From NCBI RefSeq assembly GCF_016901675.1, contig NZ_JACJKU010000009.1, forward strand, positions 1 through 34,022: a stretch of 34,022 nucleotides of DNA, given 5' to 3'. Shown here one piece after another: positions 1-34,022 of the stretch. Made by a program: the position numbers and the translations under genes. The notes under the pieces were generated by a model. The model was not told the origin of the DNA, made no database searches, and saw only the letters and a program-made list of their open reading frames with translations. The DNA is from Limosilactobacillus coleohominis. Lineage in GTDB: Bacteria; Bacillota; Bacilli; Lactobacillales; Lactobacillaceae. The first letter of the stretch is position 1; the number at the start of each line of letters is the position of its first letter.

Positions 1-47
1 TAGGCAACCAAACACCGCTTCAGTATGAGCAGTATCTAGTTGCCTAG
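1..47 (+). pseudogene. C-terminal end of an IS3-family (IS150-like) transposase, cut by the window edge
   Basis: The first frame reads GNQTPLQYEQYLVA and then stops at 45-47. This resembles the extreme C-terminus of IS3-family OrfB transposases, which typically end with a TP-x-(E/Q)-Y segment after the integrase catalytic core. Only about 14 residues are visible, so the assignment leans on the IS150-like terminal repeat just downstream. Whether the full transposase is intact cannot be judged from this window. Confidence 0.35.
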
Positions 48-83
48 AAAAATATTTATTCAATTATTAAGCCAGAATATTCA

Positions 84-109
84 ACTTCCAACTTTTTGGG
101 TACACGTCA
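84..109 (+). repeat. Candidate terminal inverted repeat of an IS3/IS150-like element
   Basis: Read on the minus strand, this stretch contains TGTACCCAAAAAGTTGG, close to the TGTAC...ACCCAAAAAGTTGG ends typical of the IS150 group of IS3 elements. It lies 37 bases after the transposase stop, where the end of such an element is expected. The exact boundary is unclear (around 104 to 109), and the partner repeat is outside the window. Confidence 0.4.
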
Positions 110-217
110 ATGAGCAGGTCCTTAGGCCTTATTTTGGTTTCAGCTTGCATAATAAGCATAAATTGACAATAATAAATAGGTAAAGATTTCATAATTAGGA
201 TGGAAGGAACAATTAAA

Positions 218-925
218 ATGGATATTCTAGCAAATATGAAAGAAGTTCAGGAGCGAGTTGCTGCCGCTTGTAAACGCAGTAATCGTGATCCTAAAGAAGT
301 AACGATTTTACCAGTTAGCAAGAACCACCCCGCTGAAGATATTCAGACACTCTATGATGCTGGTTGGCGTGATTTTGGTGAAAATTATGTTCAAGAATTA
401 CGTAATAAGCATGATGAATTACCGGATGACATTCACTGGCATATGATTGGCCACTTACAACGGAATAAGGTTAAGTACATTGCTAGTTATATTCAAGCAA
501 TTCACTCAGTAGATACCATTAAGCTCCTTCATACCATTGAAAAAGAAGGACGGAAGGCGGACCGTGTGATTCCAGTGTTGATTGAAGTTAATGTAGGCCG
601 CGAAGAGAGTAAGTTTGGTGTAATGCCAGATCTAGAAGATTGTATGGCATTGGCAAACGAAGCCTTAGAGCTACCACACGTTAAGTTACGTGGCTTAATG
701 ACTAGTGCGCCATACTACGATGATGTAGAAAAGGATCGTTCAATTTTCCGGAAACTGAAGGAATTGCTCAACGATATGAATGCAGCCAATGACCAATTGC
801 AACTTGATGTTTTAAGTATGGGAATGACCCATGATTTTGAAATTGCAGTTGAAGAAGGCTCCACCTGTGTACGGGTTGGTACTGCCATTTTCGGTAAGCG
901 AGATTATTCCAACAAGGGTTACTAA
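218..925 (+). CDS. yggS: YggS-family pyridoxal-5'-phosphate homeostasis protein (PLPHP)
   Basis: A 235-residue cytosolic protein of the YggS/PROSC family. The family binds pyridoxal phosphate on a fold-type III TIM barrel and buffers the free cofactor; no catalytic reaction is established. The PLP lysine is Lys35 in the motif LPVSKNHP, and the C-terminal phosphate-binding block (LSMGMTHDFEIAVEEG followed by CVRVGTAIFG) is intact. Length is normal. I place the start at ATG 218 because GGAAGGAA at 202-209 is correctly spaced before it; an in-frame ATG at 200 overlaps that ribosome site. In many Firmicutes yggS sits with sepF and division genes. Here it stands alone between an IS end and a convergent transporter, so its usual cluster is broken. 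The strong hairpin at 945-980 ends the transcript. Confidence 0.93.
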   Translation: MDILANMKEVQERVAAACKRSNRDPKEVTILPVSKNHPAEDIQTLYDAGWRDFGENYVQELRNKHDELPDDIHWHMIGHLQRNKVKYIASYIQAIHSVDTIKLLHTIEKEGRKADRVIPVLIEVNVGREESKFGVMPDLEDCMALANEALELPHVKLRGLMTSAPYYDDVEKDRSIFRKLKELLNDMNAANDQLQLDVLSMGMTHDFEIAVEEGSTCVRVGTAIFGKRDYSNKGY

Positions 926-944
926 AATAACTAGTTCAATATAA

Positions 945-980
945 AAAGCCATGTTTGAAATCACCTTCAAACATGGCTTT
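945..980. terminator. Bidirectional rho-independent terminator between yggS and nhaC
   Basis: A perfect 15-base stem (AAAGCCATGTTTGAA, loop ATCACC, then its complement) has A and T runs at its outer ends. It lies between the convergent genes and can serve both. Confidence 0.9.
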
Positions 981-985
981 ATTGT

Positions 986-2407
986 TTATTCAGCTGAAGT
1001 ATTAAGAATTGAACTAGAATTGTTATCTGCTTCAGGAGCTTTTGAATCTTGCCACTTTAGTCCAACACCAGTAAAACCACTCAAGATTGAGAAGACTGGT
1101 GAAAGGAGACTAAAGAAAGTAAATGGTAAGAAGTGAAGAACTGGAACGCCAAGGGTTGAAGCTACGAACGATCCGGCAACACCCCATGGAATAAGGTAGT
1201 TAATAACACTACCACCATCTTCCAGTACCCGGCTTAATGCTAATGGGGAAAGGCCAATTCGCTTGAAGGCGCTCCGGAAAGCATTACCTGGGAGAATTAC
1301 TGAAAGGTATTGTTCACCAACGAAGAGGTTCACGCCAATTCCTGCGAAAATAGTAGTGGTAATCAAGCGACCTGGTTGCTTCAAACGATCAATTAATGGC
1401 TTCATAGCATTTTCAATGATTCCTTCATGCATCAGGATACCACCAAGGGCTAGTGTCATGATGATTAAGGAAACGGTGCCCATCATGCTAGCAATTCCAC
1501 CACGACTGAGCAGTGCATCAACAGCTTTGTTACCTGTGTGGGCAACGAATCCTGATTCAATCAGTGTTGCGAGCTTCTTAACTGCAAAACCAGGAGTTTC
1601 AACGAAGATCATCACAATTGATACTAGAATGTTAAGGAAAAGTGTTGGGATTGCAGGTAGCTTCCGCCATGCACAAACGAACATCAAAATGATTGGTAAG
1701 GCTGCCCACCAGGAAACTGAGAAGTTACTGGTTAGTACTTCTGATGTTTTAGCAATGCTGTTAACACTAGCACCCTTGTTAGTGAATCCGAGAACTGCGA
1801 ATAGGATTAGTGAAACCAAGAACGCTGGAATAGTAGTCCACATCATGTTTTTGATGTGAGCAAAGAGGTCGGAACCCGCAACTGCAGAAGCCAAGTTAGT
1901 CGAATCTGACAGTGGGGACATCTTATCACCGAAGACTGCTCCGGAGATGATGGCACCAGCGGTTAATGCTGGGTTGATTCCAAGGGTAGTCCCCATTCCA
2001 AAGAGTGCTAATCCAACAGTTGAAACGGTGGTAAATCCACTTCCGATGGCTAGTCCAACCAGTGAACAAACCAGGGATACAGAAGGGACAAAGAATTGAG
2101 CGCTAATCAGATGGAAGCCTAAGACCATTAATGATGGGATAATTCCAGCTTTGATCCAAACTGCAATCAAGCTCCCAATGAGAAGGAAAATAAAGATTGG
2201 AACAATGGCAGTTGAGATTCCTTCAGTAATTCCGGCAGTGATTTCTTTCCAAGAAACCTTGCGGAAAGCTAACCAGGCCATCAGGAGTCCAATTACTGTT
2301 AAGACAGGAACTTGTGGGGAAAGACCCAGGCCAATAACGCCTACTCCTAAAATGACTAACATAATAATTAAGATTGAGACTGATTCGTTAAACCCGATTT
2401 TTTTCAT
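986..2407 (-). CDS. nhaC: NhaC-family Na+/H+ antiporter-type transporter, probable tyrosine transporter
   Basis: A 473-residue integral membrane protein with about 11 or 12 hydrophobic segments. It carries the NhaC-family signature around FGDKMSPLSDSTNLAS in the middle and a second conserved block near GGSVINYLIPWGVAGSF. The family exchanges Na+ and H+, and some members are predicted amino-acid carriers. The upstream leader is a T-box whose specifier I read as UAC (tyrosine). Tyr-T-box-controlled NhaC homologues (YheL type) have been predicted to be tyrosine transporters, so tyrosine import is my inference. The start is ATG 2407 (ribosome site GAGG, 8 bases away). An in-frame GTG at 2416 overlaps that site and is unlikely. 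The start codon overlaps the stop of a 30-codon upstream ORF (ATGA), suggesting translational coupling. Confidence 0.85.
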   Translation of the reverse strand: MKKIGFNESVSILIIMLVILGVGVIGLGLSPQVPVLTVIGLLMAWLAFRKVSWKEITAGITEGISTAIVPIFIFLLIGSLIAVWIKAGIIPSLMVLGFHLISAQFFVPSVSLVCSLVGLAIGSGFTTVSTVGLALFGMGTTLGINPALTAGAIISGAVFGDKMSPLSDSTNLASAVAGSDLFAHIKNMMWTTIPAFLVSLILFAVLGFTNKGASVNSIAKTSEVLTSNFSVSWWAALPIILMFVCAWRKLPAIPTLFLNILVSIVMIFVETPGFAVKKLATLIESGFVAHTGNKAVDALLSRGGIASMMGTVSLIIMTLALGGILMHEGIIENAMKPLIDRLKQPGRLITTTIFAGIGVNLFVGEQYLSVILPGNAFRSAFKRIGLSPLALSRVLEDGGSVINYLIPWGVAGSFVASTLGVPVLHFLPFTFFSLLSPVFSILSGFTGVGLKWQDSKAPEADNNSSSILNTSAE

Positions 2408-2496
2408 AATTGACACCTCATAGTTGAAAATTTAATTAATTGCTTTTGTGAGTTAGTTGAGAATAGATCGTGCAGACTATATCGTTTGATTTCCAT
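2404..2496 (-). CDS. 30-codon ORF translationally coupled to nhaC, unknown function
   Basis: Between the T-box terminator and nhaC, an ATG at 2496-2494 follows a strong ribosome site (GGAGG, 8 bases away). It opens a 30-codon frame starting MEIKRYSLHDLF. Its TGA stop overlaps the nhaC ATG as ATGA (2407-2404). I do not recognise the product. It has no obvious membrane segment and holds one tyrosine codon (codon 6). The layout suggests it helps ribosomes load onto nhaC. It might be a functional small protein, or a decayed N-terminal remnant. Confidence 0.5.
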   Translation of the reverse strand: MEIKRYSLHDLFSTNSQKQLIKFSTMRCQL

Positions 2497-2510
2497 ATTG
2501 AATTCCTCCA

Positions 2511-2740
2511 AATAAAAAAGTCCTGGGAGAGTATACAACTCAACCAGGACGTATTACCGCGGTACCACCTAGCTAGAAAGCTCTGAATGACTTTCCACCT
2601 CGTATTGGTTGCTAACGGTACCAATGGATCCGTACAAGCGGTAATTCGATTACATGTCCTGCCTGGTTTGCATCAACCACCAGTTTTCTGAACATTGAGA
2701 CGTGCAATCTACTGATTTGATTACTTGTAAAATTTGATTG
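2511..2740 (-). promoter_or_regulatory. T-box riboswitch leader, predicted specifier UAC (tyrosine)
   Basis: On the minus strand the conserved T-box sequence AGGTGGTACCGCG lies at 2570-2558. It is followed by a terminator stem (GTCCTGG paired with CCAGGAC) and a T run at 2550-2511. Upstream, the base of stem I pairs ACAAG with CTTGT. The 5' side of the specifier loop contains AGTAGA, and the 3' side reads CGAATTACCG. Aligned with known leaders, where GAA plus one base precedes the codon, the specifier is TAC at 2643-2641. T-boxes bind uncharged tRNA and then form the antiterminator, so the downstream transporter should be turned on when charged tRNA-Tyr runs low. The T-box itself is certain; the codon reading is an inference. 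Neighbouring readings would be TTA (Leu) or ACC (Thr). Confidence 0.92.
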
Positions 2741-2745
2741 TTGTT

Positions 2746-2774
2746 AATATATCATTCAAAATTAGAAAATGCAA
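2746..2774 (-). promoter_or_regulatory. Sigma-A promoter of the T-box/nhaC transcript
   Basis: TTGCAT (2774-2769) and TATATT (2751-2746) are separated by 17 bases on the minus strand. The predicted start near 2739 is just before stem I of the T-box leader. Confidence 0.6.
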
Positions 2775-2809
2775 TAATAAAATTAGAAAAATCTCATAAT
2801 TAATTAAAA

Positions 2810-3646
2810 TTATTTTTCAAAGCCAATCATTAAACCACCATTTTCCGCATAATAGGAGCAAAGAGCACCACACGTTGAAATGGTAATAATAGCACTAGGA
2901 AAGACGGTCGAAATTGCTTTCGCCATTGCTTCAGCGTTGTCGCGACTATTCACATGATCGATCATTACGCGTCCGCCGTCATATCCTTGTTTCACCATGA
3001 CTTTAGTTAATTTGGCGAACATTTTCTTGCTGCCACGGAGTTTTCCTAACATTTGGAATTCTCCAGCATCACTAGCAGTTCCATAAATGTGGAGATTAAG
3101 CAGGTTAGTCAGTTTAGCAATTGTTGGACTGATCCGACCGTTATTTGCTAAATTATCCAGTTCTTCCAAAACAAATAATAGATCAGTTTGTTGAATTTGC
3201 TGGTCCACCATCTTAATAATGTCATCAAAAGAGTAACCATGATTAATTAATACGGCTAGTTGTGAGGCTAGTAACCTGATTTGTGGGCCAGCCGATTTAG
3301 TATCGAAAACATGAATTTTTGTATTTGGATGATCATTCATATATATTTCTGCAGCCTGAACCGCTGCATTGTATGATCCAGAGAGGGCACTGGTAATGGT
3401 TAGGACGAAAATTTCATCTGCTCCCTCAAAGGCCTGTAGCCAACTTCCCATGTTTGGACATGAAGACGAAGTGGCCGTTTTAGTGTTTTTTAATGCGGAC
3501 AGGAAATTATTCAAGTCCAGTTGGTCATCATCAGCCCATGATTGTCCATTGACCATCACTGTTAATGGGACATTGACGTGTTCAACCCCACCAATGATTT
3601 CGCTAAAAGAGTTTGCTCCAGAGTCGGTTACAATTTTAACCGTCAT
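2810..3646 (-). CDS. DegV-family fatty-acid-binding protein
   Basis: A 278-residue cytosolic protein with the DegV fold. The N-terminus MTVKIVTDSGANS carries the conserved TDS segment, and the middle has the family SALSGSYNAA-type block near residue 87. DegV (FakB-like) proteins bind a single fatty acid; FakB partners present it to the kinase FakA for phosphorylation. No fakA lies nearby, so the partner would be elsewhere. A ribosome site GAGGTAA precedes the ATG at 3646. It has its own promoter at 3678-3706 and is divergent from the DUF1836 gene. It does not share a transcript with nhaC, whose promoter begins just after its stop. Confidence 0.85.
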   Translation of the reverse strand: MTVKIVTDSGANSFSEIIGGVEHVNVPLTVMVNGQSWADDDQLDLNNFLSALKNTKTATSSSCPNMGSWLQAFEGADEIFVLTITSALSGSYNAAVQAAEIYMNDHPNTKIHVFDTKSAGPQIRLLASQLAVLINHGYSFDDIIKMVDQQIQQTDLLFVLEELDNLANNGRISPTIAKLTNLLNLHIYGTASDAGEFQMLGKLRGSKKMFAKLTKVMVKQGYDGGRVMIDHVNSRDNAEAMAKAISTVFPSAIITISTCGALCSYYAENGGLMIGFEK

Positions 3647-3677
3647 GATAAATTACCTCGTTTAAAAATTTTTTATC

Positions 3678-3706
3678 ATCATATTCGTTTTTAATATCTT
3701 TGTCAA
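3678..3706 (-). promoter_or_regulatory. Sigma-A promoter of degV
   Basis: TTGACA (3706-3701) and TATGAT (3683-3678) with a 17-base spacer on the minus strand, about 30 bases before the start codon. This is near consensus. Confidence 0.75.
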
Positions 3707-3737
3707 CGGTTTTTGAAAAACTGTTGAACAGATTATG

Positions 3738-3767
3738 TTGACAGGCTAAGGAGAAAATCGCTAGAAT
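3738..3767 (+). promoter_or_regulatory. Sigma-A promoter of the DUF1836 gene
   Basis: TTGACA (3738-3743) and TAGAAT (3762-3767) with an 18-base spacer, divergent from the degV promoter. The ribosome site AGGAGG follows at about 3777. Confidence 0.65.
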
Positions 3768-3790
3768 AGGTGACTAGGAGGAACGTTTGA

Positions 3791-4273
3791 ATGAACTCAG
3801 AAGAAACAAAATCATTTGCGCTGCCGCAATATCATGAAATTCCAGATATGGGTCTTTATTTGAAACAAGTCGTGACATATATTCAGCAGTGTGTGGCACC
3901 TTTTAAAAACGTCAAAGTAACGAGCTCTATGATTAGCAATTATGTTAAACACCAGTTGGTTGCCAAGCCCCAGCATAAGCTATACCGCCGGGATCAAATA
4001 GCACAATTACTATTTATTGTGATTGCCAAACATGTTCTAGAACAGCGGCATTTAAAGCAGGCCATTCACATTCAAGAGGATAGCTATAGTACTGAAGTTG
4101 CTTATAATTATTTTGTTCAAGAATTAAATAACGTGACCCGGTACGTCTTCGGTTATCAAAAAGACTTGAAAGAAATTGGACAAGAAAATACGAAGCAAAA
4201 GCAGATGTTGCGAAATTTAATTATGGCCTTTGCCTATCAAGAATATCTCGAATATTTTTTTGAGCAGGCCTAA
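3791..4273 (+). CDS. DUF1836 domain protein, putative MerR-like DNA-binding regulator
   Basis: A 160-residue soluble protein matching the DUF1836 family. The region MISNYVKHQLVAKPQHKLYRR (about residues 47-67) is the family hallmark, where a helix-turn-helix-like segment is followed by a conserved block ending YRRDQIAQLL. Members are thought to bind DNA through a MerR-like winged helix, but the targets are generally unknown. A good ribosome site (AGGAGG) precedes ATG 3791. The next gene, the isomerase paralogue, starts 75 bases downstream without a visible terminator between them, so the two may be co-transcribed. Confidence 0.8.
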   Translation: MNSEETKSFALPQYHEIPDMGLYLKQVVTYIQQCVAPFKNVKVTSSMISNYVKHQLVAKPQHKLYRRDQIAQLLFIVIAKHVLEQRHLKQAIHIQEDSYSTEVAYNYFVQELNNVTRYVFGYQKDLKEIGQENTKQKQMLRNLIMAFAYQEYLEYFFEQA

Positions 4274-4348
4274 CTAAATTAGTTTCATCAAAGTAACAGA
4301 GAGAGTAAAATTTAAATGACGCATTTGAAAAACGAATGGAGGGATAAC

Positions 4349-5113
4349 ATGCGCAAACCATTTATCGTTGCTAACTGGAAGATGCATAAGACTGTTCAAG
4401 AATCCGTTAGCTTTGTCAAAGCAATTCGAGATCATTTACCGGATCCAAAGAAGGTTGAAGTTGGGATTGCGGGACAGGCTTTTGCTCTGTACAGTATGAA
4501 AGAAGCAGCGGGCAAATCGGGACTTCGCATTATTGCTCAAAATGGTGCACCTCAACTTTCAGGGCCATTTACTGGTGAAATTAGTATGCGCGGACTCAGC
4601 CAAGCTGGAGTTAGCCACGTCATGCTTGGTCACATTGAACGGCGTCGGTTATTTAATGAAACCAACGAAGCAGTTCATCAAAAGGTGGAAACGGCCATTG
4701 CAACCGGCCTAACCCCAATTATTTGTACTGATGAAACAATGGTGCAACGCGAAATGAATGGTGAAATCCATTACGTCTTGAAACAGCTGCAAAGCGTTCT
4801 GCATGGTGTTTCATTGGATCAAATTCGGGATGTCATTATTTCATATGAACCTAGCTGGGCAGTTGGTGTTGGGCAACGAGCTAATACTGCTTTGGCTGAA
4901 GAAGGGTGTCGTCAAATTAGGCGGATGATTGCGGATGTTTATACATATGAAATTGCGGATAAGATTCGAATCCTCTATGGTGGCAGTGTTAATCCCAAAA
5001 ACATTCAAGAAATCATGTCCAAGCCTGACATCGATGGTGTTTTAATTGGTCGTGCTAGTCTGGATGTTGACAATTTCTTAGCGATGGCTAATTATCAAAA
5101 ACAAGATAAGTAA
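4349..5113 (+). CDS. Divergent triosephosphate isomerase paralogue
   Basis: A 254-residue TIM-barrel protein of the triosephosphate isomerase family, which interconverts dihydroxyacetone phosphate and glyceraldehyde 3-phosphate. Catalytic positions Asn9, Lys11 (NWKMH), His95 and Glu167 (YEPSWAVG) are present, as is the phosphate loop YGGS (210-213). However, the almost invariant serine after His95 is replaced by Ile96 (GHIERR rather than GHSERR), the usual CVGE segment is CTDE, and loop 6 reads VGVGQRAN. It therefore looks like a second, specialised TIM rather than the glycolytic enzyme, which normally sits with gap, pgk and eno. The substrate could be another phosphorylated sugar. The start at 4349 is chosen for the GGAGGG 7 bases upstream; an in-frame ATG at 4316 has only a weak site. 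Confidence 0.85.
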   Translation: MRKPFIVANWKMHKTVQESVSFVKAIRDHLPDPKKVEVGIAGQAFALYSMKEAAGKSGLRIIAQNGAPQLSGPFTGEISMRGLSQAGVSHVMLGHIERRRLFNETNEAVHQKVETAIATGLTPIICTDETMVQREMNGEIHYVLKQLQSVLHGVSLDQIRDVIISYEPSWAVGVGQRANTALAEEGCRQIRRMIADVYTYEIADKIRILYGGSVNPKNIQEIMSKPDIDGVLIGRASLDVDNFLAMANYQKQDK

Positions 5114-5118
5114 AAAAG

Positions 5119-5147
5119 ATCCCTACTAAATTTGAGTAGGGATTTTT
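5119..5147 (+). terminator. Rho-independent terminator after the isomerase paralogue
   Basis: Stem ATCCCTACT paired with AGTAGGGAT followed by TTTTT, beginning six bases after the stop codon. Confidence 0.88.
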
Positions 5148-5166
5148 ATTAGAAAGAGGAATAAAA

Positions 5167-5850
5167 ATGAGTTGGAAACCTTCAGAAGCACGGAGCTTAG
5201 CAGTAGCCTTAACTTTTAGTGGTGGCTTCATTGATGCTTATACATATATTCAACGTGGTCATACCCTTTCGGCGGGGCAAACCGGGAACGTAATTTTCTT
5301 TGCATCATCATTAGCCAGTCATAATGTGATGGGGATGCTGAACCGACTGAGCACATTCGTGGCCTTTGTAATTGGCTTAGGGTTAGTAGGTTACTTGCAT
5401 TCCCATATGAAAACCCACTATTGGCGTGGCATTTGTTTATTTCCAATTCTGATCATTTGTGGAATTATTGGTTTCCTGCCTAAATCAGTGCCCAATTATT
5501 ATATTGTGCCAGCCATTGCGTTTGGATTGGCCATGCAAAATGCATCTTTCAGTAAAATCCAGGGGATGGCATACAACAATGTCTTTACGACGGGGAATCT
5601 AAAGAATTCTGTCGTTGCCTGGAGTGCTTACTTTTTTGGTGAGGACAAGAAACAGTATAATGCGGCCGTTAATTACATGTTATTGGTAGTCGCCTTTGCC
5701 TTAGGAGCCATTGTGTCGGCGATTTTCCAGAGAGCTTTGGGGATTAGGACAATCTGGCTCGCTATTATCTTGCTAGGCACTATTAACACAATTTACCTAT
5801 TCAAACTCCGTCATATATATACAGCTGATAAGGCTGATGTTAGTAAATAA
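5167..5850 (+). CDS. YoaK/DUF1275-family membrane protein
   Basis: A 227-residue polytopic membrane protein with about six hydrophobic segments. The N-terminal signature GGFIDAYTYIQRGH followed by QTGN (about residues 19-40) is diagnostic of the YoaK/DUF1275 family. The function of this family is not established; transport is often guessed. A ribosome site (AAAGAGGA) lies 5 bases before the ATG. It follows a terminator and precedes a 247-base AT-rich gap, so it is probably monocistronic. Confidence 0.85.
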   Translation: MSWKPSEARSLAVALTFSGGFIDAYTYIQRGHTLSAGQTGNVIFFASSLASHNVMGMLNRLSTFVAFVIGLGLVGYLHSHMKTHYWRGICLFPILIICGIIGFLPKSVPNYYIVPAIAFGLAMQNASFSKIQGMAYNNVFTTGNLKNSVVAWSAYFFGEDKKQYNAAVNYMLLVVAFALGAIVSAIFQRALGIRTIWLAIILLGTINTIYLFKLRHIYTADKADVSK

Positions 5851-5889
5851 AAAATTTTTTAAATTATTTTGTGAAAATTAAATCACATA

Positions 5890-5903
5890 TTAAACCGCTT
5901 ACA
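5890..5903 (+). promoter_or_regulatory. Candidate cre (CcpA) site upstream of the glycerate operon
   Basis: TTAAACCGCTTACA matches the cre consensus TGNAANCGNTNNCA at eight of nine fixed positions (T instead of G at position 2). It lies about 155 bases upstream of the predicted -10 element, so its role is uncertain. The rest of 5851-6097 is AT-rich and shows no gene. Confidence 0.35.
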
Positions 5904-6021
5904 TACAACTATATCAATGCTAATTAATTACTAATAATCATATGGTATTAATAACATCATCTAATGTATACCAATCTAATTTAAATGGTAACTTTATAAC
6001 GTTTTACCTCATTTAATGTAG

Positions 6022-6050
6022 TTGTATTCACAAAGTGACGTGACTATACT
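6022..6050 (+). promoter_or_regulatory. Promoter of the glycerate permease/kinase operon
   Basis: TTGTAT (6022-6027) and TATACT (6045-6050), 17-base spacer, 48 bases before the ATG. Two near-identical 12-base direct repeats (TCATYTAATGTA at 5957-5968 and 6009-6020), 52 bases apart, lie just upstream and could be activator sites. Confidence 0.6.
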
Positions 6051-6097
6051 CACGGTATAGGCAAATTTATTAGACAATCATTGAGGGAGATGTAAAT

Positions 6098-7393
6098 ATG
6101 ATTGTTTCTTGGTGGGGAGCCTTAATTGGGTTAGCCATTGCAATTATTCTAATTCTCCGCAAAGTTGATGCGGTTTATTCTTTGTTTATCGGTGCAATTT
6201 TGGGGTCACTAATTGGTGGCGCTAACTTAATGCAAACCGTAAACATTTTAGTCAAGGGTTCCCAGAGTGTTATGGGGACCGTTGTAAGAGTCTTAGCAGC
6301 TGGTGTTTTAGCCGGTGTCATGATGGATTCCGGTGCTGCTAACACGATTGCGCGGACAATTGTTGACCGTTTGGGAGACCGGATGGCAATTTTAGCATTG
6401 TCCTTAGCGACAATGATTATTACAGCCGTCGGTGTATTTATCCCGGTTGCGGTTTTGATTGTAGCGCCAATTGCACTAGAAGTTGGTGAACGGAGTCACA
6501 TTTCCAAGTTAGCACTGCTAGTTGCACTATCTGGTGGTGGTAAGGCTGGTAACATTATTTCACCAAACGCCAACACCATTGCTGCTGCTAAAGGTTTCGG
6601 TCTGAACTTGTCTCAAGTAATGATTGCTGACTTTATCCCAGCTGTTGTAGGCTTAATTGTTACGGTAATCGTTGCTTCATTAATTAAGCATAAGGGTGAT
6701 GCGGTAGTAAAAGCCGATCTTGCTGATAATCCAAAGATCGAAAAAGATGATTTGCCATCATTGGGAGCATCATTAGTTACTCCAATTATTGCGGTCATCT
6801 TGTTACTAATTAACCCATTGGGTCAGATTCTTCATGTTCACTGGATGAGCACTATTGATCTGGATGCCACTTATGTTTTGCCATTTGCTGCCATTATTGG
6901 GGCATTGGCAATGCACAAGGGTCGTCATATTCGCTCATACGCCCAAACTGGGATGACTAAGATGACACCAGTTGTAATGATTTTAATTGGTGCTGGTGCC
7001 ATTGGTGCCACCATTACGCAGTCAAGTTTGCCACAATTACTGATTTCAGCAATTAAGGTTAGCCACATTTCAGGGGTATTCTTGGCACCACTATCTGGTA
7101 TTTTAATGGCCGGAGCTGCTGCTTCTACCTCTACTGGTGTTATCTTGGCTACTGGTTCATTCTCCAAGGCAATCTTGGGCTTCGGTGTTCAACCACTGGC
7201 TGCCGCCGCAATGGTACACACTGGTGCGATTGTGATTGATGAATTACCACAAGGTAACTACTTCCACGTTACTGCCAATGCGATGAATATGGATATCAAG
7301 CAACGTTCTCAAGGTATCCTTTATGAAGCTATCTGTGGTGGTTCAGCTTGTTTGACTGCAACCATTCTGTATGGTTTCTTGCACTTAATCTAG
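6098..7393 (+). CDS. GntP-family permease, probable glycerate/sugar-acid:H+ symporter
   Basis: A 431-residue integral membrane protein with about 12 hydrophobic segments and the GntP-family pattern. This includes the glycine-rich LSGGGKAGNIISPNAN block near residues 147-162 and the C-terminal HTGAIVIDELPQGNYFH block. GntP proteins import gluconate and related sugar acids with protons. The next gene is a glycerate kinase whose ribosome site overlaps this gene's stop codon, so the two are one operon and glycerate is the most likely cargo. The ribosome site is GAGGGAG, spaced 8 bases. Alternatives are gluconate or another hydroxy acid. Confidence 0.87.
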   Translation: MIVSWWGALIGLAIAIILILRKVDAVYSLFIGAILGSLIGGANLMQTVNILVKGSQSVMGTVVRVLAAGVLAGVMMDSGAANTIARTIVDRLGDRMAILALSLATMIITAVGVFIPVAVLIVAPIALEVGERSHISKLALLVALSGGGKAGNIISPNANTIAAAKGFGLNLSQVMIADFIPAVVGLIVTVIVASLIKHKGDAVVKADLADNPKIEKDDLPSLGASLVTPIIAVILLLINPLGQILHVHWMSTIDLDATYVLPFAAIIGALAMHKGRHIRSYAQTGMTKMTPVVMILIGAGAIGATITQSSLPQLLISAIKVSHISGVFLAPLSGILMAGAAASTSTGVILATGSFSKAILGFGVQPLAAAAMVHTGAIVIDELPQGNYFHVTANAMNMDIKQRSQGILYEAICGGSACLTATILYGFLHLI

Positions 7394-7405
7394 GAGGTGC
7401 GCGTG

Positions 7406-8551
7406 ATGAAATTTGTGATTGCTCCAGATTCCTTTAAGGGTTCGCTAACTGCTAAACAAGTAGCAGAAGCAATGAAAAAAGGATTAACGAGAATTTTCCC
7501 TGATGCTGATTATTCAATGGTACCAATGGCAGATGGCGGTGAAGGAACTGTCCAATTATTGGTCGATGCAACGCACGGTCATTTAATTACAAAGACGGTT
7601 CATAACCCCTTGGATCAATTAAGTGAAGCTTATTATGGTATCCTGGGTGATGGTCAAACTGCCGTCATCGAAATGGCACAAGCAAGTGGTATTCAATACG
7701 TAAATGATGAAACACATAATCCGATGATCACTACAACCTACGGGACTGGTGAATTAATGTTGGATGCGATGGATCATGGTGTTAAGAAAATTATTCTTGG
7801 AATTGGTGGTTCTGCCACTAATGATGGTGGAGCTGGTATGGCGCAGGCTTTAGGTGCCAAGCTATTAGATAGTGATGATCATGAATTAGCTTATGGTGGT
7901 GGGGCACTAGGCCAACTAGATCACATTGATATCAGTGATATAGATCCCCGGATTAAAGCCACGAAAGTATTAATTGCTTCAGACGTTACTAACCCGCTAA
8001 CGGGTAAGGATGGTGCTTCTGCTGTCTTTGGTCCACAAAAGGGTGCCACCCCAGAAATGGTCAAAAAGTTAGATAGCAATTTGCACCATTATGCTGAAAT
8101 AATTAAGCGTGATCTGAACAAAGACTTAGAAGAAAAGCCAGGTGCTGGTGCTGCTGGTGGCCTTGGAACTGGTCTGATGGCCTTTACTAATTCAACGATG
8201 GCCAAGGGGATTGACTTAGTGGTTGAATTTACCCACTTGAAAGAACAAGCCCAAGGTGCTGACTTCGTATTTACTGGTGAAGGTGGGATTGATTTCCAAA
8301 CTAAATTTGGTAAAACTCCTTACGGGGTGGCCCTAGCTACGAAAGAGGTTGCTCCAAATGCACCAGTCATTGTTTTAGCAGGTAATGTTGGCAAGGACAT
8401 CGAAAGCCTATACGCGGCGGATGCCATGGATGCTATTTTTGCTACACCTGAAGGCGCTAAACCATTAGCTCAAGCCATTAAAGATGGACCTCATGATATT
8501 GCTGAAACAGCTGAAAATGTTGGTCGTCTGATTCGTGACTTAGAAAAATAA
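7406..8551 (+). CDS. glxK: Glycerate kinase (GarK/GlxK family)
   Basis: A 381-residue cytosolic enzyme of the type-1 glycerate kinase family, which phosphorylates D-glycerate with ATP. Most bacterial members make 2-phosphoglycerate, which enters lower glycolysis. The N-terminus MKFVIAPDSFKGSLTA, the block MADGGEGT, the glycine-rich GIGGSATNDGGAGMAQALG (near residue 130) and the C-terminal TGEGGID segment are all family hallmarks. Length is normal. The start ATG 7406 is 8 bases after AGGAGG; in-frame GTG codons at 7397 and 7403 are less likely. It is co-transcribed with the upstream GntP permease, giving uptake plus activation of glycerate. A strong hairpin follows at 8571. Confidence 0.93.
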   Translation: MKFVIAPDSFKGSLTAKQVAEAMKKGLTRIFPDADYSMVPMADGGEGTVQLLVDATHGHLITKTVHNPLDQLSEAYYGILGDGQTAVIEMAQASGIQYVNDETHNPMITTTYGTGELMLDAMDHGVKKIILGIGGSATNDGGAGMAQALGAKLLDSDDHELAYGGGALGQLDHIDISDIDPRIKATKVLIASDVTNPLTGKDGASAVFGPQKGATPEMVKKLDSNLHHYAEIIKRDLNKDLEEKPGAGAAGGLGTGLMAFTNSTMAKGIDLVVEFTHLKEQAQGADFVFTGEGGIDFQTKFGKTPYGVALATKEVAPNAPVIVLAGNVGKDIESLYAADAMDAIFATPEGAKPLAQAIKDGPHDIAETAENVGRLIRDLEK

Positions 8552-8570
8552 TATTTCTTGGGAAATAAGA

Positions 8571-8608
8571 AAAGTCCAGACACTTTCAATGGGTGTCTGG
8601 ACTTTTTG
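8571..8608. terminator. Bidirectional terminator between glxK and galM
   Basis: Thirteen-base stem AAAGTCCAGACAC with its complement, flanked by A and T runs, between convergent genes. Confidence 0.9.
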
Positions 8609-8624
8609 TATTACATTTTAGTTA

Positions 8625-9665
8625 TTAATATTTAATTTCATAACGGATTTGGTGGTGAACTGGTGCTAATGGCCGGAGTGTAATGTCGCCAAATTCTGGA
8701 TGATGAGGAGCATCAGGTAATGCTTGTGCTTCTAGTGCTAATGCAGCCCATGATTTGCCGGGACGGTTCAACTTAACAGATGCTGGTAATCCATTTGCAG
8801 AGAAGACAACCAGCGTATTACGGTCTGAGTACATCTTCAATTCGCGTCCTGATTTTGGATCTTTCAAACTAGCGATTGGATCACCGTCGAAGGTGGTGCT
8901 TGGTTTAACTGCAAAGAAGTCGTCAAAGCCCTTTTCAGGAGTCTTCAGCATTTCATTCAAAGCGTGTCCAAGAGAATGTCCGTTTTTAAAATCATATGCA
9001 GAACCAAGATTTTCAACAAGGACGCCAGTAGGGATCTTGTCACTATTAACAGCAAGGTGATATTTAGAATTAACAGTTAATTCTTGTCCTTCGACCGTAT
9101 CCACATCAGCATCAGCTAAGTTCCAGTAGGAGTGATTAGTTGGATTGAATAACGTTGGAGCGTCACTTTCACCGTACATATCGATTGTGACGCTATCATC
9201 GCTGTGAAGTGTATAAACAACGTGAATGTCAGTATCTGCAGGCATGCCATCGTCATCAGGACTGTAATGATTACTGAGAATGATTTTTCCTTCATTATCA
9301 TTTGCTTCTGTTGCAACATGCCAGAAGTGATTTTGCCAACCTTGATCACCGCTGTGCAATGAATTTTGTCCTTCATTAGCTTGCAGTTGATAATTTTGTC
9401 CGTCGATGGAGAATTGTGCCTTGCCAATCCGGTTGGCAACGGGGCCAATCAGCTGACAGATACTATAACCAGCATCTAAGTAATCCTCCATTGAGTTTGC
9501 TGACAATAACAGGTTCAGTTGACCATTGTCAGTTGGAACAGAGAATTCTTGCCAAATACCACCAAAGTTTAAAACACTCATTCTGACACCATGGTCATTA
9601 GCAACAGTATAGCGAGTAACTGGATGACCATTAGCTTGGCCAAAGTTGTTTTGTGAAATTTCCAT
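8625..9665 (-). CDS. galM: Aldose 1-epimerase (galactose mutarotase)
   Basis: A 346-residue enzyme of the GalM family, converting alpha and beta anomers of hexoses such as galactose and glucose. His104 (NSLHSG) and His178 (NPTNHSYWNL) match the catalytic histidines, and Glu312 (LEAQALPDA) matches the catalytic base region. Length is typical. The start ATG 9665 is supported by GAGGAGG about 8 bases upstream; an extended reading from further upstream would run through the cre site and is rejected. The gene is apart from other Leloir genes in this window. A cre site directly before the ribosome site predicts glucose repression through CcpA. Confidence 0.93.
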   Translation of the reverse strand: MEISQNNFGQANGHPVTRYTVANDHGVRMSVLNFGGIWQEFSVPTDNGQLNLLLSANSMEDYLDAGYSICQLIGPVANRIGKAQFSIDGQNYQLQANEGQNSLHSGDQGWQNHFWHVATEANDNEGKIILSNHYSPDDDGMPADTDIHVVYTLHSDDSVTIDMYGESDAPTLFNPTNHSYWNLADADVDTVEGQELTVNSKYHLAVNSDKIPTGVLVENLGSAYDFKNGHSLGHALNEMLKTPEKGFDDFFAVKPSTTFDGDPIASLKDPKSGRELKMYSDRNTLVVFSANGLPASVKLNRPGKSWAALALEAQALPDAPHHPEFGDITLRPLAPVHHQIRYEIKY

Positions 9666-9686
9666 TGTTAAAAAGCCTCCTCGAAA

Positions 9687-9700
9687 CGTAAACGCTTGCA
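9687..9700 (-). promoter_or_regulatory. cre site (CcpA operator) in front of galM
   Basis: On the minus strand TGCAAGCGTTTACG matches TGNAANCGNTNNCA at all fixed positions but the last. It lies between the promoter region and the ribosome site, where CcpA binding would block transcription. A weak promoter (TTGCCT, 17 bases, AATATT) lies just upstream. Confidence 0.7.
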
Positions 9701-9795
9701 TGTAATATTTTACCATAATAAGTTGCAGGCAATAAAAAATCGTAATAGAGACAAATAAACTAAAATGTATCTTTTAAATACAAGTGTGTTAATAT

Positions 9796-9829
9796 GACTA
9801 TGTAGTCTCAATGAGGAACTAATTATAAT
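9796..9829 (+). promoter_or_regulatory. Promoter and candidate operator of the tetR-yhgE operon
   Basis: A TATAAT -10 element at 9824-9829 lacks a good -35 box. The inverted repeat GACTA-TG-TAGTC (9796-9807) sits over the -35 position. A second inverted repeat, TGTAT(7)ATACA, lies at 9766-9782. TetR-family genes often regulate themselves through such sites, so one of these may be the operator. Confidence 0.4.
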
Positions 9830-9864
9830 ATCTCTTTAGAAATAGGATAGGGAGGGAGAAAAAC

Positions 9865-10422
9865 TTGAAAATGAATCGGACGGTACGGGATTTTCAAAAT
9901 GCTTTGGCAACGATTCTTGAAACCAAACCATTTGAAAAAATTACCGTTGACCAGATTTGTAACGAAGCATTGCTTCACCGTAGCAGTTTTTACCGGTACT
10001 TTCATGATAAATATGATCTGTTGGAGCAATTAATTAATACCCGTCTTAATCAGATCGTTGAAGAATCTGATACGGAAGATGATTTTATTCAGTTGACGAT
10101 ATCATATTTGGGAAATCATAAAAAAGTCTTTCGGCATTTATCAGGGGACAGTGCCAACAGTACTTTTTATACGGAAATGATTCGTATCCTTAGTGAGGTG
10201 TTACTGAAACAAGCTGATTCTGAACGCCAGGTTAAGGTCAGTGAAGTTGCAAAAGAAATTCATGATTCATCAAATCCGGAATTGTTATCGTATGTCTATG
10301 CTGGCGCCATTATTGGTGGTTGCTATTGGTGGCAAATGAATAGTTACGACGTTCCGGTCCAAAAAGTGGTTGATTTTGTAAAACAAACTGTTTTACAGTT
10401 ATCTAGTGCTTCTATTCAATAA
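9865..10422 (+). CDS. TetR/AcrR-family transcriptional regulator
   Basis: A 185-residue regulator. The N-terminal third is a TetR helix-turn-helix domain: TVRDFQNALATILE followed by ITVDQICNEA and LHRSSFYRYFHDKYDLLEQL (about residues 5-55), the last containing the recognition helix. The remainder is an effector domain without clear similarity. The start is probably TTG 9865, 9 bases after GGAGG; ATG 9871 is the alternative. It lies 20 bases before yhgE, in one operon. TetR next to a YhgE/Pip membrane protein is a recurrent pairing, so it likely controls that gene and itself. Confidence 0.88.
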   Translation: MKMNRTVRDFQNALATILETKPFEKITVDQICNEALLHRSSFYRYFHDKYDLLEQLINTRLNQIVEESDTEDDFIQLTISYLGNHKKVFRHLSGDSANSTFYTEMIRILSEVLLKQADSERQVKVSEVAKEIHDSSNPELLSYVYAGAIIGGCYWWQMNSYDVPVQKVVDFVKQTVLQLSSASIQ

Positions 10423-10442
10423 GCAATAATGGAGGGAGAAAA

Positions 10443-13109
10443 ATGTGGGAAATGATTAAAGCAGAATTTCGTCATATTCGACGGAATCATTTGCTATTAT
10501 TATCATCGATTGTTATTTGCTTTATTCCATTCCTATATAGTATCTTTTTTCTGAAGTCAGTATGGGATCCTTATGGAAGTACCCAAAATCTGCCAGTGGC
10601 AGTGGTTAATAAGGATGTTCCCGTTGATTATCAAGGGAAAAGAATGGCTGTTGGTGATCAAATGGTCAAGGAATTGAAACATAATCACCAATTGGATTGG
10701 AAATTCGTTTCTGAAAGTCAGGGGAAATATGGAATGTCACACCGGAAGTATTACACCGTTGTGACCATTCCAGAAAACTTTTCTAAGAACGCAACTACCG
10801 TCTTGGATAAGCACCCTGAAACAATGAAATTGAAATATAGTACCAACGATTCTTTGAACTACATTGGTTACGTTATGAGTCAAGTGGCAATGACACGGCT
10901 GAATGAAAGAATTCGGGCAAATGTCACGAATGCTTATGCCACCGCAATGTTTAAGGAATTGAAGGTTCTTGGTAAAGGGATGAACCAAGCTGCAAGTGGT
11001 GCAACCCAGTTGGACAACGGGTTAGTAACTCTGCAAAGTGGAGTCAACCAGTATGTTGCTGGGGTTTCACAAGTTAACAATGGTGTGCAAACGCTGCGGA
11101 TGAGTGTGGCACCGCTTGCTTCTGGTGCTCAACAGTTAGCCAGCGGAAGTTCAACGCTTGCTAGTGGGATTGCCCGTTACACTGGCGGTGTTGGTCAACT
11201 AGCTGCCGGGTTAGGGACTTTGCAAGCTAACTCAGGGGCATTGAATTCTGGTGCTGGACAGTTAAGTTCTGGATTGAACACCCTCCGTGGTAATTCTGGA
11301 GCGCTACGGAGCGGCGCTGGTCGATTAGCCTCAGGTGCAAACCAATTAAATAGTGCTGTAAATGGTAGTAATAGTCAATTAACCCAATTAGGTAACATGG
11401 ACTTTGACGGTATCATGGGCGCAATGAACCAAGCTCAATATCTTAAGGAGAGTCTTGCACAATTACAAACGGGATTAACTACTGCTAAAACTGCTTTAGC
11501 CGGTGTCCAAGAGAATGCTGGTAATCTCCAACAGGCTTCTAGTTCATTATCCGGTATGGGACAAGAAGTTAAAGGACAATTATTTGATGCTGCTCAGAAT
11601 GCAGGTAAAGCTGCCACAGGTGATGCTGAAATTGCTAAGGAGTTACAATCCTTAGCTAGTTCAACCAGTGATAACAACATTAAGGGTCAATTGAGCCAAT
11701 TAGCAGGTCAAGCTGCTTCTAATGCAACTGCTGCTAAGGACAGTGCTACAACAATTGCTAGTGCCGGTAATACATTAAAAGGTTTGAATGGTTTAGGCAG
11801 CTCTTTGAAGGAAATGCAAGGCCAACTTGGTCAACTTTCTAACATGTCAAATGTTCTTGATAGTGCTGATGGAACAATTAAACAAGCTAATAAGTTGCTT
11901 GACACTTTGAATGGTTATAAAGGAGCTTTAACTGGATTAGCTGGATCAAAAGATCAAATTCAGGCATTGCAATCGGCCACTAGTCAAATTGCAGCTGGTT
12001 CTGCAAGCCTAAACGCCGGTGTCAACCAATACACTAATGGTGTCGATACCGCAGCTGATGGTTCTAACACGTTAGCAAGTGGGATTGGCCAATACACTGC
12101 TGGAGTTGCGCAAGCAGGTGCTGGTGCTAGTCAATTAACAGCTAACTCTGGTGCTTTGAACTCAGGTGCCGGTCAATTAGCTGGTGCATTAGGTCAATTA
12201 AATGCCCAAGTACCAGCCTTAGTCGGCGGTGTTAACCAACTAGCTAACGGAACTCAACAATTAGTTAATAATTCACCTGCACTAGTTCAAGGAATTACCC
12301 GTTTGAACCAAGGTGCTGGTCAATTAGCTTCTGCTCTTGGTAAGGGTGCCAAGACTGTTAACGGGATTAAGCCAACGAAGCGGACTGCAAAGATGATTGC
12401 TGAACCAACTGAAGTTAAGCACAAGAGTTACAGCTACGTTCCTAACTATGGTCACGCATTAGCTCCATACGTACTTTCGGTTGCATTGTATGTTGGTGCT
12501 TTGATCTTCAACTTTGTTTACCCAATTCGTCGGGTGGCAATTCAAGGTCGTTCACCATTGGCATGGTGGGCAAGTAAAGTTGTTCTTGGTAGTCTTATGA
12601 GTACCTTAATGGCGATTGCCGAAGGTGGTATTATGATGGCCCTTGGTCTGACAGTCATTCATGTTCCATCATTCTTTGGAACGTTGATTCTGTTTGGGCT
12701 AGCGTCAATGGCCGTTGTAATGTTCTTGTCCATGACCTTTGATAACCCTGGACGATTCGTCGCAATGGTTCTCTTAATGCTTCAACTTGGTGGTTCTGGT
12801 GGTACCTTCCCAATGGAAGTTACGATGAAGTTCTACAATGTTATTCACTATGCATTGCCAATGACATACTCAATCCTCGGATTGCGGAATGGCATTAGCG
12901 GTGGGCTTGGAACTCACTACGTTGCATTCTGTAACAGTGTCTTAGCTGGAATTGCTGTTGTCTTCTTCTTACTCTTACTTGTTGCAATGTACTGGTTACA
13001 ATATCACCACTTTGCTGGTAAGTCTGAATTAGACAATAACCAAGAATTATTAGGTGAAGAAAAAGATGATGACGGAATGCATTTGCAAGACCGTGATCAA
13101 ACCGTTTAA
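10443..13109 (+). CDS. yhgE: YhgE/Pip-family membrane protein with glycine-rich repeat region
   Basis: An 888-residue membrane protein of the YhgE/Pip family, related to ABC-2-type permeases. One hydrophobic segment lies near the N-terminus (about residues 17-38). A large extracellular region contains many short repeats with leucine and SG or AG spaced like heptads (about residues 185-330 and 515-640). Five or so membrane segments lie at the C-terminus (about 670-865). The acidic tail is cytoplasmic. Family members include the lactococcal phage infection protein Pip, a phage receptor, and the N-terminal part resembles type VII secretion EsaA. The physiological substrate is unknown. There is no ATPase nearby. 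A good ribosome site (GGAGG) and the upstream TetR gene support the start and the operon. Confidence 0.88.
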   Translation: MWEMIKAEFRHIRRNHLLLLSSIVICFIPFLYSIFFLKSVWDPYGSTQNLPVAVVNKDVPVDYQGKRMAVGDQMVKELKHNHQLDWKFVSESQGKYGMSHRKYYTVVTIPENFSKNATTVLDKHPETMKLKYSTNDSLNYIGYVMSQVAMTRLNERIRANVTNAYATAMFKELKVLGKGMNQAASGATQLDNGLVTLQSGVNQYVAGVSQVNNGVQTLRMSVAPLASGAQQLASGSSTLASGIARYTGGVGQLAAGLGTLQANSGALNSGAGQLSSGLNTLRGNSGALRSGAGRLASGANQLNSAVNGSNSQLTQLGNMDFDGIMGAMNQAQYLKESLAQLQTGLTTAKTALAGVQENAGNLQQASSSLSGMGQEVKGQLFDAAQNAGKAATGDAEIAKELQSLASSTSDNNIKGQLSQLAGQAASNATAAKDSATTIASAGNTLKGLNGLGSSLKEMQGQLGQLSNMSNVLDSADGTIKQANKLLDTLNGYKGALTGLAGSKDQIQALQSATSQIAAGSASLNAGVNQYTNGVDTAADGSNTLASGIGQYTAGVAQAGAGASQLTANSGALNSGAGQLAGALGQLNAQVPALVGGVNQLANGTQQLVNNSPALVQGITRLNQGAGQLASALGKGAKTVNGIKPTKRTAKMIAEPTEVKHKSYSYVPNYGHALAPYVLSVALYVGALIFNFVYPIRRVAIQGRSPLAWWASKVVLGSLMSTLMAIAEGGIMMALGLTVIHVPSFFGTLILFGLASMAVVMFLSMTFDNPGRFVAMVLLMLQLGGSGGTFPMEVTMKFYNVIHYALPMTYSILGLRNGISGGLGTHYVAFCNSVLAGIAVVFFLLLLVAMYWLQYHHFAGKSELDNNQELLGEEKDDDGMHLQDRDQTV

Positions 13110-13116
13110 ATAATCA

Positions 13117-13154
13117 ATAAGGATTCAGTGATTATTCACTGGATCCTTATTTTT
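13117..13154 (+). terminator. Terminator of the tetR-yhgE operon
   Basis: Stem ATAAGGATTCAGTGA paired with TCACTGGATCCTTAT (one mismatch), loop TTAT, followed by a T run. Confidence 0.88.
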
Positions 13155-13198
13155 ATACACAAATATCCAAATAATTTGAATATTTTATGAAAAAGTAC

Positions 13199-13227
13199 TT
13201 GCATTTATTCAAACCAAAGGATATTAT
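13199..13227 (+). promoter_or_regulatory. Promoter of the binding protein/M20 deacylase operon
   Basis: TTGCAT (13199-13204) and TATTAT (13222-13227), 17-base spacer. The predicted leader is about 110 bases and contains a 14-codon ORF. Confidence 0.6.
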
Positions 13228-13271
13228 ATACACATAAATTGAATATAAATACGTTAACGGGGGATTATATC

Positions 13272-13316
13272 ATGCGACGACGAATAAATATGAATTTAGA
13301 GTGGTTAAAAATGTAA
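13272..13316 (+). CDS. Candidate 14-codon leader peptide with three CGA codons
   Basis: ATG 13272 follows a purine-rich AACGGGGGA ribosome site and encodes MRRRINMNLEWLKM, stopping 27 bases before the binding-protein gene. Codons 2-4 are all CGA, a slowly decoded arginine codon in many bacteria. The position, at the head of an amino-acid binding-protein operon, suggests a translational leader. No terminator hairpin is visible after it, so any control would be at translation or mRNA stability. It could be a chance ORF. Confidence 0.35.
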   Translation: MRRRINMNLEWLKM

Positions 13317-13343
13317 ATAAGAACAATCAAGAGGAGAGAAATT

Positions 13344-14177
13344 ATGCAATTTAAACATTTAAAGAAGACCGTTGTAGCAGCATTAACAATTATGATTGGA
13401 CTCAGCACTGTTTTAGCTGGGTGTGGGGCACAAAAAGATAACAGTGTACAAAACATTAAGAATAAGAAAGAACTAGTAGTTGGGACTTCTGCTGACTTTG
13501 CACCATATGATTTCCAAATTGTGAAGAATGGTAAATCACAAATTGTTGGTTATGATGTTCTATTAGCTCATGAAATTGCTAAGGACATGGGTGTTAAAAA
13601 AGTTAAGTTCGTTAACATGGCCTTCCCATCATTAATTAACGAGTTGCAAAACAAGAAAGTTGATATCGTAATGGCAGGGATGGCATACACTAAGCAACGG
13701 GCAAAGGTAGTTTCATTCTCCAAGACATACAACGAAAGCGGTCAAGTACTATTAGTTTCACCTAAGAACAAGGACAAGTACTCTGGCATTTCAGCACTAA
13801 AGGGCCAAACACTTGGGGCACAACAATCATCTGAACAAGAAACCATTGGTAAGAAGTTAAAGGGCGTTAAGTTAGTTACAGAAAGTTCTAACAACACCCT
13901 CTTCCAAGAATTACAAAACGGCACACTTGATGGTGTAATCACAGGTCAAGATACTGCTGAAGCATACGCTAAGGAACACCCAGATAAGTACGCAGTAGCT
14001 AATAACATCAGCTTCAAGTACAACAAGAAGACTGCTGGTACAAGAGTTGCTGTTCGGAAAGATGACAAAGCCTTATTAAAGAAGATTAACGCCACGATTT
14101 CCAAGGATAAGAAGAACGGTACTTTAAAGAAACTTTACCAACAAGCACAAGATATCCAAGTTCAAAATAACAAGTAA
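13344..14177 (+). CDS. Amino-acid ABC transporter substrate-binding lipoprotein, orphan
   Basis: A 277-residue family 3 (PBP type 2) solute-binding protein. The signal peptide runs to the lipobox LAGC (Cys28 or so), so it is lipid-anchored on the outside of the membrane. Mature features include the opening GTSADFAPYDF, the ligand arginine in TKQRAKVVSFS, and an aspartate in TGQDTAEAYA expected to hold the ligand amino group. This pattern fits polar or basic amino acids, but specificity cannot be read. No permease or ATPase gene is adjacent, so it must share a permease encoded elsewhere. The next gene is an M20 deacylase 13 bases away, hinting at N-acyl amino acids or dipeptides as ligands. 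The ribosome site AGGAGAG is well placed. Confidence 0.88.
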   Translation: MQFKHLKKTVVAALTIMIGLSTVLAGCGAQKDNSVQNIKNKKELVVGTSADFAPYDFQIVKNGKSQIVGYDVLLAHEIAKDMGVKKVKFVNMAFPSLINELQNKKVDIVMAGMAYTKQRAKVVSFSKTYNESGQVLLVSPKNKDKYSGISALKGQTLGAQQSSEQETIGKKLKGVKLVTESSNNTLFQELQNGTLDGVITGQDTAEAYAKEHPDKYAVANNISFKYNKKTAGTRVAVRKDDKALLKKINATISKDKKNGTLKKLYQQAQDIQVQNNK

Positions 14178-14190
14178 AGGAGCAATTATC

Positions 14191-15342
14191 ATGACTAAGG
14201 AAGAGCAATTAAACGTCTTAAAAAAGATTATTAGTATTCAAACAGTTAATCAAAACGAAGCCGAACTAGCAGATTATATTGCGAGTCTTTTTCAACCATA
14301 CGTTGGTGACAATGTGAAAGTGGAAAAGGTTAGCTATGCTCCTGGTCGTGATAATCTTGTAGTTACAATTGGCAACGGCGGTAAAGTTCTTGGCTATTCT
14401 GGCCACATGGACGTTGTGGATCCCGGAGATTTAGACGCTTGGGACAGCGATCCGTTTGATCCAGTTGTGATGGATGACAAGCTTTATGGTCGTGGTGCTT
14501 GTGATATGAAGAGCGGCTTATCTGCATTAGTAGTTGCCCTCCTTGAAATGCTTGAAAAGGGTGAAAAGCTCCCAGGTACCATTAAGTTACTGGCAACCGT
14601 TGGTGAAGAAACTGGTAATTACGGTGCTGGTGAATTAACCAAGCAAGGTTTCGCTGACGATTTGGATGGCTTAGTAATTGCTGAACCGCGTGATGATTTG
14701 AAAACTATCACTTACGCTTGCAAAGGGGTAATTGATTACCACGTTACCTCGGTTGGTAAGGCCGCTCACAGTTCTCGTCCTGAAATGGGGATTAACGCGA
14801 TTGATAACTTGTTTGAATTTGCAAATCAGGCAAAAGAAGAATTGGCCAAATTTGATCATGAAGACCCAGCTCTTGGTAAACTCACCCATGTAATTTCCCT
14901 GATTAGTGGTGGTGAGCAGATCAACAGTGTTCCTTCTGAAGCAACACTAGGCGGGAACATTCGGACCATTCCAGAATATCCTAACCAAGTTGTTTACGAC
15001 AAATTAGAAAAAATTATCGATGATTTGAATCAAAAGCCAGGATTTAACCTTAGCATCAATTACACCTTCCCAGAAGAACCAATGGGTGGCGATCCTGATG
15101 CACTGCTAATCAAGCTAGCACAAAAAGTTGCACAAGATAGCCTTGGCTTTAAACCAGGTGTGGGGACCAGTACCGGTGCTAATGATGGACAAGAGTTTAC
15201 CCAATCGAAAAAGGACTTTACCAGCATCATTATTGGACCCGGTAGCAATACTTCTCACATGCCAAATGAATTTGTTAACTTGGATGCTTATTACAATGCG
15301 ATCAAATTCTACCAAGATTTTGCTCATGCATTTTTAAATTAA
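14191..15342 (+). CDS. ArgE/DapE-type M20 metallopeptidase or deacylase
   Basis: A 383-residue zinc-dependent hydrolase of the M20 family annotated as ArgE/DapE type. It removes acyl groups from N-acylated amino acids, or splits small peptides. Metal ligands are visible: His72 and Asp74 (GHMDVVDPG), Asp105 (RGACDMKSG), Glu139-Glu140 (GEETG), Glu165 (AEP) and a C-terminal histidine in SHMPNEF. The dimerisation insert spans roughly residues 175-285. Length is normal. It is co-transcribed with the binding lipoprotein upstream, so it may process what that protein captures. True DapE in the lysine pathway usually lies with other dap genes, none of which are here. Confidence 0.87.
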   Translation: MTKEEQLNVLKKIISIQTVNQNEAELADYIASLFQPYVGDNVKVEKVSYAPGRDNLVVTIGNGGKVLGYSGHMDVVDPGDLDAWDSDPFDPVVMDDKLYGRGACDMKSGLSALVVALLEMLEKGEKLPGTIKLLATVGEETGNYGAGELTKQGFADDLDGLVIAEPRDDLKTITYACKGVIDYHVTSVGKAAHSSRPEMGINAIDNLFEFANQAKEELAKFDHEDPALGKLTHVISLISGGEQINSVPSEATLGGNIRTIPEYPNQVVYDKLEKIIDDLNQKPGFNLSINYTFPEEPMGGDPDALLIKLAQKVAQDSLGFKPGVGTSTGANDGQEFTQSKKDFTSIIIGPGSNTSHMPNEFVNLDAYYNAIKFYQDFAHAFLN

Positions 15343-15351
15343 GATTTCACT

Positions 15352-15388
15352 AAGTGGACCATTTATTTGTAAATGGTCCACTTATTTG
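15352..15388 (+). terminator. Terminator after the M20 gene
   Basis: Perfect 14-base stem AAGTGGACCATTTA with its complement and a TTTG loop, followed by a short T-rich tail. Confidence 0.85.
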
Positions 15389-15448
15389 TCATAAAAATCG
15401 TGTATACTAGACAATGTAAAGATTGGATTTTGGAAAGGGGAAACATTC

Positions 15449-16441
15449 ATGAAAATCATTATGTTTGGTACAAAGCCAATTGAAAAGTCTTATGCTGAAG
15501 CATGGGAAAAGAAGACCGGTAACGAAGTCAAAATGGTTGCCGACTTGTTAAACGACGACACTGTTGACATGGCAAAGGGATTTGATGGGGTTATTACTCA
15601 ACAAACTCAATCATTAGGCAGCGCTGATGTTTACAAAAAGCTGGCTAGCTTCGGTATTAAGCAGATTGGTCTCCGGACAGCTGGTTTTGACATGGTTGAT
15701 TTGGATGCCGCTAAAGCAAACAACATTACGATTACCCGGGTTTCAATTTACTCACCACGGGCAATTGCTGAAATGGGTGTCACCCAAGCAATGTACTTAA
15801 ATCGTAAAATTGGACTATTTAACCAACGAATGGAAGAAGATCACGACTTTAGTTGGGCTCCCGACTTAGTATCTAACGAAATCTTCAACCTTACAGTAGG
15901 GATCATTGGTTTAGGCCACATTGGTGGTGCTACCGCCCAAATCTATAAGGCCCTGGGTGCAAAAGTAATTGCTTACGACCCATTCTACGATCCAGAACAA
16001 GAAGCATTTGTAGATTACACTGATTTGGACACCGTTTTAAAGGAATCAGACATTATTAGTCTGCACACTCCACTGTTCCCAAGCACAAAGAACATTATTA
16101 ATGCGGATACTCTAAAGAAGATGAAGAATTCTGCATACCTTATCAACATGGCACGTGGTGGCTTGGTTGATACTCAAGCATTAATTAAGGCATTACAAGA
16201 CGGCGAAATTGCCGGTGCTGGTCTGGACACGTTGGCGGATGAAACTACATACTTTGGCAAGAAAGTTTCCGCAGATGAAGTTCCAGAAGACTACAAGACA
16301 TTAGCTGCAATGCCAAATGTTGTGGTAACTCCACACGTTGCCTTCTTTACTAAGACTTCAGTACGGAACATGGTTGAAATTGCTTTGAATGACACCGTTA
16401 CGATTATTAACGGTGGCAAGACCCGTAATGCAATTCGCTAA
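15449..16441 (+). CDS. ldhD: D-lactate dehydrogenase (D-2-hydroxyacid dehydrogenase)
   Basis: A 330-residue NADH-dependent dehydrogenase that reduces pyruvate to D-lactate, a major fermentation end product in heterofermentative lactobacilli. The nucleotide-binding motif GLGHIGG is at 154-160. The catalytic triad is Arg236 (MARGGLVD), Glu265 (LADETTYF) and His296 (VTPHVAFFT), matching the known D-LDH positions. Length is typical. The ribosome site GGAAAGGGG precedes ATG 15449. A -10 hexamer TATACT at 15403-15408 has no good -35 box. Hydroxyisocaproate dehydrogenase is a close alternative, but the sequence fits D-LDH. A terminator follows at 16459. Confidence 0.92.
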   Translation: MKIIMFGTKPIEKSYAEAWEKKTGNEVKMVADLLNDDTVDMAKGFDGVITQQTQSLGSADVYKKLASFGIKQIGLRTAGFDMVDLDAAKANNITITRVSIYSPRAIAEMGVTQAMYLNRKIGLFNQRMEEDHDFSWAPDLVSNEIFNLTVGIIGLGHIGGATAQIYKALGAKVIAYDPFYDPEQEAFVDYTDLDTVLKESDIISLHTPLFPSTKNIINADTLKKMKNSAYLINMARGGLVDTQALIKALQDGEIAGAGLDTLADETTYFGKKVSADEVPEDYKTLAAMPNVVVTPHVAFFTKTSVRNMVEIALNDTVTIINGGKTRNAIR

Positions 16442-16458
16442 TTAATCTGGTTAATGAC

Positions 16459-16500
16459 AAAGGGACCGTGGCCTGCTATGAGGTCATAGTCCCTTTCTTT
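16459..16500 (+). terminator. Terminator after ldhD
   Basis: AAAGGGAC paired with GTCCCTTT, with an inner stem TGGCCT/AGGTCA, then CTTTGTT. Confidence 0.75.
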
Positions 16501-16518
16501 GTTATTTGAGGTGAGAAA

Positions 16519-17265
16519 ATGATGGAAATTACAATTCAACGGGATGGTTTAAAATTACATGGGTTGTTGGAAGGAACGACGACCTTAGAAAATGATACTG
16601 TTGTAATCTTGATGCACGGCTTCAAGGGTGATTTGGGTTATGACGAAAATAAGATATTACCAGTCGTTGCTCATGCATTAAATCAAGTTGGCCTGCCAAC
16701 TCTACGTTTTGATTTTGATGGTTGCGGTAAGAGTGACGGCAAGTTTGAAGACATGACGGTACTAAGCGAACTTTTGGATGGCATGAAAGTGATTGATTTT
16801 GCTCATCAAAAAATGAAGGCTCAGCACATTTACCTGGTGGGACACTCCCAAGGCGGAGTAGTAGCCTCTATGCTCGCGGCTTATTATCATGATGTCATTG
16901 AAAAATTAGTACTGCTTGCCCCAGCTGCTACACTCAAAAGCGATGCTTTGCAGGGTGTTTGCCAGGGGAGTACTTACGACCCGATGCATATTCCAAGCAG
17001 TGTAATGGTAGATGGCTTTAAAGTTGGTGGCGATTATTTCCGTACCGCCCAATTATTGCCGATTTACGAAACTGCCCAGCATTTTGATGGTCCAGTTTTA
17101 CTGATTCATGGGACAGCGGATCACGTGGTTTCACCTGAAGCCAGCAGAAAGTATCACGTCATTCTGCCACAGAGTGAACTTCATTTAATCGATGGCGAGA
17201 ACCATATGTTAGATGGGGCACATCGTCCAGAGATTGTAAAATTAGTGACCGACTTTCTCAAATAG
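16519..17265 (+). CDS. Alpha/beta hydrolase, cinnamoyl (feruloyl) esterase of the LJ0536 type
   Basis: A 248-residue intracellular serine hydrolase. From memory it is strongly similar to Lactobacillus johnsonii LJ0536 along its whole length: the N-terminal RDGL, the block FDGCGKSDGKFEDMTVL, LVGHSQGGVVASMLAA and LVLLAPAATLKSDAL. The triad is Ser110 (GHSQGG), Asp201 (HGTADHVVS) and His229 (ENHML). This is offset by exactly four from the LJ0536 triad. Such enzymes split ferulate and other hydroxycinnamate esters from plant material. The stretch between about 135 and 185 would form the substrate lid. Either of two adjacent ATG codons (16519 or 16522) may start it, with GAGGTGAG just upstream. Confidence 0.88.
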   Translation: MMEITIQRDGLKLHGLLEGTTTLENDTVVILMHGFKGDLGYDENKILPVVAHALNQVGLPTLRFDFDGCGKSDGKFEDMTVLSELLDGMKVIDFAHQKMKAQHIYLVGHSQGGVVASMLAAYYHDVIEKLVLLAPAATLKSDALQGVCQGSTYDPMHIPSSVMVDGFKVGGDYFRTAQLLPIYETAQHFDGPVLLIHGTADHVVSPEASRKYHVILPQSELHLIDGENHMLDGAHRPEIVKLVTDFLK

Positions 17266-17287
17266 CACTAAATCAACATGGAAGCAC

Positions 17288-17334
17288 AAAAAAGGTCCAA
17301 GCGTTCGGCATTTCCGAATGCTTAGACCTTTTTA
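17288..17334. terminator. Bidirectional terminator between the esterase and hflX
   Basis: An imperfect stem (AAAAGGTC...AAGC...TTCGG with its complement) flanked by A and T runs between convergent genes. Confidence 0.85.
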
Positions 17335-17359
17335 TGTAGCATACTGTTAAACTTTGATA

Positions 17360-18637
17360 CTATTCCACAACGTATTTTTCGAATCGCTGCAGATCACTTG
17401 GACTGATTTCCACCTTAAGAAGGGTTCCATCGTTTTGGTATTCAGTATTAGTGATATTAGCGTGTTCGTTTAAGTATGAAACGACATGACCATCGGTAAA
17501 TGGCACCAACAATTGTGCGTCACGGTAGTTATTAAACAAGTGTTGCTTGATAACTTTGGTTAACAAATCCAGTGATTCCTTATTTTTGGCGGAGATCACA
17601 ACATGGTCATCGCCCTCCATGGTTGGAAATTCGTAACTGGTTTTATCAGCTTTGTTGAATACGTAAACCATTGGAATATCATCAATCCCGATCTGCCGTA
17701 GCGTTTTTTCGGTAGTTTTGATCATTTCTTCCTTGTGCGGATCAGAATAGTCAATCACCTGAATGAGTAAATCAGCCTTAGCAGCTTCTGTCAACGTAGA
17801 TTTAAAAGCTTCAATCAAGTGGGTAGGCAACTTTGAAACAAACCCGACCGTGTCACTTAAAATGAAACGCTTTTGATCAGGAAGAGTTAGTTGACGAACG
17901 CTAGTATCAAGCGTGGCAAATAACATGTCCTTTTCAAAAACTTCTTTTTCTTTGGAGATACCATAGCGGTCAATCATCTTATTCATGATCGTTGATTTAC
18001 CGGCGTTGGTATAACCAACTAAGGCCGCTGTTGGGATTGCACTCTTATCACGAAGAGCACGCTTAGTGGCTTCGGACTTATTAATTTGCTTTAACTCACG
18101 CCGTAAGTGGCTAATATTTTTTTGAATGACCCGCCGGTCCATTTCAATTTGCGTTTCACCGGCACCACGGTTGGTAAATCCGGATCCTCCACCAGTTTGC
18201 TGGTCTAAGCGCTGGTTAGCAGCCGTGTGCAAACGAGGAAGACGGTATTCCAATTGAGCAATTTGAACTTGGATTTTAGCTTCTTTGGTTTGAGCTCGCT
18301 TAGCGAAAATTTCCAAAATCAACGCGGTGCGGTCAATTACCCGAATGCCAATTTCGTCATTCAGATTGCTTAATTGACTAGGCGACAATTCATCATTGGT
18401 AATAATGGTGGTTACATTTTCCGCAGCCGCAATGTTTTTAATTTCTTCAATTTTACCCTTACCAAAGTATGTGGCTGCATTAGGACGATCTAAAACTTGA
18501 TCAACCCGGTCGACAACATCCATTTGATTGGCCTGAGCAAGTTCCTTTAACTCGATCATTGAGTAATCATAATCTTCTTGGCCAGTATCAAGGCCGGTGA
18601 CAATCACCTTTTCATCAGCTTGTATGGTGGTATCCAT
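17360..18637 (-). CDS. hflX: Ribosome-associated GTPase HflX
   Basis: A 425-residue GTPase that binds the 50S subunit and splits stalled or inactive ribosomes. The N-terminal HflX domain includes YFGKGKIEEIK near residue 57. The glycine-rich GFTNRGAGETQIE segment is at 153-165, and the P-loop GYTNAGKST is at 208-216. Further G motifs are DTVGFVSKLP and NKAD. Length is normal. It starts 18 bases after the histidine phosphatase gene, with a strong GGGGGA ribosome site, so the two form an operon. Confidence 0.95.
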   Translation of the reverse strand: MDTTIQADEKVIVTGLDTGQEDYDYSMIELKELAQANQMDVVDRVDQVLDRPNAATYFGKGKIEEIKNIAAAENVTTIITNDELSPSQLSNLNDEIGIRVIDRTALILEIFAKRAQTKEAKIQVQIAQLEYRLPRLHTAANQRLDQQTGGGSGFTNRGAGETQIEMDRRVIQKNISHLRRELKQINKSEATKRALRDKSAIPTAALVGYTNAGKSTIMNKMIDRYGISKEKEVFEKDMLFATLDTSVRQLTLPDQKRFILSDTVGFVSKLPTHLIEAFKSTLTEAAKADLLIQVIDYSDPHKEEMIKTTEKTLRQIGIDDIPMVYVFNKADKTSYEFPTMEGDDHVVISAKNKESLDLLTKVIKQHLFNNYRDAQLLVPFTDGHVVSYLNEHANITNTEYQNDGTLLKVEISPSDLQRFEKYVVE

Positions 18638-18655
18638 TGATGTGTGTTTTCCCCC

Positions 18656-19312
18656 TTACTTATCAGGAATTTGTAATTGGTTATAAAAATCTACATGTGT
18701 ATTATTTTGATCTAACGTTAATTTAGTAATGCTGCCGTTAAGTGGCGCTTCAGTCTCTTGACCATCGCCGAAGCGGTCGACAATGGCTGAAATGGTCATA
18801 CCATGGGAAACGACAACGCTGACGCTATTGTCAGGCAAATTACGGAGGCGACGGAAGCCCTTATCGAGACGTTTCCAAAATTCATCATGGGATTCTGCAT
18901 TATGGAAAGGATCACTTGCGGCGATCATATCCTGTACTTTTGCAATACCATGTTGGTCGAAAATTTCTCTAAAGTTGGTGAATTTTTGTGGGGCTCCAAC
19001 CATGACAGCACTCTGTGCATCATCTGAACCTTCAAAGTAGCCAAAGAATTCCTCACGGAAAGCGGGTTCCTTAATTGGTGCAGTAATTTTGTCAGTAGGA
19101 TGGTGCTCTAAAATAATGTTAGCAGTATCAACCGCCCGCTTTAGGTCACTGCTAAACAAGTAATCAAAATCTAAGTTGGCAAGGGCATGACCCGCATTAG
19201 AGGCGTCTTCTTTGCCCTTGGCGGTTAATGGAGTATCAGACCAGCCTTGCATGCGGTGGTATAGGTTAAAAAATGTTTCCCCATGTCGTACAAAATAAAC
19301 AACGTTCGCCAT
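18656..19312 (-). CDS. Histidine phosphatase family protein (phosphoglycerate-mutase-like)
   Basis: A 218-residue cytosolic phosphatase of the branch-1 histidine phosphatase superfamily. The phosphate-accepting His10 lies in the motif RHGETFFN (9-16). The second catalytic histidine is in VVSHGMTIS, and a conserved Arg and Glu pair lies between them (SSDLKRA; EPAFREEFFG). The substrate is not evident; family members act on sugar phosphates, nucleotides or proteins. An excellent ribosome site (AAAGGAGG) supports ATG 19312. It is the first gene of an operon with hflX. Confidence 0.87.
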   Translation of the reverse strand: MANVVYFVRHGETFFNLYHRMQGWSDTPLTAKGKEDASNAGHALANLDFDYLFSSDLKRAVDTANIILEHHPTDKITAPIKEPAFREEFFGYFEGSDDAQSAVMVGAPQKFTNFREIFDQHGIAKVQDMIAASDPFHNAESHDEFWKRLDKGFRRLRNLPDNSVSVVVSHGMTISAIVDRFGDGQETEAPLNGSITKLTLDQNNTHVDFYNQLQIPDK

Positions 19313-19384
19313 AGAAATCCTCCTTTAGCACACCGATAATATTAGTACTATTTTATCATACTTAACGGGTTATAGAAGGCGGGG

Positions 19385-20041
19385 CTACTTAATCATTCGG
19401 TTTCGTTTCATAACACGACGCTTAATAAGCCGGTTAATGCCTAAAGCCATTGCAGGAATCATTAAAACGATGATGAGGAGTAACAAAAGGAGTGAGAAGT
19501 GTTCTTTTACAAACGGAATTGTTCCGAAATAATAGCCGACTAAGGCAGCAATCAGGACCCATAGGAGCGTGCCGAAGAAGTTACCAACAACAAATCTGGA
19601 AAATTTGAAGCCAGCTGACCCGGAAATTAATGGAACAAAGGTCCGAATTAACGGGACAAACCGGCCAAAGATCACTGCTTTGATACCATGACGTTCGAAA
19701 AAGTCATGTGCAACTTGCCAATTAGGTCCCATTACTTTTTTTCGTAACCAAGACCACTTCATTAGTCGAGTACCAATGGTGTAATTTACGATGTCACCAA
19801 GAAAGGCGGCTACAAAAAATCCACAAATCAACACGCTTAATTTGATTGAGTTAGTGTTTAAGGCGGCTAATGATGACGCTACAAAGATCAGTGATTCACC
19901 GGGCAACCACGGGAAAATCACCAGGCCAGTTTCCATGAAGGTGATGGTAAACAAGATCATGTATCCCCAACCGCCGGTGGCGTTAAAGATGGGGATGATA
20001 ATCTCTGGAATATGGGTCAGTCCATAAATCACTTGGTCCAT
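19385..20041 (-). CDS. DedA-family membrane protein
   Basis: A 218-residue membrane protein of the DedA/VTT family. The hallmark is the block FGRFVPLIRTFVPLISGSAGF (about residues 125-145), preceded by PWLPGESLIF near residue 50. DedA proteins are linked to lipid-carrier flipping and membrane homeostasis; some members are undecaprenyl phosphate translocases. The C-terminus is strongly basic. The start is ATG 20041, 8 bases after AGGAG; an in-frame GTG at 20050 is rejected. A possible promoter has TTGACC at 20107-20102 and TAAAAT at 20082-20077 with a long 19-base spacer. It is divergent from helD and separated from the phosphatase operon by 72 bases. Confidence 0.88.
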   Translation of the reverse strand: MDQVIYGLTHIPEIIIPIFNATGGWGYMILFTITFMETGLVIFPWLPGESLIFVASSLAALNTNSIKLSVLICGFFVAAFLGDIVNYTIGTRLMKWSWLRKKVMGPNWQVAHDFFERHGIKAVIFGRFVPLIRTFVPLISGSAGFKFSRFVVGNFFGTLLWVLIAALVGYYFGTIPFVKEHFSLLLLLLIIVLMIPAMALGINRLIKRRVMKRNRMIK

Positions 20042-20138
20042 GTGCAACACTCCTTTTGGCGGTAATACTTATCTCTATTTTACTGTTAATTTGTCAGGAA
20101 AGGTCAAAGTATTGTAAGCTTTATAACTTTTTTATGAC

Positions 20139-20170
20139 TTTCAATATTGGAATTGAAAAAATGCTATAAT
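20139..20170 (+). promoter_or_regulatory. helD promoter region with inverted repeat
   Basis: TATAAT at 20165-20170 is a consensus -10 box, with no clear -35 box. The perfect inverted repeat TTTCAAT-(6)-ATTGAAA (20139-20158) covers the -35 area and may be an operator. Confidence 0.45.
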
Positions 20171-20206
20171 AGATAAATTAAAAATTAAGTAAGGAGCTTT
20201 TTAGTT

Positions 20207-22510
20207 GTGGCTGAATCAGTTTTGAAAAAAGAACAAGCCCACCTCGATCACGTGATTGAGGAAATTAAAAAGGCAGAAAAAAAGGCCGATAGTAAAATCT
20301 CAACGGCCAAAAAAGACATTCATAACCTAAGTAAGGATTTTGATACGATCCACATGAACACCACCACGTATTCAGGAATGATGGATACGGCGATGTCAGT
20401 GCGGACTCAGCAGCAAATGCTGGACGAACGGGAAAATAGCTGGCAACACGCTGCCGACCGTTTATCGACTTTGAAACGATTAGAAGCAAAACCATACTTT
20501 GCACGGATTGATTTTCAAGAGAAAAATGGTCAACAACCCGAAACGATCTATATTGGGCTAGCTTCTTTCTCCGATCATCCTGACCATTTTCTGGTTTATG
20601 ACTGGCGGGCACCCATTTCATCAATTTATTATGATGGGGAATTAGGAAATGTCTCTTACGACACTCCAGATGGCCAGGAAACAGTCAACGTAAAGCTCAA
20701 ACGGCAGTTTCAAATTGAAGATGGCGTGATTGTTACCCTGTATGATACTGATGAAGCGGTCACGGATCAGATGTTGCTGTCGGCGTTGAGTAATCATTCC
20801 AGCAACAAGATGAAGAGTATTGTTTCTACGATTCAAAAGACCCAAAACGCCATTATCCGGAATACCAAGGACGATCTGTTATTTGTTCAGGGAGCTGCCG
20901 GATCAGGTAAAACCGCGGCAGTGCTTCAACGGGTTGCTTGGTTGCTCTACCGTTACCGTGGAAATCTGTCAGCTTCACAAGTGGTCTTATTTAGTCCTAA
21001 CCAACTATTCAATGACTACATTGACCAAGTTTTGCCAGAACTTGGTGAACAGAATATGGTGCAGTTGACGTACTACCAATATGTTAACCGCCGGGTTCCT
21101 CGGCTAAAGGTAGCTACTTTGAAACAACGGTTTGAACAAAGCGACCAAGGTATTAATGATAAAGCGGTTCGATTACTGAGCAGCTTAGAGTATTTCAAAG
21201 CAGTGACGAATTATGCAAAACGGTTAGGAACAGATGGACACCTGCATTTCCGTAATTTGATGTTTAATGATCGAGTTTTTGTGCCAAAGGAACGCATTAA
21301 AGAAATCTACTATTCTTTCAATCGGACTTACAACCTTGGTAACCGCCTTGACGGTACCAAAGAAGAATTGACTAAATACCTGAACCGACGAATTGGTACT
21401 GAAATGCGTGCCAAGTGGGTCGAAGAACAAATCCAAAGCATGAGTCAAGAAGAACTAAACGTCCTGTACGCAAATCATCCCCAAGCATTTGCTAATGACC
21501 AAGCAGAGAATAAGTTCTTGTCACGGATGATTGTGATGAATGCTTTCCGGCCGATTAAACGGGCCATTGATCATAACCGGTGGCTAAATATCAATGCTCA
21601 ATATGTTCATTTATTAAGGGTCACCTCGAAGATTATTAACCTGGACAACTTTTGCATTAGCCAGGAAGAATGGCGCCAATATGTTGACCAACAAGTAGCC
21701 AATTTAAAGAATCATCAGATTAGCGCTAACGGTATTTCCGTTTACCTATACTTATACGACCTTTTAACAGGTAAACGCGGTGAACGTGATATTCGTTATG
21801 TCTTCGTTGATGAAGTGCAGGATTATGACGCATTCCAATTGGCCTACTTAAAATTCTGTTTCCCACGTGCCAAGTTCACACTTCTAGGTGATTTGAACCA
21901 GGCAATCTTTACTCATGAAAATAGTAAGAAACTATTGAAAGAGTTAGGAACGATGTTTGATCCTGAAAAAACTTCCGTAGTTCAGTTGACGAAATCGTAC
22001 CGGTCTACGAAAGAAATTACAGACTTTACCCGGGAAATATTATTAGATGGTGAAGCGATCGAAGCCTTCGATCGGCCGGGTGAATTACCTGAAGTTATCA
22101 TAAATAATAGTCAAGCGGGGGCCGTTCAAGACGTCATGAAGACGTTGCAAAAGTATCAAGACCAGCACGATAAGATTGCTGTGATCGGTAAGACACTTGC
22201 GGATAGTCAAGAAATTTCAGAACAATTAAAGCAACAAGGAATTGATAACACACTGATTCGGACTGAAAACCAAAGGCTGGTAGACGGAATCATAGTTGTG
22301 CCTTCCTATCTTGCAAAGGGTCTTGAATTCGATGCAGTGGTTGTTTGGGATGCCAATGATAATAAGTACCCCGAAGAAGATGAGCGTCAATTACTCTACA
22401 CAATTGCTTCGCGGGCAATGCATGCCCTTACCATTACGGCGGTTGGCCAGGTTACCCACCTGCTTGATCGGGTTAATCCATCTCTGTATACCATTCAGAA
22501 TAATTCTTAA
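20207..22510 (+). CDS. helD: RNA polymerase recycling motor ATPase HelD
   Basis: A 767-residue superfamily-1 helicase-like ATPase that releases stalled RNA polymerase from DNA. The N-terminal coiled coil (residues 1 to about 90, rich in Lys and Glu) would enter the polymerase secondary channel. The 1A domain carries Walker A GAAGSGKT at 229-236. Later motifs are FVDEVQDYDAFQ (Walker B), LLGDLNQAIF, LTKSYRSTKE, and a C-terminal block near YLAKGLEFDAV and TIASRAMHAL. Length fits Firmicute HelD. The start is GTG 20207, after AAGGAG. Because it lacks nuclease motifs and has the channel arm, HelD is favoured over UvrD or PcrA. Confidence 0.93.
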   Translation: MAESVLKKEQAHLDHVIEEIKKAEKKADSKISTAKKDIHNLSKDFDTIHMNTTTYSGMMDTAMSVRTQQQMLDERENSWQHAADRLSTLKRLEAKPYFARIDFQEKNGQQPETIYIGLASFSDHPDHFLVYDWRAPISSIYYDGELGNVSYDTPDGQETVNVKLKRQFQIEDGVIVTLYDTDEAVTDQMLLSALSNHSSNKMKSIVSTIQKTQNAIIRNTKDDLLFVQGAAGSGKTAAVLQRVAWLLYRYRGNLSASQVVLFSPNQLFNDYIDQVLPELGEQNMVQLTYYQYVNRRVPRLKVATLKQRFEQSDQGINDKAVRLLSSLEYFKAVTNYAKRLGTDGHLHFRNLMFNDRVFVPKERIKEIYYSFNRTYNLGNRLDGTKEELTKYLNRRIGTEMRAKWVEEQIQSMSQEELNVLYANHPQAFANDQAENKFLSRMIVMNAFRPIKRAIDHNRWLNINAQYVHLLRVTSKIINLDNFCISQEEWRQYVDQQVANLKNHQISANGISVYLYLYDLLTGKRGERDIRYVFVDEVQDYDAFQLAYLKFCFPRAKFTLLGDLNQAIFTHENSKKLLKELGTMFDPEKTSVVQLTKSYRSTKEITDFTREILLDGEAIEAFDRPGELPEVIINNSQAGAVQDVMKTLQKYQDQHDKIAVIGKTLADSQEISEQLKQQGIDNTLIRTENQRLVDGIIVVPSYLAKGLEFDAVVVWDANDNKYPEEDERQLLYTIASRAMHALTITAVGQVTHLLDRVNPSLYTIQNNS

Positions 22511-22533
22511 ACTTTTGCCAAAGACCGATATTA

Positions 22534-22565
22534 AGCGTTGCGTCAACGCTGGTTTAGGGTATGAT
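22534..22565 (+). promoter_or_regulatory. ltaS promoter overlapped by a palindrome
   Basis: TTGCGT (22538-22543) and TATGAT (22560-22565) are 16 bases apart. The perfect inverted repeat AGCGTTG-CGT-CAACGCT (22534-22550) covers the -35 box. It has no T run after it, so it is more like an operator than a helD terminator. Confidence 0.55.
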
Positions 22566-22603
22566 GGTAAATGTTGAAAAAGATCATGGAGGAAGAATTT
22601 TAA

Positions 22604-24694
22604 ATGAATGCAGCGTTGAAAAAAATAAGACGCGGTTTAAACACCAAACTCGGCTTCTTTATCTTTACGGTTTTGTTATTTGCCATAAAGAGTTATTGGG
22701 CCTACAAGACAAAGTTTAATTTAGGAGTGAAAGGGACTGTTCAACAGTTCCTACTAGCTTTCAATACGTTACCAGCAGCGATAATTCTGATTGGGATTGC
22801 ACTATATTTCCGGGGACGATTGTCTTACTGGCTAATGTGCCTCATTAATTTCCTGTTATCGACCTGGCTGTTTGCGAACATTCTGTATTACCGAGAGTTC
22901 TCTGATTTCATTACCTTTAACGTTATTAAGGGTAGTGGAGCCACTTCTAATAACCTGGGAAAGAGTTTCTTAGGCATTATGCGGCCAAGTGACTTTGGTG
23001 TTTACGTTGATGTAATCATTATTGTGCTAATTTTACTGTTCCACGTTGTTAGAGTTGATATGCGGTACTTTAAGATTCGGTATGCCACTACCATTACGGT
23101 CATTGGTTTTGCGCTCTTTGGTGCTAACTTAGGAATGGCCGAAAGCAACCGGAGCCAATTATTAACACGGACATTTGATAACAACTACATTGTTAAGTAC
23201 CTTGGACTTGAAGCCTACACGGTCTACGATGGTGTCAAAACCACCCATAGTAGTGCTGTGAAAGCTAAGGCTAGTGCTAGGGATATGGCTCCAGTTCAAC
23301 GGTGGATCAAGAAAAACTATGCTGGACCGAATATCCAATATTATGGCAAAGCCAAGGGTAAGAACATTATTATTATCCACTTGGAAAGTTTCCAACAATT
23401 CTTGATTGATTACAAAGTTAACGGACAGGAAGTTACTCCTAACTTAAATAAGTTGTACCACGCGGACAATACGTTGTCGTTTGACAACTTCTTCCACCAA
23501 GTTGGTCAAGGGAAGACAGCGGATGCTGAAATGATGCTGGAAAACTCCTTGTTTGGTTTGCCAGAAGGTTCAGCAATGGTTACCGATGGGACTACTAACA
23601 CTTTCCAATCTGCACCTGCACTATTACACCAAAAGCTTGGTTATACAACCGCTTCCTTCCATGGTGACGTTCCGAGCTTCTGGAACCGTGATAATGCGTA
23701 TAAGTCATTTGGTTATGACTACTTCTTTAGTAAGCAATATTACCCAACTACTAAAGATGGTGAAGTTGGTTACGGAATGAAAGATAAGATCTTCCTCAAA
23801 GATTCCGCAAACTACTTAGATCAATTGCCACAACCGTTCTATGCTAAGTTGATTACGGTTACCAACCACTATCCATACCTCTTGGATAAGAAGAACAAGT
23901 CAATTGATGCTTTGAAGACGGGTGATGATACCGTTGATCCATATGTTCAAACGGCTCATTACCTTGACCAATCCGTCGGTGAACTGTTGAACTACTTAGA
24001 CAAGACCGGTTTACGGAAGAACAGTGTTCTGGTTCTTTACGGTGACCACTACGGAATTTCTAACAACCACCAACCAGCAATTGCTAAGATCTTTAACAAG
24101 AAGTCTGTTAACAACTATGATTTGGCAATGTTCCAAAAAGTACCATTCATGATTAACATGGACGGTCTTAAGGGTGGCGTTAACCACACTTATGGTGGTG
24201 AAATTGACGTTCTTCCAACACTGGAAGACCTCTTAGGAATTAGCTCCAATAAGTACATTCAATTTGGCCAGGACCTCTTATCTAAGAAGAACAACCAGAT
24301 TGTGCCATTTAGAAATGGTGACTGGGTAACACCTAAGTATACGAAGTACAATGGTGATTACTACTACTCCAAGAGTGGTAAACAAATTAAGAAACTGTCA
24401 GCTAGCCAAAAGAAGCAAACTGATAAGATTCAAAAATGGGTTACTACTGACCTAGGCCTTTCCGACAAGGTCATGAATGGGGACTTGTTACGGTTCTACA
24501 AGCTACCTGGCTTCAAGAAGGTCGACAAGAAGAGCTATTCATACAACCTGCAAAAGGCATTGAAGAAGCTGAAGACTGATAAGAAGCGGAAGAATAGTGT
24601 ACGAGCACAAAATGGCAATAAGTCAACGGTCAACGACTATTCAACGGATGCACCAGAACTAGAGAATAGTTCAAGTCAAAAGTTTCCTAAATAA
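22604..24694 (+). CDS. ltaS: Lipoteichoic acid synthase family protein (LtaS type)
   Basis: A 696-residue membrane enzyme that polymerises glycerol phosphate from phosphatidylglycerol into lipoteichoic acid. Five hydrophobic segments occupy about residues 15-205. An extracellular sulfatase-like domain follows, with Glu261 (HLESFQQF), the catalytic threonine Thr305 (QGKTADAE), and Asp481-His482 (YGDHYG) as manganese and active-site residues. The C-terminal 60 or so residues are lysine- and serine-rich and probably disordered. The domain order matches LtaS, and the size is slightly long because of the tail. The gene has its own promoter with a palindrome over the -35 box, and a strong terminator after it. 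A second LtaS or an LTA primase elsewhere in the genome cannot be excluded. Confidence 0.93.
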   Translation: MNAALKKIRRGLNTKLGFFIFTVLLFAIKSYWAYKTKFNLGVKGTVQQFLLAFNTLPAAIILIGIALYFRGRLSYWLMCLINFLLSTWLFANILYYREFSDFITFNVIKGSGATSNNLGKSFLGIMRPSDFGVYVDVIIIVLILLFHVVRVDMRYFKIRYATTITVIGFALFGANLGMAESNRSQLLTRTFDNNYIVKYLGLEAYTVYDGVKTTHSSAVKAKASARDMAPVQRWIKKNYAGPNIQYYGKAKGKNIIIIHLESFQQFLIDYKVNGQEVTPNLNKLYHADNTLSFDNFFHQVGQGKTADAEMMLENSLFGLPEGSAMVTDGTTNTFQSAPALLHQKLGYTTASFHGDVPSFWNRDNAYKSFGYDYFFSKQYYPTTKDGEVGYGMKDKIFLKDSANYLDQLPQPFYAKLITVTNHYPYLLDKKNKSIDALKTGDDTVDPYVQTAHYLDQSVGELLNYLDKTGLRKNSVLVLYGDHYGISNNHQPAIAKIFNKKSVNNYDLAMFQKVPFMINMDGLKGGVNHTYGGEIDVLPTLEDLLGISSNKYIQFGQDLLSKKNNQIVPFRNGDWVTPKYTKYNGDYYYSKSGKQIKKLSASQKKQTDKIQKWVTTDLGLSDKVMNGDLLRFYKLPGFKKVDKKSYSYNLQKALKKLKTDKKRKNSVRAQNGNKSTVNDYSTDAPELENSSSQKFPK

Positions 24695-24697
24695 ACG

Positions 24698-24726
24698 AAA
24701 AGAGCGCTAATAAGGCGCTCTTTTTT
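24698..24726. terminator. Bidirectional terminator between ltaS and the GNAT gene
   Basis: Stem AAAAGAGCGC paired with GCGCTCTTTT, flanked by A and T runs, between convergent genes. Confidence 0.9.
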
Positions 24727-25267
24727 AGTGGATTTCAATATGATGTCGGTGATTAAAAGGCCGGTAGAACCAATGATAGGCTTTAGCCAACTGCTGAATA
24801 TCAAAGCTTTGACCATTGGTTAGAATGACATACTGAGTGCCATCTTCGGTAGTTTGATGATTCGTAAAATTAAACCCGTGGCTTTGATAAAATTTCAGGC
24901 GACGCTGGCGTTGTTCAGCATTACCTGCCTGTTCATCTAATGGTTCGACTTCTAAAACGATTGGAACATCAGGGTTTTTGGCATTGAGCCAGTCCAAAAT
25001 TTGGCCACCATAGCCTTGAGAGTGTTGGTCGGGATCCACCGCTAAGTAAAATAGAAAATCTAGATTTGGTTGGTGGATCATATAGCTGAAACCAACAAAG
25101 CGGTTTTGATCATAATATGCTAAGAATTCGGCATTCTTCGAACGTGATTTGCGTAAAAGCCATGACCATTTAACCAGTTCTTCTTCTGGAAAAGCAGTAT
25201 GGTATAAATCTTTGATTTGATCGTAGTCAGTAAGATGTTTGCTGACTGTTTGAGCTGTAAGCGGCAC
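24725..25267 (-). CDS. GNAT-family N-acetyltransferase
   Basis: A 180-residue acetyl-CoA-dependent acetyltransferase. The acetyl-CoA binding motif A is seen in LAVDPDQHSQGYGGQIL (about residues 90-106), where QHSQGYGG is the pyrophosphate loop. The substrate is unknown. The start is most likely GTG 25267, because AGGAGGG sits just before it; the longer reading from TTG 25291 would run through that ribosome site. Confidence 0.82.
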   Translation of the reverse strand: MPLTAQTVSKHLTDYDQIKDLYHTAFPEEELVKWSWLLRKSRSKNAEFLAYYDQNRFVGFSYMIHQPNLDFLFYLAVDPDQHSQGYGGQILDWLNAKNPDVPIVLEVEPLDEQAGNAEQRQRRLKFYQSHGFNFTNHQTTEDGTQYVILTNGQSFDIQQLAKAYHWFYRPFNHRHHIEIH

Positions 25268-25402
25268 GTTATCCCTCCTAAATTTACTCAAATTCTACCA
25301 AGAACCCATCATCAAAAGCAAATTAAGGCGAGCTCGCTCATTGATAAACAAATAATGGTAAAATAAAGCTATTATTATGAAGCAATTCGAGGAATGATAA
25401 TC

Positions 25403-26326
25403 ATGGATGAATGGCTGAACTACGATCAATTTGATCGCGCCACGTGGCACAGCTTTTTCCCGAGCAAACGGGTCAACTTAACACAAGAAAACTTGGACGC
25501 AATTAAATCACTGAATGACCAAATTTCAATTCAAGACGTCCAGGAGGTCTATTTGCCACTGATTAAACTACTGCAGCTACAGTATCAGAACTATATCCAA
25601 ATGCAGTTACAAAGGCTGACTTTTCTAAAAAAACCATCGCGAAGGATTCCGTACATTATTGGAATTGCGGGATCAGTTGCCGTGGGGAAAAGTACCACGG
25701 CTCGTTTGTTGCAAATTCTATTAAACCGGTTAATGCCAGATCAGCGGGTGGAGTTGGTGACGACGGATGGGTTTCTATATTCCAACGCGGAATTGCAAAA
25801 GCGGGGATTAATGTCACGTAAGGGATTTCCAGAATCATACGATATGGAACGCCTTTTGACGTTTCTAAATGATATTAAGGCCGGGGCAGATCAAGTCACT
25901 GCACCAACTTATTCCCATAATACCTATGATATTATGCCGGACCATCCTCAAATAATTGAAGAACCAGATATTTTAATTGTGGAAGGAATCAATGTTCTAC
26001 AATTGCCAAGCACCCAACGACTATACGTTAGTGACTTCTTTGACTGTTCGATTTACGTTGATGCTGAAGCAGAATTAGTAAAACAGTGGTATCTGGAACG
26101 GTTTGGGTTGTTGTTAGATACGGCATTTAAAAATCCAGATAATTATTACTACCCATATACTAAGGGCAAACGTGAGGATGCTTTTAAGATGGCACGAAAA
26201 GTTTGGGATGAAGTTGATTTGCCAAACTTAAACGACTACATTTTGCCGACACGCAATCGTGCTGACATCATTTTGCATAAGACCCATCATCACGTAATTG
26301 ATCGCATTTACTTACGAGAAGACTAA
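25403..26326 (+). CDS. coaA: Type I pantothenate kinase
   Basis: A 307-residue ATP-dependent kinase that phosphorylates pantothenate, the first step of coenzyme A synthesis. The P-loop GSVAVGKS is at 90-97. Further family blocks are [29 protein letters not shown] and the [12 protein letters not shown] region. Length and order match bacterial CoaA. The start ATG 25403 is 9 bases after GAGGA; an ATG at 25394 overlaps that site. A 10-base palindrome GCGAGCTCGC lies upstream at 25328-25337. Confidence 0.95.
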
Positions 26327-26354
26327 AAAAGATTGGCATTGCCAATCTTTTTTT
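26325..26354. terminator. Bidirectional terminator between coaA and the histidine kinase
   Basis: Stem AAAAAAGATTGGC paired with GCCAATCTTTTTTT. It overlaps the stop codons of both convergent genes. Confidence 0.88.
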
Positions 26355-27597
26355 AACTCCGTAATGTAATGTGAAAACTGATCATCCCATTCTTGTAACT
26401 GGCTTTAATTTTACCGTGGAAAAGGCTCACGATTCGTTGAGCCATTGAAAGGCCAATGCCAAAGCCGCTTTGATGCTTGATTTGGTGAGAAGTATCTGCA
26501 CGATAGAAACGGTTAAAGAACTTATTGTAGTCAACGTCTTTACCAGCTGCATAAGAATTGGAAACGGTCAGGTAGACATTCTTAGAACGTTTATTTTTGT
26601 TGAGGGTGATGATAATTTGCCCATCATCATCACAATATTTATTAGCATTATCCAACAGGATATTGATTAGTTCTTCAAAGTGGTTCTGGTCACCTTGAAT
26701 GTGTAGGTCATTTTGGATATTAACTCTGAACTGATGGTGGTTTTGCATTGCCACCCCTTTGAAACTATCGGCAACCCGTTTAGCGATCGCACTAGCATCA
26801 ATATCAGTAATCGCAACGTTTGGTTGTTCCTCCATGCGGGCCAGTGAGATTAGATTGTTAATCAAACGGGTCAGCCGAGTAACCTGTTCCTTATTGCTTT
26901 GCGTCCATTCATCTTCACCGGTGGTTAATTCTTGCATTTCGGTATTAGCAGCAATCACTGTTAGTGGAGTTTTGAGCTCGTGACCAGCATTCGTGATAAA
27001 TTCGCGTTGCCGTTGTTCAGCTTGAATAATCGGTTTAATCGCACGTTTAGAGAACCCAATTAAGATGGCTGTGTAGAGAATCAGACACAAGATGCCTAAA
27101 GCGATACTAACGTGCAAGATCTCCCGAGTTTCTGACATCAGGAGGGTTTCATCTAGAAAGACGACCAGCGTGTTTTTAGAACTACGCTTGATACGGTAAG
27201 CATAGTGAACACCTTGGTAGCTAATAACCCCATTATTCCGTGAAAATTTAGTAACCCGCTTTGCCAGTCGTTGAATAGCACTTGGTTGAACTGTTAAAAT
27301 GTGCTGATTATTGATCGCGGTAGTTTGATTGTGACGGTCCAAATTGGCACTAAAGTAGCGGTATTGAAACATTCCTTCCCGTGAGAAACGGGACCCAAAG
27401 AAATTTTGGGGTTGCCGTTGGATATTTTTACTGGCCAGTTGCCCGTTATTCTGTACCAACATTGTTAAAACTTCGTTAACCTTGTTTTTTGAACGGAAGT
27501 AAGCAATTGAAGCAATGCTGCCAATGATGGTGAACAGGACCACGATAAGGGCTGAAGTGGAGACAAAAATAAATTTCTTTTGAAAGTGTCGAATCAT
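26353..27597 (-). CDS. Sensor histidine kinase of a two-component system
   Basis: A 414-residue membrane sensor kinase. One hydrophobic segment lies at about 10-33 and a second at 162-183, leaving an external sensor region of roughly 125 residues. The dimerisation domain has His206 in FITNAGHELKTPL. The ATPase domain has the N box NILLDNANKY and a G box around SGFGIGLSMAQRIV. It would autophosphorylate on His206 and pass phosphate to the response regulator encoded 17 bases upstream. The external part is not similar to anything I recognise, so the signal is unknown. Confidence 0.92.
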   Translation of the reverse strand: MIRHFQKKFIFVSTSALIVVLFTIIGSIASIAYFRSKNKVNEVLTMLVQNNGQLASKNIQRQPQNFFGSRFSREGMFQYRYFSANLDRHNQTTAINNQHILTVQPSAIQRLAKRVTKFSRNNGVISYQGVHYAYRIKRSSKNTLVVFLDETLLMSETREILHVSIALGILCLILYTAILIGFSKRAIKPIIQAEQRQREFITNAGHELKTPLTVIAANTEMQELTTGEDEWTQSNKEQVTRLTRLINNLISLARMEEQPNVAITDIDASAIAKRVADSFKGVAMQNHHQFRVNIQNDLHIQGDQNHFEELINILLDNANKYCDDDGQIIITLNKNKRSKNVYLTVSNSYAAGKDVDYNKFFNRFYRADTSHQIKHQSGFGIGLSMAQRIVSLFHGKIKASYKNGMISFHITLRS

Positions 27598-27614
27598 TTA
27601 ACCACCCTTTTCAA

Positions 27615-28283
27615 TTATTCAGTAATTTTGAAAGGACCATCCTTTTCACCATTGATAACCACATTGGACCCGACTGATTCAAGTTTCCGCCGGAGATATG
27701 AAACTGTGAACCAAACATCATCGGGGTCAGCTGATTCGTCATCATCATCCCAAGTGTGGTTCAGAAGGTCATCGACTGAAAGGTCCTTGTTGGCATTGAG
27801 AATCATGTATTGAAGTAGGCGAGCTTCTTTGCTAGTTAAGCTGATGGAATTATTGCTGACGAGAGTTTGCTCATTGGTATCGACAGTTAAGTCTCCAAAT
27901 TGGAGGATGTCTTTATCCAATTCGTCATTGCGCCGTTCTAGTGAACGCAACCGTGCCAGTAACTCTTTTAGTGAGAACGGCTTGGTCATGTAATCGTCAG
28001 CTCCAGCATCAAGTCCGGTGACCTTATCGTCAACTTCAGCCATTGCGGTTAGCATCATAACGTGGGTCCGGTCACCAGAAGCACGAATTTCCTTGAGAGC
28101 TTCTAGCCCGGTTTTGACTGGCATCATGATATCAAGAATCATAACGTCATAGGCGTTTTCCTTTGCTAAATCAACAGCGCTTTGACCATCAGCAACTTGG
28201 TCAACTGTATAGCCGGCTTTTTCCATTGCTAACTTGAGAACGCGTGCTAATTGTTCTTCATCTTCAGCTAATAAAATTCGCAT
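27615..28283 (-). CDS. OmpR-family response regulator
   Basis: A 222-residue response regulator. The receiver domain carries the acidic pair in LAEDEEQ, the phosphoacceptor Asp51 (ILDIMMP) and the conserved lysine in MTKPFS. The C-terminal half is an OmpR winged-helix DNA-binding domain, ending in the wing around DPDDVWFTVSYLRRKLESVG. It has a strong ribosome site (AGGAGGA). It lies between an alarmone synthetase gene (11 bases upstream) and its cognate kinase, forming one operon. Confidence 0.93.
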   Translation of the reverse strand: MRILLAEDEEQLARVLKLAMEKAGYTVDQVADGQSAVDLAKENAYDVMILDIMMPVKTGLEALKEIRASGDRTHVMMLTAMAEVDDKVTGLDAGADDYMTKPFSLKELLARLRSLERRNDELDKDILQFGDLTVDTNEQTLVSNNSISLTSKEARLLQYMILNANKDLSVDDLLNHTWDDDDESADPDDVWFTVSYLRRKLESVGSNVVINGEKDGPFKITE

Positions 28284-28294
28284 GAATATTCCTC

Positions 28295-28906
28295 CTAATC
28301 ATGTTCATTAATTAATTGGCGGATGGTTTGCATTTGGACATCACAAGATGCCAGTTGGTCAGCGCACCGCTTGAGTTCCTTACCAATCCGCTCAGGATTT
28401 TTAATGTGGTGTTTGTACTTCATTTCGTGTTCCAAACTGGCCCAGGAGTCCATTGCGATGGTACGTAATTGAATTTCAGCATAGTAATGACCAGGGACGT
28501 TGCCATCAACATCTTTGTAAGGAGTGGTGACGTTTAAAATCACGTGATAGCTCCGGTAGCCATTTGGCTTGGCGTTTGTAATGTAGTCTTTCTCTTTAAC
28601 GATGTCACACCAGTCTGATTGACGTAGGAGAGTTAGGCACCGGTCAATGTCATCAATAAAGTTGCAAACGATTCGCACCCCAATTGCGTCTTTACAATTA
28701 CGAAGAGCCGATTCTGTAGTAACTGGATACCCTTTGCGTTGACACTTTTCAGTCATGCTGGCGGGAGTTTTAACCCGGCTGATGAGGTGTTCATATAGCT
28801 TGGGGTGGTGATGGTTAACTTCATCTTCATTTAATTCTTGGATGTTGTGGAGCAATTGATCCATTACTTTGTGAAGAGATTGCTCATAATTTCCATAAAT
28901 ATTCAT
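28295..28906 (-). CDS. Small alarmone synthetase, (p)ppGpp synthetase domain protein
   Basis: A 203-residue single-domain RelA/SpoT-type synthetase making (p)ppGpp from ATP and GTP or GDP. It has no hydrolase or regulatory domains. Visible motifs are DAIGVRIVC (about 75-83), the substrate loop NGYRSYH, and the catalytic EIQLRTIAMDSWASLEHEMKY block (about 140-160). Length fits RelQ/YjbM-type enzymes. The start is ATG 28906, 9 bases after AAGGA. It is the first gene of an operon with a response regulator and histidine kinase. This is unlike relQ of other Firmicutes, which usually sits with an NAD kinase gene. Confidence 0.9.
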   Translation of the reverse strand: MNIYGNYEQSLHKVMDQLLHNIQELNEDEVNHHHPKLYEHLISRVKTPASMTEKCQRKGYPVTTESALRNCKDAIGVRIVCNFIDDIDRCLTLLRQSDWCDIVKEKDYITNAKPNGYRSYHVILNVTTPYKDVDGNVPGHYYAEIQLRTIAMDSWASLEHEMKYKHHIKNPERIGKELKRCADQLASCDVQMQTIRQLINEHD

Positions 28907-28932
28907 AATCATCATTCCTTTACATTGGACCT

Positions 28933-28941
28933 ATTATAACA
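28933..28941 (-). promoter_or_regulatory. Extended -10 promoter of the alarmone synthetase operon
   Basis: TGTTATAAT on the minus strand combines a TG extension with a consensus -10 box, 27 bases before the start codon. No good -35 box is seen. Confidence 0.55.
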
Positions 28942-29019
28942 GGAACGAACAATCTAACCATCAATTCGCAATAGTTTTAGAAAAACTTCTTGAAATCACT
29001 AGCGAGGCCGGTTTAGTTA

Positions 29020-29048
29020 TTGACCGACTGGGGTAAACACCGTACAAT
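29020..29048 (+). promoter_or_regulatory. guaA promoter
   Basis: TTGACC (29020-29025) and TACAAT (29043-29048), 17-base spacer, 39 bases before the start. No purine riboswitch is visible in the short leader. Confidence 0.68.
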
Positions 29049-29087
29049 AGTTTTAAGTTTAGAATTCATTATAAAGGAGTGGGACAA

Positions 29088-30641
29088 GTGGCAAACGTCA
29101 ATTTAGATGCTTTTGATAAGATTTTGGTGCTTGACTTTGGTAGTCAATACAACCAATTAATCACGCGGCGCATTCGTGACTTTGGGATTTACTCAGAATT
29201 AATGTCACACAAGATTAGTGCTGCTGAAATCAAAAAGCTCCACCCAAAGGGAATTATTTTCTCTGGTGGGCCAAATTCCGTATATGCCAAGGATGCATTT
29301 ACAGTTGACCAGGACATTTACAAGTTGGGAATCCCAATTTTAGGAATTTGTTATGGGATGCAACTGATGTCTTATAACCTCGGTGGTAAGGTTGAATCAG
29401 CGGAAGATTCTGAATATGGTCGTGCTGACATTGAAGTGACTGATAAGGATGCCAAGTTGTTTGCTGGTTTACCAGATAAACAATATGTTTGGATGAGTCA
29501 CGGGGACTTGGTAACGAAGGCTCCTGAAGGCTTTAAAGTAACTGCAACCAGTAAGAACTGTCCGATCGCAGCGATTGCGGATGATGATCGTAAACTATAC
29601 GGTTTGCAATTCCACACAGAAGTTCGGAACACTGAGTATGGTTTAGACATTTTGAAACGGTTTGCGTTCGACATTTGTGGTGCTAAAGCTAACTGGACGA
29701 TGGATGACTTTATTGATATGCAAGTAAAGGAAATCCGTGAAAAAGTTGGTGACAAGAAGGTTATTCTTGGTCTATCCGGTGGTGTCGACTCCAGTGTTAC
29801 TGCAGTACTGATCCACAAGGCAATTGGTGACCAATTAACATGTATCTTCGTTGATCACGGTCTGTTGCGGAAGAACGAAGCAGATCAAGTTATGAATGCA
29901 TTAAACCGTGACCTTGGGGTGAACATCATCAAGGTTGATGCTGCCGACCGCTTCTTGGGTCAATTGAAAGGTGTTACTGATCCTGAAAAGAAACGGAAGA
30001 TTATTGGTAAGGAATTCGTTGAAGTGTTCAATGAAGAAGCTAAGAAGATGGACGATGCCGAATTCTTGGCTCAAGGGACGTTATACACTGACGTGATTGA
30101 ATCAGGTACTGATACGGCCCAGACTATTAAGTCTCACCATAACGTTGGTGGCTTACCAAAGAAGCTCGGCTTCAAGTTGATTGAACCATTACGGAGCTTG
30201 TTCAAGGACGAAACCCGTGAACTAGGTGAAAAGCTCGGGATTCCTCACGAATTAGTTTGGCGTCAACCATTCCCAGGCCCTGGCTTAGGAATTCGGGTCA
30301 TTGGTGAAATCACACCTGAGAAGTTGGAAATTGTTCGTGAAAGTGACGCAATTCTGCGTGAAGAAATTGCAAAGGCCGGATTGGACGAAAAGATTTGGCA
30401 ATACTTCACTGTATTACCAGGAATTCGTTCAGTTGGTGTCATGGGAGACGGCCGGACATACGACTACGCGGTTGCTATCCGGGCTGTGACATCCATCGAT
30501 GGAATGACTGCTGACTTTGCAAAGATTCCATGGGATGTTCTTCAAAAGATTTCGGTACGGATCGTAAACGAAGTTGATCACGTTAACCGAATTCTCTATG
30601 ATGTCACGAGTAAGCCGCCTTCGACTATAGAGTACGAGTGA
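29088..30641 (+). CDS. guaA: GMP synthase (glutamine-hydrolysing)
   Basis: A 517-residue enzyme converting XMP, glutamine and ATP to GMP. The N-terminal amidotransferase domain has Cys88 (GICYGMQ), His176 and Glu178 (QFHTEV). The ATP pyrophosphatase P-loop SGGVDSS begins at 230. The C-terminal dimerisation domain ends PPSTIEYE. Most relatives end IEWE, so Trp is replaced by Tyr in the last few codons. This region of guaA is a known integration site for genomic islands, so the end may have been rewritten by recombination. The start is GTG 29088 after AAAGGAG; an in-frame GTG at 29079 overlaps that site. Divergent from the alarmone synthetase operon. Confidence 0.96.
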
Positions 30642-30699
30642 TGTTATAGGACAACATGAAGAGGGAAGCCTAAGATAACGGCATTTGTAGAGGGGCAAA

Positions 30700-30750
30700 T
30701 TTGGTAGAATTGGTAGTTTATTGCAAGTTGTCTACCAAAAGTCTACCAAA
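30700..30750. repeat. Nested inverted repeats with an 11-base tandem repeat
   Basis: TTTGGTAGA (30700-30708) and TTGGTAG (30710-30716) face two tandem copies of TCTACCAAAAR (30731-30741 and 30742-30752). This gives a nested hairpin with arms of 9 and 7 bases. Such clustered short sites resemble recombinase arm sites or plasmid iterons. Confidence 0.6.
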
Positions 30751-30771
30751 AACATCAATAGATAATACCGC

Positions 30772-30813
30772 AAAAGGTACTACGTAATTTGAGCTTGCGT
30801 AGTACCTTTTTTG
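30772..30813 (+). terminator. Strong terminator hairpin with GGTACTACG core
   Basis: Stem AAAAGGTACTACG paired with CGTAGTACCTTTT followed by TTG and T-rich sequence. It can terminate guaA or whatever once preceded it. A sister hairpin lies at 31344. Confidence 0.85.
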
Positions 30814-30869
30814 TTATTACATTGGCACGCCATTGTTTTAAAATTACATATTTTAGCTATAAGTAATAA

Positions 30870-31004
30870 TATAATTATCTTTACAGGTTCTGTATATTAT
30901 CCTTACTTAATTGTGAAGATAGGTATGTTCTTTATTTCCCAACGATGCGTCCGGAAAAGGAAACTAAGGATAGCAAAAAGGGTAAGAAGAATAAGAAAAA
31001 GTAG
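30870..31004 (+). pseudogene. Remnant of a gene with a lysine-rich C-terminal tail
   Basis: An open frame of 44 codons without a plausible start ends in MRPEKETKDSKKGKKNKKK and a TAG stop at 31002-31004. It is followed four bases later by a short hairpin. The lysine-rich end plus terminator looks like the surviving 3' end of a larger gene. I cannot identify it. A different frame over the same bases is open for 68 codons but has no ribosome site and a low-complexity product. Confidence 0.3.
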
Positions 31005-31007
31005 TCT

Positions 31008-31030
31008 AAAAGCCTGATGTGACGGCTTTT
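31008..31030 (+). terminator. Short hairpin after the lysine-rich remnant
   Basis: AAAAGCC paired with GGCTTTT around a nine-base loop; the tail after it is not T-rich. Confidence 0.5.
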
Positions 31031-31087
31031 CGACGACACTGTGAATTTAGACAAATTTAGTTACTAGCTTGTAAAAAGTTAGTAATC

Positions 31088-31115
31088 TTGGTGTGTGTAC
31101 ACCAAAAATACACCA
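31088..31115. repeat. Second inverted/tandem repeat cluster (ACACCA type)
   Basis: TTGGTGT (31088-31094) is inverted at 31099-31105 as ACACCAA. TACACCAAAAA is repeated 11 bases on as TACACCA. The layout parallels the cluster at 30700-30750. Confidence 0.5.
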
Positions 31116-31157
31116 TTTTTTAAATAAACTGAATTAGTAAAAAAGCTGGCAAAAAAA

Positions 31158-31200
31158 GAAGACTTCGATTCTCCATTAGGGAATCGGAGCCTTTTATTTT
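31158..31200 (+). terminator. Hairpin terminator-like structure in the scar
   Basis: AAGACTTCGATTC pairs with GAATCGGAGCCTT (one A-C mismatch, wobble pairs) and is followed by TTATTTT. Confidence 0.6.
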
Positions 31201-31343
31201 ATAAAGCATTAAAAGAATTCATTGCAGTAGTTCATAATACAGCATGAAAACTGAAGTAAGGGTTAATTTAGAGTGTTTAATGAATTAAACGATAAATTGA
31301 TCGAATTCTCTTAAAAAGGCTTAGAAAGCAATATGAAATAAAT

Positions 31344-31390
31344 AACAGGTACTACATAATTGTAAAACGTGTAGTACCTGTTAATTATTT
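31344..31390 (+). terminator. Second GGTACTAC-core hairpin
   Basis: AACAGGTACTACA paired with TGTAGTACCTGTT, then AATTATTTT. It shares the stem core and the TAATT at the start of the loop with the hairpin at 30772. Confidence 0.75.
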
Positions 31391-31511
31391 TCTCTGTCTA
31401 AATTTAATCAGTAGATAATCATTTTAACAGACTAACATGGAAAACAGACGACCTGATAATTAATACACCAATATGCGCCGATTACCAACACTTGAGACTA
31501 TTGAATATGTA

Positions 31512-31537
31512 CGTAAGCACCGAATAACAACACGTAT
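31512..31537 (+). repeat. IS66 terminal inverted repeat (tnpC-side end)
   Basis: The 26-base arm begins CGTAAGCACCGAATAACAAC and is the exact complement of 33790-33815. The IS66 terminal GTAA starts at 31513. Confidence 0.92.
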
Positions 31538-31545
31538 TGAAAAAG

Positions 31546-31588
31546 AGCGCCCTGCGTAGCACATCAGTTTGATGTTACGCAGGGCGCT
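31546..31588 (-). terminator. Terminator inside the IS66 end, after tnpC
   Basis: A long GC-rich stem (AGCGCCCTGCGTA with its complement, continuing into ACATCA/TGATGT with a two-base bulge). On the minus strand it is followed by a T run, so it ends tnpC transcription. Confidence 0.82.
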
Positions 31589-31596
31589 TGCTTGTT

Positions 31597-33123
31597 TTAT
31601 ATATGACATTGGGCCTGGACTTCTTTTGCCCATGGCAAAAAGCCCTCAATATCTTTATTCTCACGGTTTGGTAAGTGATCAAAAAGATACTTGAAGTATT
31701 TGTAAATATTCAAATGATTCATTTTAGCCGTGCCAACTATCGTGTAATATACGGCACTAGCCTGAGCGCCGCGAATACTTTTCGCAAACAAACTGTTCTT
31801 GCGAATTAGTGTTGACGGCCGAATTGCCTGCTCTACTGGATTGTTAGTTAATGGAACTTGGCCATTTTCAAAGATCCGATAAACTCGTAGCCTTAGCGCT
31901 AGGGCATTTTGAATGGCATTCTTTAGTTTACCGAGTGGTCGCTTCACCTGACTAATGTAGTCATAAAAGGAATCTAGTAATGGCTTTAATCTTTTTCTTC
32001 GCTCTGCGGCCTTCCCTTCTTTAGTGTGATATTTTAAGTGCTTTTCCGTATGGAAAATCGGTCTTAATAATGAAACTGCTTGTTGTGCTATCGACGATTT
32101 AGCAGGGCGATTGTGCAATGCCTTAATAATGTTGATAAATTCACGGCGAATATGTACCAAGCAAGATCCAAATTTAGCGTTTGGATAGAGGCGATTACTA
32201 TAGCCATCACACATTATAATCCCTTGATAATTACTCCCCACGATATCCTTAATAACCTTGCCAGAACGTGTATTGGCATAGCGAAAAACATTAATTGGAT
32301 GACGACTGAATTCAGCGGTCGTCTTTGTGGCCCAAAAATAACAGTTTGCTTTGTGTTCTTCTAACACTTGAAAGGGTGTCTCATCCATGTGAATGACTTC
32401 TTCTGAACGAATTAATTCACATAGTTTCTTATACAAAGGCATCAAGTAGCTTTCACTTACCTTAATAATATTCTTAGTGATTATCGTGTCGTTAACTGGC
32501 ATTCCCATTGCCAACCATAGTTTAAGTTATCGATGAAATGGCAAAGCCAGATTAAATTTAAGTTCACTAATTTTCGCTAGGATACTACTTGAGAAATAGC
32601 TATGTGGCAAAATTGCTTGTGGTACTTTACTATTAACGACTACATCGTTGCCATCCGGATGACAATGATTGCACTTATAGCTTTCTTGGTAATAGTTCTT
32701 GCAATATAGTTCAGCCGGTTTAAGTGTCGCTTCGCGTCTTGCTAGGCGCTGACCAATTTTAGACATTTCTTCCTGACAGTAAGGACACTTCGTGTCCGTT
32801 AGCGGGATTACCTGATCTACCTGTGGCAGACTATTCAAAAGAGCGGTACGCTTACCCGACTGCTTTGCTTTACGGTGACGTACCACTTGTTTTTGCTTTA
32901 CTGTAACTACTTCAATAGTTTCTTGATCACTATCTTCTAGCTCAGCGAGTTGCTGGTCGCTAAACAATGACTGTTGTCCTGAGACTACTTGCTTAAAAAC
33001 TTCAGTTTTTTTCCCAAATAGTTGGTTCTGTAATGCCTTGATAATCAGCTGTTGTTGGGCAATCTGCTGCTGCGCAGCGGCTAATTGCTTTTTAAGTTCA
33101 GCGCTTTGCTTTTCGTAATCCAT
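31597..33123 (-). pseudogene. tnpC: IS66 transposase TnpC, split by one in-frame stop codon
   Basis: The DDE transposase of the element, 508 residues if read through. The N-terminus is a glutamine-rich coiled coil with the family block LFGKKTE. A zinc-finger region CPYCQEEM...CNHC follows at about residues 110-165. Catalytic positions appear in MDETPFQVLEE, CDGYSNRLYP and NNPVEQAIRPS. After FNLALPFHR a TAA (32529-32527) interrupts the frame, and the sequence continues unshifted with LKLWLAMGMPVNDT. The simplest cause is CAA (Gln) to TAA by one base. A TTG at 32514 could start the second part, but the two pieces are unlikely to act as a transposase. The start has a strong GGAGGTGA site. Confidence 0.9.
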
Positions 33124-33192
33124 GGTCCGTCACCTCCGTCCTTAATGAATTCTGATTAATTATATCAGAAGTGGAGGAATTTAAAAAGAGCC

Positions 33193-33549
33193 TTAATAGA
33201 GATTACCTGGTTTGGCTTTATGAACATTAGGCGTAGGAAAAGGATTCAGGCCTTTCAAAAGGTTGGCTAGTTCCTGACGCTTTAATAAGCGAGCTTCAGA
33301 AGAAGTTCGTGGCCATTTGAGATGACCATTTTCATAGCGTTTATAAAGTAAGATAAAGCCTTCGCCGTCCCAATATAAACCCTTGAAACGATCATTCCTA
33401 AAGCCGCAGAAAAGGAAGAGTGAATCATCGTATAATTCTAAGCCATAATTTTCAGCGATTACTATCGCTAAACCGTCAATTCCTTTACGAAGGTCTGTCT
33501 TCCCACAAACAAGATAGACATGTCTAGGCGCGTGCCAATTAATGAGCAT
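33193..33549 (-). CDS. tnpB: IS66 accessory protein TnpB (Orf2)
   Basis: A 118-residue protein of the IS66 Orf2-like family, recognised by VYLVCGKTDLRKGIDGLA near the N-terminus and LFLFCGFRNDRFKGLYWDGEGFILLYKR in the middle (given in parts: CGFRNDRFKGLYWDG and GFILLYKR). It is needed for transposition of IS66 elements with three genes; the exact role is unknown. Its start overlaps the end of tnpA by 11 bases, suggesting coupled translation. The frame appears intact. Confidence 0.92.
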   Translation of the reverse strand: MLINWHAPRHVYLVCGKTDLRKGIDGLAIVIAENYGLELYDDSLFLFCGFRNDRFKGLYWDGEGFILLYKRYENGHLKWPRTSSEARLLKRQELANLLKGLNPFPTPNVHKAKPGNLY

Positions 33550-33730
33550 TTTCGGTCAACACCTTAACCAATTCACTGGCAAGCTTCGGATTAATACCCT
33601 TGAAGATCGTTAAGCGAATCCCATTGAACTCTACTTTAGCCGCAATATGTTTATATGTTGCAGAGATCGGAGCCGTCGTAGATGGCTTTGAAACAAAATT
33701 AGGTGTAATGATTTCATGTTTTTCTTCCAT
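33539..33730 (-). CDS. tnpA: IS66 accessory protein TnpA (Orf1), short form
   Basis: A 63-residue product in the tnpA position, with the ending NPKLASELVKVL. It is shorter than the usual TnpA of proteobacterial IS66 elements but fits the small first ORF of Firmicute copies. The ribosome site AGGAGA precedes the ATG at 33730. It may contact DNA, but no clear helix-turn-helix is visible. Confidence 0.75.
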   Translation of the reverse strand: MEEKHEIITPNFVSKPSTTAPISATYKHIAAKVEFNGIRLTIFKGINPKLASELVKVLTENAH

Positions 33731-33789
33731 AAAAAGTCTCCTAACTGAATTTATTGTAATCAGTATAGGAGACCTGAAGTTGAAAATAT

Positions 33790-33815
33790 ATACGTGTTGT
33801 TATTCGGTGCTTACG
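33790..33815 (-). repeat. IS66 terminal inverted repeat (tnpA-side end)
   Basis: This 26-base arm is the complement of 31512-31537. It lies 59 bases upstream of the tnpA start and should contain or abut the element's promoter. Confidence 0.92.
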
Positions 33816-33855
33816 ATTTATTTATGGCAGATTGCAAGAAATAACTAGAACGAAT

Positions 33856-34022
33856 TTAATGACGTAAATTAAGCAGGAAGATCTCGATTGGTGTGCGCCA
33901 ATTAAGACATTTGAGTGGCCGGGAATTCAGATACCAATTGATTTGAACCAGCTGGCGATCGCTCAGCTCTTCAATAGCTTGTCCCTTGGGAATAAATCGT
34001 CGCAAAACTCGGTTACGGTTCT
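33856..34022 (-). CDS. IS30-family transposase, C-terminal part, runs off the window
   Basis: Reading right to left, the last 54 codons encode the C-terminal end of an IS30-type DDE transposase. The hallmarks are NRNRVLRRFIPKGQAIEELS and, later, LNSRPLKCLNWRTPIEIF, before a TAA at 33858-33856. In IS30 proteins this follows the final catalytic glutamate in an EN-x-N-G/R-x-(L/I)-R-(Q/R)-(Y/F)-P-KG context. The rest of the gene lies beyond the window, so it cannot be called intact. Its terminal repeat should fall within 33816-33855, but I cannot place it. Confidence 0.9.
   Translation of the reverse strand, partial: NRNRVLRRFIPKGQAIEELSDRQLVQINWYLNSRPLKCLNWRTPIEIFLLNLRH

Follow-up and report, generated by a model that had tools for sequence, protein, structure and literature searches.

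A putative tyrosine-keyed leader peptide downstream of the tyrosine T-box of nhaC in Lactobacillales, and its apparently diverged form in Limosilactobacillus coleohominis

In T-boxes in general, uncharged tRNA lets RNA polymerase pass a terminator. Translational attenuators of the ermC, cat-86 and secM type combine a leader peptide with a hairpin that hides the Shine–Dalgarno (SD) sequence, and the leader peptides of his, trp and pheA, with two or more regulatory codons each, control the termination of transcription. Termination-reinitiation coupling is known with ATGA overlaps. We analyzed a 34,022-nucleotide stretch of DNA from Limosilactobacillus coleohominis (the window, meaning that whole stretch), in which a short SD-led ORF lies between a T-box and the transporter gene nhaC. 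The arrangement resembles the ermC, cat-86 and secM systems in its short SD-led ORF, its potentially SD-hiding RNA and the predicted opening of that RNA by a ribosome on the leader. It differs from them in that the leader is stacked on a T-box and its cue would be the amino acid matching that T-box. The stop/start overlap in the window's group is like that of general ATGA coupling, but the upstream ORF appears here to be derived from a non-overlapping regulatory leader.

NhaC transporters of lactobacilli are under tyrosine T-boxes (Wels et al. 2008, PMC2494555), and the window carries the same upstream element and gene that this work describes in lactobacilli and others. The passages concerned name no leader peptide, whereas here the leader forms a second, downstream element. 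As in the his, trp and pheA leaders treated in passages of PMC1183508, the regulatory codon specifies the amino acid to which the downstream gene relates, but here only one such codon, for Tyr, is present, within a conserved stretch of peptide. In the his leaders of bacilli, according to passages of PMC2965389, a leader peptide replaces the T-box, whereas the leader described here follows it. The T-box and the leader-peptide attenuator are alternatives in these passages of the literature, and here they stand in series on one gene, apparently for the same amino acid. Among the matches listed from open-licence PMC text, there was no description of a leader in series with a T-box on nhaC, and strings of the core peptide CGGhhRY, introduced below, gave zero matches in that text.

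The interval between the T-box and nhaC

The features of the locus are collected in Table 1. A default Rfam scan of the whole window listed no T-box, because the T-box score of 62 lies below the RF00230 gathering score of 93. The empty scan was rejected as proof of absence, being overruled by the sub-threshold match to RF00230, which is full-length. The T-box assignment combines this covariance-model match (below the gathering score) with the T-box motif, a TAC specifier and a terminator, and the specifier context GAA-N-TAC/TAT recurs in 83 of the 88 distinct T-box sequences of the NhaC set described below. At one related locus, L018 (G034), the 450 nt preceding nhaC show no T-box motif. At another, L014 (G044), the specifier region reads GAATTCC, not GAA-N-TAC/TAT, with a Ser codon in the same register; its spacer is also without an Arg-Tyr leader, and a change of T-box specificity or decay is possible there. 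The nhaC product of the window passes TIGR00931 (392.3 bits, cut-off 370) and is probably a tyrosine transporter.

Table 1. Positions of the T-box, leader, pairing and nhaC features in the window
Feature	Positions	Strand	Remarks
T-box leader RNA, RF00230	2542..2730	(-)	62 bits, E 3.3e-13, model positions 1-219
T-box specifier TAC (Tyr)	2641..2643	(-)	context GAA-T-TAC-C; read from sequence
T-box motif CTAGGTGGTACCGCG, antiterminator side	2558..2572	(-)	sequence and RF00230 match
Terminator	2514..2550	(-)	stem GTCCTGG / CCAGGAC, then T6; read from sequence
Leader ORF SD, GGAGG	2505..2509	(-)	8 nt from leader ATG
Leader ORF	2404..2496	(-)	30 codons, peptide MEIKRYSLHDLFSTNSQKQLIKFSTMRCQL; TGA overlaps nhaC start (ATGA)
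Leader core codons AAA CGA TAT (Lys-Arg-Tyr)	2479..2487	(-)	Arg-Tyr conserved in relatives
TAT, presumed sensing codon	2479-2481	(-)	part of CGA TAT at 2479-2484
Helix 5' arm ATAGTCTGCAC	2470..2480	(-)	starts inside Tyr codon; consensus fold
nhaC SD, GAGGTG	2414..2419	(-)	6 nt from nhaC ATG
Helix 3' arm GTGTCAATTAT	2406..2416	(-)	part of nhaC SD and AT of start codon
nhaC, NhaC-family transporter	986..2407	(-)	473 aa, 2 Tyr; TIGR00931 match

Read from 2496 to 2404, the leader ORF runs ATG GAA ATC AAA CGA TAT AGT CTG CAC ... CAA TTA TGA, and its TGA (2406-2404) shares bases with the nhaC ATG (2407-2405) in the sequence ATGA (2404-2407). The sequence bears out the original prediction of an SD-led ORF that lies between the T-box terminator and nhaC and stops on the nhaC start. 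The nhaC ribosome site, which had been called modest and given as GAGG, proved to be a better one, GAGGTG at a spacing of 6 nt. A stop this close to the next start is what termination-reinitiation coupling calls for, and ATGA is also present in four relatives. The overlap by itself was ruled out as strong evidence: the window's segment after the Tyr codon is open to ATGA in 28% of shuffles and those of the four relatives in 42–62%, the segments being stop-poor. Conservation in the four relatives (L002/L031, L003/L032, L004/L033 and L005/L110) is stronger evidence than an overlap that shuffles often give. They share the SD, the ATG, Arg-Tyr and the overlap, and their ATG-to-ATG distances of 89, 86, 80 and 89 nt (89 nt in the window) all preserve the frame. 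The alikeness within this group resides mainly in the first nine codons (xxx-R-Y-x-x-H) and the overlap.

To compare the interval more widely, the region from the T-box to nhaC was examined without any peptide motif in an NhaC locus set of 110, made up of 30 same-genus loci (49 of 50 genomes matched) and 80 named loci, the best of 98. L018 and L109, which have no T-box motif, were left out, and merging identical regions among the remaining 108 loci gave 86. The gap length in these 86 sampled distinct regions is bimodal, with 62 regions of 71–137 nt and 24 of 146–183 nt. An SD-led ORF with Arg-Tyr was found in none of the 62 short-gap regions and in 22 of the 24 long-gap regions; the exceptions are L014, which has no such ORF, and L035 (MKKAYQSK). 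The 22 leaders comprise eight with Arg-Tyr but no CGG, which is the window's kind, 13 CGGhhRY leaders and a single FGGIVRY. Among the named carriers are Limosilactobacillus pontis, oris, frumenti and portuensis, as well as Ligilactobacillus agilis, murinus and salivarius. Relatives that have the T-box and nhaC but lack the leader, which the original prediction had named as evidence against it, do occur (62 of 86 regions, including many from Limosilactobacillus), and these 62 have the short gap. The conservation of frame and overlap that it had proposed to look for was found, together with SD and ATG, in the four relatives. Where the gap has room, such a peptide is nearly always present.

These data bear on two simpler readings of the ORF. 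If it were a chance ORF or an RNA-only spacer without a translated function, the many related loci without a leader, the lack of conservation of the window's peptide past codon 9 and the weakening of its helix (see below) would be understandable. The four nearest relatives nevertheless retain SD, ATG, Arg-Tyr and frame, and nearly all long-gap regions have an SD-led Arg-Tyr ORF at this place, which makes this reading very improbable. The ORF had also been proposed to be either a coupling device or a small protein that accompanies the transporter; the data support the idea of a translational device and not that of the small protein. The good SD and ATG make translation likely, but there is little likeness past codon 9, on which ground a small protein working with NhaC was ruled out. 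The wider family, moreover, often has leaders of just 9–16 residues, and no hydrophobic segment is visible by eye in the window's peptide, so that we find this proposal hardly credible. In NCBIfam, the window's peptide had only an attC-repeat match below the cut-off, and three other leader peptides had no match.

A leader family in the Lactobacillales

The CGGhhRY family was defined in this analysis and searched for with a DNA pattern for C-G-G-h-h-R-Y. Within the genus, the pattern occurs in 12 of 50 genomes, in 11 of the 12 directly before nhaC. In the Lactobacillaceae it occurs in 43 of 396 genomes; 37 of the 43 matches stand directly before an NhaC-family gene, spanning 9 of 40 genera (read from the table), and a T-box motif precedes 36 of these 37 by simple match. 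The order search returned 45 of 395 genomes, with 37 matches outside the Lactobacillaceae, 33 of them before NhaC and 31 of the 33 preceded by a T-box motif (simple match). A reversed-pattern control hit 5 genomes in the Lactobacillaceae search and 11 in the order search (table counts). The six family matches not before NhaC (G005 = L112/L158, L133, L134, L143, L144 and L145) were taken as chance, and so were the four such order matches (L181, L182, L183 and L198), which all belong to one further family; no T-box motif was found upstream of these matches (6/43 and 4/37). Class-wide, the pattern was present in 33 of 398 genomes compared with about 40 for the reversed pattern. Since this is no excess over the control, no family is claimed outside the Lactobacillales. 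Among the 30 class-wide loci retrieved, a T-box motif precedes the pattern only in Lactobacillales (L164 and L214-L216), and none was found upstream of the retrieved matches outside this order.

Among the 73 distinct CGG-type leaders, both Gly codons use all four synonyms and the 21-nt core exists in 55 versions, so that the peptide seems to be selected and not the RNA alone. The hydrophobic positions are occupied by I, L, V or M and never by F. The stop directly follows Tyr in 7 of the 73 leaders and lies 14–59 nt upstream of nhaC in 69; in the wider family the shortest leader has 9 residues, and leaders may end at Tyr. At L141 and L142, a 42-codon leader frame extends 40 nt beyond the nhaC start chosen by the script, which is another form of overlap. 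At L175 (G507), the leader MNCGGVIRYFFFFRTAIN is followed by an nhaC frame that is open for just 82 codons, and this nhaC looks broken in its genome. CGGhhRY resembles no arrest motif known to us, and it may itself be an arrest peptide.

Such an arrest could, in principle, respond to a signal other than Tyr-tRNA, such as free tyrosine, an antibiotic, or a metal or thiol acting through the Cys, with the window's form as a decayed relic. In favour of this, the conservation of Cys-Gly-Gly-h-h-Arg goes beyond what one hungry Tyr codon would need, seven leaders finish at Tyr-stop, and Cys is replaced only once, by Phe, among the 14 CGG-kind leaders of the motif-free set. On the other hand, tyrosine is the simplest cue, given that a Tyr T-box controls the gene and that the conserved part of the peptide ends with Tyr; a switch turned on by high free Tyr would also work against the T-box, which is on when Tyr is low. 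We therefore regard a non-Tyr-tRNA signal as improbable. The single Phe-bearing leader (L015/L045, MQDFGGIVRYLKRA) is a natural Cys variant.

The codons of the leaders also depart from those of the genes behind them. The leader Tyr codon is TAT in 80 of 81 distinct leaders, compared with 51 of the 254 Tyr codons of the nhaC genes that follow. Elsewhere, TAT accounts for 12 of 218 Tyr codons in leaderless nhaC, 26 of 81 in ten NhaC paralogues and 153 of 317 in the window's ORFs of at least 200 codons. CGA serves in 50 of 81 leaders, and 45 of the 376 CGN codons of the nhaC genes behind them are CGA, the CGG-class counts being out of CGN only because the search pattern fixes CGN for Arg. In an enterobacterial leader assay, CGA was a slow Arg codon, and UAU and UAC behaved alike in the context shown (passages of PMC4046918), so that a slower UAU is not established. 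The preference for TAT and CGA may come partly from RNA pairing. A single regulatory codon gave low sensitivity in a model of transcriptional attenuation (passages of PMC1183508), which is one reason to think that the CGGhhR chain sharpens the pause. The NhaC proteins under T-boxes are poor in Tyr, with set means of 2.1–3.3 and a range of 1–7 (2 of 473 residues in the window), and the ten paralogues (L227-L236), with no T-box motif in the retrieved stretch, have 5–12. The sequences behind these codon and Tyr counts are related, so the counts are not independent events. Such paucity is what one would expect of a protein made under tyrosine shortage, and it looks like cognate amino-acid avoidance, fitting a role in tyrosine uptake.

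The window's leader is an SD-led short ORF between T-box and nhaC that has Arg-Tyr encoded by CGA TAT, as the family features would have it, and it shares with seven other leaders the presence of Arg-Tyr, the absence of CGGhh and, in all eight, the codon TAT. These eight KRY leaders group on a single branch (SH-aLRT 92) of the NhaC tree, which comprises 150 proteins, was built by a quick method with a midpoint root and contains several long branches. The tree excludes L105 and L109 as well as identical proteins and those shorter than 350 aa; L015, L045 and L035 carry hand-assigned group labels. Near the KRY branch lie the leaderless L009, L014 and L034, and also L035. Within the clade, the ATGA overlap is confined to the five coleohominis-group sequences (L001-L005), and the leaders of L006-L008 stop 32–34 nt upstream of nhaC. 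Because the window lacks CGGhh, we class it as a diverged relative of the CGGhhRY family rather than one of its members, and its leader belongs to no named leader family among those compared. It looks like a diverged copy of a conserved leader peptide of many lactic acid bacteria, and we are highly confident that it is a translated leader related to the CGGhhRY family.

Potential RNA pairing at the nhaC start and its modelled opening

Consensus folding of the five coleohominis-group sequences produced, unprompted, a helix of 10 pairs, three of them with two-sided changes, in which the RNA from the AU of the Tyr codon to CAC is paired with the nhaC SD and the AT of the start codon. The window retains nine of the ten pairs, two as G-U, and folding of the window as a single sequence did not favour this helix. 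In leaders of other families, a hairpin often begins right after Tyr, and its 3' arm contains or adjoins the nhaC SD, as in L168 (CTCTTTTTTAGG opposite CTTAAAAAAGGAGA). An alignment of 13 leaders of these families gave a helix over the nhaC SD but no two-sided changes. In a duplex test, for which the nhaC starts of L123 and L129 were assigned by hand to an earlier ATG than the script's, the scores were modest: the mean z was −0.76 for 43 Lactobacillaceae leaders against −0.11 for the control arm, and −1.47 against −0.45 for the eight KRY leaders; the window itself scored −0.34.

The effect of a ribosome on this pairing was modelled with a footprint of −13 to +16 around the P site and with shuffled post-Tyr segments as the control. 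L163, for which the script found no nhaC start, and identical regions were dropped from the 81-leader set, and 30 distinct leaders represented families other than the Lactobacillaceae. In these 30, opening the free nhaC SD costs 5.06 kcal/mol on average, and a ribosome with Tyr in its A site lowers this cost by 4.03 kcal/mol, compared with 0.54 in shuffles; in 23 of the 30, the real fall is matched by no more than 5 of 100 shuffles. The fall is 1.57, 2.22 and 3.96 when the ribosome is three, two and one codons before this position, and the cost rises by 0.7–1.1 when the P site lies 18–27 nt upstream of Arg, near the start codon. From one codon before Tyr-in-A-site, the effect forms a plateau, which reaches about 24 nt past that position in the other families and about 33 nt past it in the KRY leaders. 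The geometry thus points to a ribosome at or beyond Tyr, with no preference for the Tyr codon itself. The KRY clade shows a fall of 2.58 versus 0.10 in shuffles, with three of eight leaders at the level of at most 5 of 100 shuffles and seven of eight at that of at most 10 of 100. The Lactobacillaceae CGG leaders show a weak fall (1.07 versus 0.22; 12 of 43 at the 5 of 100 level). The window is the exception within its clade, with a modelled fall of zero (3.0 free and 3.0 with a ribosome at Tyr), equalled by 34 of 100 shuffles. On this modelling, the post-Tyr RNA is able to sequester the nhaC SD, and a ribosome that has reached Tyr or moved beyond it frees the site.

Taking the conserved peptide and its place before nhaC, the codon bias, the pairing potential and the paucity of Tyr in NhaC together, we lean towards the view that the leaders of this family act as Tyr-keyed attenuators of translation, stacked behind a Tyr T-box, and we infer the following course of events. 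Uncharged tRNA-Tyr would let RNA polymerase past the T-box terminator at this locus, and the strong SD would begin leader translation on the read-through mRNA. The RNA after the Arg-Tyr codons would pair with the nhaC SD and start, keeping nhaC closed; when Tyr-tRNA is scarce, the ribosome would wait at the Tyr codon and cover the pairing RNA, leaving nhaC open. In the typical form, the nascent CGGhhR chain would perhaps add to the hesitation at Tyr. As most frames stop soon after Tyr, 14–59 nt before nhaC, a lasting opening would need such a wait. Several of the results run against this attenuator: the zero opening effect in the window, the weak one in the Lactobacillaceae CGG leaders, the low duplex scores of those leaders and of the window, the lack of two-sided changes in the 13-leader alignment, the plateau past Tyr and the 62 of 86 regions without any such leader. 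The low sensitivity of a single codon (passages of PMC1183508) and the likeness of UAU to UAC (passages of PMC4046918) weigh on the same side.

The main competing account is pure translational coupling, in which the leader does no sensing and only delivers ribosomes to the nhaC start, by ATGA reinitiation or by opening the helix. In its favour are the frame and the ATGA overlap common to all five sequences of the window's group, an SD-hiding helix in the window too weak for a Tyr switch in the model, a modelled opening that is equal for ribosomes beyond Tyr, and the ATGA overlap also present in L164, from another family. Yet leaders that do not have the overlap retain Arg-Tyr and TAT, and the overlap alone arises as readily in shuffles as described above. 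Because the 69 of 73 CGG-type leaders end well before nhaC, overlap reinitiation cannot be the function that the leaders share, and we consider pure coupling unlikely. The coupling proposed in the original prediction survives in part; that prediction mentioned neither the Tyr codon nor a leader family across the order, nor that the nhaC SD might be paired.

Under the Tyr-keyed attenuator, the window's group would represent a derived state in which CGGhh is gone and the frame crosses both helix arms to the nhaC start. The translating ribosome itself would then open the helix and restart on nhaC at the ATGA, that is, by termination-reinitiation coupling, with Tyr sensing as at most a residual input. 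Since the modelled opening is absent in the window, ATGA coupling is probably dominant there and now probably carries most of the effect in the window's species. The natural series of leaders, from typical through CGG-less to absent, may illustrate how a regulatory peptide becomes plain translational coupling.

A bolder proposal, which we put forward tentatively and with some doubt, joins four parts: CGGhhRY as a new ribosome arrest class in at least five Lactobacillales families, a nascent chain that would render a single Tyr codon hypersensitive to Tyr-tRNA, an AND gate, and a decay to ATGA coupling in the window's group. If true, the gate would allow the transporter to be made only after RNA polymerase and, in turn, the ribosome had both read the same Tyr shortage. 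The leaders are short, conserved at the peptide level and easily testable, and may hold a new arrest motif. At one locus, L196 (G526), the leader is preceded by two T-box motifs, which lie 303 and 84 nt ahead of its core, and a tandem T-box followed by a leader is possible there.
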